Shown here piece by piece: positions 1-64,000 of a DNA stretch of 64,000 nucleotides. The notes under the pieces are model-generated. The model saw only the letters and a list, made by a program, of their open reading frames with translations, was not told the origin of the DNA and ran no database searches. The DNA is from Roseobacter cerasinus. Its GTDB lineage: Bacteria > Pseudomonadota > Alphaproteobacteria > Rhodobacterales > Rhodobacteraceae. The first letter of the stretch is position 1. Every line of letters starts with the position of its first letter. Location of the stretch: NCBI RefSeq assembly GCF_009811755.1, contig NZ_BLIV01000010.1, positions 1-64,000 of the forward strand, given 5' to 3'. Made by a program: the position numbers and the translations under genes.

Positions 1-95
1 CCAACGGCGAAGAGGGCAACGCGGCGGTTGAGGCGAAGGTGAAGGCGGACGTGGCCGCGCTCTGCGCCCGCTTCCCCATCTACCCCACCCTCTGA
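1..95 (+). CDS. glyA: Serine hydroxymethyltransferase, C-terminal end (partial)
   Basis: Only the last 30 codons are in the window, read from base 3 and ending in TGA at 93-95. The peptide runs NGEEGNAAVEAKV and closes with CARFPIYPTL. This matches the usual C-terminus of alphaproteobacterial GlyA, the PLP enzyme that converts serine and tetrahydrofolate to glycine and methylene-tetrahydrofolate. The catalytic part lies outside the window, so the call rests on the tail alone. A short GC-rich inverted repeat follows at about 107-126 but has no T-run, so it is not a convincing terminator. Confidence 0.85.
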   Translation, partial: NGEEGNAAVEAKVKADVAALCARFPIYPTL

Positions 96-286
96 GGCCG
101 GACCAAGGGGTGGCCCAAGGCCCACCCACCTGCCGCTCACAGACCTCAGACACCACCACACCCCAAAGCCAACAGCAGGTCCGGTGGGCTTCAGGCCACC
201 GCTACAAGGCCCATGGAATAAATCTGCGACGGAACCGTTCTTCTCAGGCGTACAAACCCTGTGCGCCATTCACAGGAGAGGTTCCC

Positions 287-427
287 ATGCGCTTGCCATT
301 TCAGGCTCCCCCCGCCGTTCTCATAATACTCGTCGTGATCGCCGCACTTGCCTCGGCCAAACTGGCCGAGGCAGATGGCAGCCCCCCGCCCGGCGGCACA
401 GCTGCTCAACTTGAAGCGCTCAGATAA
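287..427 (+). CDS. Possible small membrane protein, 46 aa
   Basis: A 46-codon frame starts at ATG 287 behind a good Shine-Dalgarno (AGGAGAGG at 273-280, about 6 bases away). The product begins MRLPFQAPPAV and continues with a hydrophobic run (LIILVVIAALASA), so it would be a single-span membrane or secreted peptide. It ends converging on, and overlapping by 8 bases, the minus-strand gene at 420-785. A perfect hairpin lies inside the frame (350-372). I do not recognise a family. The region could instead be an untranslated RNA that happens to contain an open frame. Confidence 0.4.
   Translation: MRLPFQAPPAVLIILVVIAALASAKLAEADGSPPPGGTAAQLEALR
350..372. repeat. Perfect 10-bp inverted repeat with 3-base loop
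   Basis: GCCTCGGCCA (350-359) and TGGCCGAGGC (363-372) are exact reverse complements around the loop AAC. No T-run follows on either strand, so it is not a standard intrinsic terminator. It lies in the coding part of the 46-aa frame and about 50 bases past the stop of the convergent gene at 420-785. It could end or protect transcripts from either side. Confidence 0.5.
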
Positions 428-785
428 CCCCTTGAAGACGCAGCACCACCACAATGGCCGCAAACAACAGGATCAGATTGAAAGCGATTGCAGCGGCGAT
501 CGAGAGGATCTGTGTCCGCACCGCTTCCCCCCGGTCGATGCCCGCAATATAGGCGTTCAAATCCTCAAGTGCTTGGGCAAGACGCGCATCGTCCAGCTGT
601 TGCAGCAATCGCGGGTTGCCTGCCAGCGCTTCGGCCTTCGCCAGCAATCCCGCCTGCGCGCGCAATCGGCGCGGCAACACTCGCCCGGCCCGCCTGACCT
701 GTTGGGCCAGCGACGTTCCCCTTACCCCCAAATGCCGCTCAAGCGCGTCTCTGAGGGCAGCCACCTGTGTCTCGATATCTGTCAT
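420..785 (-). CDS. Hypothetical protein with C-terminal membrane anchor, 121 aa
   Basis: The 121-aa product starts MTDIETQVAALRDAL. Residues 1-85 are mostly helical, charged and rich in Ala, Leu and Arg. Residues 91-115 (ILSIAAAIAFNLILLFAAIVVVL) form one membrane span, leaving a four- to six-residue tail. This is a tail-anchored topology with the N-terminal part in the cytoplasm. The start is the ATG at 783-785; a longer in-frame extension toward 1322 is antisense to the hydrolase and was rejected. It is divergent from the hydrolase at 864, with 78 bases between them. Family and function are unknown to me. Confidence 0.7.
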   Translation of the reverse strand: MTDIETQVAALRDALERHLGVRGTSLAQQVRRAGRVLPRRLRAQAGLLAKAEALAGNPRLLQQLDDARLAQALEDLNAYIAGIDRGEAVRTQILSIAAAIAFNLILLFAAIVVVLRLQGVI

Positions 786-863
786 CGGCCGGACCTTATC
801 CGCACGCACAAACCAAGCGCAATAGCACTGGCGCCATCCCTGCAAATCCGCTAGCCCGAGCCC

Positions 864-1619
864 ATGCTGAACTATTCTGAATACGGTGCTGAAGATGCGC
901 CCACTGCTCTGATTGTTCATGGGCTGTACGGCTCGGGGCGCAATTGGGGTGTGATTGCCAAACGGCTGAGCAACGTCTTGCACGTCATCACGCCAGATCT
1001 GCGCAACCACGGTCAAAGCCCGTGGGACGACAGCCATGGCTATGAGGATCTGGCGCAGGATCTGGCCGGTCTCATTGCGCAGCTTGGCGGACCTGTGCAT
1101 GTGGTCGGCCACTCCATGGGGGGCAAGGCGGCGATGGTGCTGGCCAGCCGGCATCCCGAGATGATCGACCGTCTGATCGTGGCTGACATCGCACCGGTGG
1201 CTTACAGCCACAGCCAGATGCAGTTCATCACCGCAATGCGCGCAGTGGACCTCGACGCAGTGGAGCGTCGCTCGGACGCCGAAGCGCAGCTTGCTGCACA
1301 GGGCGTTGAGTCCGCGTTGCAAAGCTTCTTTACCCAGTCGCTCGATGTGGCAGAGAAACGTTGGCGGTTGAATCTGGATGCGCTCGCCGCCGATATGGAG
1401 AAAATCCTCGGTTTTCCCGATCTGACAGCGCCCTTCGACGGGCCGACGCTCTTTCTCTCGGGTGCTGCCTCAGAGTATGTGAAGCCGGAGCACCGCCCGC
1501 AGATCAAGACGCTCTTCCCCAAGGCGCGGTTTGCGAAGCTGCCGGGCGCGGGCCATTGGCTGCACGCCGACAAACCGCGCGAATTCGAGGCTGCTGTGCG
1601 CGCCTTCCTGACGGCCTGA
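864..1619 (+). CDS. Alpha/beta-fold hydrolase (YbfF-like esterase)
   Basis: The 251-aa protein has the full alpha/beta hydrolase layout. LIVHGLYGSGRNW (about residues 16-28) supplies the oxyanion HG motif. VVGHSMGGKAA (about 82-92) carries the nucleophile serine in GHSMGG. A late Asp and the GAGHWLHAD segment near 231-239 supply the catalytic His. The length and the HGLYGS start match the YbfF/ABHD11 group of small esterases active on short acyl or thioester substrates; the true substrate is unknown. No signal peptide is visible, so it is cytoplasmic. It ends 109 bases before carB on the same strand. Confidence 0.85.
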   Translation: MLNYSEYGAEDAPTALIVHGLYGSGRNWGVIAKRLSNVLHVITPDLRNHGQSPWDDSHGYEDLAQDLAGLIAQLGGPVHVVGHSMGGKAAMVLASRHPEMIDRLIVADIAPVAYSHSQMQFITAMRAVDLDAVERRSDAEAQLAAQGVESALQSFFTQSLDVAEKRWRLNLDALAADMEKILGFPDLTAPFDGPTLFLSGAASEYVKPEHRPQIKTLFPKARFAKLPGAGHWLHADKPREFEAAVRAFLTA

Positions 1620-1728
1620 CGGGAACCACGACCAATCTGGCAATCGGCCCTTGCGCCCGGGCCTTCGATGCCTATAACGCAGGACAATTTGGGCACATCC
1701 GCGTGCCCGTCTGCCCGGGGGTCGCACC

Positions 1729-4700
1729 ATGCCAAAAAGAACCGATATCAAGTCCATCATGATCATCGGTGCTGGCCCTATCGTGATTGGTCAGGCCTGC
1801 GAGTTTGACTATTCCGGCGCGCAAGCCTGCAAGGCGCTGAAAGAGGAAGGCTACCGCGTCATCCTCGTGAACTCCAACCCTGCGACGATCATGACCGACC
1901 CTGGGCTGGCCGATGCGACCTATATTGAGCCCATCACACCCGAGATGGTCGCAAAGATCATCGAAAAGGAGCGGCCCGATGCGCTGCTGCCCACCATGGG
2001 CGGGCAGACCGGGCTGAACACTTCTCTGGCGCTGGAAGAGATGGGTGTGCTGGACAGGTTCAACGTCGAAATGATCGGCGCCAAACGCGACGCCATCGAG
2101 ATGGCTGAAGACCGCAAGCTCTTCCGCGAGGCGATGGACCGTCTGGGCATTGAAAACCCCCGCGCCACCATTATCACCGCCCCCACAGATACAAATGGAA
2201 AGAAGGACTTGCAGGCCGGAGTTCAAGCAGCACTTGAAGCACTGGAAGAGGTCGGCCTGCCCGCGATCATCCGTCCTGCCTTCACCATGGGCGGCACCGG
2301 TGGCGGTGTGGCCTACAACCGCGATGACTATGAGGCGATCTGCCGGTCGGGCATGGATGCCTCGCCGGTGGGGCAGATTCTCGTGGACGAATCCCTGCTC
2401 GGCTGGAAAGAGTTCGAGATGGAGGTGGTGCGTGACACCGCCGACAACGCCATCATCGTCTGCTCCATCGAGAACGTGGACCCGATGGGCGTGCACACCG
2501 GCGATTCCATCACCGTGGCCCCGGCACTGACGTTGACCGACAAGGAATACCAGATCATGCGCAACCACTCCATCGCGGTGCTGCGCGAGATCGGAGTGGA
2601 GACGGGCGGCTCCAACGTGCAATGGGCGGTGAACCCGGATGATGGCCGCATGGTGGTGATCGAGATGAACCCGCGGGTCAGCCGCTCCTCGGCGCTCGCT
2701 TCCAAGGCCACGGGCTTCCCCATCGCCAAGATCGCGGCGAAGCTCGCCGTGGGCTTCACCCTCGATGAGCTCGACAATGACATCACCAAGGTCACGCCCG
2801 CGAGCTTTGAGCCGACCATCGACTATGTGGTCACCAAGATCCCGAAATTCGCCTTCGAGAAATTCCCCGGCTCCACGCCGGATCTGACCACCGCGATGAA
2901 GTCGGTGGGTGAGGCCATGTCTATTGGCCGCACCATCCACGAGAGCCTGCAAAAGGCGCTGGCCTCCATGGAGCAGGGGCTGACCGGCTTCAACGAGATC
3001 GACATCCCCGGCGCGCAGGATCCAACTTCCGGCAAGGCCGCGATCACTAAGGCCCTGGCAGCGCAGACGCCCGACCGGCTGCGGGTCATCGCGCAGGCCA
3101 TGCGCGAAGGGCTGGAGGATGACGAGATCCACGCCATCACACGGTTCGATCCGTGGTTCCTTGCTCGGATCCGTGAGATCGTCGACACGGAACAGACTCT
3201 GGAAAGCGAAGGGCTGCCGCAGGAGGCCGCGCCGCTGCGCGCGCTCAAGATGATGGGCTTCACCGACGCGCGTCTGGCTGAGTTGACCGACCAGACAGAG
3301 GCCGAGGTGCGCAGCCTCCGCCAAGCCGCGGGCGTTACGGCGGTCTTCAAGCGCATCGACACCTGTGCCGCCGAGTTCGAAGCCCAGACACCCTACATGT
3401 ACTCCACCTATGAGGCGCCCGTCTTTGGCGAAGTGGAATGCGAGGCGCGCCCTTCCGACCGCAAGAAGGTGGTGATCCTCGGCGGTGGCCCCAACCGCAT
3501 CGGGCAAGGCATCGAGTTCGACTACTGCTGCTGCCACGCCTGCTATGCGCTGACGGATGCGGGCTATGAAACCATCATGGTCAACTGCAACCCCGAGACG
3601 GTCAGCACCGACTACGACACGTCAGACCGCCTCTATTTCGAACCGCTCACCTTCGAGCATGTGATGGAGATCCTCCGGGTCGAGCAGGACAATGGCAAGC
3701 TGCACGGGGTCATCGTGCAGTTTGGTGGCCAGACTCCGCTGAAGATTGCACAAGCACTGGCCAACGAAGGCATCCCGATCCTCGGCACCACACCCGACGC
3801 CATTGATCTGGCCGAGGACCGCGAACGCTTTCAGCAACTGGTGCAGTCCCTCGGCCTCAAGCAACCGAAGAACGGCATCGCCCACTCCGACGCCGAAGCT
3901 CTTGAGATCGCAGCAGAGATCGGCTTCCCGCTGGTGATCCGGCCGTCTTACGTCCTCGGTGGCCGCGCGATGGAGATCGTGCGCGATCAAGCCAGCCTTG
4001 AACGCTATATCTCTGAGGCCGTGGTGGTCTCGGGTGACAGCCCGGTGCTGCTCGACAGCTATCTTGCAGGTGCCGTCGAGCTTGACGTCGACGCGCTCTG
4101 CGACGGGACAGAGGTGCATGTCGCGGGTATCATGCAGCATATCGAGGAGGCGGGCGTGCACTCAGGTGACAGCGCCTGTTCCCTGCCGCCCTACTCCCTG
4201 CCCCGAGACATCATCGCCGAGATTGAGAAACAGACCCACGCGCTCGCCAAGGCGCTGAATGTGGTGGGCCTGATGAACGTGCAATTCGCAATTAAGGACG
4301 GCGAGATCTACCTCATCGAGGTGAACCCCCGCGCCTCCCGGACCGTGCCCTTTGTGGCAAAAGCGACGGATAGCGCCATCGCCTCCATCGCCGCGCGTCT
4401 GATGGCGGGTGAGCCGCTGTCGACCTTCCCGCATCGCCCGCCCTATGACGCGGATGCCGCCTATGAAGCCACCTTACCTCTGGGCGACCCAATGACGCTG
4501 GCGGACCCCAACATGCCATGGTTTTCGGTCAAGGAGGCCGTTCTGCCCTTCGCCCGCTTCCCCGGCGTTGACACGCTGCTGGGTCCGGAAATGCGCTCCA
4601 CCGGCGAGGTCATGGGCTGGGACCGCGACTTCCCCCGCGCCTTCCTCAAGGCGCAGATGGGCGCAGGCATGGTGCTGCCGCCCAAAGGCTGCGCCTTTAT

Positions 4701-5073
4701 CTCGATCAAGGATGCGGACAAGACCGACGATATGCTCGACACCGCGCGCATCCTGCTGGATCAAGGGTTTACGCTGGTCGCCACCCGCGGCACCGCCGCG
4801 TGGCTGAACGAGCACGGCATGACCTGCGGCACGGTCAACAAGGTCTATGAGGGCCGCCCCGATGTGACCGACATGATGAAGGACGAGGCCATCCATCTGG
4901 TGATGAACACCACCGAAGGCGCACAAGCGGTGGAGGACAGCAAGTCGATCCGCGCCATCGCGCTCTACGACAAGATCCCCTATTTCACCACTGCCGCCGG
5001 CAGTTACGCCGCAGCGCTGGCAATTCGCGCGCAGGCTGACGGCGACGTGGGTGTGAAGGCGCTGCAGGGGTAA
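1729..5073 (+). CDS. carB: Carbamoyl-phosphate synthase large subunit
   Basis: The 1114-aa product makes carbamoyl phosphate from bicarbonate, 2 ATP and ammonia delivered by CarA, for pyrimidine and arginine synthesis. The two internally homologous halves are visible. Half one starts [20 protein letters not shown]. Half two starts near residue 578 with [19 protein letters not shown]. Each is followed by ATP-grasp segments ending in [19 protein letters not shown] and the equivalent [19 protein letters not shown]. The C-terminal MGS-like allosteric domain (from about 983, [15 protein letters not shown]) is intact. The length is normal for alphaproteobacteria, slightly longer than E. coli. carA is not in the window. 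Confidence 0.98.
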
Positions 5074-5225
5074 AGCGCAAGGACCTGCCCCGGCCCGCCC
5101 GGCAGACAACAAGGCAGCGACCTGTCAGACACCAGACGACGGTGGCGTGCGGCGGTTGTTGGACGCATGCACCCGGCCACGAAGACTCCCACACGGTCAC
5201 GGCCGCCCCTTGTCCCGCAACACAT

Positions 5226-5240
5226 GTTCACTTAATGTTC
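5226..5240 (+). promoter_or_regulatory. Candidate LexA (SOS) box, GTTC-N7-GTTC
   Basis: GTTC at 5226-5229 and GTTC at 5237-5240 are separated by seven bases (ACTTAAT). This is exactly the direct-repeat operator described for LexA in Rhodobacter and other alphaproteobacteria. It sits 37 bases before the start of the GFA-family gene, in the only gap upstream of it. One or two such 8-base matches are expected by chance in 64 kb at this GC content, so the position, not the match alone, makes it interesting. Confidence 0.4.
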
Positions 5241-5277
5241 TCTTCATACACCCATGAATCACGAGGAGAACCGCATA

Positions 5278-5676
5278 ATGATCCCTGGAAGTTGTTGCTG
5301 TGGGGCGGTCAAATTCGAATTGCTGACCCCACCTTACATGATGGGAACATGCCACTGCTCGCGATGTCGCAAGGCCGGAGCCAGCGTGATTGCCTTCATC
5401 AAGAAAGACGATTTGAGATGGATCCAGGGCCGCGAGTCCATCAAGGTGTTCGCCCCCAAGGCACCCTACAAATACAGCCGCTGCTTTTGTAAGATATGCG
5501 GGTCTTCGCTGGGCGAGATACTTTCAGACGCCGACAGCTTTCCAATCGCTGCCAATGCTCTCGACGCGGACATAAGCGTGAGAAATCAATTCCACGAATT
5601 CGTTTCCGAAAAACCCGCCTGGTACGAGATCTGTGATGACGCGGAGCAGTTCGAAGGGCATCCGACCAGCGCCTAG
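5278..5676 (+). CDS. GFA-family (glutathione-dependent formaldehyde-activating-like) zinc protein
   Basis: The 132-aa protein has the GFA/Mss4-like cysteine pattern: CCCGAVKF near the start, CHCSRCRKAG about 25 residues later, and CFCKICGSSLG near residue 65. These cysteines bind zinc in the family. Members include Gfa-type S-hydroxymethylglutathione enzymes, but most are uncharacterised, so a true formaldehyde role is not shown. The ATG at 5278 is preferred over an in-frame ATG at 5254 because GAGGAGAA (5263-5270) lies 7 bases before it. A possible LexA box is upstream. No partner gene is co-directional. Confidence 0.85.
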   Translation: MIPGSCCCGAVKFELLTPPYMMGTCHCSRCRKAGASVIAFIKKDDLRWIQGRESIKVFAPKAPYKYSRCFCKICGSSLGEILSDADSFPIAANALDADISVRNQFHEFVSEKPAWYEICDDAEQFEGHPTSA

Positions 5677-5713
5677 TTTGACGGAACGGCGGTCAATGAA
5701 ACCGCCCGGCGCC

Positions 5714-6088
5714 CTACTCCGCCTCGACACGCTCTTGCTCATCGTCTGCGATCAAACGATGCGCGGCCTCGATCACATGCGCTTGTGTGAAGGGCCGCGC
5801 AAGATGCTGCCAATGCGGGAACAGCCGCCGGTCCCGCAGGTCCAGAGTGATCACCCCGCGCTGTTGCAGCCAGTCAACGTCGGGTGGATCGAGCACCAGA
5901 TGCCCGTCTTGTGCCGCGACAAACACCAACATCGGGTCAAAGTCACCCTCGGGCGCCGCCCGGGCCTCGGCCACCGTTTCAAACACCCGGCTGACAGTGC
6001 TCGGATTCCAGAACGCAAAGATCCCCGCAATGTCCTGAGAGACCAGCGGATCACGGATGACAATCGCAACGCATAGGGTGTTGTCCAA
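5714..6088 (-). CDS. Degenerate receiver-like domain protein, 124 aa
   Basis: The 124-aa product has the size and strand/helix rhythm of a CheY-like receiver. A hydrophobic first strand is followed by an acid (VAIVIRDPL), a central strand (PMLVFVAAQD) follows, and a late ARPFT stands where receivers have KPF. The acidic pair, the phosphoacceptor Asp and the conserved Lys are not clearly present, so it would be a pseudo-receiver that cannot be phosphorylated in the normal way. The start is TTG at 6086-6088 with GAGGA about 7 bases upstream. It is divergent from the FNR-like regulator 80 bases away. Confidence 0.6.
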   Translation of the reverse strand: MDNTLCVAIVIRDPLVSQDIAGIFAFWNPSTVSRVFETVAEARAAPEGDFDPMLVFVAAQDGHLVLDPPDVDWLQQRGVITLDLRDRRLFPHWQHLARPFTQAHVIEAAHRLIADDEQERVEAE

Positions 6089-6168
6089 ACTGTTTCCTCA
6101 CATCAAACGCTGACTATGGAACCCTTTGCGAGCCTTTGCATTAAACTATGACATAGCAGGAGTAGAAA

Positions 6169-6897
6169 ATGACCACCGACTGCAAAGCTTGCCCGCTCCG
6201 CAGCCAACCCATTTTTGACGACATGACCCAGGATGAACTGGAGAAGACCCGGCGGTTCAAATCCGGCGAGCTCGCGGTTGACCCGGGCACACCAATTCTC
6301 ATGGAAGGATCGAACGCGCCCCAGCTCTATACGGCCCTGCGCGGCATGGGCCTGCGCTACAAGACACTGCCGGATGGCAATCGCCAGGTGATCAATTTCA
6401 TCTTCCCCGGTGACTTCATCGGGCTGCAGGCCAGTATGCTGGGTGAGATGGGGCATTCGGTGGAAGCGACCACGCATATGACCCTCTGCGTCTTCGACCG
6501 CGGCGATTTCTTCGACTTCTTCCGCAGCTCCACTGCGCGCGCCTTTGACATCACCTGGCTTGCCGCAACCGAGGAACATTTTCTCGGCGACACGCTGGCC
6601 ACCGTGGGTCAGCGCGATGCCATCTCGGCAATTGCCTGGGCTTTTGTGCGCATTTTCCAGCGGGCCGAAACCCTGGGCTTGGTCCGCAACGGCGTCATGC
6701 CGTTTCCGTTCAAGCAGCAGGATGTGGCGGACGCGCTGGGTCTCTCTCTTGTGCATACAAACAAGACCCTGGCCCGCCTGCGCGAACGCCAGCTTTTGGC
6801 CTGGAGCGACAACACATTGAAGATCCACGATCTGGCCGAGCTTGCCACCGTCGCAGACATGGAGCTTGAGGCCGTCAAGCCGCGCCCGCTGATCTGA
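6169..6897 (+). CDS. Crp/Fnr-family transcription regulator with FNR-like N-terminal cysteines
   Basis: The 242-aa protein has the FNR/CRP plan: an N-terminal cysteine stretch (CKACPLR), a cyclic-nucleotide-binding beta-roll (about 22-135), a dimerisation helix, and a winged HTH (about 183-235) with recognition region LSLVHTNKTLARLR. Cys5, Cys8 and Cys107 sit exactly where E. coli FNR has Cys20, Cys23 and Cys122 (constant offset of 15). The position of FNR Cys29 is proline. It may hold an iron-sulfur cluster with a non-Cys ligand, or none. It is not the standard four-Cys FnrL. The targets are unknown. It is divergent from the receiver-like gene. Confidence 0.85.
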   Translation: MTTDCKACPLRSQPIFDDMTQDELEKTRRFKSGELAVDPGTPILMEGSNAPQLYTALRGMGLRYKTLPDGNRQVINFIFPGDFIGLQASMLGEMGHSVEATTHMTLCVFDRGDFFDFFRSSTARAFDITWLAATEEHFLGDTLATVGQRDAISAIAWAFVRIFQRAETLGLVRNGVMPFPFKQQDVADALGLSLVHTNKTLARLRERQLLAWSDNTLKIHDLAELATVADMELEAVKPRPLI

Positions 6898-6970
6898 ACT
6901 TGGGCTGGCAGAGGCTGCAAAGTGCCTCGGGGTCCCGGTGCCATAGCATCCACCTAGGAGGCCCGTCCCC

Positions 6971-7039
6971 ATGCAAGACACCCGGTCGGCATGGCTGTCT
7001 CAAACTGGGTCTCGACGTCTGACGCCCCCAATGTCCTAG
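6971..7039 (+). CDS. Possible 22-aa small ORF
   Basis: ATG at 6971 follows a strong Shine-Dalgarno, AGGAGG at 6956-6961, with 9 bases between, and opens a 22-codon frame (starts MQDTRSAWLSQ) ending in TAG. The ribosome-binding site has no other start to serve, since the lipoprotein at 7088 has its own (AAGGAGGT at 7076-7083). The peptide is polar and unlike any family I know. It could be a leader peptide for the downstream lipoprotein gene. Confidence 0.2.
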   Translation: MQDTRSAWLSQTGSRRLTPPMS

Positions 7040-7087
7040 GCTGTGTGTCATAGGATCAAGCATTTTTAACGTCGAAGGAGGTCCCAA

Positions 7088-7375
7088 ATGCGTCGTCTTG
7101 CCTGTCTTCCCGCCCTTGCTCTCATAGCCTGTGCCCCCGCGCCGGAGCCCGTGACGGGCACACTGCCGATCTTTGGCGATGGCTATCGCTTCAAGGGCGA
7201 TATCTGCCGCCGCGTGGGCGAAGATGATTTCACCAACCCGTTCCTCGATGATGCCGCTGATCTGGTCGCCTGCCCCGAAGATGCCGAAAACCTCGGCGTC
7301 TTTGTGATCGACACCGGCGCAGAAGAAGTGGCCCGGCGTGACGGCTATGTGCTCTTTTCGGTTCCGCTGCGCTGA
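7088..7375 (+). CDS. Small lipoprotein, 95 aa
   Basis: A short lipoprotein signal (MRRLACLPALALIAC) ends in the lipobox LIAC, so Cys15 would be lipidated and the mature 80-aa domain would sit in the periplasm. The mature part (GDGYRFKGDICRRVGED, then a second Cys in LVACPEDAEN) contains two cysteines that could form a disulfide. The Shine-Dalgarno AAGGAGGT (7076-7083) is excellent. I do not recognise a family. The next gene is co-directional after 122 bases. Confidence 0.75.
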   Translation: MRRLACLPALALIACAPAPEPVTGTLPIFGDGYRFKGDICRRVGEDDFTNPFLDDAADLVACPEDAENLGVFVIDTGAEEVARRDGYVLFSVPLR

Positions 7376-7497
7376 GCATCTGACCTCTCCACAATGCGCT
7401 CTGCGACCTCACCACCCTCGGTGAGACGTTGCGTCCCGTCGCTTGACCTGCGGACGGGAATTCCCACATGGTGGCGCACCTTTTTGGAGACAGTTTC

Positions 7498-8622
7498 ATG
7501 AACACGCCCGTTATCACCGGCGCCGGTGTGCACACGCCATCAGACGTCATCACCAATGCCGAGCTGGTGGCCGCGTTCAACGCCTATGTCGACCTCTACA
7601 ACACCAAGCATGCGGATGAGATTACCTCCGGTGAGCTGCCGGCAAAAGAATATTCCTCTGAGGAGTTCATCGTCAAAGCCTCGGGGATCGAACAACGCCA
7701 TGTCGTCGACAAAACCGGCATACTGGATCCAACGGTCATGCACCCGCTGCTGCGTCAACGGCAGGATGACGAACCTTCTTTGATGGCAGAGATCGGTCTG
7801 AAAGCCGCGCAAAGCGCGCTTGATCAGGCGGGAAAAACTGCGGATGACATCGATCTGGTGATCTGTGCTGCCTCGAATATGGAACGGGCATACCCGGCCG
7901 TGGCCATTGAAATCCAGCACCTTCTGGGCGTGAGCGGCTTTGCCTTCGACATGAATGTCGCCTGTTCGTCGGCCACCTTCGGCATCCAGGCCGCCGCCGA
8001 CATGATCCGATCCGGCAGCATCCGCGGCGCATTGGTGATCAACCCAGAGATTTGCTCGGCCCATCTGGAGTGGCGGGATCGCGATTGCCATTTCATCTTT
8101 GGCGATGTGGCTACCGCCACCCTGCTTGAACGGCAAGCAGCCGCCACGGGCCCATTCTTCAGGGTGCTCTCAACCCGCTGCGCAACGGAGTTCTCCAACA
8201 ATATCCGTAACAACAACGGATATCTGCGGCGCTCACGTCCCGCTGGTATGGCGGATCGCCGGGACATGCAGTTCATGCAAAACGGGCGGAAGGTGTTCAA
8301 GGAAGTGCTGCCCATGGTCTCGGACCACATCGCGCGCCATATGGCGGAGGGCAGCGTCGCGGCGGCGGATCTACGGCGGCTCTGGCTGCATCAGGCCAAC
8401 AAGACGATGAATGACTTCATCGGCAAAAAGGTCCTGGGGCGGACGCCGCGCCCTGACGAGCAGCCCAATATCCTGCAGGATTATGCGAATACGTCCTCTG
8501 CCGGGTCGATCATCGCCTTTGCCAAGTACTCAGGCGATCTGGAGGCCGGAGACAAGGGGCTGATTTGTTCCTTTGGCGCGGGCTACTCGGTGGGGTCAGT
8601 TCTGGTGGAACGCGCAGGCTAG
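7498..8622 (+). CDS. Beta-ketoacyl-ACP synthase III-like enzyme
   Basis: The 374-aa thiolase-fold protein has the KAS III triad: Cys156 in MNVACSSATFG, His298 in LWLHQANKTMN, and Asn331 in YANTSSAGSI. The closing GAGYSVGSVLVER is also typical. At about 50 residues longer than E. coli FabH, it resembles the FabH-like group that includes Pseudomonas PA3286, which condenses an acyl-CoA with malonyl-ACP. It therefore probably feeds medium-chain acyl-CoA into fatty-acid synthesis rather than being the housekeeping FabH. The ATG at 7498 (GGAG about 9 bases upstream) is preferred to an in-frame ATG at 7468. The final CTAG is shared with the convergent gene. Confidence 0.88.
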   Translation: MNTPVITGAGVHTPSDVITNAELVAAFNAYVDLYNTKHADEITSGELPAKEYSSEEFIVKASGIEQRHVVDKTGILDPTVMHPLLRQRQDDEPSLMAEIGLKAAQSALDQAGKTADDIDLVICAASNMERAYPAVAIEIQHLLGVSGFAFDMNVACSSATFGIQAAADMIRSGSIRGALVINPEICSAHLEWRDRDCHFIFGDVATATLLERQAAATGPFFRVLSTRCATEFSNNIRNNNGYLRRSRPAGMADRRDMQFMQNGRKVFKEVLPMVSDHIARHMAEGSVAAADLRRLWLHQANKTMNDFIGKKVLGRTPRPDEQPNILQDYANTSSAGSIIAFAKYSGDLEAGDKGLICSFGAGYSVGSVLVERAG

Positions 8623-9089
8623 GTTGGTGCCGCACCGTGGTCGTTTTCCAGATGCAACTTCATGTCAATCAGCACCTGCTGCAATAAGACCGTCTCTTTC
8701 AGCAGGCGCTTGGCCTCGTTCACGGTGATTTTCCCATCTTCCATGGACTGCTGATATTCGGCCATCAGCATGGCAAACCGTTGACTGAGCGCAATCACAT
8801 CCGAATTCACACCGCCGGGGCGTTCTGCGTTGGGGCGACGTTCATCGTATTGCAGCGAGCTGCCAGACAACTCCGCCAGAGCTGCGGTCACATGTGGATA
8901 CTCCGACGCCTGCTCCAGCAGCGCCACCGCTTCGATGGGCATAAACCGATCCGCATGTTCATCATGGTCGGAATAATAGCGCCCCAAAGTCGCCTTTGAC
9001 TTCCCGGTCAGCTTGCAGGCCTGCTCGATGCCGACATCTTTCACCAAGGTTTCGGTGTGTTTTTTCAGATACCTGCTGACGGCTGTCAT
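8619..9089 (-). CDS. Small HTH-containing protein, CII/CP76-like
   Basis: The 156-aa cytoplasmic protein begins MTAVSRYLKKHTETLVKDVG. It has a likely HTH at about 18-40 (IEQACKLTGKSKATLGRYYS), a second helical block, a polar linker (about 85-95), and a C-terminal helical segment (about 100-148) that looks like a coiled coil. The layout recalls phage CII-type regulators (Phage_CP76), but nothing else here is phage-like, so it may be a domesticated or purely chromosomal regulator. The ATG has GGAG 5 bases upstream. Its TAG stop shares the palindrome CTAG with the stop of the convergent KAS III gene. Confidence 0.65.
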   Translation of the reverse strand: MTAVSRYLKKHTETLVKDVGIEQACKLTGKSKATLGRYYSDHDEHADRFMPIEAVALLEQASEYPHVTAALAELSGSSLQYDERRPNAERPGGVNSDVIALSQRFAMLMAEYQQSMEDGKITVNEAKRLLKETVLLQQVLIDMKLHLENDHGAAPT

Positions 9090-9187
9090 ATGGCTCCTTT
9101 CGCTTCAATCTGGTGGGGGACCCGACCAAACCCCGCGCATAAGCCCTTCCATTAATCGGATGTCAGGGAAATGTCATTTATAAAAGC

Positions 9188-9236
9188 ACTCCCGGTGTTC
9201 GGGAGTCTAGTGAGTGGCCGGCGGCCCCAGCGCCGG
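9188..9236. other. Two tandem hairpins in the divergent tdk intergenic region
   Basis: The 271-base gap between the HTH gene and tdk has no convincing gene. It contains ACTCCCG/CGGGAGT (9188-9194 and 9200-9206, loop GTGTT), followed 11 bases later by CCGGCG/CGCCGG (9218-9223 and 9231-9236, loop GCCCCAG). Neither is followed by a T-run. Two adjacent stems in a long leader suggest a structured 5' UTR for tdk or a small RNA, but only the folds are visible. Confidence 0.35.
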
Positions 9237-9360
9237 TTTCGGGTAAGGGCCTGTTGCGCTCTGCCGTTTTGGGATCGGTAGGTTGGCGTTCGCGTCAGCA
9301 CCTGCGCACGGGCTTTGTTTTCAAAATCGCGCCCGCTTGCGGCCAACCGGACAGCCCCCT

Positions 9361-9949
9361 ATGAACAGCGCCATGGCCAAGCTCTACTTTCACTACTCCA
9401 CCATGAACGCGGGCAAATCCACGGTTCTGCTGCAAGCCGCGCACAACTATCGCGAGCGGGGCATGACACCCTATCTGCTGACCGCGCGGCTGGATGATCG
9501 CGCGGGCGCAGGGCAGATCGCCTCTCGGATCGGAATAAAGGAACCCGCCGATACATTCAGGACGCAGGATGATCTCTTTGCCGCCATCGCTGCGCGTTTG
9601 CGAGAGGGTCCTATTGCCTGCGCCTTTGTGGATGAGGCGCAATTCCTGACCGAAAGCCAGGTCTGGCAACTGGCGCGGGTTGTGGATGATCTGCGCGTGC
9701 CGGTGATGTGTTTTGGGCTGCGCGTCGATTTTCGCGGCCAGCTCTTTCCCGGCTCAGCCACCTTGCTGGCGCTGGCGGACGAGATGCGCGAGGTGCGCAC
9801 CATTTGCCATTGCGGTAAGAAGGCCACGATGGTCGTGCGGCAAGATGCGGAGGGCAACACCCTGATCGACGGCGCGCAGGTTCAGGTTGGTGGGAACGAG
9901 ACCTATGTCTCGCTCTGCCGCAAACACTGGCGCGCCGCCGTGGGCGACA

Positions 9950-9963
<14 letters not shown>
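9361..9963 (+). CDS. tdk: Thymidine kinase (type II)
   Basis: The 200-aa protein phosphorylates thymidine for salvage. It carries the P-loop MNAGKST near the start, the Walker B-like FVDEAQFL, the lasso-region LRVDFRGQLFPGS, and a zinc site from ICHCGKK and a later SLCRKHW. Length and order are normal for Tdk. The start could equally be the ATG at 9373 (MAKLYFHYS), where most homologues begin; no clear Shine-Dalgarno decides between them. Its 3' end overlaps the convergent dehydrogenase gene by 14 bases. Confidence 0.93.
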
Positions 9964-10899
<936 letters not shown>

Positions 10900-10903
<4 letters not shown>

Positions 10904-11238
10904 TGCATCCGTCCTCCCTGTGGCACGTCCTGATCAGGACCGATCAGCACGATGTTCCCCGCCTCATCCGGCAACCCAAGCACCAGAACCTCCGACATAA
11001 ACGGGCCGATCTGGCGCGGCGGAAAGTTCACCACGGCCATCACCTGTTTGCCGACCAGATTCTCGGGGGCGTAATGCGCGGTGATCTGGGCCGAGGTCTT
11101 ACGCTCACCGATCTCCTCGCCAAAGTCGATCCACATCTTGATCGCCGGTTTGCGTGCTTCGGGAAAGGGCTCAGCCCGCAGGATGGTGCCGCAGCGCACG
11201 TCGACCTTCAGGAAATCGTCGAAACTGATGTTATCCAC
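10900..11238 (-). CDS. csaA: tRNA-binding (EMAP/CsaA-like) protein
   Basis: The 112-aa single-domain protein has the CsaA OB-fold signature: the opening VDVRCGTILRAEPFPEARKP, SAQITAHYAPENLVGKQV, and the closing MSEVLVLGLPDEAGNIVLIGPD. CsaA binds tRNA and has been proposed to have export-chaperone activity in Bacillus. Length is normal. It overlaps both neighbours (8 bases with proC, 3-4 with the dehydrogenase), so translational coupling is likely. Confidence 0.9.
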
Positions 11239-12046
11239 GTGCCAACTCCCGCGACCGATCCGTCGCTGCTTTCACGGCACGCGGCAGCAGCGTTGGAAAA
11301 CCTGCGTCCTTGTCCATCAGAACCTCCAGCGCCGCCTGTGTCGTACCATTAGGGGACGTCACGTTGACGCGCAGCTGCGACGGGTCTTCCTCAGCCTGCT
11401 GCGCCAGCGCGCCCGCCCCGGCCACCGTGGCCTTGGCCAACTGCATCGCCAGATCCTCCGGCAGGCCCTGTGCGACCCCCGCCGCCGCCAGTGTTTCGAT
11501 CAGGTGAAACACATAGGCCGGGCCGGAGCCGCTGACACCCGTGACCGCGTCGATCTGAGCCTCATCGGTCAGGCGTACGACTTCACCCACCGCGCTGAGC
11601 AAGCCTTCGGCTTCCTCCAACGCCGCAGCACCAACGTGGGTGTTTCCGACAGTTGCGGTGATGCCCCGCGAGATGGCTGCAGGCGTGTTCGGCATAGCCC
11701 GGATGATCGGTGTCTGATCGCCCAGAATACCCTCCAGCCGGTCAAGCGTGATGCCTGCGGCCACGCTCACAAAGACGGTCTGGGCATTGCCCATAGCCGC
11801 CAGCGTCGGCAACGCCTCCGCCATCATCTGCGGTTTCACGGCAATCAGAACAACAGCGGGGGTCTTGGGCAGAGGGGCGTTGATCTGCACACCAGTCGAG
11901 GTCAGCCAGTGGGAGGGATGCGGGTCCACCACCCAGACCGACCCTGCAGGCAGACCCCGGCCCAGCCAGCCCGCAAGCATGGCCGACCCCATCTTGCCAC
12001 AGCCCAGCAGGACAAGCCCCTGCTGCGCGATCCGGCTCTCCTGCAT
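11231..12046 (-). CDS. proC: Pyrroline-5-carboxylate reductase
   Basis: The 271-aa enzyme reduces pyrroline-5-carboxylate to proline with NAD(P)H. The N-terminal Rossmann motif VLLGCGKMGSAMLAGW, the RAMPNTPAAISRGIT segment and the C-terminal signature GVSGSGPAYVFHLIETL, followed by MQLAKATVAGAGAL, identify it. Length is standard. The ribosome-binding region (GGGGGGAAGGATT) lies in the 3' arm of a 14-bp hairpin (12050-12083) filling the space after ybjN. Translation may therefore depend on opening that structure. Confidence 0.95.
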   Translation of the reverse strand: MQESRIAQQGLVLLGCGKMGSAMLAGWLGRGLPAGSVWVVDPHPSHWLTSTGVQINAPLPKTPAVVLIAVKPQMMAEALPTLAAMGNAQTVFVSVAAGITLDRLEGILGDQTPIIRAMPNTPAAISRGITATVGNTHVGAAALEEAEGLLSAVGEVVRLTDEAQIDAVTGVSGSGPAYVFHLIETLAAAGVAQGLPEDLAMQLAKATVAGAGALAQQAEEDPSQLRVNVTSPNGTTQAALEVLMDKDAGFPTLLPRAVKAATDRSRELARG

Positions 12047-12049
12047 AAT

Positions 12050-12083
12050 CCTTCCCCCCGAAATCCCTGTTTCAGGGGGAAGG
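12050..12083 (-). promoter_or_regulatory. Hairpin covering the proC ribosome-binding site
   Basis: On the minus-strand RNA, CCTTCCCCCTGAAA pairs with TTTCGGGGGGAAGG as a 14-bp stem with one G-U wobble and a 6-base loop. The odd position is a C-A mismatch on the plus strand but a G-U pair on the minus strand, which favours function as RNA of this operon. The stem fills the gap between ybjN and proC, and its 3' arm holds the proC Shine-Dalgarno. No U-run follows, so translational control or transcript-end protection fits better than termination. Confidence 0.6.
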
Positions 12084-12084
12084 T

Positions 12085-12585
12085 TTACGCCCGACCGTAT
12101 GCCTCTGCAATGGCGACCTGCAGCGCCTCGGCCGGGGTCTGGTTGCCCCAGGCCAGCAGTTGCATGGCAGGATAGTAGCGTTCCGCACTCATCACGGCGG
12201 CTCCGATCATCGTGTCGATCTGATCAGCACTGGCCACATGGCCGCCCGCCAGCACCAGGCCGTAGCGGTACACCATGAGCTTCTGTTCGTCCCAATAGGT
12301 GAAGGCCCCGGCCCAGCACTGATCGTTCACGTGATTGAGGAGTTCGTAGAGGTCTGCGTGCTTGTCTTCGGGTGGTTCCATGTCGAAGGTGCAGATCAGA
12401 CGCAGGGTCTGATCAAACGCCGACCAAGCCAGTGTCAATGAATACGTGCGCCATTGGCCTTCCACAGCCATGGCAATCTGCTCATCCGAAATGCGGTCGA
12501 AGTCCCACTCGTGATGCTCGGCAAGGTGCTCGACAATGTCGATGGGATGAATGTCGTCTTCAATGAACTGCTCGGACAGGGCCAT
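12085..12585 (-). CDS. YbjN domain-containing protein
   Basis: The 166-aa cytoplasmic protein carries the YbjN fold over most of its length, with segments typical of the family: VEGQWRTYSLTLAWSAFDQTLRLICTF region, the LNHVNDQCWAGAFTYW stretch and the MVYRYGLVLAGG strand. The fold resembles type III secretion chaperones, and E. coli YbjN is linked to stress and motility, but the biochemical role is unknown. It is the first gene of the ybjN-proC-csaA-dehydrogenase run. A perfect CtrA-like site lies about 224 bases before its start. Confidence 0.85.
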   Translation of the reverse strand: MALSEQFIEDDIHPIDIVEHLAEHHEWDFDRISDEQIAMAVEGQWRTYSLTLAWSAFDQTLRLICTFDMEPPEDKHADLYELLNHVNDQCWAGAFTYWDEQKLMVYRYGLVLAGGHVASADQIDTMIGAAVMSAERYYPAMQLLAWGNQTPAEALQVAIAEAYGRA

Positions 12586-12808
12586 GGTACCACCTCTTGT
12601 TATCGCACTAGCGGTTTGGGCCTAGGTGGCCCCCAACACTAGGTGCCTGCTCTACAGGCCGGGGCGATCCCCCGCGCCTATACAAGATATGGTGCGGCGC
12701 GAATGCCCTCTCTGGCAACCCCTATTCTTGGGGGTAACCGCAATAAGTTGTGGATGAGCGGAGATATGACCCAAAATCTCACCAATCGTTACCGTTGGCG
12801 GGCGGGCA

Positions 12809-12823
12809 TTAACCAGATTTTAA
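12809..12823 (-). promoter_or_regulatory. Candidate CtrA site, TTAA-N7-TTAA
   Basis: TTAA (12809-12812), seven bases (CCAGATT) and TTAA (12820-12823), followed by C, match the full CtrA consensus TTAA-N7-TTAAC of alphaproteobacteria. At this GC content fewer than one such match is expected in 64 kb. It lies between ubiK (3' side) and ybjN, about 224 bases before the ybjN start, so the most likely target is the ybjN operon. No clear -10 was seen nearby. Confidence 0.4.
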
Positions 12824-12835
12824 CGGAAGAACGGC

Positions 12836-12862
12836 GATCCGCGCCGCATCCCAGCGCGGATC
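12836..12862 (-). terminator. Hairpin downstream of ubiK (weak terminator)
   Basis: GATCCGCG (12836-12843) and CGCGGATC (12855-12862) are exact complements around an 11-base loop, beginning 20 bases past the ubiK stop on the minus strand. No immediate U-run follows, so it may be a transcript-end stem rather than a true intrinsic terminator. Confidence 0.35.
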
Positions 12863-12881
12863 AGAAGGTCCAAGGGCCGGA

Positions 12882-13124
12882 TCAGGCCTTGGATTCGAGC
12901 GCGTCGAGGCGTGCTTTCAACGCTTCGTTTTCTTCGCGCGCTTTCTGCGCCATGGCGCGCACGGCGTCGAATTCTTCGCGGGTCACGAAATCACGGTCCG
13001 CGAGCCAGCGGTCCATCATACCCTTCATGGCCGTCTCGGCCTCGTCCCGGGCCCCTTGAGCGACCCCCATCGCGTTGGTCATCAGTTGCGAAATATCGTC
13101 AAAGATCTTGTTGCGCGTCTGCAT
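12882..13124 (-). CDS. ubiK: UbiK/BMFP-family ubiquinone biogenesis accessory factor
   Basis: The 80-aa protein has the BMFP pattern: an amphipathic N-terminal half ([21 protein letters not shown]), the central [19 protein letters not shown], and a C-terminal heptad coiled coil ending in LDALESKA. In gammaproteobacteria UbiK is a membrane-associated helper of the soluble Ubi complex. The family match is clear, though the role in alphaproteobacteria is inferred. It is divergent from lgt, 93 bases away. Confidence 0.88.
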
Positions 13125-13217
13125 GGATCACCTCCTGCTGGTCTCCCCCTCTATATGGGCCGCGACACCGCGCGCTGCAAGGTTGACTTCCCCGGCCCGG
13201 CACAGGAAAGGAGGGGC

Positions 13218-14099
13218 ATGCCAGCGCTCCTCCCCTTCCCCGACATCTCGCCGGAGATTTTCTCCGTCACGCTCTTTGGCATGGAGTTTGCGCTGCGCTG
13301 GTATGCATTGGCCTACATTGTTGGCATCCTGCTGGGCTGGCAATTGGTCGTGCGCGCAGTGCAGACGCCGCGCCTCTGGGCCAATCAGCAGCCAGTGATG
13401 ACAAAAGCGCAGATCGAGGATCTGCTGACATGGGTAATCATCGGCGTGATTCTCGGCGGGCGCCTGGGCTATGTGCTGTTTTATCAGCCCGCCTATTATC
13501 TGCAGCATCCCGGCGAGATCCTCGCGGTTTGGCAGGGAGGCATGGCGTTTCACGGCGGGCTTTTGGGCGTCATCTTTGCAGGGCTGATCTACACTTGGCG
13601 CCATAATATCCCTCGGCTGAGCGCGGCGGACGTCATGGCCTTGGGCGTGCCGCCCGGTCTGCTTTTGGGGCGCATCGCCAATTTCATCAATGCCGAACTT
13701 TGGGGCCGCCCGACCAGCCTGCCATGGGGTGTGGCCTTTCCAACGGAGGCTGCACAGGCCTGCCCCGGCATCGTGGGCCTTTGCGCACGGCACCCCTCGC
13801 AACTCTATGAGGCCGCGTTGGAAGGCCTGCTTTTGGGAGCCGTGCTGATCTGGATGGTCTGGCGGTCTGGCGCGTTGAAGACGCCCGGACGTGTGGCAGG
13901 TACGTTCTTTGCCGGATACGGCGCCGCCCGCTTCGTGGTTGAATTCGTGCGCCAGCCGGATGCGCAATTCGCCACCGATGGGAACCCGCTGGGCCTCGCC
14001 TGGCACATTGGCGGCTGGGGCCTGACCATGGGGCAGTTGCTGTCACTGCCGATGATCCTGCTTGGGCTCTGGCTGATCCGGCGCACGCGGGGCGCATGA
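13218..14099 (+). CDS. lgt: Prolipoprotein diacylglyceryl transferase
   Basis: The 293-aa inner-membrane enzyme transfers diacylglycerol from phosphatidylglycerol to the lipobox cysteine of prolipoproteins. About seven hydrophobic spans are visible. The Lgt signatures [19 protein letters not shown] and [16 protein letters not shown] (with the conserved Arg and Asn) are intact. The ATG at 13218 is chosen for its strong Shine-Dalgarno (AGGAAAGGAGGGG); longer in-frame starts would run into the ubiK promoter region. It overlaps midA by four bases (ATGA). Confidence 0.95.
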
Positions 14100-15154
14100 G
14101 CCTGCGCAACATATTGCGCGCCCGCATTCGGCAGACCGGCCCGATGTCGCTGGCGGACTATATGGGCGAATGCCTGCTGCATCCCGAGCATGGGTACTAC
14201 ACAACCGGCAGCCCATTTGGCGCAGACGGTGATTTCACAACCGCCCCCGAGATCAGTCAGATGTTCGGCGAGCTTCTGGGCCTGAGCCTCGCGCAGAGCT
14301 GGCTGGATCAGGGCACCCCGGCCCCTTTCACGCTGGCCGAGCTTGGCCCGGGCCGCGGGACGCTCATGGCCGATGTCCTGCGCGCGACGCAGCGCGTGCC
14401 GGGCTTTCACGCGGCGGCAGAGATTGTTCTGATCGAGCGGTCGCACGCCCTGCGCAACCAGCAGCGGCAGGCTTTGTCCGATGCGCGTATCCGACATTGC
14501 GACAGCGTCGATGACCTGCCCAGACAGCCGCTGTTCCTGATCGCAAACGAGTTCTTCGATGCGCTGCCGATCCGGCAGTTCACGCGCACAGACAGGCACT
14601 GGCGCGAAACCCAGATCGGCCTGTCCGACGGGGAGCTGATTCGCGGCCTGGCTCCGGCACTGCCGCAGCCCATGCTGGACAATCGGCTGGCAGACACAAA
14701 ACCAGGCGATGTGGTGGAATACGCGCCGAGCGCTGCCCCGATCGTTCACGAGATCAGCCAGCGCATTGCAGACCACGGGGGCAGCGCCCTGATCATCGAT
14801 TATGGCGACTGGCGCAGCCTGGGCGATACCTTTCAGGCCGTGCAGGACCATCAAACCGTGGATCCGCTGGCCAGCCCCGGGCGGGCAGATCTGACCGCGC
14901 ATGTGGATTTCGAGGCACTCGCCACGGCGGCCAACTGCGCCGTCAGCCGGCTCACGCCGCAGGGTGTCTTTCTGGAACGCCTGGGGATTACGCAGCGCGC
15001 GCAGACACTGGCGGCCAGCCTTCGCGGAGAGACGCTTGAGGCGCATGTCGCGGCGCATCGCCGCTTGACGCACCCCGACGAAATGGGAAACCTGTTCAAA
15101 GTGATCGGCCTGTTCCCGGAAGGTGGCAGCCCGCCGCCTGGATTGGATCAATGA
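14096..15154 (+). CDS. MidA/NDUFAF7-family SAM-dependent methyltransferase
   Basis: The 352-aa protein belongs to the DUF185/MidA family. The N-terminal [20 protein letters not shown] and [17 protein letters not shown] blocks and the SAM-binding [17 protein letters not shown] (about 80-96) are characteristic. The mitochondrial member NDUFAF7 dimethylates an arginine of a complex I subunit; a similar role here is an inference. It sits inside the overlapping run lgt-midA-pgeF (four-base overlaps at both ends), which suggests one transcript. Confidence 0.88.
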
Positions 15155-15906
15155 CACTAGAAATTCTGACAGCCGAACAGCTGGCCCCGCTGCGCCATGG
15201 CTTTTTCACACGCAAGGGCGGTGCCTCCTCTGGTGTGTTCTCCGGGCTGAATTGCGGGTACGGCAGTTCGGATCAGTCGGAGATTGTGGCCATCAATCGC
15301 GCGCGTGCGGCGGACGCCATGCAGGTGGCGCCTGAGCATCTGATCGGGGTGCATCAGGTGCATTCCGCCACCGCTGTCACCATCACCGAACCCTTGACCG
15401 ACAAGCCGAAAGCGGACGCGATGGTCACCAATCAACCCGGCCTGGCGTTGTCAATTCTGACGGCAGACTGCCAGCCGGTGCTCTTTGCCGACCCAAACGC
15501 CCAAGTGATCGGTGCCGCGCATGCAGGCTGGCGCGGCGCGCTCGATGGCATACTTGAGACTACAGTGGAAGCGATGTGCGCGTTGGGCGCAAGGCGCCGC
15601 GACATCATCGCCGTGGTCGGCCCCTCCATCTCGCAACGCGCCTATGAGGTCGGGCCCGAGTTTTTCGACACCTTCATGGCTGACACACCGGAAAACGCCC
15701 GGTTTTTTGCCTCCGGCGAGGGGGACAGGATGCTGTTCGACCTGCCGGGTTTTGGCCTGCACCGCCTCCGGCACGCGGGCATCGCCACCGCCGAGTGGAC
15801 ACGGCATTGCACCTATAGCGATGCGGAGCGGTTCTACTCCTACCGGCGCACGACCCATGCGAAAGAGGCGGATTACGGCCGCCTTCTGTCTGCCATCACG
15901 CTTTAA
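15151..15906 (+). CDS. pgeF: Peptidoglycan editing factor / purine nucleoside phosphorylase-like (laccase-domain) protein
   Basis: The 251-aa protein of the YfiH/DUF152 family has the metal and catalytic residues at the same numbers as E. coli YfiH: His71 in HQVHSATAV, Cys107 in TADCQPVLF and His124 in AAHAGWRGALDG. Bacterial members are described both as hydrolases that remove wrong L-Ser-containing peptidoglycan precursors and as purine nucleoside enzymes (FAMIN-like). Annotations as polyphenol oxidase come from the same fold. It is the last gene of the lgt run and is followed by a 126-bp palindromic element. Confidence 0.92.
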   Translation: MTLEILTAEQLAPLRHGFFTRKGGASSGVFSGLNCGYGSSDQSEIVAINRARAADAMQVAPEHLIGVHQVHSATAVTITEPLTDKPKADAMVTNQPGLALSILTADCQPVLFADPNAQVIGAAHAGWRGALDGILETTVEAMCALGARRRDIIAVVGPSISQRAYEVGPEFFDTFMADTPENARFFASGEGDRMLFDLPGFGLHRLRHAGIATAEWTRHCTYSDAERFYSYRRTTHAKEADYGRLLSAITL

Positions 15907-15911
15907 CACCC

Positions 15912-16037
15912 AATCGTAAACCTCAGACACGCCGTTTCGATCAGAGCACCCGCGCAAAAGGTACGGTTGCGCCGCGCCGTTCCGCCCTCAAGGGGCGGCG
16001 CTCTGAAACGGCTGTCGGATGTCGCAGGTTTGCGATT
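15912..16037. repeat. 126-bp palindromic intergenic element, copy A
   Basis: It fills the gap between the convergent genes pgeF and lrp. The outer stem is AATCGTAAACCT (15912-15923) with AGGTTTGCGATT (16026-16037), 12 pairs with one G-U. A middle stem pairs GCCGTTT and CAGAGC (15931-15947, 4-base bulge) with GCTCTGAAACGGC (16000-16012). An inner hairpin is CCGCCC/GGGCGG (15982-15998). The core at 15966-15987 (22 bases) is identical to copy B on the other strand. No T-run is present, so it is not a plain terminator. Confidence 0.7.
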
Positions 16038-16057
16038 CGGCGGTGTACAAAGCCGCC

Positions 16058-16558
16058 TCAAGCGGTGGAGGCCAGCCGCTCTTCCAGCACATCGAAGGGC
16101 ACGCCTGGCTCATCCTTGGCCCCCCGGATCACAAGCGAGGTCTTCACACTCGCCACGTTTGGCGTCGTCAAAAGCTCGCCCGTCAGGAAACGCTGAAAAC
16201 TGGACAGATCGGGAGCCGCGCACTTCAGGATGAAATCCACCTCCCCGTTCAGCATGTGGCACTCGCGCACCAGCGGCCAGGCGCGGCAACGATCCTCGAA
16301 GGCTGTGAGGTCCGCCTCAGCCTGACTGGCCAACCCGACGGAGGCAAAGACCTGCACTTCAAAGCCAAGCTCGCGGGCGTCCACCTCGGCGTGATAGCCT
16401 TTGATGTAGCCCGCCTCTTCCAGCGTGCGCACCCGCCGCAGGCAGGGCGGCGCCGAAATGCCCACGCGCTTGGCCAATTCGACATTGGTCATGCGCCCGT
16501 CAGCCTGAAGTTCCGCCAGAATCTTTCGATCAATCGGATCTAGTCGCGTTGATGCCAT
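16058..16558 (-). CDS. Lrp/AsnC-family transcription regulator
   Basis: The 166-aa protein has the standard Lrp layout: an N-terminal HTH (about 7-55: LDPIDRKILAELQADGR, then VELAKRVGISAPPCLRRVRTLEEAG) and a C-terminal RAM effector domain (about 68-150) with VRECHMLNGEVDFILKC. Length and order are typical of feast/famine regulators that sense amino acids. The start is the ATG at 16556-16558; upstream in-frame extension lacks a Shine-Dalgarno and enters the intergenic region. It is divergent from trxB, which it may regulate, though no operator was identified. Confidence 0.93.
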   Translation of the reverse strand: MASTRLDPIDRKILAELQADGRMTNVELAKRVGISAPPCLRRVRTLEEAGYIKGYHAEVDARELGFEVQVFASVGLASQAEADLTAFEDRCRAWPLVRECHMLNGEVDFILKCAAPDLSSFQRFLTGELLTTPNVASVKTSLVIRGAKDEPGVPFDVLEERLASTA

Positions 16559-16756
16559 TTCGCCCCCGAATTTTGCGGTTGTTATAGCACCCGCCAAGCC
16601 ATACGCAATAATATTTCGCTCAAGCGCAAGATTCTTTCTATGATATCGATATGGAGCAACTCTGGATTGCATCTTGTGCCGTAACGACGGGGGTTTCGGT
16701 GCGCGCGCGGAGGCTATATATCTCCGGGGCTGCTTCGAAAAGGACCGGGGGTTACG

Positions 16757-17752
16757 ATGAGTGAAACAAGACAAACGCGCGTGCTGATCATCGGCTCAGG
16801 TCCGGCGGGCTATACCGCAGGTGTCTACGCCAGCCGGGCGATGCTGAACCCGATTCTGGTGCAGGGGATCGAGCCCGGCGGACAGTTGACCACCACAACA
16901 GAGGTCGAGAACTGGCCGGGCGACACCGAGGTGCAGGGGCCTGATCTGATGGTGCGCATGGAAGCCCACGCCAAAACGATGGGCACCGAGATCATCGGCG
17001 ACATCATCACCGATCTGGACCTGTCGCAGCGCCCTTTCACGGCCAAGGGCGACAGCGGCACCACCTATATAGCGGATGCGGTGATTCTGGCCACCGGCGC
17101 GCGGGCCAAATGGCTGGGCCTGCCGTCGGAAGAAAAATTCAAAGGCTTCGGCGTCTCAGCCTGCGCCACCTGTGACGGGTTCTTCTATCGCGGACAGGAG
17201 ATCGTGGTCATCGGCGGCGGCAACACCGCCGTTGAAGAAGCGCTGTTCCTGACCAACTTTGCCTCAAAGGTCACACTGATCCACCGCCGCGACGAGCTGC
17301 GCGCCGAAAAGATCCTGATCGACCGGCTGATGAAGAACCCCAAGATCGAACCGCTCTGGTTCCATGAGTTGGATGAGGTCGTCGGCACGGAGAACCCGCT
17401 GGGCGTCGAAGCCGTACGCGTGCGCCACACCAAGACCGGCGAGATCACCGAGATCCCTGCAAAGGGGGTGTTCGTGGCCATCGGCCACGCGCCCGCCAAT
17501 GAGCTGGTCAAGGATGTGCTGAAAACGCATATGGGCGGCTATGTGGTCACCAAACCGGACAGCACCGAAACCTCGATTCCCGGTGTGTTTGCGGCAGGCG
17601 ATCTGACCGACCACAAATACCGGCAGGCTGTCACCTCCGCAGGCATGGGCTGCATGGCGGCGCTGGAAGCGGAGCGGTTTCTGGCGGAGCAGGATGGCGC
17701 TGAGACGACGACCGCAGAGACCCACGCAGCTGTCACCAGCGCTGCGGAGTAG
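16757..17752 (+). CDS. trxB: Thioredoxin-disulfide reductase
   Basis: The 331-aa flavoenzyme passes electrons from NADPH to thioredoxin. The FAD-binding [18 protein letters not shown], the redox pair C136-A-T-C139 in CATCDGFF, the NADPH-binding [13 protein letters not shown] and the closing [21 protein letters not shown] are all in place. A short extra C-terminal tail ([15 protein letters not shown]) is the only unusual part. A TATATA lies about 37 bases before the start without a convincing -35. The gene is divergent from the Lrp regulator. Confidence 0.97.
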
Positions 17753-17913
17753 CCCCGCGCGCTGAAAACACAGCCTTTTGCACGACCCTGCCCCGCCCCC
17801 CGACGGGGGTGTTGCGTGCGTGCGGTGGTTTAATAGCCTTCAAACCCGGGACCGGGATAAGTCGCTGCGTGCCTTATCGGGCACGTTGCTTCTCCTGTTC
17901 GCGAGGTCTCCCC

Positions 17914-19233
17914 ATGCCCACCAAAGCTGCGCTTGCGCATATTCCCGGCCCGCCCGCCTCTCCGCTGGTCGGCCATACGATCACCATTGCGCGCGACAGC
18001 TATGGCACCCAGCAGGAGTACATCCGGCGCTACGGATCGGTCTACAAGACCAATATGCTCGGCGTCTGGCGGGTCAATCTCTGCGGCGCTGACGCGATGG
18101 AGCGGGTGCTGCTCGACCGCGAAAACCTGTTTTCCTCCGAAGGCGGATGGGACGCGTTGAAACGCATCTATCCCGGCGGGGTGCTGATGCAGGATGGCGA
18201 TCACCACCGCGCCAATCGCCGCATCCTGCAGGCGGCCTTTCGCGCCTCAGCCATCCGCGACTATCGGCTGCGCATGACCGACGCCATGGCAGAGCTGCTG
18301 GCCAGCTGGCCGGTGAATGAGCCGTTCGACTTTTATGCCGCGATCAAGGATCTGACGCTGCGTTTGGGCGGCGCGGTCTTCATGGGGCTGCCGCTGGATG
18401 GCCCCTTGGCCAAGCGCGTGAACCAGGCGATTCAGGATGAGATCCGCGCCTCGGTCACTCTGATCCGCTGGCCGGTTCCGTTCACACCCATGTGGCGCGG
18501 GGTGCGTGGGCGCGACTTTCTGCGCGAGACCTTCCGCGCGCTGATCCCTGAACGGCGGGCCAACGGTGGTGATGATTTCTTTTCGCAGATGTGTCTGGCG
18601 CGCGACGAAGACGGGCGCGGCTGGACTGAAGACGAGATCCTCGATCAGTTCAACCTGCTGATCATGGCAGCACACGATACAACCGCCACGGCCCTGACGG
18701 TGATGATCGAAGCCCTGGCGGCACACCCCGACTGGCAGGAGCGGCTGATCGACGAAGTGGCCGCTCTGGGCGACGCAGCGCTGGATGAAGACGCGCTGGG
18801 GCAGATGACCCAGACCAACAACGTCTTTCGCGAAGCGCTGCGCCTTGTGCCGCCGGTGCCCTTTATCCCGCGCCAGACCACGCGGGACTTTCATTGGAAG
18901 GGCTACGACATTCCGACGGGGACATCGATTTCTCTGAACCCCGGCGTGACCATGCTGTCGCCGGAACACTTCAGCAACCCAACGGAGTTCGACCCCGACC
19001 GTTTCACGCCTGAACGCGCCGAAGACAAGAGCCACAAGTTCGCCTGGACTCCGTTCGGCGGCGGCGCACACAAGTGCATCGGCATGCACTTCTCGACCCT
19101 GCAGGTGAAACTCTTTGTCGCCACGCTGCTGCGCAAGTACCGGGTGGAACTGGCGGGTGAAGCTCCTGACTGGCAGCGCATGCCAATCCCCAAACCCAAG
19201 GGCGGCCTTCAGGTGGTCCTGAAACGTCCCTGA
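17914..19233 (+). CDS. Cytochrome P450
   Basis: The 439-aa soluble P450 has the proline-rich start IPGPPASPLVGHT, the I-helix oxygen-activation motif AAHDTTATAL, the K-helix EALRLVPPVP (ExxR), and the heme loop FGGGAHKCIG with ligand Cys388. There is no N-terminal membrane anchor. No ferredoxin, ferredoxin reductase or biosynthetic neighbours are present, so electrons must come from elsewhere and the substrate is unknown. The ATG at 17914 is preferred because the upstream in-frame extension (from 17809) is not P450-like. Confidence 0.93.
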   Translation: MPTKAALAHIPGPPASPLVGHTITIARDSYGTQQEYIRRYGSVYKTNMLGVWRVNLCGADAMERVLLDRENLFSSEGGWDALKRIYPGGVLMQDGDHHRANRRILQAAFRASAIRDYRLRMTDAMAELLASWPVNEPFDFYAAIKDLTLRLGGAVFMGLPLDGPLAKRVNQAIQDEIRASVTLIRWPVPFTPMWRGVRGRDFLRETFRALIPERRANGGDDFFSQMCLARDEDGRGWTEDEILDQFNLLIMAAHDTTATALTVMIEALAAHPDWQERLIDEVAALGDAALDEDALGQMTQTNNVFREALRLVPPVPFIPRQTTRDFHWKGYDIPTGTSISLNPGVTMLSPEHFSNPTEFDPDRFTPERAEDKSHKFAWTPFGGGAHKCIGMHFSTLQVKLFVATLLRKYRVELAGEAPDWQRMPIPKPKGGLQVVLKRP

Positions 19234-19388
19234 GGTTCGGGCGATCGGCCTTTTGTCGCCATACAGCTTAGAATTGCGCTGCATTAACCAGACTCTCTGC
19301 TTGAAACAGCCGCGCTTTACGCGTTAAGGGCCAGCGGAAGGCGTTTTTGGGGGGAAATGCCGCGCAATTTTTGTATGTGAGTGAATTG

Positions 19389-21107
19389 ATGAGCACCGCC
19401 AACCTCTCTCCGATCCCGGAACTCTATGTCTCTTACGAGTCGGCCCAGAAGCTGAAAGCCGAAGCCGGCAATCTGATCAGCTGGGATCTGACGCCGCGCC
19501 AGATCTGCGACCTTGAACTGCTGATGAACGGCGGGTTCAACCCGCTGAAAGGGTTCCTCACTGAGGCCGACTACGACAGCGTTGTCGACAAGATGCGCCT
19601 GGCCGACGGCACGCTCTGGCCGATGCCGATCACGCTCGACGTGGGTGAAGACTTCGCAGAGAAGCTGGAGATCGGACAGGACATCGCCCTGCGCGATCAG
19701 GAAGGCGTGATCCTCGCCACAATGACCGTGACCGACCGCTGGGCACCGAACAAGGCGCTGGAGGCCGAGAAGGTCTTCGGTGCGGATGACGATGCGCACC
19801 CGGCGGTGAACTACCTGCACAATCAGGCGGGTGGCATCTACCTGGGCGGCCCGGTGACTGGCATCCAGCAGCCCGTACACTATGATTTCCGTGCCCGCCG
19901 CGATACGCCGAACGAGCTGCGCGCCTTCTTCCGCAAGGTCGGCTGGAAGCGCGTTGTCGCCTTCCAGACCCGCAACCCGCTGCACCGCGCGCATCAGGAA
20001 CTCACTTTCCGCGCCGCGCGTGAAGCGCAAGCCAACCTGCTGATCCACCCGGTGGTCGGTATGACCAAGCCGGGCGACGTGGATCACTTCACGCGTGTGC
20101 GCTGCTATGAAGCTGTGCTCGACAAATACCCGGCGGCCACAACCTCCATGTCGCTCTTGAATCTGGCGATGCGTATGGCGGGCCCGCGTGAGGCCGTCTG
20201 GCACGGGCTGATCCGCAAGAACCACGGCTGCACCCACTTCATCGTGGGCCGAGATCATGCGGGCCCCGGCAAGAACTCCGCCGGTGAGGATTTCTATGGC
20301 CCCTACGATGCGCAAGACCTCTTCCGCGAGCATCAGGAGGAGATGGGCATCGAAATGGTGGACTTCAAACATATGGTTTGGGTCCAGGAGCGCGCGCAAT
20401 ACGAGCCCAACGACGAGATCAAGGACAAAGACAACGTCACCATCCTGAATATCTCCGGGACGGAACTGCGCCGCCGTCTGGCGGAAGGGCTGGAGATCCC
20501 CGAGTGGTTCTCCTTCCCCGAGGTGGTGGCGGAACTGCGCCGCACGCGCCCGCCGCGCAGCCAGCAGGGCTTTACCGTGTTCTTCACCGGTTTCTCCGGC
20601 TCCGGCAAATCGACCATCGCCAACGCGCTGATGGTCAAGCTGATGGAAATGGGCGGCCGCCCGGTCACGCTGCTGGATGGGGATATCGTGCGCAAGAACC
20701 TCAGCTCCGAGCTGGGATTCTCGAAAGAGCACCGCGACCTGAACATCCGCCGCATCGGCTATGTGGCCAGCGAGATCACCAAGAACGGCGGTATCGCAAT
20801 CTGCGCGCCCATCGCGCCCTATGCGACCACCCGCCGCGCCGTGCGCGAGGACATCGAAGCCTTTGGTGCCTTTGTCGAAGTGCATGTGGCGACCTCCATC
20901 GAGGAGTGTGAGCGGCGCGACCGCAAGGGTCTCTACAAGCTGGCGCGCGAAGGCAAGATCAAGGAGTTCACCGGGATTTCAGACCCCTATGACGTGCCGA
21001 AGAACCCTGAGCTGAGCGTCGAGACCGAGAATGTCGATGTCGACAGCTGCGCGCATCAGGTGCTGCTCAAGCTGGAAAGCATGGGGCTGATCGCTGGACG
21101 CGTCTGA
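19389..21107 (+). CDS. Bifunctional sulfate adenylyltransferase / adenylylsulfate kinase
   Basis: The 572-aa fusion carries out the first two steps of sulfate activation. Residues 1-390 are ATP sulfurylase, with FQTRNPLHRAHQEL (QxRN and HxxH motifs) and FIVGRDHAGPG. Residues 395-572 are APS kinase, with P-loop FTGFSGSGKST (about 399-409) and LDGDIVRKNLSSELGFSKEHRD. Such fusions replace separate cysND and cysC in many Rhodobacterales. It makes PAPS for assimilation. The ATG at 19389 is chosen over one 14 codons upstream because homology begins there. A clear terminator follows at 21130. Confidence 0.95.
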   Translation: MSTANLSPIPELYVSYESAQKLKAEAGNLISWDLTPRQICDLELLMNGGFNPLKGFLTEADYDSVVDKMRLADGTLWPMPITLDVGEDFAEKLEIGQDIALRDQEGVILATMTVTDRWAPNKALEAEKVFGADDDAHPAVNYLHNQAGGIYLGGPVTGIQQPVHYDFRARRDTPNELRAFFRKVGWKRVVAFQTRNPLHRAHQELTFRAAREAQANLLIHPVVGMTKPGDVDHFTRVRCYEAVLDKYPAATTSMSLLNLAMRMAGPREAVWHGLIRKNHGCTHFIVGRDHAGPGKNSAGEDFYGPYDAQDLFREHQEEMGIEMVDFKHMVWVQERAQYEPNDEIKDKDNVTILNISGTELRRRLAEGLEIPEWFSFPEVVAELRRTRPPRSQQGFTVFFTGFSGSGKSTIANALMVKLMEMGGRPVTLLDGDIVRKNLSSELGFSKEHRDLNIRRIGYVASEITKNGGIAICAPIAPYATTRRAVREDIEAFGAFVEVHVATSIEECERRDRKGLYKLAREGKIKEFTGISDPYDVPKNPELSVETENVDVDSCAHQVLLKLESMGLIAGRV

Positions 21108-21129
21108 GCATTGGTATATTGAGACATTG

Positions 21130-21157
21130 GCCGTCGCCCCCGGGGCGGCGGCTTTTT
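21130..21157 (+). terminator. Rho-independent terminator of the sat-cysC gene
   Basis: GCCGTCGCC (21130-21138) pairs with GGCGGCGGC (21144-21152) as a 9-bp stem with one wobble and a 5-base loop, followed directly by TTTTT (21153-21157). It starts 23 bases after the stop codon. Confidence 0.85.
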
Positions 21158-21169
21158 CATACCAAACCG

Positions 21170-21295
21170 TCCGATCTTCCACCTGAGACATAGAACAGCT
21201 TTGTTCAAGCGCCGTTCCGATGGGGGGCGGAACGGCGCGGCGCAACAGTGCCTGTCGCGCTGAGCTGAGCCGTGTGTCTGAAATGGAAGATCGGA
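21170..21295. repeat. 126-bp palindromic intergenic element, copy B
   Basis: It lies between the sat-cysC terminator and the convergent phzF stop. The outer stem TCCGATCTTCCA (21170-21181) pairs perfectly with TGGAAGATCGGA (21284-21295), and AGACA/TGTCT pairs inside it. A central hairpin GCGCCGTTCCG/CGGAACGGCGC (21209-21219 and 21228-21238) is perfect over 11 bp, and GAACA/TGTTC forms a small arm at 21193-21206, giving a branched fold. Bases 21225-21246 on the minus strand equal the 22-base core of copy A. Both elements are exactly 126 bp between outer-arm ends. Confidence 0.7.
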
Positions 21296-21299
21296 TGCT

Positions 21300-22181
21300 T
21301 TAGGGAACCTGCGGCAGATGCGCAGTGCCGGACATGACGATTGCACCGTGGCCCGACACCTCGACCCCCGTGATGGCCTCACGCGGTCCCAAAACGCGGA
21401 CCCGCGCCTGCCCGGGGCGCCCCATGCCGTGGCCCTGCTCGGCCACGAAGTCAGGGCGCCCAATCAGCCCATGCCTCCAGAGATAAGCCGCCATGGCACC
21501 GGTCGCCGAGCCGGTGAAGGCATCTTCGGGCGGGCTAGGCGGTGCCAGTAGCAAGCGGCTGAAGGTATCGCCCGCCTCCGTGGCGCCAGAAAGCGTCACC
21601 CAGAATGGCTCCAGCATGTTGATATCGGGCTGCGCCAGATGGCCCCCAAGAGCAGCCAGCGCATCAACGTCCAACCGCAACCGCTCCAACGCGGCGCGGT
21701 CCTTCAGAGCCGTGATGCAGAACGGCAAACCGGTCGAGACGACCTGCGGTGGGGCAATGATATCCTCGGCCTCAATCCCACCAACCCGCGCCACCAGATC
21801 CCGCGGCACGTCCGCCCCGAACGCGGGCGCGATCTGCGTCATTGTGACGTCGGTTCCAGAAACCCGCACCGGGATGATCCCGGCTGCGGTCTCGAGGCTC
21901 ACCTCCCCATCTCCGATCAGGCCCCGGGCGCGCATGGCGACAACCGTCGCCACCGTCGGGTGGCCCGCAAAGGGGATCTCACGGCTGGCGAGGAAATAGC
22001 GCACGCGAATGTCCGCGCGATCCGATGGGCCGGTGAAGGTGCATTCCACCAGCGATGTCTCGCGCACATAGGCCATGCAGACGTCGTCAGAGAGCCCTGC
22101 CCCGCCATGCACAACGGCGCAGCCATTGCCGCCAAAGACTGTTTCGGAAAAGGCGTCGACCCAGTCGAAGTCATACGGCAT
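21300..22181 (-). CDS. PhzF-family isomerase/epimerase-like protein
   Basis: The 293-aa protein has the diaminopimelate-epimerase-like fold of PhzF proteins: the start VDAFSETVFGGNGCAVV, the family motif REIPFAGHPTVATV, and the C-terminal ATGAMAAYLWRHG and QGHGMGRPGQARV, where the PhzF glycine loop is expected. No phenazine genes are nearby, and most members have no known substrate. The start at 22181 (MPYDFDWVD) is chosen because GGGAG lies 7 bases before it; the ATG at 22187 would leave only one base. Confidence 0.9.
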   Translation of the reverse strand: MPYDFDWVDAFSETVFGGNGCAVVHGGAGLSDDVCMAYVRETSLVECTFTGPSDRADIRVRYFLASREIPFAGHPTVATVVAMRARGLIGDGEVSLETAAGIIPVRVSGTDVTMTQIAPAFGADVPRDLVARVGGIEAEDIIAPPQVVSTGLPFCITALKDRAALERLRLDVDALAALGGHLAQPDINMLEPFWVTLSGATEAGDTFSRLLLAPPSPPEDAFTGSATGAMAAYLWRHGLIGRPDFVAEQGHGMGRPGQARVRVLGPREAITGVEVSGHGAIVMSGTAHLPQVP

Positions 22182-22256
22182 TGACATGCTCCCAAAACGC
22201 AAAAGGGCCGCAGCATCTGCGGCCCAACGTCAGGATTTCACGTCACCTCGGTGCGG

Positions 22257-22481
22257 TCAATGCACCGCCACAGGCGCGTAGTCGTTCTGCCGCGCGAGGC
22301 GAAACGCCAGCTTCCGATCCGCGACCAGAGCCAGTTGCTGGCCATCGCTGTCATGAACGGCGTAAAGCTGATCCAGATCACCCGCCTGATCGCGCACCTC
22401 GCTGGGCAGTTCGGTCACGTCCACAGCCTTGACGTAGACAATCCGGTTTTCAGTTGGTGCTGTTTCGATCTGTTCATGCAT
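22257..22481 (-). CDS. DUF1150-family protein
   Basis: The 74-aa acidic protein matches DUF1150, a short alphaproteobacterial family usually found beside small heat-shock genes. Visible hallmarks are VYVKAVDVTELPSEVRDQ and LYAVHDSDGQQLALVADRKLAF. It lies 5 bases after hsp20 on the same strand, so it shares the heat-shock transcript. It may modify or assist the chaperone, but no activity is known. Confidence 0.9.
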   Translation of the reverse strand: MHEQIETAPTENRIVYVKAVDVTELPSEVRDQAGDLDQLYAVHDSDGQQLALVADRKLAFRLARQNDYAPVAVH

Positions 22482-22486
22482 AACAA

Positions 22487-22900
22487 TTACCCCTTCTTGA
22501 TATTAATCGTCTGAACAACGGTCTGAGGCTTGGCGCGGCTCAGATCCACATGCAGCAGGCCGTTTTCCATCACCGCCTCCCCCACATCGACCCCATCCGC
22601 CAGAACAAAGCTGCGTTGAAACTGACGCGCCGCAATACCGCGATGCAGGAAGACACGGTCTTCGGTGTCCTCAGACTGCCGCCCCCGAATCACCAATTGG
22701 CGATCTTCCACGGTGATCGACAAATCTTCTTCCCCGAAGCCAGCGACCGCAAGCGTGATCCGGTAAGAGAAATCCGACGTCTGTTCGATGTTGAACGGCG
22801 GATAGCCTTCGTTGCCGGATTTCGCGGTCCGCTCCAACAGGCGTTCAAGCTGCTCGAACCCCAACATATGGGGGTAGGAAGCCAGGGTCATTTTCGTCAT
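22487..22900 (-). CDS. Small heat-shock protein, Hsp20/alpha-crystallin family
   Basis: The 137-aa protein is an ATP-independent holdase. A short N-terminal arm (LGFEQLERLLERTAKSG) leads into the alpha-crystallin domain (about 35-130), with YRITLAVAGFGEEDLSITVED, HRGIAARQFQRSFVLADGV and the ENGLLHVDL strand. The closing INIKKG is close to the I-x-I oligomerisation motif. The ATG at 22900 has GAGGA 8 bases upstream. It is expressed with DUF1150, from a sigma-32-type promoter upstream. Confidence 0.93.
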   Translation of the reverse strand: MTKMTLASYPHMLGFEQLERLLERTAKSGNEGYPPFNIEQTSDFSYRITLAVAGFGEEDLSITVEDRQLVIRGRQSEDTEDRVFLHRGIAARQFQRSFVLADGVDVGEAVMENGLLHVDLSRAKPQTVVQTINIKKG

Positions 22901-22966
22901 ACGACACGTCCTCATCAGTCAAGCGACAGTCTGGTGCAGGTCCCGTTTCGGCAACCCGCTTTTAAG

Positions 22967-22998
22967 AATATGGGAACCGAATATGTGTAAAGCAAGGG
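22967..22998 (-). promoter_or_regulatory. Sigma-32 (RpoH)-type promoter of hsp20
   Basis: On the minus strand, CCCTTGCTT (22990-22998) and CCCATATT (22967-22974) are spaced 15 bases apart. This fits the heat-shock consensus CTTG-type -35 and CCCATNT-type -10. Transcription would start near 22960, giving a leader of about 60 bases before the hsp20 ATG. Confidence 0.7.
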
Positions 22999-23057
22999 CT
23001 TTGCCGGGGGTTGGTGAATACCTATTATAGATTTGAGGCGACGTAGGAATCACTCAC

Positions 23058-23282
23058 ATGAATGCGCCCACGGACCTGTCGATGAAAACGGATGATGTGC
23101 TTCGCGTGGAGCTTGCCGTTTTCAAACGCGAGCATCGTGACCTAGACGAGGCCATTCAGGCCTTGGCCGAGAAGGGCATGGGCGACCAGCTGACCCTGCA
23201 AAGGCTGAAAAAGCGGAAACTGCGGCTGAAAGACATCATCGCGCAGATCGAAGACCGGCTGACCCCCGATATTATCGCCTGA
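23058..23282 (+). CDS. YdcH/DUF465-family protein
   Basis: The 74-aa protein is almost entirely helical. The DUF465 core reads FKREHRDLDEAIQALAE, then LQRLKKRKLRLKDIIAQIED. The basic patch LKKRKLRLKD is the family hallmark. It is probably a small cytoplasmic coiled-coil protein of unknown role. It is divergent from hsp20 and followed by the purE promoter. Confidence 0.88.
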   Translation: MNAPTDLSMKTDDVLRVELAVFKREHRDLDEAIQALAEKGMGDQLTLQRLKKRKLRLKDIIAQIEDRLTPDIIA

Positions 23283-23310
23283 TCCCCTTGATTTAGCCGC
23301 ATCTGGCGCA

Positions 23311-23338
23311 TTGCTCAGGCAGCGCGACCCGCTATAGT
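23311..23338 (+). promoter_or_regulatory. Sigma-70-type promoter of purEK
   Basis: TTGCTC (23311-23316) and TATAGT (23333-23338) are separated by 16 bases and lie 38 bases before the purE ATG. The spacing is close to optimal and the -10 differs from TATAAT at one position. Confidence 0.55.
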
Positions 23339-23376
23339 GCCGCTTCTACATTTTTGTGCCAGGGGACCTCACACGC

Positions 23377-23865
23377 ATGACCAAACCCGTCGTCGGGATC
23401 ATCATGGGCAGCCAATCGGATTGGCCTACGATGTCGGAGGCCGCCAAAGTGCTGGAAGATCTGAATGTGGCTTACGAAAAGCGCATCGTGTCGGCGCATC
23501 GCACGCCAGACCGTCTATGGGACTATGGCCGCAAAGCGGTCAATCGCGGATTGCAGGTGATCATCGCAGGCGCGGGCGGAGCGGCGCATCTGCCGGGGAT
23601 GATGGCTTCGAAAACACGCGTGCCCGTTGTGGGCGTGCCGATCCAGACCAAAGCGCTTGGGGGAGTCGATTCGCTCTATTCCATCGTTCAGATGCCGCGC
23701 GGGTTCCCAGTGGCCACCATGGCCATCGGCGCGGCAGGCGCAGTCAACGCGGGGCTGATGGCGGCAGGCATTCTCGCCTTGCAGGATGCGGCTCTGGCCG
23801 AGCGGTTGGAGGCCTGGCGCAACGCCCTCTCCGCCTCGATCCCGGAGGCGCCGGAGGATGTCTGA
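23377..23865 (+). CDS. purE: N5-carboxyaminoimidazole ribonucleotide mutase
   Basis: The 162-aa class I PurE converts N5-CAIR to CAIR in purine synthesis. The signatures [23 protein letters not shown] and [17 protein letters not shown] are intact and the length is standard. The ATG at 23377 is preferred because homology starts there; an upstream in-frame start adds seven unrelated residues. It overlaps purK by 8 bases, and the two act in sequence on the same pathway. Confidence 0.96.
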
Positions 23866-24937
23866 TCCTCTGCCAACCAGTGCCACCATCGGTATATTGG
23901 GCGGCGGTCAGCTGGGCCGCATGCTCTCGGTCGCGGCGGCACGGCTGGGGCTGCGCACCCATGTGTTCGAACCCGGTGCAGCACCACCCGCAGGTGACGT
24001 CACCCACAAGTTGACCACCGCACCTTACGAAGATGTGGACGCGCTGGCCGCCTTTGCCCGCTCCGTCGATGTGGTCACCTACGAATTCGAAAACATCCCC
24101 ACCGCAGCGTTGGACGTGATCGAGGCGCTGGCGCCGATCCGGCCCGGGCGCGAAGCCCTGCGCATCAGTCAGGACCGGCTGACCGAAAAGACCTGGCTAG
24201 AGGCGTTGGGGCTATCGGTCGCCCCCTTTGCAAATGTGACCGACCACGCCTCGCTGGAAGACGCGGTGCAGCGGATCGGCACGCCCTCCATCCTGAAGAC
24301 CCGCCGATTTGGTTATGACGGCAAGGGGCAATGGCGGCTGACCACGCCTGCCGATGCCGCAGCGGCCTGCGCCGATATGGCGGGCGCACCCGCTGTGCTG
24401 GAAGGGTTTGTCGACTTCAGCCACGAGGTCTCGGTCATCGCGGCCCGTAGTCCGGCCGGAGAGGTCGCCTGCTTCGACCCCGGCGAGAACCTGCATGAAG
24501 ATGGCATCCTGCGTCGCACGACCGTGCCCGCCCGGCTGACACCCAGCCAGCGCACCGATGCGGTGCTGATGGCAGCCAAAATTCTGAATGCACTGGACTA
24601 TGTCGGTGTCCTTGGGGCGGAGCTATTTGTGACCTCCTCCGGCCTGGTGGTGAACGAGATCGCACCGCGCGTGCACAACTCCGGCCATTGGACACAGAAC
24701 GGCTGTGCGGTGGATCAGTTCGAACAGCATATCCGGGCGGTCGCTGGCTGGCCTCTGGGGGACGGCGCGCGGCATTCTGACGTGGTGATGGAGAACCTGA
24801 TCGGCGATGACATGGACCATGTGCTGGAGTTGGCGCGCGAGACAAACACCGCGCTGCATCTCTATGGAAAAACCGTGACAAAGCCGGGCCGCAAGATGGG
24901 GCATGTGAACCGCATCACCCCCGCGCGTTCGAACTGA
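23858..24937 (+). CDS. purK: N5-carboxyaminoimidazole ribonucleotide synthetase
   Basis: The 359-aa ATP-grasp enzyme carboxylates AIR to N5-CAIR using ATP and bicarbonate, supplying PurE. It starts [22 protein letters not shown]. The ATP-grasp segments include [15 protein letters not shown] and the metal-binding [15 protein letters not shown]. The ATG at 23858 has GGAGG just upstream inside purE. The gene ends 2 bases before the convergent phnM stop. Confidence 0.96.
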
Positions 24938-24939
24938 GA

Positions 24940-26085
24940 TCAGGCGGGGAAGAACCTCTCCGCAATGTCACCAGCGAGATAGCTGAACCGCCCGGCCACA
25001 AGAGTTGCTGCGACCCGGTGAGACATCGCATCGAGGATGACAAGATCGGCGCGCTTGCCCGGCGCCAGCGTCCCGCGATCCTGCAGGCCAAGTACTGCTG
25101 CAGGGCCTTCGGACACCAGCCGCCAGCTTTGCGTCAGGTCGAGCACACCGCTCTGGCTCAACATCAGCGCCGCACGGCGCGGGCTGGGATAGTGGTAGTC
25201 CGAGGCCAGCGCATCACAAAGCCCCATCGCAATCAGATCGACGGCCGAGACATTGCCATTGTGCGACCCACCCCGCACCACATTTGGCGCGCCGAGCACA
25301 ACCGCATCCCCTGCGGATTGCGCCGCTTCTGCCGCCTCCTGCGTCTCGGGGAACTCCGCCACATGCACACCGCGCCGATGCCACCGCGCCCGTTGGTCGG
25401 CACTGCTGTCATCGTGGCTGCCCATGCGCACGCGACGCTCTTCAAGCTTTCGGCACAGCGCGTCCAGCGCTTCCGGCACAGCGTCTCGCCCAGCATGCAG
25501 CTGCTGCATCAGGGCGAAATGGTCTTCCGGGTTACGCCCGGCCTTCAGTGCCTGCCCCACCATACGCGGAGGCTTGCGGCCCTCGGCCAGCCGCTTGTGC
25601 GGCAGGTGATCGTTGAAGACCACATAATCCACCGCCCAATCTGCCGCGCGTTGCGGCAGGTTTTCATAAAGATCCAGCAGATGCGTCTCGAACCGCAGTT
25701 GCGCGCGCAGGTCGGTCACCAATGTCGGCGCCGTATCGCGGATCGCGTCGAACACCTGCGATCCAAACTCCAGCCCGCGCAGCCCGCCTTCCCAGCTGAC
25801 AAATTGCGCCAGAACGGCGGTGGTGATGCCGTTTGCGGCCAGTTCCGCCTCAACCGCCACAAGGCCTTCGGACATCTGCTTCATCGCGCCCCGGCGTGGC
25901 GCCAGATGCCGCTCAAACCCGTCGCCATGCACATCAACGATCCCCGGCAGGACAAGATAGCCGTTCAACGGAACCGCGCGCCCGGTCGGAGCATCCGCAA
26001 TCAGCCCCCCCGCCAGCGACAGATCCCCTTGGCGGAGGCCGTCTGGCAGAAGCACCTGTGCGCCCTGAAGATTAAGGTCGGCCAA
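24940..26085 (-). CDS. phnM: PhnM-like alpha-D-ribose 1-methylphosphonate 5-triphosphate diphosphatase
   Basis: The 381-aa amidohydrolase-fold protein has the PhnM layout: [14 protein letters not shown] (metal-binding HxD), [39 protein letters not shown] and a closing [15 protein letters not shown]. In the C-P lyase pathway PhnM removes pyrophosphate from the ribose triphosphate intermediate. No other phn gene is in the window, so either the operon is elsewhere or this is a solitary paralogue with another substrate. It overlaps the upstream exported hydrolase by 14 bases. Confidence 0.85.
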
Positions 26086-26863
26086 TCATCTCACCCACAG
26101 TGGGAACGCAATTGCCGTCTGGACACCCGAGTTGCGACAAGACCGCATCAAACCAGGTGAGCGACCGGTCAAAGCGGCCCGTGCTCAGAAAGGCGACGGT
26201 CTGTGCAATCACGCGCGGGTTGTTCATCATGAAAGTATGCGTGACCGGCAGAACAAGGTGGTCGTTCATGCCCATGACCCGCGTGGACGCGACGGAGACC
26301 TTGCCATCGTCTCGCCCAGGGATCAGCGAGGAGAAATAGGGGTTGAGCGACTGATCGCCCGCGATCACCCCCAGCTCGAAGGTCACGGCCGGAAGCTGGC
26401 GCGGCAGATCATTCACACCGGTGCCCAACTGCGCGCCAGCCGGGCCACTGATCCAGTCGAAAGCCTCGATGTCGTCCAGCGCATCCACCACTTCGCTACC
26501 CTGGTTTGGCGGCGCCAACATGACCACGCGCCCGATCCGCTCCGCATTGGTTTCGGCAACCCATTGGCGCAGCAGGATGCCGCCCATTGAGTGGGTCACA
26601 AAATCGATCTTGCCGCGCGGACCGCAGCGCGCCATGGCCTGCGGCAAGGTTTGCTTGGCAAGCTCAGCCACAGGCGCCTCTGTCGACGGATACCCCGGGC
26701 GCACGACCATGTAACCTTCGGCATTGAGCGCGGCCTCCATGAGCGCAAAGGACAACTCAGTCCGTGCCAGCCCGTGCAACAGAACAGCGCACTTCGCATG
26801 TGCCGTTGTTCCGGCGAGGGCCAACAGGACAGCGGCCAGCAGAACTCTCACAGCTTTGGTCAT
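26072..26863 (-). CDS. Exported alpha/beta hydrolase (lipase-like)
   Basis: The 263-aa protein starts with a clear Sec signal ([23 protein letters not shown], cleaved before KCAVLLHG). [11 protein letters not shown] supplies the oxyanion loop and [14 protein letters not shown] the nucleophile Ser. The protein resembles periplasmic triacylglycerol lipase or PGAP1-like acyl hydrolases. A CPDGNC pair near the C-terminus may form a disulfide. The ATG at 26863 lacks a clear Shine-Dalgarno. An in-frame ATG 18 codons upstream would spoil the signal peptide. It overlaps phnM downstream and is probably co-transcribed. Confidence 0.82.
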
Positions 26864-26964
26864 AAAAGAGGAGGTAGTGTCATTCAGGGCATGAGAAAAG
26901 GATAACGTGACGGGCATTTGACAAAATGTAAGGTGCCGCCAGCGGCATGCCGCTTCGGACGGCA

Positions 26965-27813
26965 TCAGCCCTCCTGCCCGCTCTTGGGCTCGGCTGTGAT
27001 GGCAAGGGCTATTCCGCAGACCACCAGCGCGGCCGCAAGGGCCACAAGCAGGCTGATGCCCTCTCCCAGCAGCAAGGCGCCCCCCAAAAGGGCAATGATG
27101 GGAACGCTCAACTGCACAACGGGGGCGAAGTTCTGCGCCAGCCGGGGCAGTACCGAATACCACAGCGCGTAACCGAGGCCGGAAGTCACACCGCCGCACA
27201 AGATCGCAAGGCCCCAGCCAATCAGGCTGCCATGTTCAGCAAACCAGAACAGCGCGCCCGCAGTCAAAGGCAAACACAGGATGAAGTTCGCAGTGGTCGC
27301 GGCGAGCGGGTCCGTTTCGCCTCGACCAGAGACTGTATAGATCGCCCATCCAATCCCGGCCACAATCATGAAGCCCGCGCCCATCACATCTGACTGCCCC
27401 CCCGCTCCGGGCCAAAGCGCGAGCATAAGCCCCAGAAACGCGATTGCGGCACCAAAGAGTTGCCTCGGCGAGGGGTGTGTCCCGGTCAGAGCGGATTGCG
27501 CGAACATATAGATCTGCACCACTCCAAAAAGGATCAGGGCACCGAGGCCCGCATCCAGCGTGAGATAGGCCAGCGAGAACCCGGCCATATAGACTGCGAG
27601 GCTGATGCACCCGACGGCGCGCGACCGGCCAACCCATCGGATGCGTCCGCCCTTGAGCACGAGGACAGCGCCCAAGGTCGCCGCCCCTGCAAGCACACGG
27701 ATGATTGCAAAACTGCTTGGGTCTATGTGGCCTCCGTCGACCGCAAGCCGTGTCAGCACGGAGTTGGACGCAAAGGCAACCATGGTCAGGGCGGTCAAGA
27801 CAACAAGCTGCAT
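26965..27813 (-). CDS. EamA/DMT-family transporter
   Basis: The 282-aa integral membrane protein has about ten hydrophobic spans in two EamA repeats. The first starts [24 protein letters not shown] and the second near residue 145 with [20 protein letters not shown]. Members export amino acids, nucleosides or drugs, and the sequence gives no substrate. It lies 101 bases before the exported hydrolase on the same strand. Confidence 0.88.
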
Positions 27814-28165
27814 GCCGCTGCCTTAGCGTTTTCCCCATGTCAGGCCAAGGGGTTGCCTCCCGCCAGCGGCGCCGTGCGATGATCTGTTGCCGATTTCGCA
27901 AGGGTGTGGCGGCAGAGACATCCTCCCCAGGTTGCAAACGTCTTAAACCGGGGATCAACCGGTGTTTTGGTAAAACGATGGAAAAACAGAAATACCAACG
28001 ACGCAACCTGCGCGAGGCCCCCTTCGCCAGGGACCTGCACATGCTTGGCTCAAACAGGCTTGGCTGTCTGGGGTCTTAGCACCCTTCGTGGATCATTCTT
28101 GACCAGCTGAAGGGCCCCGTTCTGCCGCAGTTGCTTGTGTCGCCTGCAACGCTATCGGACTGAAT
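27814..28165. other. 352-base gap with no supported gene
   Basis: No frame with a ribosome-binding site and plausible composition was found on either strand. A 33-codon ATG frame at 27978 lacks any Shine-Dalgarno. No tRNA-like fold or strong terminator was seen. The gap holds the 3' side of the histidine kinase gene (minus strand) and the 5' side of the EamA gene (minus strand). Confidence 0.5.
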
Positions 28166-28900
28166 TCACGCGGGCCAACGTGCTTCGAAAACAGTCCCAC
28201 TGTCGGCTTCCGACGCGGCAACCTGAATATCACCCCCATGCAGGCGAACAATTTTCCGCGCAATCGCCAGACCCATTCCGCTGCCTTCCACCTCGTCTCG
28301 CGGACGCAAAGTTGTCATTGCGCCAAAGATACGGTCCTCGAACTCAGGCGCGATGCCGGGACCGTCGTCAGCAACAGTGAGGACGACATCAGAGCCTTCT
28401 TTCCGACTGCTGACCACGATTTCTCCGGATATCTTGTTGTGATGCTTGATCCCATTCGACACAAGAACCGTCAGCAAGGTGAGCAGGTCACGCTCGCCAA
28501 ATCTGAACCGGGCATGCTCCAGCGTCCGCTTTATCTTGAACCCTGCTGGAATTGGTAGCTCATCAAGCACGTCATCCAGAGCGGCAGCAAGATCGACCTC
28601 CACCACCGATTGCATCCGCCCAACCCGTGAAAAGGCAAGCAGATCAACCAGCATGCGATCCAGCCGTCCCGTATGGCGGTTCATCAACTCGATGCTTTCC
28701 CCAATCGACCCGTCCATCCGGACCCCCGCCTCCGCCAGATCCTCCTCGATCCATTGGGGCAATTCGATCAGGGCGCGGACAGAGCTACGCACATCGTGAC
28801 TGATCAGATAGATGAAGTCCTCGAAATCCGATGAAGCCGCCACCTGTCTGGACGGGTCTTCCGCCATTGCGGTCCCGGTCGAAAGAGCGTTTGTGGTCAT
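28166..28900 (-). CDS. Soluble histidine kinase without sensor domain
   Basis: The 244-aa protein has no membrane span and no PAS or GAF domain. About 22 N-terminal residues are followed directly by the HisKA phosphoacceptor (His35 in YLISHDVRSSVRAL) and the HATPase (about 110-243), with VLVSNGIKHHNK (N box), VADDGPGIAPEF (G1) and RDEVEGSGMGLAIARKI (G2). The HisKA and LRPRDEVEGSG region is closely similar to that of the membrane kinase at 30552, so the two look like paralogues. The ATG at 28900 has TTGGAG 9 bases upstream. It lies 77 bases downstream of the solute-binding protein gene, probably in one transcript. Confidence 0.88.
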   Translation of the reverse strand: MTTNALSTGTAMAEDPSRQVAASSDFEDFIYLISHDVRSSVRALIELPQWIEEDLAEAGVRMDGSIGESIELMNRHTGRLDRMLVDLLAFSRVGRMQSVVEVDLAAALDDVLDELPIPAGFKIKRTLEHARFRFGERDLLTLLTVLVSNGIKHHNKISGEIVVSSRKEGSDVVLTVADDGPGIAPEFEDRIFGAMTTLRPRDEVEGSGMGLAIARKIVRLHGGDIQVAASEADSGTVFEARWPA

Positions 28901-28977
28901 CAGATCGGACTCCAAAAAGGCCTAAGTCGGCGTAGGCTACCTCAGAGCGTTGAAGACACCGTTAAGGCCCGTTGCGT

Positions 28978-30468
28978 TCAGGTGCTTTTTGCATCACGCA
29001 GGACCCTGGCGATATTTGCCGGGTAGCGGGCGCGCAGCTGTCGCCACCGCGTGATCTGCCGGGCGCGGCCATAGCGGCTGGTGATCATTTCCCACAGCTG
29101 CGCCGTTCGGTCCAAGGCACCGCGCGGATCCGTCTCTCCGCTCAATACAGCAAAAAGCGCGTCATTCAGCACCCGAAAATACTCCGAATGACCGTGAAGG
29201 TAGAGGTCCGGAATAGCCTGTTCCAAACTGGCCTTATGTACCGTCAAGAATTCGGGTGAATAAACCTCGCGGATCTTTGAATCAGCGTAGTGTTCGGGCC
29301 GGTTCGGGTCGAAAAAGCCCCCGGCTTCGCGGACGGACCGGGTCGACATTTCCGGCGTCGAGGCGAAGAGCGAGAAGAGGTATCCGATCCGGGGGCGGGA
29401 GGATGCGCGATTGACGACAAAGCTCCACCCCCAATTGAAATAGGGGATAGAGACCGGCGCGCCACCCGGCCCAAGCGGCCCTCCCGGAGGGGCGCCGTAG
29501 GTCAGCCGCCCGCGCAAGGCCGCGCCCTTTTCATTGAAGGACTTTTGCGCGCCCCCCCAGCCAATGTTGCAATAGGTCTGCCCGCGCAAGAACGCCTCCC
29601 AATTCTCGACAAATGTGAAGCTGCCAGTACCCGGATGTAGATGTTCGGCTGAGCGGCGCATGTCTGCCAGTGCGACATGTCCCTCGGGCGTGTTTATCTG
29701 ACACTCCATATCTTCGGAAAAAGGCCACATGCCATACCCATGCAACCGCATCCAGAATTCCCAGGCCACATAGTCGGGCGTGCGCAGCAAAAGCCCTCCG
29801 AAAAGGCCCTCATCCGGCCGATGAAACCAAGCCATCTGCCTGTCCAGCTCTTCCCAGGTCTGCGGGACGTCAAGGGCAGTGCCATATGTATCCGCGTACC
29901 TTGCCTGTTCGACCGGATCCTGCAAAACTTCCTTCAAGTAGAACATGATGTAGGCGTCGCCATCCGCCTGAAAACCATAGGTTTTTTGATCTACAGTATC
30001 GCCTAACCGGTAGATCGACCCCTCGCGAAAGCCGGCAGGCTCATAGGCGTCCACAAAATCATCCAAAGGCAGAATAACGTCAGATGACACAAGATCCGGC
30101 AAGCCGTAGGTCGCTGGCAGCGCCACATCAAAACTGCCCTCACCCGCGATCACTTCCAAGGCGATACGCGCCGTCAGGCTGTGTGAGGCAATACTGCGAA
30201 GGTCAATCTCAACCCCGGTCATGGCGGTAAAGGCCTGCGTGATCGGAAATAGGTTGCGCTGCGATCCCTCGGGGCACAGAACCGACAGTTTTCCCGGCGC
30301 AGGCCCTGTGGCATCGCGAACCCATTGGGCAACCTGCTCATGCAAAGTGAGATCTGCAGCCATCGCAAGATGAGCGGGAAGAGCCCCAGACACCGCGCAG
30401 GCAGCTCCGGATCGTAAAAAGGCCCGGCGGCCAAATGTCATGCTCTTGGATGGGTTCCGATCTGTCAA
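28978..30468 (-). CDS. Tat-exported extracellular solute-binding protein
   Basis: The 496-aa protein has an N-terminal twin-arginine signal (GRRAFLRSGAACAVSG, cleavage near AHLAMA-AD) and a family 1 type periplasmic binding fold typical of ABC sugar or oligosaccharide receptors. Segments include GEGSFDVALPATYGLPDLV, DAYIMFYLKEVL and VAWEFWMRLHGYGMWPF. No permease or ATPase is encoded nearby. It is flanked by two histidine kinases and a response regulator, so a sensing role is likely. The TTG start at 30468 is supported by AGGAGG 8 bases upstream; the alternative is an ATG nine codons in. Confidence 0.85.
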   Translation of the reverse strand: MTDRNPSKSMTFGRRAFLRSGAACAVSGALPAHLAMAADLTLHEQVAQWVRDATGPAPGKLSVLCPEGSQRNLFPITQAFTAMTGVEIDLRSIASHSLTARIALEVIAGEGSFDVALPATYGLPDLVSSDVILPLDDFVDAYEPAGFREGSIYRLGDTVDQKTYGFQADGDAYIMFYLKEVLQDPVEQARYADTYGTALDVPQTWEELDRQMAWFHRPDEGLFGGLLLRTPDYVAWEFWMRLHGYGMWPFSEDMECQINTPEGHVALADMRRSAEHLHPGTGSFTFVENWEAFLRGQTYCNIGWGGAQKSFNEKGAALRGRLTYGAPPGGPLGPGGAPVSIPYFNWGWSFVVNRASSRPRIGYLFSLFASTPEMSTRSVREAGGFFDPNRPEHYADSKIREVYSPEFLTVHKASLEQAIPDLYLHGHSEYFRVLNDALFAVLSGETDPRGALDRTAQLWEMITSRYGRARQITRWRQLRARYPANIARVLRDAKST

Positions 30469-30551
30469 ATCTGACGCCTCCTGACCTCAACTCAGGTTGT
30501 AGTCCTTCGTATTTAAGATGGGTTTAATCCTTCCAACGTATTTCAGAGGAT

Positions 30552-32528
30552 GTGAACACAAACAGAACATCCAGCGCGACACACCGCGGCCGTTTTTCTG
30601 GCATTGTCACGCGCCTTCGGCTGCTTTTCGTGCTGCTGGGTGTCGTGACCATAGCCGCTTGCGTGGCTGGTCTGATGCAGTTACGCCAGATATCTGCCGC
30701 ACAAAAGGCACTCAATGACCGGGCCCTTCCCGCCCTGATCCAGACCCAAACGGTTGAACGCAGCTTGAATGATATGTTCTTGGCGCTCGAACGGGCCACC
30801 TACGCCGAAAATGAGGTCGATCTTCGCACCACTCAGATGGAACTGGCAGATCGAATCACCTTGTTTCGAACCGCCATCCATGAGGCCGCACGCATTCAGG
30901 GACGCGCCAACCCCTCCGCCGCGCTGATGGCCGAATTCACCGAGTTGGAGATAACCATCACGCAATTGGTCGCCGGGCAGAGACAATTGTTCGAGACCGA
31001 GACACGGCTGGCGCGTTTGCGGGACGAGCTGGAAGACATCGGCGCCCGGGCCAGCGAGGCTCTCACCAAACTGCGGTATGATACGACGGTGCAGATCGAG
31101 AGCATATTGACCAGCGCGCGGTCCGGCGTGATATCCCAGACGGATACGATTGATCAGCTCTTTTCAGATCTCTTCCTCGCCTCGCTCAATCTGGCAAGTC
31201 TCAAAACGGATCTTGATGCGGTCATTGACCTGTCTCTCAGCGCAACAGACTCAGACTCCGCCGAGCTGGATCGTGGTCTGAACGCACATCTTGAGATGAG
31301 TTTGAACCGTATGGCCGCTGTGCTGTCACAGCTCAGCGCCAGCCCGCAGCGTCGCAGCCTGGCAAGTCTGACACTCCGTCTGAATGATTTGATCCTGGCA
31401 GATGAGGGCCTGCTCGCCATTGCGGAGGCGAAATCGACCTATCGGGACGAACTTCTTGATCTGCGCGTGGCGCGCGCCGACATCACGCGCGAAGTTAAGC
31501 AGTTCATCGACATCATGGCTGCAGACGCCAATCTATTGGTGGCAGACCGGTCCAAGCGCCTAAGCGACGCGACACGGCTGCTGTCCATTGTCTTGATGGT
31601 CTGCGTCTTTCTCGCGGCGATGGCAACGCTGCTGGGCAATTCCATTGTCATCGAAAAGCAGATCAACCGACGCATGGAAAAGCTTCGAGAAGCCGTATGC
31701 GCCATTGCAGACGGTGATCTCGACCATCCTATCGATATCGCTGGCAATGACGAATTGGCCGACATCGCGCAGGCGCTTCATATTTTCAAGCAAAACGCCG
31801 AAGAATTGCGGCGCTCAAATGTGGATCTGGAGCGATTTGCTTATGTTGCCGCACATGACCTGCGCAGCCCGCTGAGGGCCGTGCAGGATCTGGTGGACTG
31901 GACCTTGGATGACGAGCAGACCGCCCTATCCGAAGAGAGCAGGTCTTACATGGACATGGCGCAAAGTCGTGCGCGACGGCTCGACCGGCTTCTGACCGAC
32001 CTGCTTGACTATGCACGGACAGGACAAGAACGGCATGTCATGACAGAAGTGGATGTGGAGGATTTGGTCACGCAGGTGTCCGCCATGATCTCTCCACCCA
32101 AGTCTTTCCAGATTTCTTTCGAAGGAGACTTACCTGTCCTGCGAACTTTCAAGACACCGCTGACGCAAATTCTGATAAATCTGATTTCGAATGCCATCAA
32201 GCATCATGATCGGGCGGACGGAAAGGTTGTTGTCTCCGCCAGGCAAGATCTGAACCGGCTGGTCCTTGAAGTTTCAGATGATGGCCCTGGCATTCCGGTA
32301 AAGTACCAAAACCGGATCTTCGAGCTGTTCCAGACCCTGCGCCCGCGCGACGAGGTTGAGGGCAGTGGGATTGGGCTTGCGATTATCGAGAAGATTCTGG
32401 AGCGATACGGCTCGCACCTCGCGGTGGTGTCAGACCCCGAAACGAAACGCGGCGCCGCTTTCCGGTTCGATTTCCCGATTGACCACATCGTGGAAACATC
32501 TGTTCGGCCATCGGCAACAGCCGCCTGA
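30552..32528 (+). CDS. Membrane histidine kinase with large helical periplasmic domain
   Basis: The 658-aa protein has TM1 (about 21-43), a 298-residue all-helical periplasmic region, TM2 (342-363) and a HAMP domain (365-417). A HisKA with His435 (YVAAHDLRSPLRAV) and a HATPase with LISNAIKHHDRADG, VSDDGPGIPVKYQ and RDEVEGSGIGLAIIEKI follow. The long helical sensor between two spans resembles TorS, which reads a periplasmic binding protein. The start is GTG at 30552, with the only purine-rich stretch (AGAGGA) unusually close. It is divergent from the binding-protein gene (83-base gap) and followed by its likely partner regulator. Confidence 0.93.
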   Translation: MNTNRTSSATHRGRFSGIVTRLRLLFVLLGVVTIAACVAGLMQLRQISAAQKALNDRALPALIQTQTVERSLNDMFLALERATYAENEVDLRTTQMELADRITLFRTAIHEAARIQGRANPSAALMAEFTELEITITQLVAGQRQLFETETRLARLRDELEDIGARASEALTKLRYDTTVQIESILTSARSGVISQTDTIDQLFSDLFLASLNLASLKTDLDAVIDLSLSATDSDSAELDRGLNAHLEMSLNRMAAVLSQLSASPQRRSLASLTLRLNDLILADEGLLAIAEAKSTYRDELLDLRVARADITREVKQFIDIMAADANLLVADRSKRLSDATRLLSIVLMVCVFLAAMATLLGNSIVIEKQINRRMEKLREAVCAIADGDLDHPIDIAGNDELADIAQALHIFKQNAEELRRSNVDLERFAYVAAHDLRSPLRAVQDLVDWTLDDEQTALSEESRSYMDMAQSRARRLDRLLTDLLDYARTGQERHVMTEVDVEDLVTQVSAMISPPKSFQISFEGDLPVLRTFKTPLTQILINLISNAIKHHDRADGKVVVSARQDLNRLVLEVSDDGPGIPVKYQNRIFELFQTLRPRDEVEGSGIGLAIIEKILERYGSHLAVVSDPETKRGAAFRFDFPIDHIVETSVRPSATAA

Positions 32529-32538
32529 GGAGCTCTCA

Positions 32539-32991
32539 ATGGAACTTGCACTGAAAGCGAACACGACGACCGAAGCGACTTTTCTGCTCATCGACGATGA
32601 CCTGATCAGCATCATGTCGATGAAAAGGGCGTTGAAAAAACTAAAGATCGTGAACAAGACACTTGTCGCCAAGGACGGTCAGGAGGCGCTCGACATCTTG
32701 CGACAGGCCGTGGTCGCCGGGGCCGGGAAATTGCCCCCTTTCATTGTGACGCTGGACATTAATATGCCGCGGATGAATGGGATCGAGTTTCTTGAGGCAA
32801 TCCGCGCCGATCCATGTTTACAGCGGTTGGTGGTTTTCGTTTTCACGACCTCGGACATGCCAGATGACGTGCAGTCGGCCTACAGCAAGAACATTGCAGG
32901 GTATCTTGTGAAGGACGATCTGGGAGATAAACTCGCCGATGCTCTCGACATGCTCGGCAGCTACGCCCGCATCGTGGAACTGCCCGTTTGA
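32539..32991 (+). CDS. Single-domain response regulator (Rcp1-like)
   Basis: The 150-aa receiver has the acidic cluster LLIDDD (19-21), phosphoacceptor Asp73 in TLDINMPRMNG, the switch Thr in VFTTSD (about 103-104) and Lys125 in GYLVKDD. There is no output domain, so it acts by binding a partner or as a phosphotransfer intermediate. The extended loop before Asp73 (VVAGAGKLPPF) is typical of Rcp1-type regulators that pair with phytochrome-like kinases. The ATG has GAGGAGC about 8 bases upstream. It starts 10 bases after the kinase. Confidence 0.92.
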   Translation: MELALKANTTTEATFLLIDDDLISIMSMKRALKKLKIVNKTLVAKDGQEALDILRQAVVAGAGKLPPFIVTLDINMPRMNGIEFLEAIRADPCLQRLVVFVFTTSDMPDDVQSAYSKNIAGYLVKDDLGDKLADALDMLGSYARIVELPV

Positions 32992-33425
32992 TCAATCGAT
33001 ACGACCACACCACTCTCCACAACCTGATTTTTCTACGTCTGGAGTGACGCATTCGGCGGACCGCCCACATCAGACCTACGTAATCATACATATGAGATGT
33101 GAGGACACGCCATGACGAATGTCCGACCGGATGTATAAGTCAGGCCCGCATGTCCATCCACACTGCGGATGACGCAAACAAGTCGAAGATGACACCTGGC
33201 CAACGGAGGTCAAAGGGCCGCTCGATTCGAAGCTTTTTTAGGGCAAGCCCATGAGACACGTACGAAAAGAGAGACCCATGCTCGTACCTGGCTCAAAAGA
33301 GGATGAGCGCTGGCCTTCAAGTGCGACAGCCAACCCTCCTGATGCGGGTAATCTATCGCTTACACTCATTTGGCCCAGCCAGCCACATGAGTTGGGTTCA
33401 AACGCACCGGACAGGGCGCAGAACG
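32992..33425. other. 434-base gap, no supported gene
   Basis: Between the response regulator and the groEL terminator I see no convincing gene. An eight-codon frame (ATG 33112, MTNVRPDV) follows GAGGA and could be a leader peptide, but nothing translated follows it. A 71-codon plus-strand frame (33251-33466) runs through the groEL terminator and has no ribosome-binding site. A T-rich stretch near 33233-33240 lacks a stable stem. Confidence 0.45.
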
Positions 33426-33452
33426 AAAAAGGGCCCACCTCCCGGCGGGCCC
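33426..33452 (-). terminator. Rho-independent terminator of groESL
   Basis: On the minus strand, GGGCCCGCC (33444-33452) pairs with GGTGGGCCC (33431-33439) with one wobble and a 4-base loop, followed by TTTTT (33426-33430). It lies 25 bases after the groEL stop. Confidence 0.88.
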
Positions 33453-33476
33453 TCAAAACTTGGTGATAAGCGGCGC

Positions 33477-35159
<1,683 letters not shown>

Positions 35160-35177
35160 TCAGAGCAGCCGCTTGGC

Positions 35178-35465
35178 TTACTCGATGATCCCCATGATGT
35201 CGCTTTCCTTCATCATCAGCAGCTCTTCGCCATCGAGGGTCACCTCGGTGCCGGACCACTTGCCGAACAGGATCTTGTCGCCAGCTTTCACAGCCATTTC
35301 GATCAGCTCGCCGCTGTCCTTGCGCGCACCTGCGCCCACTGCAACGACTTCACCTTCGGAAGGCTTTTCTTTCGCGCTGTCGGGGATGATCAGCCCGCCA
35401 GCAGTTTTCTCTTCGCTTTCTGTGCGGCGCACCAGCACCCGGTCATGAAGCGGTTTCAATGCCAT
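35178..35465 (-). CDS. groES: Co-chaperonin GroES (10 kDa)
   Basis: The 95-aa co-chaperonin has the starting [23 protein letters not shown], the mobile loop, and [14 protein letters not shown] near the end. It caps GroEL. It is the first gene of groESL, and its leader carries the CIRCE operator about 70 bases upstream of the ATG. Confidence 0.98.
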
Positions 35466-35534
35466 CTTTGCAGCTCCTTAAGGCTCAAAGTTTCTCCCAG
35501 TTGATCCGAGCGACATTGACCTGCACCCGGACCA

Positions 35535-35561
35535 TTAGCACTCAATAGATCCGAGTGCTAA
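35535..35561 (-). promoter_or_regulatory. CIRCE operator (HrcA binding site)
   Basis: TTAGCACTC (35535-35543), nine bases, then GAGTGCTAA (35553-35561) is a perfect match to the CIRCE inverted repeat. It overlaps the predicted transcription start of groESL, where HrcA would block transcription at normal temperature. hrcA itself is not in the window. Confidence 0.97.
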
Positions 35562-35568
35562 CGGCGCA

Positions 35569-35597
35569 TAGCTAGGCAAGCCCCTGCTCCCTGTCAA
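35569..35597 (-). promoter_or_regulatory. Promoter of groESL
   Basis: On the minus strand, TTGACA (35592-35597) and TAGCTA (35569-35574) are spaced 17 bases, a near-consensus sigma-70 promoter. CIRCE begins 7 bases downstream. A CTTGCC inside the spacer means an overlapping sigma-32 promoter is possible but not clear. Confidence 0.8.
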
Positions 35598-35668
35598 CCA
35601 ATCGTTTTGTGAAAATTCGGGTGTTTCGGCGCTTTTTCGTCGCTGCTCTGCAGCATCATTTGCGCAGG

Positions 35669-36358
35669 TCAGCGCGCGCCCAAAACCTCTGCACTGGCCT
35701 TGACGGCCGCAGCCCCTGTCGGGGTCAGCCCGTAAATGCCGGTGGCTACGCGTTCAAACCAACCATAGTGATCATCCGCCATCATCCGCGTGGCGCGCGG
35801 CACCCCGGTTTCCCGTGCCACATCCGCGCCCTTGCTGGCCCCGGCCTCAAAGAGATAGAGCGCCAGCTTCAACGCGTCCTGCCGATACGCGGTAACGAGG
35901 CCCACACGGGTTTGCCCGCCATCGTTCGGGTCCCCCTGCCGCCGGGCAAACTCCCGCAACAGCGCGCCCTGCCGAGTCGTGGATTTGCGCGGCTGAAACG
36001 GCCCGGGATCACAATGCACCTGCACCAACCCATCCGAAAGCCGCACCGTAATCAGCCCCAATCCAAGGCGCCGCGCCAATTTCACATTGTCCTTCACCGC
36101 TTTGGCAAACCGTTTGCCCGGCTGGCGCGGCACGGCCAAATAGACATCTTCGGTCAGCGCCTGCCGCGCGATGCATTGGTGAATGAGCGACAGAGAGAAG
36201 CCGAGTTTCAGCTCAACCACCACCGGCGGCTCACCGCCCCGAACGGCCACAACATCTGCCGCCCCCACTTCGGATTTCACCACATAGCCCTGATCTTCCA
36301 GGAAGCTTTTGACCGGGGGGTAAAGGTCGGTTTCGCGCGGCTTCGACATGAGAGACAT
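35669..36358 (-). CDS. DUF2161-family protein with PD-(D/E)XK-like core
   Basis: The 229-aa cytoplasmic protein is a DUF2161 member. Its N-terminal half has a nuclease-like pattern: Asp35 in GAADVVAVRG and Glu49-Leu-Lys51 in VVVELKLGF, after a conserved ETDLYPPVKSFLEDQG. The C-terminal third (about 150-229) looks like a winged helix (LKLALYLFEAGASKGADVARETGVPRATR split over a turn). The family is sometimes named a phosphodiesterase, but no activity is known to me. It stands between groESL and ppaC and is divergent from ppaC. Confidence 0.85.
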   Translation of the reverse strand: MSLMSKPRETDLYPPVKSFLEDQGYVVKSEVGAADVVAVRGGEPPVVVELKLGFSLSLIHQCIARQALTEDVYLAVPRQPGKRFAKAVKDNVKLARRLGLGLITVRLSDGLVQVHCDPGPFQPRKSTTRQGALLREFARRQGDPNDGGQTRVGLVTAYRQDALKLALYLFEAGASKGADVARETGVPRATRMMADDHYGWFERVATGIYGLTPTGAAAVKASAEVLGAR

Positions 36359-36485
36359 CTAACACCACCCGCACACAAGCGCCAAGCAGCCCGCCGTGTT
36401 AATCGCGTTCTGCGCAGGGCGTGACAACCCAGACGCGCGCTCCTATAAGGCGCGCAAAATGACCCTTCAAATTTTAGGATTCTCC

Positions 36486-37406
36486 ATGACCACGCTCGTT
36501 TTTGGCCACAAGTCCCCCGACACCGACAGCACCGGCTCTCCGATCATCTGGTCGTGGTACCTCAACCAGATCAAAGGCGTTGCCGCCAAACCCGTGCTGC
36601 TCGGTGAGCCCAACACCGAGGCGCTGTTTGTGCTGGACCGCTGGTCGCTGGAGAAGCCCGAGATCATCACGGACGTGGCCGCCGATACGCCGGTGGTGAT
36701 CGTCGACACCAACAACCCCGCCGAGCTGCCCGCAGGCATCAATGACGCCGATATCCAGGGCATTATCGACCACCACAAGCTGGTGGGCGGGCTGGAAACA
36801 AAAGGCCCCATCGATATTCGCATCGAACCGCTGGCCTGCACGGCCACCATCATGTGGAAGATGATCGGCAAGGATATGGCGCAGGCGCCCACAGCGGTGA
36901 AAGGCGCGATGCTCTCCTGCATCCTCAGCGACACGCTGGAATTCCGCAGCCCCACCACCACGCAGGAAGACAAGGCCATCGCGCATGATCTGGCGAAAGA
37001 TCTGGGCGTGGATATCTCCGAATACGCGGCTGAAATGTTCGCCGCCAAATCCGACGTCTCGGCCTTCTCCGAAGCGGAACTGCTGCGCATGGACAGCAAG
37101 GAATATGCGGTGGGCGGCAAGCAATTCCGCGTCTCCGTGCTGGAAACCACGTCACCTGCGCAGGTGCTCGACCGCAAGGACGCGCTGATGGCCGCCATGC
37201 CCGGCGTGGCGGACGAGGATGGCGCAGATCAGGTGCTGCTTTTTGTTGTGGATATCCTGCAAGAAGAAGCAACGCTGCTGGTCCCCAACGATCTGGTGAA
37301 ATCGGTCGCTGAAAAGAGTTTTGACGCCTCGGTCTCCGGCGACATCGTCGTGCTGCCCGGCATCATGAGCCGCAAAAAACAGATCATCCCGAACCTCAAA
37401 GTCTGA
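36486..37406 (+). CDS. ppaC: Manganese-dependent inorganic pyrophosphatase (family II)
   Basis: The 306-aa DHH-family enzyme hydrolyses pyrophosphate. The motifs are VFGHKSPDTDSTGS (metal ligands His and two Asp), IVDTNNP, the DHH motif in IIDHHKLVGG and the substrate-binding SRKKQIIP near the C-terminus. The ATG at 36486 is the homologous start; an in-frame start 30 codons upstream was rejected. A lipoprotein gene follows after 9 bases. Confidence 0.96.
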   Translation: MTTLVFGHKSPDTDSTGSPIIWSWYLNQIKGVAAKPVLLGEPNTEALFVLDRWSLEKPEIITDVAADTPVVIVDTNNPAELPAGINDADIQGIIDHHKLVGGLETKGPIDIRIEPLACTATIMWKMIGKDMAQAPTAVKGAMLSCILSDTLEFRSPTTTQEDKAIAHDLAKDLGVDISEYAAEMFAAKSDVSAFSEAELLRMDSKEYAVGGKQFRVSVLETTSPAQVLDRKDALMAAMPGVADEDGADQVLLFVVDILQEEATLLVPNDLVKSVAEKSFDASVSGDIVVLPGIMSRKKQIIPNLKV

Positions 37407-37415
37407 GACCTTCCC

Positions 37416-37808
37416 ATGAACATGCAAAGAAGAGCGCTGACCTTGGTCGGCAGCATCGCAGCCTGCGTCACGCTGGCAGCCTGCGACGTGCAAGACGGTC
37501 AATACGCGCTCCCCAAATCGACCAGTACGCAGGCTCCGGCTGCAACGCCGGTTGCGGCCAGTCAGGTACAGATCTTCGAAGGCGAACCCAACCGGGCCTA
37601 TACTGTGATCGGGCCTCTTGATATCGAAGTGAGCAAACTGACCGCCCTGCATCCGACACCAACGCGGGAAGCGGCCATCACAAGGTTGCAGGAAGCAGCG
37701 GGCCGCCTTGGTGCGGATGCCGTGATCAATGTCGTCATCGGTGAAAACCGAGTGATTTTGACCAGCTGGGGGTCGCGCCGGGCAACCGGCACAGCCGTGA
37801 AGTTCTAG
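37416..37808 (+). CDS. Small lipoprotein, 130 aa
   Basis: The signal MNMQRRALTLVGSIAACVTLAAC ends in a lipobox (LAAC), giving a mature protein lipidated at Cys23. After a low-complexity linker rich in Ala, Thr and Pro (about 30-50), a compact alpha/beta domain (YTVIGPLDIEVSKL, then REAAITRLQEAAGRLGADAVINVVIG) recalls the YbjQ/RcsF-type fold. It is probably a periplasmic-facing lipoprotein of unknown role. It is co-directional with ppaC. Confidence 0.78.
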   Translation: MNMQRRALTLVGSIAACVTLAACDVQDGQYALPKSTSTQAPAATPVAASQVQIFEGEPNRAYTVIGPLDIEVSKLTALHPTPTREAAITRLQEAAGRLGADAVINVVIGENRVILTSWGSRRATGTAVKF

Positions 37809-37851
37809 CACGCCTCTTTGTGCAAACCGCTATCCGGGAAAGGCTGCTTCG

Positions 37852-38724
37852 ATGACCAAAATCGTGAACGCGCTATCCGAAATCTCAGCGCAGTACGACG
37901 CGCTTTTTGTCGATCTCTGGGGCTGCGTGCACAATGGGGTGACCGCCCTGCCCGAGGCCGTTGCCGCGCTGAAAGCTTACCGCCAGAGCGGCGGCAAGGT
38001 AGTGCTGGTCACCAACTCACCCCGCCCGCGCGCCGGGGTGGAAAAGCAGCTTCAGGCCTTCAACGTGCCCGAAAACAGCTGGGACACAATTGCGACCTCG
38101 GGGGACAGTGCGCGTTCGGCCATGTTTCGCGGGGTCGTAGGCGAAAAACTCTGGCACATCGGCTATCCGGGCGACGAGCGGTTTTTCGAACCCATCGGCG
38201 TGGTGGAGAACCCGGTGAACGTGCGCGCCGTGCCGCTAGAGGAGGCCGAGGGCATCGTCTGCACCGGCCCGCGCGACCCGCTGGCCGACCCGTCGGTGAT
38301 GCGACCCGAGTTCCTATTGGCCAAGCAGCGCGGGCTGAAACTGCTCTGCGCCAACCCCGATATCATCGTCGACCGGGGCGAGCAGCGCGAGTGGTGCGCA
38401 GGCGCGCTGGCGCAGCTCTATACTGAGATGGGTGGCGAGAGCCTCTACTTCGGCAAGCCGCATCCGCCGATCTATGATCTGGCACGACGCAGGCTCGCCG
38501 CATTGGGTACGGACGTGCCCGACACCCGCATTCTGGCCATCGGCGACGGGGTTCTGACGGACATTGCAGGCGCCATGGGCGAAGATATCGATTCGCTTTT
38601 CATTTCCGGGGGCCTGGCGGCGGCGGAAACAAAAACCGACACCCAACCCGACCCGGATGCGCTAACCGCTTATCTGGAAAAGGAAATGTCCAGTCCTACC
38701 TACACAATAGGGTACCTGCGCTGA
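37852..38724 (+). CDS. TIGR01459-family HAD hydrolase
   Basis: The 290-aa subfamily IIA HAD protein has LFVDLWGCVHNGVTALPEAV (nucleophile Asp in motif I), LVTNSPRPRAG (motif II), FGKPHPPIYDLARRR (motif III Lys) and ILAIGDGVLTDIAGA (motif IV). The family resembles NagD and p-nitrophenyl phosphatases. The physiological substrate is unknown. Confidence 0.9.
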   Translation: MTKIVNALSEISAQYDALFVDLWGCVHNGVTALPEAVAALKAYRQSGGKVVLVTNSPRPRAGVEKQLQAFNVPENSWDTIATSGDSARSAMFRGVVGEKLWHIGYPGDERFFEPIGVVENPVNVRAVPLEEAEGIVCTGPRDPLADPSVMRPEFLLAKQRGLKLLCANPDIIVDRGEQREWCAGALAQLYTEMGGESLYFGKPHPPIYDLARRRLAALGTDVPDTRILAIGDGVLTDIAGAMGEDIDSLFISGGLAAAETKTDTQPDPDALTAYLEKEMSSPTYTIGYLR

Positions 38725-38814
38725 CCTATTTTTCTCTTGATTTTCTGCGCCTGCGAAGTAATTAAGTTTCAAAGATTACGGCGTAACGGTTAGAAAGTTA
38801 CTGGAAGGGTCATC

Positions 38815-39258
38815 ATGTTGGACAATCTGCCGCGCGGAACAATCTGCATCGAAGACATCGAGATGGGGATGTCGCGCTACCTGCAAAAGGTGGTGACTGA
38901 TGAGGACATCGAGATGTTCGCGCAAATCTCGACGGACCGGAACCCCGTGCATCTGGATGATGACTATGCCCAGGACACGATCTTTCAGGGGCGCATCGCA
39001 CACGGGATGTTGACCGCCGGGCTGATCTCGGCGGTGATTGGCGAACAGCTGCCCGGCCATGGCACCGTCTATATGGGCCAGTCGCTCAAATTCCTGGCAC
39101 CGGTCCGCCCCGGCGATCTGGTGCGCGCCGAGGTCAAGGTGGTCGACATCGAAGTGGCCAAGCGACGGGTCAAGCTCGACTGCCACTGCGAAGTGGACGG
39201 CAAGAAAGTCCTGATCGGGGAGGCTATGGTGCTGGCGCCCTCCCGCAAGTTCGACTGA
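38815..39258 (+). CDS. MaoC-family dehydratase ((R)-hydratase-like)
   Basis: The 147-aa hotdog-fold protein carries the hydratase motif with Asp41 and His46 in STDRNPVHLDDDYA, followed by GRIAHGMLTAGLISAVIG. This is the arrangement of (R)-specific enoyl-CoA hydratases such as PhaJ. Substrates are probably enoyl-CoA or enoyl-ACP. The 90-base upstream gap carries two nested inverted repeats (TTACG/CGTAA and GTAAC/GTTAC) that could be an operator. Confidence 0.9.
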   Translation: MLDNLPRGTICIEDIEMGMSRYLQKVVTDEDIEMFAQISTDRNPVHLDDDYAQDTIFQGRIAHGMLTAGLISAVIGEQLPGHGTVYMGQSLKFLAPVRPGDLVRAEVKVVDIEVAKRRVKLDCHCEVDGKKVLIGEAMVLAPSRKFD

Positions 39259-39324
39259 TCACGGGCCACTCAACTGCTGCGCGGCTGCTTGCGTGTTCGC
39301 GCCTCGGGCGCTACGCAAGGCGGC

Positions 39325-40257
39325 ATGATTACCATCCGTGACTACCAGTTTGTCGCCCCCGAACATCGCGGTGCCAGCGCCGCCATCGGCAATTTCGATG
39401 GCGTGCATTTAGGGCATCGCTCCGTGATCGAACTGGCGCGACAAACACAGCCTGACGCGCCGCTTGGCATCGTCACCTTCGAGCCGCATCCGCGCAGTTT
39501 TTTCGCACCTGAAGCCCCGGCCTTTCGCCTGATGAGCCGCGAAGCGCGCGCGCATCGGCTTGAGAAACTCGGTGTTGAGCGCCTGTATGAGCTGAACTTC
39601 AACGCGGCCCTCGCCGCCCTGACCCCTGAGGATTTTGCGCAAAAGGTCATCGCGACCGGGTTTGGCCTGAGCCATGTGGTCGTGGGGGCTGATTTCTGCT
39701 TTGGCAAGGGGCGCGTGGGTACGGCGGAGCACCTGCAAGAGTTCGGGCAGCAGATGGGCTTTGGCGTGACCATCGCCCCGCTGATGGCGCATACGGACAA
39801 GACCGTCTCCTCCACCGCGATCCGGCAGGCGCTGAGCGATGGGAACCCCCGTCTGGCGGCGGACATGCTGGGGCATTGGCACCGGATCGAAGGCCCGGTG
39901 ATCAGCGGGGAGCAGCGCGGGCGTGAGCTGGGCTATCCTACCGCGAATATGTACATCGAAGGGCTGCATCCCCCTGCCTTTGGTGTCTACGCGGTGCTTG
40001 TGGATGTGCTCGACGGGCCGCATCAGGGCAGCTATCACGGCGTCGCCTCGCTGGGCGTGCGCCCGATGTTTGGTGAGAACCGGCCCAATCTTGAAACCTT
40101 CCTCTTCGATTTCAAAGGCGATCTTTACGGCACCCCGCTGTCCGTAGGCCTGGTCGAACATCTGCGCCCGGAAGAAAACTTCGATGGGTTGGAGGCGCTA
40201 ATCACACAGATGGATGCCGACAGCGCGCAGGCCCGGCAGATCCTGGAGGCGCTGTGA
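39325..40257 (+). CDS. ribF: Bifunctional riboflavin kinase / FAD synthetase
   Basis: The 310-aa enzyme makes FMN then FAD. The FAD synthetase half carries IGNFDGVHLGHRSVI and the adenylyltransferase segment DFCFGKGRVGT. The flavokinase half (from about 185) carries GRELGYPTANMYI and GVASLGVRPMFGENRPNLETFLF. The ATG at 39325 (MITIRDYQF) is the homologous start; a longer TTG frame was rejected. The stop overlaps the next gene by four bases. Confidence 0.96.
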   Translation: MITIRDYQFVAPEHRGASAAIGNFDGVHLGHRSVIELARQTQPDAPLGIVTFEPHPRSFFAPEAPAFRLMSREARAHRLEKLGVERLYELNFNAALAALTPEDFAQKVIATGFGLSHVVVGADFCFGKGRVGTAEHLQEFGQQMGFGVTIAPLMAHTDKTVSSTAIRQALSDGNPRLAADMLGHWHRIEGPVISGEQRGRELGYPTANMYIEGLHPPAFGVYAVLVDVLDGPHQGSYHGVASLGVRPMFGENRPNLETFLFDFKGDLYGTPLSVGLVEHLRPEENFDGLEALITQMDADSAQARQILEAL

Positions 40258-40724
40258 GCGATCCGATTGACCGGGACGGGCTGGACGCGCGCTTCTGGGA
40301 GCGCAAGCCGCTCACCAAGATGACCCAGCGCGAGTGGGAAGCGCTGTGTGACGGCTGCGGCAAGTGCTGTCTGAACAAGCTCGAAGATGAGGAGAGCGGA
40401 CGCGTGGCGCTAACCCGCATCGCCTGCCGGTTGCTGGACGATTCCACCTGCCGCTGCGCGCACTACGACAACCGGCATCAATTCGTGCCCGATTGCATTG
40501 TGCTAAAGCCCGACAACCTCGACACCCACGCCTATTGGATGCCGGAGACCTGCGCCTACCGCCTGCTCTGGGAGGGCAAGCCGCTCTACGACTGGCACCC
40601 GCTGATCAGCGGCAACGCGCAATCGGTGCATGAGGCGGGCGTCTCGGTGCAGGGCTGGACGCTCAGTGAGTTCGACATCCCCGAAGACGAGTGGGAAGAA
40701 CATATCATAGAGGAGCCGGTCTGA
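40254..40724 (+). CDS. YcgN-family cysteine cluster protein
   Basis: The 156-aa protein has the UPF0153/YcgN pattern: CDGCGKCCLNKLED near the N-terminus, then CRLLDDSTCRCAHY and CIVLKPDNLDTHAYWMPETCAY. The cysteines probably bind zinc or an iron-sulfur cluster. Function is unknown. The start is GTG at 40254 overlapping the ribF TGA, so translation is likely coupled. Confidence 0.9.
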   Translation: MSDPIDRDGLDARFWERKPLTKMTQREWEALCDGCGKCCLNKLEDEESGRVALTRIACRLLDDSTCRCAHYDNRHQFVPDCIVLKPDNLDTHAYWMPETCAYRLLWEGKPLYDWHPLISGNAQSVHEAGVSVQGWTLSEFDIPEDEWEEHIIEEPV

Positions 40725-41767
40725 TGTTCTTTGCCTCCGACAACGCAGGTCCTGCCCTGCCCGGCGTCATGCAGCGCGTGACTGAGGCCAACGCGGGCTA
40801 TGCCATGCCCTATGGCGCCGATGAGATCATGGAGGAGGTCCGCACGGCCCTGCGCGCGGTTTTTGAGGCGCCCGAGGCGGCGGTCTATCTGGTGGCCACG
40901 GGCACCGCGGCCAATGCGCTGGCGCTCGCATGTTATGCGCAGCCGTGGCAGACGGTCTTCTGCTCGGAGGTTGCGCATGTTCAGGAGGACGAGTGCAACG
41001 CGCCCGAGTTCTACAGCGGTGGCGCGAAGCTGAGCCTTGTGCCGGGCGGCGACAAGATGACACCCGAGACGTTGCGCGCGCGCATCGCGGTGGAAGAGAC
41101 GCGCCGGGTGCATGGGCCACAGCGCGGCCCCGTTTCGATCACACAGGTCACGGAGCGCGGGCGGATCTACACGCTGGAGGAGTTGCATGGGCTGACCGGG
41201 GTCGCTCGGGAGTTCGGCCTGCCGGTGCATCTGGACGGCGCGCGCTTTGCCAATGCCCTTGTCGCGTTAGACTGCACGCCTGCCGAGATGACGTGGAAAG
41301 CGGGCGTCGATGTGGTCAGCTTTGGCGGAACCAAGAACGGTTGTCTGGGCGTTGAGGCGGTGATCTTCTTCGATCCGGCGAAGGCCTGGGAGTTCGAGCT
41401 GCGCCGCAAGCGCGGGGCGCATCTTTTCTCCAAACATCGCTATCTCTCGGCGCAGATGGCGGGCTATCTGGAAAACGGGGCCTGGCTCGACGCGGCGCGA
41501 ACGGCAAACGCAAATTGCGCCCGGTTGGCGCAGGGGCTCGGCAAAAAAGGCGCCGAATTCCTGCACCCACCTCAGGCCAATATGATTTTTACACGCTTCC
41601 CACGGGGTATTCACCAACGGCTGCACGACGCAGGCGCGCGCTACTACATTTGGGAGGGCACGCTGGAAGGTGCAGACCCGGATGAGATGCTGACCGCGCG
41701 GCTGGTCTGTGACTGGTCGATCAGCACGCAGCAGATCGACCTATTCCTCAGCCATTTTGACAAGTGA
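40724..41767 (+). CDS. Low-specificity L-threonine aldolase
   Basis: The 347-aa fold-type I PLP enzyme cleaves L-threonine or allo-threonine to glycine and acetaldehyde. VATGTAANALAL forms the phosphate cup, VHLDGARFANAL the cofactor-binding Asp and SFGGTKNGCLG carries the Schiff-base Lys204. Length and order match LtaE/GlyI-type aldolases. The start ATG overlaps the ycgN stop (TGATG). The 3' end overlaps the convergent hydrolase by 27 bases. Confidence 0.93.
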   Translation: MFFASDNAGPALPGVMQRVTEANAGYAMPYGADEIMEEVRTALRAVFEAPEAAVYLVATGTAANALALACYAQPWQTVFCSEVAHVQEDECNAPEFYSGGAKLSLVPGGDKMTPETLRARIAVEETRRVHGPQRGPVSITQVTERGRIYTLEELHGLTGVAREFGLPVHLDGARFANALVALDCTPAEMTWKAGVDVVSFGGTKNGCLGVEAVIFFDPAKAWEFELRRKRGAHLFSKHRYLSAQMAGYLENGAWLDAARTANANCARLAQGLGKKGAEFLHPPQANMIFTRFPRGIHQRLHDAGARYYIWEGTLEGADPDEMLTARLVCDWSISTQQIDLFLSHFDK

Positions 41768-42541
41768 TCTGATCGCGCGCGCCACCTCGTCGGGGTGTGT
41801 GAGCGGCGACATATGCCCGGCCCCCGCGATCCAGGCGCGGCGCGCATTTGGCAGACGCCGCGCGAGGCTCTCATGGGTTGCATCGATGATATCAGCCGTT
41901 TGATCCCCCTGAATCAGCAGGCTTGGCATACTGGCACGGCCCAACGCACCGGGCGCCATCAGGCCCGCGTGATCCTCGACAATGGCCGAGGTCTGCGCTG
42001 CCACGAGGTGCACCCGGTCGGACAGATAAGTCTGGTTGCGCGCACTCATATCATCCCACCGCGTTCCGTCCCCCCAGAACTGGTTGAACAGGCGCGCGGC
42101 GCGGCGGTGATCTCCCTCCGCAAGGGCGTCAAAATAGGGTTGGGCCTCACGCTCATGAGCGTGCATGCGCGCCGGTGCATCCGCCATGGCTGCGGCAAAG
42201 AACACCGGTTCAATCAATGTCAGGCTGCGCACGCGGTGCGGCTGTGTGACGGCGAGGCGCAGCGCTATCGTCGCCCCAAATGAGTGCCCGATGACATGCA
42301 TCGGAGCGGTGAGCTGCGCTGTAGCAGCCTGGGTGCATTGGTCATGAAAGTCACGCCTTGCGTCCCAATCCGCGCTTTGGCCATGCCCGGGCAGGTCGAT
42401 CGCATGCAAGGTCAAACAATTTGAGAGCGCTGCACCCAAGCTGCGCCATGCACCCGAGTGGGCCAAAGTGCAATGAAGGGCTAGGGCCAGGGACGGCCCA
42501 GCCCCAAAGGTCTGAATGTGAGTGTGGGGCGAAGCGCTCAC
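41741..42541 (-). CDS. Alpha/beta-fold hydrolase
   Basis: The 266-aa protein shows LALHCTLAHSGAW (oxyanion region), HVIGHSFGATIALRL (nucleophile Ser in GHSFG), a DLPGHGQS loop and WIAGAGHMSPLTHPDE (catalytic His). It has no signal peptide. The substrate is unknown; the sequence belongs to the broad esterase/haloperoxidase-like group. It overlaps the upstream isomerase gene by four bases (ATGA), so the two form an operon. Confidence 0.87.
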   Translation of the reverse strand: MSASPHTHIQTFGAGPSLALALHCTLAHSGAWRSLGAALSNCLTLHAIDLPGHGQSADWDARRDFHDQCTQAATAQLTAPMHVIGHSFGATIALRLAVTQPHRVRSLTLIEPVFFAAAMADAPARMHAHEREAQPYFDALAEGDHRRAARLFNQFWGDGTRWDDMSARNQTYLSDRVHLVAAQTSAIVEDHAGLMAPGALGRASMPSLLIQGDQTADIIDATHESLARRLPNARRAWIAGAGHMSPLTHPDEVARAIRSLVKMAEE

Positions 42542-43137
42542 AAAGCTCCCGACAAGTGCAGATCCAGGTCTTCAATGCGGTCCTGACCCCAGAACCGCTG
42601 ACCATCGTCGGTGATGTAGAAGGGCGCGCCGAAGACGCCGCGTTCCACCGCTTCTTCGAGGTTGGCGGCATAGGTCTCGGCCCCCAGCAGCAGGCCGCTG
42701 TCGGCCAGCGACGGATCGAACCCTGCCTCTTCAAGACAGCCCCGGACAACCGCATCTTCGGCGATGTCCTTGTCTTCCGCCCAGACCGACCGGCAGATCG
42801 CGTGCATCAGCTTGCCAAGATCGCCCGCATCGGCGTTCTGCGCGGCGATGAAGGCATAAGAGGATGGCGCGCCATTGGTCGGCCAATGGGCGGGCTTGAG
42901 GTTGAAAGGCATCTGCAACTTCTTGGCCTGTCGCACCAGCTCTTGCGCGCGGTACTCAACGCGGGAGATGTGACGATCCTTGGGCGGAGTGCCGCCGGTG
43001 CGCGAGAACAGGGCCATGATGTCGAAGGGCTTATAGGTCAGCGTGGCGCCATGCTTTGCCGCGACCTCTTCGGCACGATTCCCGGCCAGGTAGGCATAGG
43101 GGGACAGGGTCGAGAAAAAGAGATCAATATGCGCCAT
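42538..43137 (-). CDS. 2-hydroxychromene-2-carboxylate isomerase-like (DsbA/GST-kappa fold)
   Basis: The 199-aa protein has the HCCA isomerase layout. It starts with IDLFFSTLSPYAYLAG (the Ser/Tyr region in place of a CxxC). It continues with YKPFDIMALFSRTGGTPPKDR, LGKLMHAICRSVWAEDKDI, and GVFGAPFYITDDGQRFWGQDR near the C-terminus. Family members act with glutathione in naphthalene breakdown, but many homologues occur outside that pathway. It is operonic with the alpha/beta hydrolase downstream and is divergent from prs. Confidence 0.88.
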   Translation of the reverse strand: MAHIDLFFSTLSPYAYLAGNRAEEVAAKHGATLTYKPFDIMALFSRTGGTPPKDRHISRVEYRAQELVRQAKKLQMPFNLKPAHWPTNGAPSSYAFIAAQNADAGDLGKLMHAICRSVWAEDKDIAEDAVVRGCLEEAGFDPSLADSGLLLGAETYAANLEEAVERGVFGAPFYITDDGQRFWGQDRIEDLDLHLSGAL

Positions 43138-43251
43138 TTTGCGGCTCCTGACAGCTGTGAGGTTCTTTGCCGATTGGTACGCCCGTGTTAGGTGGAGTTA
43201 CAATCACGAATCTGTCACATTCCCTGTCTGCTGCTCCCCAGGAACGCCCCC

Positions 43252-44271
43252 ATGCCTCAACTGCAAGAACCCAAACTGATCGCGGGCAATGCGAACATGC
43301 CCCTGGCCAATGCCATCGCGCGGCGCATGTCGATGCACCGCGGCAAGCAGGTCGGGCTGGTGGATGCCCGGGTTGAGCGCTTCAACGATGGTGAGATCTT
43401 TGTGGAGGTCTTCGAGAACGTGCGAGGCGAGGATATGTTCATCCTGCAGTCGACGTCGAACCCGGCCAATGACAACCTGATGGAGCTGCTAATCATGGCC
43501 GACGCGCTGCGGCGGTCGTCTGCGGCACGGGTCACGGCGGTGCTGCCTTATTTTGGCTATGCGCGGCAGGACCGGCGCACCAAGGCGCGCACGCCGATCA
43601 CCGCGAAACTGGTCGCCAATATGCTTGTGGGCACGGGTATTGAGCGGGTGCTGACGATGGACCTGCACGCCGCCCAGATCCAGGGATTTTTCGATATTCC
43701 GGTGGACAACCTTTATGCTTCACCGATTTTTGCTCTGGATATCCAGACCACCTTCAAGAAACGCATGGATGAATTGGCCATCGTCTCACCCGATGTAGGT
43801 GGTGTGGCCCGCGCGCGGGAGCTCGCAAAGCGGATCAACTCGCCCCTCGCCATCGTGGACAAACGCCGCGAAAAGCCCGGCGAGATTGCCGAGATGACGG
43901 TGATCGGGAATGTGAAGGACAAGACCTGCCTGATCGTGGATGACATCTGCGACACCGCAGGCACGCTCTGCAAGGCGGCGGAGGTGTTGATCGAGAACGG
44001 CGCAAAAGAAGTGCACTCCTACATCACGCACGGGGTGCTTTCGGGCCCGGCGGTGGAGCGGGTCACCAATTCGGTGATGAAATCGCTGGTGGTGACAGAC
44101 AGCATCGCGCCGACCGACGCCGTCAAGAAAGCCAAGAACATTCGCATCGTACCCACAGCACCAGTCTTTGCTCAGGCGATCCTGAACATCTGGAGCGGAA
44201 CGTCCGTATCCTCTCTGTTTGAAGCTGACACGCTCAGCCCGATCTACGACGGAACATACGCCGCGGAGTAG
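43252..44271 (+). CDS. prs: Ribose-phosphate pyrophosphokinase (PRPP synthetase)
   Basis: The 339-aa enzyme makes PRPP from ribose 5-phosphate and ATP. It has [16 protein letters not shown] at the start, [18 protein letters not shown], the ATP/ribose-binding [13 protein letters not shown], and the PRPP loop [14 protein letters not shown]. It is a class I enzyme of normal length. The ATG at 43252 is preferred because homology starts there. Three hairpins follow the stop. Confidence 0.96.
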
Positions 44272-44283
44272 AACGGCGGGCCA

Positions 44284-44360
44284 AGCGCCCTTCCCCCCAT
44301 CGAAGGGGGACGGGGCGCTGCCTGGCGAGTCTCGCCAGGCTGACCAACGCCATCGTTTGG
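44284..44360. other. Three tandem hairpins after prs
   Basis: Hairpin 1 (44284-44319) pairs AGCGCCC with GGGCGCT and, after one wobble and a bulge, TCCCCC with GGGGGA around a 7-base loop. Hairpin 2 (44320-44340) pairs GCCTGGCGA with TCGCCAGGC, 9 perfect pairs with loop GTC. Hairpin 3 (44344-44360) is weaker. No T-run follows any of them. They fill the gap between prs and the convergent exported protein gene. The stretch CCCCCCATCG in hairpin 1 also occurs in copy B of the 126-bp element. Confidence 0.5.
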
Positions 44361-44406
44361 GCAAGCAAAGCTCTGACCGATGCGCCAGCAGCCATGCACT
44401 GGTTGC

Positions 44407-44982
44407 TCAGGGATAGAGCGCATTCAGCGTCTGCCCATCCGGCAGGCCGCTGACCACAAGACCCTGATCTTCCTGATAGGCGCGCAGCGCCCGGATCAAG
44501 CCGTCGGCAAACGGCGCGTCTGGCGCCCCGGCGTCATAGCCCGCAGCGTTCAGATCGCCACGCAGCCGCGCCAACATGGAACGATAGAGGAAGACCGATT
44601 TCCCACTGTGACGCACCGCAATCAGAGGGCTGTCACGTATGACGCGATCGGGGATCAGACTGCGGATCAGGGCGGAGAGCCCGTTGATGTAGACCACATC
44701 GGGATTGGCCCGGCAGAAGACAGCCATTTTGGCCAAAACCAGTTCCTGCGGCTGCCAGGGCGTAATGTCGAACGTATCATCGGTGAAGACATTGTAAGCG
44801 GTCAGGAACCCCTGGGACCAGTTTGCGAAGGCTGTGCGTCCCTCCGGCTTGTCGAGAACAGAAGTGAATTCCGCGCAGCTTCGGGCACCCACACCATCAA
44901 CTGCGAATTTGCCATCCGGGTCAGCGGCGCGCAGGGGCAACGCCAGCAGCAGACCACAGAGAAGGATGAAACTTCGTTGCAT
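44407..44982 (-). CDS. Exported protein with C-terminal peptidoglycan-binding-like motif
   Basis: The 191-aa protein has a Sec signal (MQRSFILLCGLLLALPLRA, mature from ADPDG). The middle (about 35-110) has two cysteines (SCAEF and VFCRANPD) and a W-x2-GFLTAYN stretch recalling the HdeA or Rap1a/Tai-like helical fold. The C-terminal 30 residues (FADGLIRALRAYQ, then GLPDGQTLNALYP) match half of a PG_binding_1 motif. It is periplasmic and of unknown role. It lies in the same direction as the VPLPA-CTERM gene upstream. Confidence 0.7.
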   Translation of the reverse strand: MQRSFILLCGLLLALPLRAADPDGKFAVDGVGARSCAEFTSVLDKPEGRTAFANWSQGFLTAYNVFTDDTFDITPWQPQELVLAKMAVFCRANPDVVYINGLSALIRSLIPDRVIRDSPLIAVRHSGKSVFLYRSMLARLRGDLNAAGYDAGAPDAPFADGLIRALRAYQEDQGLVVSGLPDGQTLNALYP

Positions 44983-45066
44983 CTGGCGTCATCATCCCCT
45001 GGCGGTCAAGCAATCAAGCCAACGCCTGGCGAGCTGGCCGGATTTGCAGTCAGATGGCTGGGTGCG

Positions 45067-46515
45067 TCAGGCCGGGCGGCACCTCATCCGCGCCACGCCT
45101 GCCAAACCCACAAGACCGAGACCCAACAACAGCGCGGAGGCCGGTAGCGGGACCGGGGTCGTCTGGTCCGGGTCGAAATCCACAAGGATCGGTGTTTGAT
45201 TGATTGTTATGATGTCGGATGTCACATCGGTAAAGGTGATTCCGGTGACAAAGGCATTTGGATCATTGGGATCCAGAAGCAGGCCCAGGTCGATATCCCC
45301 AATCGTGAAAGTGCCGACTGGCCCACCGTTTGCGAGGAAGTCGAAGGTTTCTCCGGCCAACAGGGTGACCGTATTTGCCCCGAACGTCAGCGTATAGGTT
45401 CCATCCGAGTCTGGAACCGCCGCCAGTGTTGGTGCCGTGACGCTGGCGAAGGATGCCCCCGTGATGTCATAGGTATAAGCACCTGCCACAATCGGGTCGA
45501 TAAAGATGCGATCTGAGACAAAGTCTTCAGGCAGATTTTCGAAATCGACGATGGGTATATCGAACTGAAAGCTGACTTGCGTTATGCCGTCATCATTGAC
45601 GAACGTATTGGTCTGCGTCGGCAGAAGCGCCAGAGCTTCGGACGATCCGGGCGCTGGCGGCTGCGAATTTCCAAAGAGGGTCTGCGTCGTATAGGTCACG
45701 CTGCTGCCTGCGGGGACCGTGAAGTCGTTCGACAGTTTCAGGGTTATGTCGTCCGGGAAATCGACAAATCCATCATCATTGAAGTCATTGGCGACGCCGT
45801 TGCCCAAAATCGGCGTTTGAAAGTCGCAGCAAAAATCGACGTCAAACCGCCCCTCAGACGGTGTGCCGCCTTCGGCGGTGACGCCGACGAAGGTCTGCGC
45901 ATCGGTCTCGTTGCCTGTTGCATCGGTCTGGAACAGCACAGTCTGACCGTTTTCGGTCAGAACACCACCGCCATCCTCCAGCGTTCCGTCAAAGTCGAGA
46001 TCACCATCGAAATAACGCAGCAGGCTGAACGTATTGGGCACATCGGCGGTGTTCTGGATGGTGAAGGTCTGCGTGAGAACCGCCCCTGAAAAAATTCCGT
46101 CGCTGTTAACAGCGTCTGTCACCGTCTGGGTCAGGTTGAAGTCCAGAGCATTGATCGAGAATGTGGATTGAACGGACCTATCCGTGCTGCCATCCAGAAA
46201 CTCACCAACGCCAAAGCCCTGATTCTGAGCTGTGAGGGAGTCGTCAGAGCCTCCTCCGTCGAAGAACAAGACATCTTCTCCACCAAGCGTGAAGAGACCG
46301 TTGCCTTGTGTGATCGCCACATAGCTGTCAAAGGTTGTGTCCGCACGCCCAATCTCGCCCACCGGGTCGAAGGACGCGTCCCGGAAACGCCCAAACTCAT
46401 CCACCTCGACGCTAACGTTTCCTTCGTTCGGCCCGGTCGTGAGCGTTACCGCCATCACCGGTGCACTGCAGAGCAGCGCCAGGCTGGCAACAGAACCAAA
46501 AAATATCGTTTTCAT
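45067..46515 (-). CDS. VPLPA-CTERM sorting-domain surface protein
   Basis: The 482-aa protein has a Sec signal (MKTIFFGSVASLALLCSAPVMA) and a C-terminal tripartite sorting signal: the VPLPASALLLGLGLVGLAG membrane segment, then a basic end (RMRCRPA). This is the VPLPA-CTERM type processed by a dedicated exosortase. The body is acidic, beta-rich and poor in Lys. It contains EF-hand-like Asp loops, best seen in DFNDDGFVDFPDD (about 275) and DGDLDFDGTLED. The exosortase is not in the window. The ATG at 46515 is chosen because the signal peptide starts there. Confidence 0.85.
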   Translation of the reverse strand: MKTIFFGSVASLALLCSAPVMAVTLTTGPNEGNVSVEVDEFGRFRDASFDPVGEIGRADTTFDSYVAITQGNGLFTLGGEDVLFFDGGGSDDSLTAQNQGFGVGEFLDGSTDRSVQSTFSINALDFNLTQTVTDAVNSDGIFSGAVLTQTFTIQNTADVPNTFSLLRYFDGDLDFDGTLEDGGGVLTENGQTVLFQTDATGNETDAQTFVGVTAEGGTPSEGRFDVDFCCDFQTPILGNGVANDFNDDGFVDFPDDITLKLSNDFTVPAGSSVTYTTQTLFGNSQPPAPGSSEALALLPTQTNTFVNDDGITQVSFQFDIPIVDFENLPEDFVSDRIFIDPIVAGAYTYDITGASFASVTAPTLAAVPDSDGTYTLTFGANTVTLLAGETFDFLANGGPVGTFTIGDIDLGLLLDPNDPNAFVTGITFTDVTSDIITINQTPILVDFDPDQTTPVPLPASALLLGLGLVGLAGVARMRCRPA

Positions 46516-46616
46516 CAATATCCCCGTTCCACACTTGTTATCTACGCGTTCAAAATCTGCTGATGAACGGTAAATCCCCCAACCTTGCCGGTCAAGAACA
46601 GGGGGCTTCACAGACC

Positions 46617-46645
46617 AAAAAAGCCCCGATATTGGGGCTTTTTTT
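46617..46645 (-). terminator. Bidirectional terminator after atpC
   Basis: AAAAAAGCCCC (46617-46627) pairs with GGGGC followed by TTTTTTT (46634-46645), loop GATATT. The A and T runs on both sides allow termination of the atp operon on the minus strand and also of anything coming from the plus strand. It lies about 25 bases past the atpC stop. Confidence 0.85.
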
Positions 46646-46669
46646 CAACTCGTAAGGCGCGTTTTCGCG

Positions 46670-47086
46670 TCAGACGCGAATCTGGTCACCAACGGCAACC
46701 ATATCAGCCAAGAGCTTGGCAGCGTCATCGACGGGGCCGGGCTCGTTGACAAATGTCTCTTTGGCCTGGGCCAAAGCGCCTTCCGCCTCTTTGATCAGCG
46801 CCGCCATATCGTCGGCGGTGACCTCGGATTTCGGCATAGCGCGTTCGGCCAGCACCGTGACGCCTACCGCGGTGATCTCGGCGAAGCCGCCGGTGACCAC
46901 ATAGTCGGTGGTCCCATCGGGGCCTTCGGCGCTCAGCACGCCGGGACGCAGGGTGGTGATGGTGGGGGCATGGCCCGCCATCGCCGTCATATCGCCATCA
47001 GCGCCCGGGATCTGCACCGCAGTAACGGCGACGGATGCCAGCCGCCGCTCGGGCGAGACCAGATCAAATTGGGTTGTGTCTACCAT
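46670..47086 (-). CDS. atpC: ATP synthase F1 subunit epsilon
   Basis: The 138-aa subunit has the epsilon beta-sandwich: [36 protein letters not shown] region and [20 protein letters not shown], followed by a helical C-terminal hairpin. It connects the central stalk to the rotor and restrains ATP hydrolysis. It is the last gene of atpHAGDC, 11 bases after atpD. Confidence 0.95.
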
Positions 47087-47097
47087 CAGGGGCCTCC

Positions 47098-49417
<2,320 letters not shown>

Positions 49418-49429
49418 CGGGCGGACCTC

Positions 49430-50968
49430 TTAAGCGAAATCAGCGGCGAATTCGTCGAGTGCAGCCTTGATCGCGTCGGCCAGATCGTCTTTCACCTTGC
49501 GGTCGTTGTTGGTGATGTCATCGAGCAGCGCCTGATGCTTGGAGCGCAGGTGCGCCAGCATACCGGCCTCGAAGCGACCCACTTCGCTTACGTCGACCTT
49601 GTCGAGGTAGCCATTGGTGCCGGCGAAGATGACGCAGACGATTTCGGCGTTGGTCAGCGGCGAATACTGCGGCTGTTTCATCAGCTCGGTCAGACGTGCA
49701 CCGCGTGCCAGCAGCTGCTGGGTGGAGGCATCGAGGTCGGAGCCGAACTGCGCAAAGGCCGCCATTTCGCGGTACTGCGCGAGGGACAGTTTCACCGGGC
49801 CCGCAACAGACGACATCGCCTTGGTTTGAGCCGAAGAGCCCACGCGGGACACCGACAGACCGGTGTTCACGGCGGGGCGGATACCCTGATAGAAAAGCTC
49901 GGTTTCGAGGAAGATCTGACCATCAGTGATCGAAATCACGTTGGTCGGAATAAAGGCCGAAACGTCGCCGCCTTGGGTTTCGATGATCGGCAGGGCCGTC
50001 AGCGAGCCGTTGCCCGCATCATCACCCAGCTTCGCGGAACGCTCCAGGAGGCGGGAGTGGAGGTAGAACACGTCACCCGGGTAGGCTTCACGTCCGGGCG
50101 GACGGCGCAGCAGCAACGACATCTGACGATAGGACACAGCTTGTTTGGACAGGTCATCGTAGATGATCAGCGCGTGGCGGCCGTTGTCACGGAAGTGCTC
50201 GGCCATAGCCGTTGCAGCGTAAGGAGCCAGGAACTGCATCGGTGCAGGCTCAGACGCGGTGGCTGCAACCACGATGGAGTAGTCAATCGCGCCGGTTTCT
50301 TCGAGCTTTTTCACCAGCTGCGCCACGGTGGAGCGCTTCTGACCCACGGCCACATAGACGCAGTAGAGCTTCTTGCTCTCATCATCGCCCGCGGCTTCGT
50401 TGTAGGACTTCTGGTTCAGGATTGCGTCAAGCGCCACGGCGGTTTTACCGGTCTGACGGTCACCAATTATCAGCTCGCGCTGGCCACGGCCAATCGGGAT
50501 CATGGAGTCCACAGCCTTGAGGCCGGTCGCCATAGGCTCGTGCACGGACTTACGCGGGATGATGCCTGGCGCTTTCACGTCAGCCACAAGGGACTTCGAC
50601 GCGTTGATCGGGCCTTTGCCGTCGATCGGATTGCCGAGGCCGTCCACAACGCGGCCCAGCAGCTCGTCACCGGCGGGCACAGACACGATGGAGTTCGTGC
50701 GCTTGACGGTGTCGCCTTCTTTGATATCGCGGTCGGAGCCGAAGATCACGACGCCCACGTTGTCGGATTCGAGGTTCAGCGCCATGCCCTGAATGCCGCC
50801 GGGGAATTCGACCATCTCACCGGCCTGCACGTTGTCCAAACCATAGACGCGCGCGATACCGTCACCCACGGAGAGCACCCGGCCCACTTCGGCGACTTCG
50901 GCTTCCTGACCAAAGTTCTTGATCTGGTCTTTCAGGATCGCAGAAATCTCTGCTGCTTGGATACCCAT
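49430..50968 (-). CDS. atpA: ATP synthase F1 subunit alpha
   Basis: The 512-aa subunit begins [20 protein letters not shown] and has the non-catalytic nucleotide loop [18 protein letters not shown], followed by [14 protein letters not shown] and the signature [17 protein letters not shown]. Length is standard. Its ATG follows the atpH stop directly (TAAATG), consistent with coupled translation. Confidence 0.98.
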
Positions 50969-51535
50969 TTATCCGACCTCTTTCATTGCATTCTGGAGGG
51001 AATTCAGCTTCGCGCGGATCGACGTATCGACCATGCGCGAACCAACTTTGACGATCAGACCGCCGATGAGGCTTTCATCGACGGTTGCATCGAGTGTCAC
51101 GGTTTTGCCGGTGGAGGCTGTCAGCGTCTTGGCCAGCTTCTCGGCCTGAGTATTGGTGAGCGCCTTGGCGGAGGTGACCTCGGCGGTCACTTCGCCTTTC
51201 TCGGCAGCGATGATATCGCGCAGGGTGGTCACCAGCTGCGGCAGCACAAAGAGGCGGCGGTTCTGCGCCATCAGGGCCAGCGTGTTGCCCATTGTATCAG
51301 ACAGACCCATCTTGGCGGCGATGGCGCTGATGGCAGCGCCCTGCTCGTCGCGGGAATAGATGGGGGAGTGGATCAGGGCCCGGAAATCTTCGCTCTCGCT
51401 CAGCGCGGTTTTCAAGGCTCCAAGGTCGGTTTCGAGAGAGTCAACAGCGTTGCCGTCCTTGGCGATCTCATAGACCGCTGTGGCGTAGCGTGCGGCAATG
51501 CTCGTGGAAATCGAAGCTGGTTCTGACACGTCCAC
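50969..51535 (-). CDS. atpH: ATP synthase F1 subunit delta (OSCP)
   Basis: The 188-aa peripheral-stalk subunit has the N-terminal helical bundle ([20 protein letters not shown]) and the C-terminal [22 protein letters not shown] typical of delta/OSCP. The start codon is GTG. It is the first gene of the operon. The F0 genes (atpBEF) are elsewhere, as is usual in alphaproteobacteria. Confidence 0.95.
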
Positions 51536-51843
51536 CCTTCCGATGTTCTTGCCCCGGATATGCGAAAAGATCGCGTCACCGGGGGTGTTGGCGCGACTTG
51601 AAATTACTCAAGACGTCAAAATCAGCGGTGATGTAGCAGAGAGCCTTGGACCCCGCAACATGAGATAGTGCCAGTGCCGTATCTCTCTTTTTCCGCGTTT
51701 TCAGACACTTGCCCAAGGTGCGACCGTTTTGCCCCTCAGAAAACTTTTATTTTGCCTGGATAATGAGGCCAATTTTCGATTCCCGCGCCCTATAAATGAT
51801 CGATCCTGCGGGCTCAGGCGCTGTCTGTCAGGCGATATTCCCG
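51536..51843. other. 308-base leader region upstream of atpHAGDC
   Basis: The stretch lies between the methyltransferase stop and atpH, both on the minus strand, and must hold the atp promoter. On the minus strand TTGCGG and TACATC with 17 bases between (near 51635-51663) are a possible promoter, but neither hexamer is strong. No gene or stable terminator was found. Confidence 0.35.
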
Positions 51844-52578
51844 TCAAACGGGTTTCGCCGTGGGTTCCAGAACGGCGGCAGGGCGCAGTTTGCGGGCAGG
51901 TTCGACATTGCGCTTGGGCGGGTAGACCAGTTTGGTGGCCTCAACCATAAACACCCCGCCCGCCATCATCGTTGGCACGCGTCGGCCAAACTTTTCAAAT
52001 GCAGGACCGGATTTCATCCAGATCCGTTTGGAAGACGGCACCTGGTAGAGCGCGCCCAAGTGCCGCTCCGGCAGGAACTGATGCTTGCGCAGCTGGGTCT
52101 CCAACTGGCCCGGCGAATAGGGGCGTCCGAATCCAAAGGGCGTGCGGTCGCGCCGCGCCCAGAGACCCGCACGGTTCGGCACGATGAAGAGCGCCCTGCC
52201 CCCCGGCCCAAGCACGCGCCAGCATTCCTCCAGCAGGTCTGACGCGCGTTCCGAGGTCTCCAACCCGTGCAGCATCACCAGTTTGTCCACATGGCCGGTT
52301 TCCAGCGGCCAGCAGATCTCGTCCGTGAGGACGGAGACATTCGGCATATTCGCAGGCCAGGGCATCACCCCTTGCGGGCCGGGCATCAGCGCGATGACCC
52401 GACGCGCGTCTTTCAAATAAGGGCGCATGAGGGGGGCTGCGAACCCGTAGCCCACCACCGTCTGCCCCTTGGCTTCCGGCCAGAACTCCAGAACACGGTC
52501 GCGCAGACTGGACTGTGCGGCCCGGCCCAGTTGCGAACGATAATAGAAGTTGCGCAGATCTTGCACATCCAGATGCAT
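51844..52578 (-). CDS. Class I SAM-dependent methyltransferase
   Basis: The 244-aa protein has a SAM-binding Rossmann-like core: [16 protein letters not shown] (motif I variant), [18 protein letters not shown] (post-motif typical of UbiE-like enzymes) and a C-terminal basic tail ([12 protein letters not shown]). Its substrate is unknown. It is divergent from gloB with 63 bases between, a pairing that may reflect shared control. Confidence 0.82.
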
Positions 52579-52641
52579 TGCAGCCGGTCCCGTGTTGGGT
52601 CACTCTGTCATATAGTGTCGCAAACCTCTCGGAGAATGACC

Positions 52642-53409
52642 ATGGCTCTTGAACTTGTCACCGTGCCCTGTCTGTCTGACAATTACGCTTTTCTGCTGCA
52701 AGATGACGCAAGCGGCGCCACGGCAGTGGTCGACGTCCCCGAGGCCGCGCCCATCCTTGAGACCGCCTCAGCCCGGGGCTGGACCATCACCGAAGTGTGG
52801 ATCACACATCATCATGCGGATCACACCCAGGGGTTGGCGGATGTTTTGGCCGAACATAAGGCTGTTGTACGCGGTGGGGCTGCGGATGCGCACAAGCTCC
52901 CGCCGCTTGATCACACATATTCCGGCGAAGACCTGTTCGACTTCGCCGGGCACGAGGTGCGCGTGATCGACGTGCCCGGGCACACCACGGGGCATATCGC
53001 ATTCTACGTGGCTGACGCGGCAGCTGTCTTTACAGCCGACAGTCTGATGGCTCTGGGGTGTGGGCGGCTTTTCGAAGGCACCGCGGAGCAGATGTGGGGG
53101 TCGCTCACTCGGCTGATGGCCCTGCCTGCCGAGACAACCGTCTGCTCGGGCCATGAATACACCGCCTCCAACGCTAAGTTCGCGTTAACCATTGACCCTG
53201 ACAATCCCAAACTTATATCGCGAAGCGTGGCCATAAATGCTGCCCGAGCCGCGGGCGAGGCCACCGTTCCTTCAACCCTGGCGCTTGAAATGGACACAAA
53301 TCCGTTTTTACGCGCCTCAAACCCTGACATCCGGGCGCATCTGGGCATGACAGATGCAGCGGACGTTCAGGTTTTCGCCGAAATCCGTGCCCGCAAGGAC
53401 GCCTTTTAA
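52642..53409 (+). CDS. gloB: Hydroxyacylglutathione hydrolase (glyoxalase II)
   Basis: The 255-aa metallo-beta-lactamase fold enzyme hydrolyses S-lactoylglutathione in methylglyoxal detoxification. The binuclear metal motif THHHADHTQG (His56, His58, Asp60, His61) is followed by VPGHTTGHIAFY, FTADSLMALGCGRLFEG and CSGHEYTASN. Length is exactly that of GloB. The ATG at 52642 is preferred because GGAG lies 7 bases before it; an ATG at 52636 is too close. Confidence 0.96.
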   Translation: MALELVTVPCLSDNYAFLLQDDASGATAVVDVPEAAPILETASARGWTITEVWITHHHADHTQGLADVLAEHKAVVRGGAADAHKLPPLDHTYSGEDLFDFAGHEVRVIDVPGHTTGHIAFYVADAAAVFTADSLMALGCGRLFEGTAEQMWGSLTRLMALPAETTVCSGHEYTASNAKFALTIDPDNPKLISRSVAINAARAAGEATVPSTLALEMDTNPFLRASNPDIRAHLGMTDAADVQVFAEIRARKDAF

Positions 53410-53584
53410 CGCCGAAATCGCAGCCTTTCATGCCAGCTTCACGCATTTTGTGACTGCACTTGTGCAGAAAAAACTTGAAGCGCGCCTGTGATCAACCAAA
53501 CTCTAACACTATGAGGCCATGGTCGGTATGAGGATCAGCATCACCTAGATCCCAACCGGCCCCGATCAGAAGGAGCACCACGCC

Positions 53585-55906
<2,322 letters not shown>

Positions 55907-55916
55907 CTTCATAAAT

Positions 55917-55950
55917 ACCTGAACCGCCGCGCGTGCATGGCGGTTCAGGT
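55917..55950. other. Perfect 12-bp hairpin after clpA
   Basis: ACCTGAACCGCC (55917-55928) and GGCGGTTCAGGT (55939-55950) are exact complements around a 10-base loop, starting 10 bases after the clpA stop. There is no T-run, so it is either a weak terminator or an RNA 3'-end stem. The remaining 303 bases up to the convergent HD gene (55951-56253) hold no supported gene; one GGTTCAAATCC at about 56145 resembles a tRNA T-loop but no tRNA fold surrounds it. Confidence 0.5.
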
Positions 55951-56253
55951 GGGCACCGCACTGCCGGATGCTGGCTGAAGCCAAGCACCACACAGAGTTG
56001 AGCGCATCCTCTTTAACAGCCAAACACGTGCGCATGACGCAGTCTGCCCCCGGCTCACGCATCCTCTATCCAAATCAACACCTTGGACATCATAGCTTTC
56101 GTAGGGAAATTGGGTCGTGGACGTCGCAGAAGGTTTCGCCGGAGCGGTTCAAATCCGAAGATGGGACCACACAACTCCTCAGCAGAGCAGAGGGTTGGTG
56201 GGTGGACTGGCGCCCACATACTCCGGCATCAAAGCTATTAACGTTTAGTGAGG

Positions 56254-56916
56254 TCACGCGCCACCAAGCTCGCCCCCGGCAATCTCTTCCAGCAAATCCC
56301 GGTAGTAAGTCTTCAATCTGGCGGAGCGCTCGTGTGCCATGATCTGCCCGGTCTTCGTCTGCATATGATCGCCAAGGTGAAGCAGCTTGGTCTGAAAATG
56401 GTCCAGCGCGAAGTGGTCTTCATCCAATGGGCGTTCTTGCGCTGAGGGATCTGTCAAGTGATAGAGCGAGGCCCGGCGCTGCCCGGTAAGATATAAGCAG
56501 CGCGCAACGCCAATGAAACCCATCGCATCCAGCCTGTCAGCATCCTGCAAGATACGCGCTTCTCGTGTGACCGGCGCGATCCCGGCGGAGAAGCTGTGCG
56601 CTTCGATGGCATGGGCGACCTGGTCGATCCTTTCTTTGTCCCAGTCAAGAGAGCAAAGAACCTCCCGGGCCTTCGCCGCCGCCTTGCGCGAGGCAAGGGG
56701 CCGCTCCGGCGACGTCTTATCAACCCAAACGCAGTCGTGCAGAAGCGTTGCCGCCTGCAACACTTCTATGTCACCCCCCTCCTGCGAGCGGATCGCAGCG
56801 ACGTTGCGCCACACCCGCAGAAGATGCGCCTCGTCATGGGCGCCATCGCGGACATCAAACGCCTGCGGCAACAATGCTTCGGCAAGATCGGGGTGCGGGA
56901 AGAGCTGGTGCAACAT
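56254..56916 (-). CDS. HD-domain phosphohydrolase
   Basis: The 220-aa protein has the HD metal motifs: His31 in HDEAHLLRVW, His60-Asp61 in ATLLHDCVWVDK, and a late Asp in LQDADRLDAMGF. This is the YedJ/HDIG-like group of small soluble phosphohydrolases. The nucleotide or phosphate substrate is unknown. It lies on the minus strand, 57 bases downstream of the MotB-like gene. Confidence 0.88.
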   Translation of the reverse strand: MLHQLFPHPDLAEALLPQAFDVRDGAHDEAHLLRVWRNVAAIRSQEGGDIEVLQAATLLHDCVWVDKTSPERPLASRKAAAKAREVLCSLDWDKERIDQVAHAIEAHSFSAGIAPVTREARILQDADRLDAMGFIGVARCLYLTGQRRASLYHLTDPSAQERPLDEDHFALDHFQTKLLHLGDHMQTKTGQIMAHERSARLKTYYRDLLEEIAGGELGGA

Positions 56917-56974
56917 GGATAATGCAAGCCCGAAGTTGTGTGAGTGGTCGGATCATGACCTTGCCAGGCAGCGC

Positions 56975-58819
56975 CTAGCGCTCGGTGAATTTCAGCTCAA
57001 TACGTCTGTTCTGGGCGCGTGCTTCTTCGCTGTCACCTGACGCTACGGGCTGGTATTGACCAAAGCCGTTTGCCGCGAGCCGTTCCGGCGCGAGCCCCAG
57101 GGCCTCGACCATGTATTTCACCACCGACAGCGCGCGGCCCTGGCTGAGTTCCCAGTTGTCGGCGTAGCGCCCGGTGCCCGACAGCGGGACGTTGTCGGTG
57201 TGCCCGTCCACCCGCAAAACCCAGTTGATCTCGGGTGGGATCTCATCCGCCACGGTGGAAATGATCGCAGCCACTTTGGCGACCTCGGCCCGGCCTTCGG
57301 CAGAAAGCTCGGCGCTGGCGGGTGCAAAGAGCACCTCTGAGGAAAATATGAACCGGTCGCCGGCAATGCGCACACCGTCCTGCCGACCCAGAACATCCCG
57401 CAAGCGGCCAAAGAACTCCGACCGATACTGTTCCAGATCCTTGGTCTCTGCGGCCAGGCGCGCGGCCTCCTCTTCCAGTCGTTTGCGCTCTGCCTCTTCG
57501 AGGGCGGCGCGGCGGCGTTCCTCGGCGGCGAGCCGGGCAAGGGCCGTGTTCAGATCCGACCCAAGGGACTGCAGCCGCACCTGTGCCGCAGCATCGCGCG
57601 CCACCGAGTCGTCCAGCAAAGACTGCAGCTCACCCAACTGCCCGCGCAAGGCGGCAACCTGCTGGTTCAAAAGCTCGGTCTGACGCTGCGCCTCAGCGCT
57701 GGCGGCCTCCTCATCGGCCAATGCCGCCCGCGCCTGCGCCAAAAGTGCCGCGCGACGCTCGGCATCACTGCTGGTGTTCTCGGCCAAGGCTTCTGCCGCC
57801 AGCCGGGCAGCCAGGGCTTCGGCAAGTTCAGCCCGCAAAGCCTCCTGCTCCGCTGCGGACCGCTGCGCCGCCGCATCAAGCTCGGCCTGCAAGGCCGCCT
57901 CCGCCGCGCGCAAGGCCTCTGTTTCGCCACCCGCATCATCCAGCGCGCTCTCCAGCCCGTCAATGCGCAGGAGGGCAGCGGCCAACGCGCCATCAACATC
58001 CTGTTGCGCGGCCCGGGCCGCAGCCAGAAGGGTCAGAGTGTCTTCCGCCTCCTGCCGCTGCGCCTCCAGCGCAAGGGTCATGGCCGTGAGCTCCGCATCC
58101 GCATTTTCGAGCCGGGCGCGCAAGGCCTCTGCAGCGGCGGCTTCGGCCAGACGCGCCGCCTCCTCAGCGCTCAGCGCCTCGCGGGCTTCATCAAGGTCGG
58201 AGGTCAAAGCCTGCAATTCGCTTTCGGTGTCGGCATTGCGCGCGCGCAGATCGGCCACCAGAGCATCCAAGGCCTCACGCCGCGAAGCCGCCAGACGGGC
58301 TGCTTCGGCCTGCGCATCAATCTCGCTGCGCGCAGTTGCAAGCGCGAGGTTCAGCGCCTCCTGCGCATCCAAAAGCTCCGCCTGCGTTTCTTCGAGCTCT
58401 GCGACATTGCCCAGCGCCTGATCCCGCTGTGCCATCAGCGCGGCCACCTGTGCCTCAAAATCGCTGATCTGTGCGGTGGCCTGCTCAAGCGCCGCGGCCT
58501 GCTGGTCGCGCGTGGCGGTGAGAGCCGCGATACGCTCCTGCGCATCCGAGAGGGTGGTTTGCAGCGTGCCGACGCGGCCTTCCAGTTCCGCCGAGGTCTC
58601 TTGTTCCAGCCCAAGAGCCTGCGCCAGCGCCGCGACCTCACCGGCCAGTTGGTCCAGCTCGGTTTCCTGTCCGGTGATCCGCTCGGTCAGCACAAATTGC
58701 ACCACCATGAAGATGGTCAGCACGAACATCAGAACCAGCAGAAGGCCGGTCATCGCATCGACAAAGCCCGGCCAGATGGAGGCCTGGAACCGCGTGCCGG
58801 TGCGTCGGGAGAGCGCCAT
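56975..58819 (-). CDS. MotB/OmpA-like protein with very long coiled coil
   Basis: The 614-aa protein has one N-terminal span (about 15-43, IWPGFVDAMTGLLLVLMFVL) with Asp21 placed like the ion-carrying Asp of MotB and ExbD. Residues about 45-462 are almost unbroken Ala/Glu/Leu/Arg heptads, a periplasmic coiled coil. Residues 497-614 are an OmpA/MotB peptidoglycan-binding domain with VLRVDGHTDNVPLSGTG and LSQGRALSVVKYM. It starts one base after the MotA-like gene stop, so the two are an ion-driven complex. It is neither a flagellar MotB (no flagellar genes) nor a TolR. Confidence 0.85.
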   Translation of the reverse strand: MALSRRTGTRFQASIWPGFVDAMTGLLLVLMFVLTIFMVVQFVLTERITGQETELDQLAGEVAALAQALGLEQETSAELEGRVGTLQTTLSDAQERIAALTATRDQQAAALEQATAQISDFEAQVAALMAQRDQALGNVAELEETQAELLDAQEALNLALATARSEIDAQAEAARLAASRREALDALVADLRARNADTESELQALTSDLDEAREALSAEEAARLAEAAAAEALRARLENADAELTAMTLALEAQRQEAEDTLTLLAAARAAQQDVDGALAAALLRIDGLESALDDAGGETEALRAAEAALQAELDAAAQRSAAEQEALRAELAEALAARLAAEALAENTSSDAERRAALLAQARAALADEEAASAEAQRQTELLNQQVAALRGQLGELQSLLDDSVARDAAAQVRLQSLGSDLNTALARLAAEERRRAALEEAERKRLEEEAARLAAETKDLEQYRSEFFGRLRDVLGRQDGVRIAGDRFIFSSEVLFAPASAELSAEGRAEVAKVAAIISTVADEIPPEINWVLRVDGHTDNVPLSGTGRYADNWELSQGRALSVVKYMVEALGLAPERLAANGFGQYQPVASGDSEEARAQNRRIELKFTER

Positions 58820-58820
58820 C

Positions 58821-60005
58821 TCAGCCCTCCTCGGAAGTCATGCGTGTGTTGGCCCGAACTGGACCGTCCTGCAGTGCTTCGCTGAGACGGGAGAGATCCA
58901 TGCGCAGCTCTGCCATGCTTTCCTGTCGGCCAGCCGAGATCTCCTCAAGAATGCGCAGCATCTGCACATCGATGGAACGCAGGCGCATGCGGCTTTCCGC
59001 GTCAATTCCGTCGCCATGATCCTGGCTTTCAAGGACGGCGATCAGACGCTCCTGCCCGGCGGCCACCCGTTCAAGGGCCGCACTCGCCGGATCCATCCCA
59101 TCCATCTTGCCTGTCATCCGCTCGATGGAGGCCGCAAGTGTGCTGAGGTTTTCGTTGATCTCCGAGCGGCTGACGTCGGACTGCTGGAACATGTCCTGCA
59201 ATCGCTCCATCTGCTCGACCATATGCTCCACGACGCCCGCAAGCGCGCCCTGATCGCCCGCTGCCTCGTCGCCGGAGGTAAAGCCCACGCGGGTGATCGA
59301 GCTGAGCCATTCTTCCAGCTCGCGGTAAAACCGGTTCTGACCATGGCCCGCAAACAGCTCCAACAGCCCCACGATCAGCGAGCCCGCCAAGCCCAGCAGC
59401 GAGGATGCAAAGGCCACACCCATGCCACCCAGTTGCGCCTCCAGCCCGGTCATCAGCCGGTTGAAGACCTGCACGCCCCCCTCCCCGTCCTGCGGCGCGA
59501 GGCTGCGGATGGTGTCGACCACGGCCGGAACCGTAGTGGCCAGCCCGTAGAAAGTGCCCAGCAGACCGAGGAAGATCAGCATGTTCACAATGTAGCGCGT
59601 GATCTCGCGCGCCTCGTCAATCCGGGTGGCCACTGAGTCGAGGATCGAGCGTGTTGATGTGGCGCTGACCTGCATCCGTGCGCCACGGGCGCGCAGCAGG
59701 CTGGCCAGTGGCGCCAACAGCTGGGGCGCCTGACCGCTCGCATCGAGATTGTCGGATGCAAAGCGCTCGATCCAGCGCACCGAACCGATCAGTTGGAAGA
59801 CCTGATAAAAGCAGGCCAGCACACCGATGCCAAAGACAAAGAGGATAAAACCGTTCAGATAGGGGTTTGCCTCGAACACCGGCAGCACCCGGGGCAGCGC
59901 CAGAAAGCTGCCAAAGCCGGATAGACCCAGGACCATCAGCATCAGGGTGATTTGCCGAACCGGTTGTGAAAAGGCCGGTCTTGCCTGTCGAGCTGGCATT
60001 GCCAT
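58821..60005 (-). CDS. MotA/TolQ/ExbB-type proton-channel protein
   Basis: The 394-aa protein has four spans (about 18-36, 50-72, 137-163, 194-218). The last two carry the MotA/ExbB family segments NMLIFLGLLGTFYGLATTV and MGVAFASSLLGLAGSLIVG. A 175-residue helical tail follows (about 220-394), predicted cytoplasmic. Paired with the MotB-like gene directly downstream, it would form a 5:2-type stator that uses the proton or sodium gradient. The pair resembles Zorya ZorAB in domain type, but no ZorC/D genes are present. Confidence 0.85.
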   Translation of the reverse strand: MAMPARQARPAFSQPVRQITLMLMVLGLSGFGSFLALPRVLPVFEANPYLNGFILFVFGIGVLACFYQVFQLIGSVRWIERFASDNLDASGQAPQLLAPLASLLRARGARMQVSATSTRSILDSVATRIDEAREITRYIVNMLIFLGLLGTFYGLATTVPAVVDTIRSLAPQDGEGGVQVFNRLMTGLEAQLGGMGVAFASSLLGLAGSLIVGLLELFAGHGQNRFYRELEEWLSSITRVGFTSGDEAAGDQGALAGVVEHMVEQMERLQDMFQQSDVSRSEINENLSTLAASIERMTGKMDGMDPASAALERVAAGQERLIAVLESQDHGDGIDAESRMRLRSIDVQMLRILEEISAGRQESMAELRMDLSRLSEALQDGPVRANTRMTSEEG

Positions 60006-60077
60006 GCGCTGCTCCCCGCGCGTTATTGTTCTGCCCCGGCGCAGTTTAACCCGAAAACAAGGGCTTGCGCCAAGGAT

Positions 60078-60608
60078 TTATGAAGTGAGATGCCGCACCC
60101 GCTGGCTGAGCCACTCCAGATCGGGGTCGTGCAGCCCGATCTCGGCAAGATGCCGCGTGGTATTGTAGAGATATTCGGTATTGGGGCCCATGCCACCTTT
60201 GGCCTTGGCGATAATCTGCGCCTGTTGTTCCAGCGGAAGTCCGCCGCAGTATTGCCGGTTCGCCCGGTTGATCACATAGGCCAGCGCCTGCACCCGCCGC
60301 CCGTCCACAAGATCGATATCCACCGTCTGCTCGAAGTAGGCTGAAGAGATCAGCTCGCGTTCACGCAGATAGGCCAGGGTGGCGTCCTCCTTGCCCGCCT
60401 GCACCGCCAGCGCCACACCTTCGCAGGCGTGGCGCGGATCCTCGTCGAGCGCCAACACAAGGCCCGGGTCCTCTTCTGTGCCGCGATGGTGGATCGACCA
60501 CATGCAGAACGACCGGGCGTAGCCCGGGAGGGTCGCGACCACCTGCTCTGCCACCTCAAAACCGGGTTTCCACAAAAGGCTGCCGTAGCCGAACACCCAC
60601 ATGGTCAT
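60078..60608 (-). CDS. ChaC-like gamma-glutamylcyclotransferase
   Basis: The 176-aa protein has the ChaC signature VFGYGSLLWKPGFE at the start, SFCMWSIHHRGTEEDPGLVLAL in the middle and YVINRANRQYCGGL. ChaC enzymes cleave glutathione to 5-oxoproline and Cys-Gly. The ATG at 60608 is preferred because GGAG lies about 10 bases upstream; a longer frame adds unrelated residues. It lies 72 bases upstream of the MotA-like gene on the same strand. Confidence 0.92.
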   Translation of the reverse strand: MTMWVFGYGSLLWKPGFEVAEQVVATLPGYARSFCMWSIHHRGTEEDPGLVLALDEDPRHACEGVALAVQAGKEDATLAYLRERELISSAYFEQTVDIDLVDGRRVQALAYVINRANRQYCGGLPLEQQAQIIAKAKGGMGPNTEYLYNTTRHLAEIGLHDPDLEWLSQRVRHLTS

Positions 60609-60674
60609 CTTGCTGGTTCTCCTTGACTGCATTGCGTAAACCTCAATTCAGAGCAAAAGGCAAAGAGGTGGGCA

Positions 60675-61679
60675 ATGCGCCGAATCCTTTGGGCAGCTGT
60701 CGTACTGGCACTGGCGTGGAGCGGCTGGTGGATCTGGGCGGCAAACGCGGTGCAGGTGAGCACGGATGCCTGGTTTTCCGATCGGCGCATAGAGGGGTGG
60801 CAGGCCGACTATGGCACTCTGGACGTGCGCGGCTTCCCGCTGCGGTTTGACGCACGTATGACCCTGCCGGCGCTGGCCGACCCGGACACCGGCATAGCCC
60901 TCAGCGCCAGTGGCGTGGATGTCGCGGCGCCCGCCTGGCAGCCGGGGCAAATCGCCGTAGTCCTGCCCGAGGATGCCATCACGCTCAGCAGCCCGCAGGC
61001 GCGCGCGACCTTGCAAGTGACAGCGGGCCGGGTGGCGCTTGAGGTCCGGCCACGCCAGGCCATGGCGTTGGAGCACTTGCGGCTTGCGGCTGAGGCGTGG
61101 TCTTTGGCTGCGCCGCAAGGTGTGGTCCTGCAGGCCGAGGATCTGCATGCCAGCTTTGTGCAGAGCGAGACAGAGGCGCTGCGCTATACTCTCACCGCCA
61201 GCGCGCGTGCTTTGCAACCGGGGCCAGTGCCGCGCGCAGCCCTTCGCGTCCCCGACAGCTGGCCGGTGAGTTTTGACAGCTTTGCGCTGGACATGCAGCT
61301 GCGCTTTGACCGCCCATGGGACCGGACGGCGGTTGAGGTCGCGCGCCCGCAGCCGCGTCACATCAAGCTTGATCTGGCGGAGGCGATCTGGGGCACGCTG
61401 GAACTGCGCGCCGCCGCTGATCTGCAGATCGATGCGGAGGGTGTGCCCGCCGGGTCGCTGTCTTTGCAGGCGCGGAACTGGCAGGACATGCTGGCGCTGG
61501 CGGAGCGTGCGGGGGTCGTGCATCCGACCCTAACCGCACAGGCACAGAACGTTCTGCAAGCACTGGCCAGGGCCACGGGTGACCCGCGCGCGATTGACGT
61601 GACGCTGACCCTTCGCGACGGATTGGTGTGGCTGGGGTTCGTTCCTCTTGGCCCGGCGCCACGCTTGATCCTGCGCTAG
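60675..61679 (+). CDS. DUF2125-family protein
   Basis: The 334-aa protein has an N-terminal signal anchor (MRRILWAAVVLALAWSGWWIWAA) and a beta-rich periplasmic body containing GWQADYGTLDVRGFPLRFD and MALEHLRLAAEAWSLAAP, typical of DUF2125. It is probably tethered in the periplasm; some family members resemble AsmA-like proteins. Its role is unknown. It is divergent from chaC and converges on the extensin-like gene, 11 bases apart. Confidence 0.85.
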   Translation: MRRILWAAVVLALAWSGWWIWAANAVQVSTDAWFSDRRIEGWQADYGTLDVRGFPLRFDARMTLPALADPDTGIALSASGVDVAAPAWQPGQIAVVLPEDAITLSSPQARATLQVTAGRVALEVRPRQAMALEHLRLAAEAWSLAAPQGVVLQAEDLHASFVQSETEALRYTLTASARALQPGPVPRAALRVPDSWPVSFDSFALDMQLRFDRPWDRTAVEVARPQPRHIKLDLAEAIWGTLELRAAADLQIDAEGVPAGSLSLQARNWQDMLALAERAGVVHPTLTAQAQNVLQALARATGDPRAIDVTLTLRDGLVWLGFVPLGPAPRLILR

Positions 61680-61690
61680 AACGGCAGAAG

Positions 61691-62467
61691 TTAGCGACAG
61701 TAGGTCCCGCTGCGATACCGCGCAGTGTCGAAGTGGAAGTGATCCTGATGAAATCTGTCCGAGTTGGGGCCCAGCACCGTCCCGAAGGCGACACAGGCAT
61801 CGCTGTGCATTTGCCGCAGCGCCTGCCCGCTCTCGCGCGACCGCCAGCCCTTGAGCACCGTGATCACGGAACCGTCCTCCAGCGTAAACCCTGAGATATC
61901 GATTGCGCGCCCCTTGCCGTGCTCGGAGATCCGCGCGCCCCGCTTGTGGTTCCGCGTCCGGCAGACGTAGTGCCCGGCCACGCGTAAGCTGGCCACGCCG
62001 CCACCCATGTCGCGCAGCGTCGGTTTGACGGAGGCATTGATCCAGACCTTCAAGGCCTGTGCGGTGGGGCAGTCCATGACAGCGGGCTCGCTCAGCGCCA
62101 CGCCGGAGATGCTGCGCAAGCGGATGGCTTCCGCGACGCCACAGCCCGGAAGATGGCCCGGCACGGCGCCGACGATCTTGCCCTGCAAGCCCGGATCACC
62201 GCAGACCCCACCCCTGGCGGCCAACTGCTGCTGCTTGCGAATGGCCCTCACGACAGCAGGCGTGCGCATCCTTGGCCGGGGCGATATCGCCGCAACGCCC
62301 CCCCGGATCACCGCGTCCCGTTTGGATGTTGCGATTGCACCCGACGGCTCAAGCCTGACGTCAGCGGGCGCGGCATCGGGTCGGCTGACCGGGCGTTGCG
62401 AGACGTCCGGCACCTGCGCAGCTGCGGCGCAGGCACTAAACAGCAACACCATCGTCCAGCGTGTCAT
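61691..62467 (-). CDS. Extensin-like (peptidase M15-like) exported protein
   Basis: The 258-aa protein has a Sec signal (MTRWTMVLLFSACAAAAQ). The extensin-like C-terminal domain (about 85-258) contains GVALSEPAVMDCPTAQALKVW, RISEHGKGRAIDISGF and SDRFHQDHFHFD, whose His/Asp residues parallel the zinc site of M15 peptidases. Several cysteines (CGDPG, GCGVAEA, VCRTRNH, YCR) likely form disulfides. It probably acts on peptidoglycan. It overlaps tyrC by four bases. Confidence 0.85.
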   Translation of the reverse strand: MTRWTMVLLFSACAAAAQVPDVSQRPVSRPDAAPADVRLEPSGAIATSKRDAVIRGGVAAISPRPRMRTPAVVRAIRKQQQLAARGGVCGDPGLQGKIVGAVPGHLPGCGVAEAIRLRSISGVALSEPAVMDCPTAQALKVWINASVKPTLRDMGGGVASLRVAGHYVCRTRNHKRGARISEHGKGRAIDISGFTLEDGSVITVLKGWRSRESGQALRQMHSDACVAFGTVLGPNSDRFHQDHFHFDTARYRSGTYCR

Positions 62468-63384
62468 ACCGGTTTCTGCGCGCGGCCAAAATTGGGGGCT
62501 GCGGTGTCCTGCCCTGCCTCGATGATCCCGCGCCGGATCGCACGGGTGCGGGTAAAATAGTCATGCAGATGCGCACCATCCCCGGTGCGAATGGCCCGCT
62601 GCAACGCAAAAAGCTCTTCGGTAAAGCGACCCAAGATCTCCAGAGTGGCGTCCTTATTGGTCAGGAAGACATCGCGCCACATGGTCGGGTCACTGGCCGC
62701 AATCCGGGTAAAGTCGCGAAACCCGGCGGCGGAGTATTGGATGACCTCGCTGTCGGTTACGCGGCGCAGATCATCCGCCACACCCACCATGGTGTAGGCA
62801 ATCAGATGCGGCGCATGGCTGGTCACAGCGAGCACCAGATCATGGTGGTCAGCCTCCATTTCTTCCACATTGCTGCCCAGCCCTTCCCAGAACCGCCGCA
62901 GTTCGGCAACGGCGGTGAGATCTGTTCCCTCCGGTGGGGTCAGCAGGCACCACCGGTTGTCAAAAAGCTCGGCAAAGCCGGAGTCCGGTCCTGAATGCTC
63001 CGTTCCCGCCACGGGGTGGCCCGGCACGAAATGCACGGTTTCGGGGATATGTGGCCCCACGTTCTCGATCACGTCGCGTTTGACCGATCCGACATCCGTC
63101 ACCGTGGCGCCCGGTTTCAGATGCGGCCCGATCTCCGCCGCAACTGCGCCCATGACCCCAACCGGGATCGCCAGCACAACGAGGTCGGCGTCTTTCACAG
63201 CCTCGGCAACGGTGTCGCACACATGATCACACAGGCCGATCCGCCGCGCCGCATCGCGCGTGGCTGCGGACCTTGCATAGCCCGTAACCTCCCGCGCCAG
63301 CCCGTTCCGCTTCATCGCCCAGAACATGGAAGAGGCAATCAGCCCCAGACCAATCAGGGCAACGCGGTCGTAAATGACGCTCAT
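62464..63384 (-). CDS. Prephenate/arogenate dehydrogenase
   Basis: The 306-aa enzyme oxidatively decarboxylates prephenate or arogenate in tyrosine synthesis. The Rossmann motif VALIGLGLIASSMFWAMKR, the FVPGHPVAGTEHSGPDSG signature and the TSHAPHLIAYTMVG segment with the active-site His identify it. It is the TyrA/TyrC type without a chorismate mutase domain. It overlaps hisC by four bases, a common alphaproteobacterial pairing. Confidence 0.93.
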   Translation of the reverse strand: MSVIYDRVALIGLGLIASSMFWAMKRNGLAREVTGYARSAATRDAARRIGLCDHVCDTVAEAVKDADLVVLAIPVGVMGAVAAEIGPHLKPGATVTDVGSVKRDVIENVGPHIPETVHFVPGHPVAGTEHSGPDSGFAELFDNRWCLLTPPEGTDLTAVAELRRFWEGLGSNVEEMEADHHDLVLAVTSHAPHLIAYTMVGVADDLRRVTDSEVIQYSAAGFRDFTRIAASDPTMWRDVFLTNKDATLEILGRFTEELFALQRAIRTGDGAHLHDYFTRTRAIRRGIIEAGQDTAAPNFGRAQKPV

Positions 63385-64000
63385 GACGCCTCCTGAAAGC
63401 TGGCCAAGGCCTCCAGCACGCGGGTCACATCCACAGCGGAGCCCACGGTGATCCGCAGCGCCTCAGGAAAACCATAGCCTTTGACCAGCCGCACGAGGAT
63501 GCCTGCGGCTTTCAGATGCGCATCGGCGGCAAGAGCTGTAGTCTCATCCGCAAAACGCGCCATGACGAAGTTGGCGTGGCTCTCGTCGCAGGCGATGCCG
63601 AGCTGGCGCAGCCCGCCAATCAGGCGCGCACGTTGTTGCGCATTCTCGCGCAGACACATCTCGACAAAACCGCGATCCTTCATGGCCGCCGTCGCCCCCG
63701 CAAGTGCCAGCACCGACATGTTGAACGGCCCGCGGATGCGGTTGAGCACATCGATCACATGCTGCGTGGCATAGCCCCAGCCCACGCGCAGACCGCCCAG
63801 ACCGTAGAGCTTGGAAAACGTACGGGTCATCACAACGTTTTCGCGCGCGGTGACCAGCGCAGCACCCCCATCATAGCTGTCATAGAACTCCGCATAGGCT
63901 CCATCGAGCACCAGCAGGCAGTCTTGCGGCACCGCGTCGGCCAAGCGGGTCAGTTCAGGCAGATCGAGCGCTGTGCCGGTCGGATTGCCGGGGTTTGCAA
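63381..64000 (-). CDS. hisC: Histidinol-phosphate aminotransferase (partial, C-terminal)
   Basis: About the C-terminal 206 residues are in the window; the start lies beyond 64000. Visible are NPGNPTGT at the window edge, VLDGAYAEFYD (cofactor Asp and Tyr), MTRTFSKLYGLGGLRVGWGYA (Schiff-base Lys in TFSKLYGL) and the C-terminal LRITVGSAVDVTRVLEAL. The PLP enzyme converts imidazole-acetol phosphate in histidine synthesis and often also serves aromatic amino acids, consistent with its pairing with tyrC. Confidence 0.93.
   Translation of the reverse strand, partial: ANPGNPTGTALDLPELTRLADAVPQDCLLVLDGAYAEFYDSYDGGAALVTARENVVMTRTFSKLYGLGGLRVGWGYATQHVIDVLNRIRGPFNMSVLALAGATAAMKDRGFVEMCLRENAQQRARLIGGLRQLGIACDESHANFVMARFADETTALAADAHLKAAGILVRLVKGYGFPEALRITVGSAVDVTRVLEALASFQEAS

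Follow-up and report, generated by a model that had tools for sequence, protein, structure and literature searches.

What is the role of a solute-binding protein that is encoded next to two histidine kinases and a receiver? This question is raised by a locus of Roseobacter cerasinus, contained in the first 64,000 nucleotides of contig NZ_BLIV01000010.1, a stretch which as a whole is called the window here. A first-pass annotation described four genes, and all of them are present as ORFs (ORF list, Pfam) at the places it gave. The features and the evidence for them are as follows.

28166..28915, minus strand: soluble histidine kinase (DHp-CA only, 249 aa); ORF and Pfam, alignment, paralogue search
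28978..30468, minus strand: Tat-type (predicted) extracellular binding protein, MalE-type fold; ORF, Pfam, profile, AlphaFold model, fold match
30469..30551, no strand: divergent intergenic region, 83 bases; sequence, promoter scan
30552..32528, plus strand: membrane histidine kinase (658 aa, GTG start); ORF, Pfam, hydrophobic stretches
30663..31589, plus strand: TorS-type helical periplasmic sensor domain, membrane kinase residues 38-346; profile, model, Foldseek
31656..31802, plus strand: HAMP domain, membrane kinase residues 369-417; Pfam E 5.4e-9
31827..32027, plus strand: HisKA domain, membrane kinase residues 426-492; Pfam E 4.8e-10
32154..32480, plus strand: HATPase_c domain, membrane kinase residues 535-643; Pfam E 5.7e-23
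32539..32991, plus strand: single-domain response regulator, Rcp1 / bacteriophytochrome-partner type; Pfam, PDB relatives

The annotated divergent starts of the binding-protein and membrane-kinase genes are indeed 83 bases apart; an alternative binding-protein start, ATG at codon 10, would widen the gap to about 110 bases. A promoter scan of the 83 bases gave no sigma-70-like sites (2.6 expected). Reading the ORFs from 24 to 37 kb by eye, we saw neither a permease nor an ATPase, in agreement with the first-pass annotation of this binding protein.

The binding protein and the membrane kinase

The binding protein is of MalE type by profile and fold. It matches SBP_bac_8 (1.1e-17) and SBP_bac_1 (4.3e-15) in Pfam, and the closest fold match of its AlphaFold model (pLDDT 95.9) is 1eu8, a trehalose/maltose-binding protein. 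Profile and fold rule out a TorT-type (LacI/RbsB-like) identity. Its R14/R15 twin arginine is almost fully conserved (at least 90% in 14 aligned sequences including that of the window), and the protein is predicted to be Tat-type. None of its 19-residue windows exceeds the hydrophobicity cut applied to the membrane kinase. In the genome of the window the sole other match to it at E<=1e-5 shows 26% identity.

The membrane kinase carries HAMP, HisKA and HATPase_c domains and, without a Pfam match to Response_reg or Hpt, is non-hybrid. Its two hydrophobic stretches (19-residue windows starting at 15-27 and 337-350) are spaced by about 300 residues, in agreement with the approximately 298 periplasmic residues estimated earlier. 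The sensor domain between them is TorS-type by profile and predicted fold. Profile A2 of the domain matches TorS 3i9w (E 1.2e-5), its model is all-helical (pLDDT 90.1), and the proposed structural comparison with TorS yielded six Foldseek matches at E<=0.001, every one a TorS sensor. Pfam TorS_sensor_domain (PF21689) matches seven of 54 members at E<=0.01 and does not match the sensor domain of the window itself. A LuxQ/PDC (PAS-like) or other sensor fold is unsupported, the model being all-helical and LytS or LuxQ-type folds being absent among the best 50 of 712 Foldseek matches. The sensor folds of XylFII-LytS and LuxP-LuxQ differ from the TorS type.

Conservation of the pair and origin of the binding protein

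We compared the neighbourhood of the binding-protein gene at 80 named loci that encode its relatives. The scan behind this set retained 80 of 86, and its use of two peptide patterns biases the sample towards proteins with these motifs. Loci were called kinase-linked when a kinase of at least 550 aa lay within 400 bases of the binding-protein gene, and importer-linked when MalF/MalG genes lay within 1.5 kb of it. The first-pass annotation had named homologues by ABC permeases and away from kinases as evidence against its reading. We found a large kinase gene adjoining the binding-protein gene in 59 of the 80 loci (53 divergent, 6 downstream), ABC permeases in nine, and both in none, an outcome that does not refute that reading. 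A cognate permease and ATPase next to the gene, as expected for a MalE-type protein of an ABC importer, occur in these nine sister loci but were not seen, by eye, at the locus of the window. MalF/MalG-type genes lie about 3 kb from the binding-protein gene in L119 and within 1.5 kb in none of the 59 kinase-linked loci; in L114 neither kinase nor permease was found beside it. The conservation that had been asked about thus extends to the binding-protein/kinase pair in 59 loci and to all four genes in 17 of 80, the latter all from Roseobacteraceae or Paracoccaceae and including Sulfitobacter mediterraneus DSM 12244 (L064). Outside these two families the binding-protein-kinase arrangement also occurs in other Alphaproteobacteria, Granulosicoccaceae and Bdellovibrionota, and its flanking genes differ between loci. 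Single genes of these families are common, which would suit the view that unrelated two-component genes came to cluster by chance beside the leftover binding protein of an importer. Recurrence of the arrangement across several lineages with differing flanks speaks against such a cluster; the conserved neighbourhood rules it out, and we give it hardly any credence.

In a tree of the binding proteins, the sensor-linked rows form a single clade inside the importer rows (SH-aLRT 100), with 68 rows (63 sensor, 5 unknown) and one change of state; the tree search was a quick one, and the program flagged long branches in the outgroup. It was built without L115, L123, L126 and L128, whose binding protein is broken or partial. 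The rows of L081, L087, L096 and L103 were labelled as sensor from the neighbouring receptor gene; in L103 this is a putative receptor, a membrane ORF truncated at the end of the contig. The tree supports a single recruitment of the binding protein from an importer; the direction from transport to sensing depends on the outgroup.

Among 295 genomes of the family, a TorS-type sensor is present in 12 of the 13 genomes having the binding protein at 38% identity or more; in the 13th, a genome 64% complete, the binding-protein gene lies at a contig end. One of the 22 binding-protein places, that in G008, was covered by its first locus only. G266, the only further Roseobacter genome sampled, matches neither binding protein nor sensor. 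In the second copy of G151 (L035) a kinase adjoins the binding protein, yet no TorS-type sensor is listed there. Seen from the sensor, a binding-protein gene lies beside it at 28 of the 31 places examined out of 42 TorS-type places, counting one pair split over two contig ends (G079). Other TorS-type sensors of the family adjoin four further classes of binding protein. In L081 a relative of the binding protein is encoded beside a GGDEF-EAL receptor which replaces the kinase, and this receptor probably carries a TorS-type domain, judging from a match to TorS_sensor_domain (E 1.2e-4, 22.2 bits) under the curated cut-off of 27. The arrangement resembles NspS-MbaA of Vibrio cholerae, a binding protein with a GGDEF-EAL receptor.

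Distances of sensor and binding protein are correlated with a rank r of 0.38, which falls to 0.22 once the kinase core is removed, a value that none of 999 permutations reached; binding protein and kinase core give a higher value (0.62). The sensor domains are near saturation (13% median identity). Since the correlation is weak and confounded by this saturation, we do not count it as support for co-evolution.

It is very probable that the binding protein pairs with the membrane kinase, because of the conserved adjacency, the single clade, the TorS-type domain, the other binding-protein classes beside such domains and the exchange for a GGDEF-EAL receptor. Regarding the narrower proposal that the binding protein loads the kinase, comparison argues strongly in its favour through adjacency, clade, sensor domain and the L081 receptor, and loading stands as a comparative prediction. 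Alternatively, the binding protein could still serve an importer encoded elsewhere, while the neighbouring kinase senses something else or transport flux. In the genome of the window the MalG-type permease of one importer relative does have 13 matches at E<=1e-15, and adjacency of SBP and SHK genes does not always mean a link (PMC11113362). However, these 13 permeases are just 26-42% identical to that of the relative, sensor-linked and importer proteins fall into separate clades, of which the sensor-linked one pairs with a GGDEF-EAL receptor as well, and at no locus do kinase and ABC genes both adjoin the binding protein. We therefore regard service to a distant importer as improbable. In the preferred pairing, a small periplasmic solute would be caught by the MalE-type binding protein, which, by comparison, would dock on the TorS-type sensor domain and not on an ABC permease. 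Loading would alter autophosphorylation of the membrane kinase via TM2 and HAMP, as suggested by TorS, and conserved adjacency points to the Rcp1-type receiver as the acceptor of the phosphoryl group.

The receiver and the soluble kinase

The receiver matches Response_reg (1.6e-16) as its sole Pfam family and has no output domain, so it would act through protein contact or by passing phosphate onwards. Its best solved relative is 6xvu (E 1.3e-22), followed by 8avv, a chain named bacteriophytochrome and response regulator; Rcp1, RcpA and RcpB appear further down its PDB matches. A single-domain receiver adjoins the kinase in 37 of the 80 loci. Close to the module, ten loci whose proteins were aligned have an additional gene for a receiver extended at its C-terminus; no full-length counterpart was found in the genome of the window, where matches centre on the receiver part.

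The soluble kinase matches HATPase_c (4.6e-22) and, below the Pfam cut-off, HisKA (E 0.022). None of its 19-residue windows exceeds the hydrophobicity cut. The motif LRPRDEVEGSG does occur in both kinases, as the first-pass annotation had pointed out. Of the 80 loci, 18 have its gene following that of the binding protein. In the genome of the window the second-best receiver match (C1:453377) adjoins the third-best match of the soluble kinase (C1:453709), therefore the two types go together.

That the soluble and the membrane kinase share one receiver is plausible. The soluble kinase, which has no sensor and is paralogous to the DHp-CA core of the membrane kinase, would most likely exchange phosphate with the same receiver, a weaker point of the scheme, and would add a cytoplasmic or feedback input. 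It may instead be no input to this receiver, the pair of binding protein and membrane kinase being real all the same: it could be a phosphatase, a PhyK-like DHp scaffold taking phosphate from the receiver, or act on another regulator. Such a role has a precedent in PhyK, which is reported to take phosphate from the single-domain receiver MrrA (PMC5964349), and the low HisKA match agrees with it. Moreover, of the 37 loci where a receiver adjoins the membrane kinase, 20 lack a soluble kinase following the binding protein, therefore the receiver does not depend on it. Against this, the autokinase residues (H40, D41, N154, D183, G185, G187, G213, G215) do not vary among all 20 soluble kinases aligned, window included, and within the genome its closest paralogue is the membrane kinase (E 1e-39, against 2e-13 for the following match), which suggests a common partner specificity. 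We consider a non-input role a serious alternative, somewhat short of even chances. The reading that we favour, and judge likely, is a three-component input of binding protein, membrane kinase and receiver to which a second, soluble kinase has been added.

Known systems and candidate ligands

None of the titles and abstract openings listed by the literature searches, which covered few subscription journals, describes a system with this four-gene set. TorT-TorS-TorR, the TMAO system proposed as an analogy, agrees for the kinase, with a homologous helical periplasmic sensor domain and an adjacent binding-protein gene. The analogy holds less well for the binding protein, TorT-type there and MalE-type here. 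TorS is a hybrid kinase with receiver and phosphotransfer domains, whereas the kinase of the window has HAMP, HisKA and HATPase_c only, and in place of the DNA-binding TorR there is a single-domain receiver, plus the extra soluble kinase. No tor reductase genes were recognised among the listed ORFs of the window. Separate TorT-like/TorS-like pairs occur in other genomes of the family, with nine TorT-like proteins; the two compared with PDB matched TorT at 5.7e-64 and 8.2e-62. Two features of SBP-dependent (three-component) sensor kinase systems, a conserved SBP gene beside the kinase and no adjacent importer of its own, are found here; a third, physical contact of the SBP with the sensor domain, is predicted. 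Bacteriophytochrome-Rcp1 pairs have the closest PDB receivers, but the kinase of the window has a periplasmic sensor instead of chromophore domains.

The cellobiose system CuaD-CuaS-CuaR of Ruminiclostridium has a Gram-positive host. It likewise places a sensing-dedicated family-1 sugar-type binding protein by a kinase and a regulator; it differs in the outer domain of CuaS, modelled as beta sheets around long helices and not TorS-type, and in an importer operon, cuaABC-cbpA, downstream of cuaDSR (PMC10384115). In XylFII-LytS and LuxP-LuxQ a binding protein presents ligand to the sensor domain of a kinase, as proposed here (PMC6321045). The parallels with LuxP/LuxQ and ChvE/VirA drawn by the first-pass annotation hold as analogies only.

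The importer relatives give a hint of the ligand. Eight of the nine importer loci contain a gene for an HpsN-like dehydrogenase. That of L079 matches sulfopropanediol dehydrogenase at 1.1e-121 versus histidinol dehydrogenase at 2.2e-70, and the remaining seven are 65-77% identical to it. In L060, where a sensor binding protein accompanies a hybrid kinase, a dehydrogenase matches (R)-DHPS dehydrogenase (2.4e-229); L099 has an Xsc match above the curated cut-off and L071 a SauS match below its cut-off. The genome of the window encodes an 80% identical HpsN on a different contig, away from the module. These genes hint, as a lead, at C3 hydroxysulfonates. DHPS (2,3-dihydroxypropane-1-sulfonate) is a phytoplankton product eaten by roseobacters. 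The most far-reaching reading would make the sensing of a C3 hydroxysulfonate, for example DHPS, the dedicated task of the module, arisen by a single recruitment of an importer SBP, with a two-kinase hub acting via an output-less receiver. In general, TorS-type heads would then read at least five classes of binding protein interchangeably and would be coupled to kinases, chemoreceptors or c-di-GMP enzymes. In this full form it is unlikely.

The locus offers a clean case in which an importer binding protein would have become, a single time, the partner of a kinase in sensing, and its importer relatives of today allow comparison. TorS-type domains stand beside several classes of binding protein, so that gene neighbours can be of help in finding the signals of orphan kinases. 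The organosulfonate hint, if true, would name a sensor for a major currency of marine carbon and sulfur.

The module and its neighbourhood

Four genes form a divergent island in the window:

28166-28915, minus strand: soluble kinase
28978-30468, minus strand: solute-binding protein (SBP), Tat-type
30552-32528, plus strand: membrane kinase
32539-32991, plus strand: single-domain receiver

The two pairs are 83 bases apart, and domain searches matched the assignments of the first-pass annotation, which had proposed that the binding protein loads the membrane kinase and that the soluble kinase is a second input to the same receiver. The membrane kinase carries about 300 residues between two hydrophobic stretches, and the twin-arginine signal of the binding protein is kept in relatives. 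Apart from the binding protein itself, the window's own genome holds one protein that matches it at E<=1e-5 (26% identity). A terminator-like hairpin with a T-run (28920-28937, minus strand) lies between the binding-protein and soluble-kinase genes and could reduce expression of the soluble kinase; terminator-like sites in the region are not enriched over shuffles (5 observed vs 5.2).

Among 295 family genomes (294 genera), 21 matched the binding protein at E<=1e-30, at 22 places. Fourteen of these, the window counted, are at least 38% identical to it in the alignment, the remaining eight 25-30%. We fetched 20 stretches (G008 omitted), of which 13 hold close relatives and 7 distant ones. A large kinase ORF diverges from the binding protein in 11 of the 13. 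The remaining two break off there at a contig end; one of these genomes has kinase and receiver at another contig's end (L188). No kinase match occurred in the 7 distant-relative stretches, most of which contain permease-like ORFs as judged by eye.

Scanning of named species genomes gave 80 loci, the genes being our own ORF picks with exact starts and some neighbours uncertain. The main proposal survives the question whether homologues of the binding protein sit by permeases and away from kinases: a kinase of at least 550 residues lies within 400 bases in 59 loci (53 divergent, 6 downstream), MalF/MalG permease genes lie within 1.5 kb in 9, and no locus has both. By these rules 12 loci have neither. 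Here the binding-protein gene is at or near a contig end (L062, L068, L070, L109), the locus is cut with importer-type genes upstream (L123), kinase ORFs exist outside the gap or length rules (L115, L096), the kinase is split over two ORFs (L087) or the binding protein over three (L126), the receptor is a different one (L081), a cut ORF has no family assigned (L103), or no partner gene was recognised beside the binding-protein gene (L114).

The receiver adjoins the kinase in 37 of the 80 loci and the soluble kinase follows the binding protein in 18; all four genes occur in 17, every one labelled Roseobacteraceae or Paracoccaceae. Nine Roseobacter/Sulfitobacter loci share flanking genes, named from sequence starts (DMT-family-like 9, lipase-like 9, amidohydrolase-like 8, groEL 7). 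Elsewhere the flanks vary, which argues for the module as a unit rather than a by-product of one particular neighbourhood.

Sensor domain and binding-protein type

In the PDB, a profile built from 54 sensor domains matched the TorS sensor 3i9w best (1.2e-5), with 3o1h (1.9e-3) and 3i9y (2.0e-3) also present; the rest of the 35 matches at E<=1 are mostly helical or coiled-coil proteins, and a designed helical protein (1.1e-4) ranks between the TorS entries. Of the 54 members, 7 match Pfam TorS_sensor_domain at E<=0.01 (the strongest at 2.7e-13); the window's own domain is not among them. With the AlphaFold model of the sensor domain (pLDDT 90.1), all six Foldseek matches at E<=0.001 are TorS (TM 0.67-0.77 by target length); PilJ and McpS come next. 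The model of the binding protein (pLDDT 95.9) resembles MalE-type sugar-binding proteins (1eu8, MalE3, SmoF), and TorT is not among the matches listed. Since the sensor matches TorS and its partner is MalE-type rather than TorT-like, the module, in contrast to TorT/TorS, would couple a TorS-type reader to a different kind of binding protein.

At E<=1e-5 the sensor profile matched 42 places, spread over 38 of the 295 genomes; the weaker matches could represent helical sensors of other kinds. The module accounts for twelve of the 42, one of them split across contigs. At 19 of the 30 others the neighbours were inspected: a TorT-like protein stands beside 9, a LivK-like one (Peripla_BP_6) beside 3, SBP_bac_11/6 beside 2 and a DctP-type protein beside 2, while the queries used found no binding protein at 3. 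Eight of these 16 binding proteins were Pfam-scanned and the other eight assigned through similarity to those. For two TorT-like proteins that were checked, TorT ranked second (5.7e-64 and 8.2e-62) behind 4yhs, which is labelled an uptake protein. Outputs on TorS-type heads differ, comprising hybrid kinases and the receptors at the following two loci, the first shown with the adjacent binding protein:

L184 (window's own genome, contig C8), 4676-5734: TorT-like binding protein (TorT 8.2e-62)
L184, 5799-8198: chemoreceptor with TorS-type sensor (TorS_sensor_domain 2.2e-15, MCPsignal 1.1e-43)
L081, 5303-7882, minus strand: HAMP-GGDEF-EAL protein (Pfam)

The L184 pair apparently serves binding-protein-dependent chemotaxis. 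The L081 gene diverges from a binding-protein gene of the module's clade, and its TorS_sensor_domain match is below the curated cut-off (22.2 bits vs 27); putatively, the input is as in the module with a c-di-GMP output instead. The strongest case that comparison offers for a putative direct contact of SBP and sensor is that the head is retained with the binding protein when the output is exchanged. A further TorS-type sensor (L169:4746-6863, genome G123) is interrupted by stops, has no nearby binding-protein gene by the queries used, and looks like a decaying copy.

Probable origin and possible ligand of the binding protein

We built a tree of 80 rows from the window, three distant importer proteins and 76 of the 80 loci. 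The 63 sensor-linked and 5 unknown rows form one clade (SH-aLRT 100) nested within importer rows; the tree comes from a quick search, four labels were set by hand, and the program warned that outgroup branches are long. One change of state suffices on it; a single switch from transport to sensing would thus be enough, its direction resting on the outgroup.

Forty alignment columns are invariant over 43 sensor-linked and 6 importer proteins, which makes a ligand type common to both groups likely. A sulfonate lead comes from gene company. Of the 9 importer loci, 8 encode an HpsN-like dehydrogenase. At L060, where a sensor binding protein occurs with a hybrid kinase, a dehydrogenase gives a match of 2.4e-229 to (R)-DHPS dehydrogenase, and a LacI regulator there shares 36-39% identity with the LacI regulators of six importer loci. 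In L099 Xsc adjoins the sensor binding protein. The window's own genome has HpsN, located away from the module. Against this lead, HpsN queries found no match in sensor-linked loci except L060, and an HpsN-like enzyme of the window's genome also lies beside ABC genes, where no relative of the binding protein was found. Eight of the 9 importer loci also encode a protein of about 390 residues (L079:13558-14736; counterparts in L082, L084, L085, L089, L091, L094 and L105, 50-84% identical to the L079 copy); at the thresholds used, neither Pfam nor NCBIfam matched L079's copy.

Soluble kinase, receiver and overall reading

Within its own genome the soluble kinase is most similar, self-match aside, to the membrane kinase (1e-39, against 2e-13 for the runner-up), and the phosphoacceptor histidine and N, G1 and G2 residues are kept in 20 aligned soluble kinases. 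The receiver is nearest to bacteriophytochrome-partner regulators (6xvu, 1.3e-22), and its next match in the genome lies next to a kinase that ranks third among the soluble kinase's matches. A receiver common to both kinases is plausible because of paralogy and co-location; counter to it, the soluble kinase is absent from its place behind the binding protein in 20 of the 37 loci that have the receiver. MrrA is known as a single-domain receiver that takes phosphate from several kinases and hands it on (PMC5964349). Several relatives encode an additional receiver, extended at its C-terminus:

L052:4575-5276
L053:3467-4258
L054:4986-5801
L055:4660-5337
L056:4446-5138
L058:6850-7515
L059:4478-5302
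L064:10273-10995
L065:10399-11202
L119:4639-5316

In each of the five scanned, three of them among these ten, the receiver domain was the sole Pfam match. This extended receiver may serve the module as an output or relay partner; searches of the window's genome gave no full-length counterpart.

An SBP gene next to a kinase gene need not be linked to it: AgtS and AruS failed tests of such a link, although 10 of 11 characterised SBP-kinase couples are neighbours (PMC11113362). Distances of sensor and binding protein correlate only weakly. The original observation was right, and its main inference gains a homologous precedent. We infer from sequence that the module is a new variant of the SBP-dependent sensor kinase with an unusual parts list.
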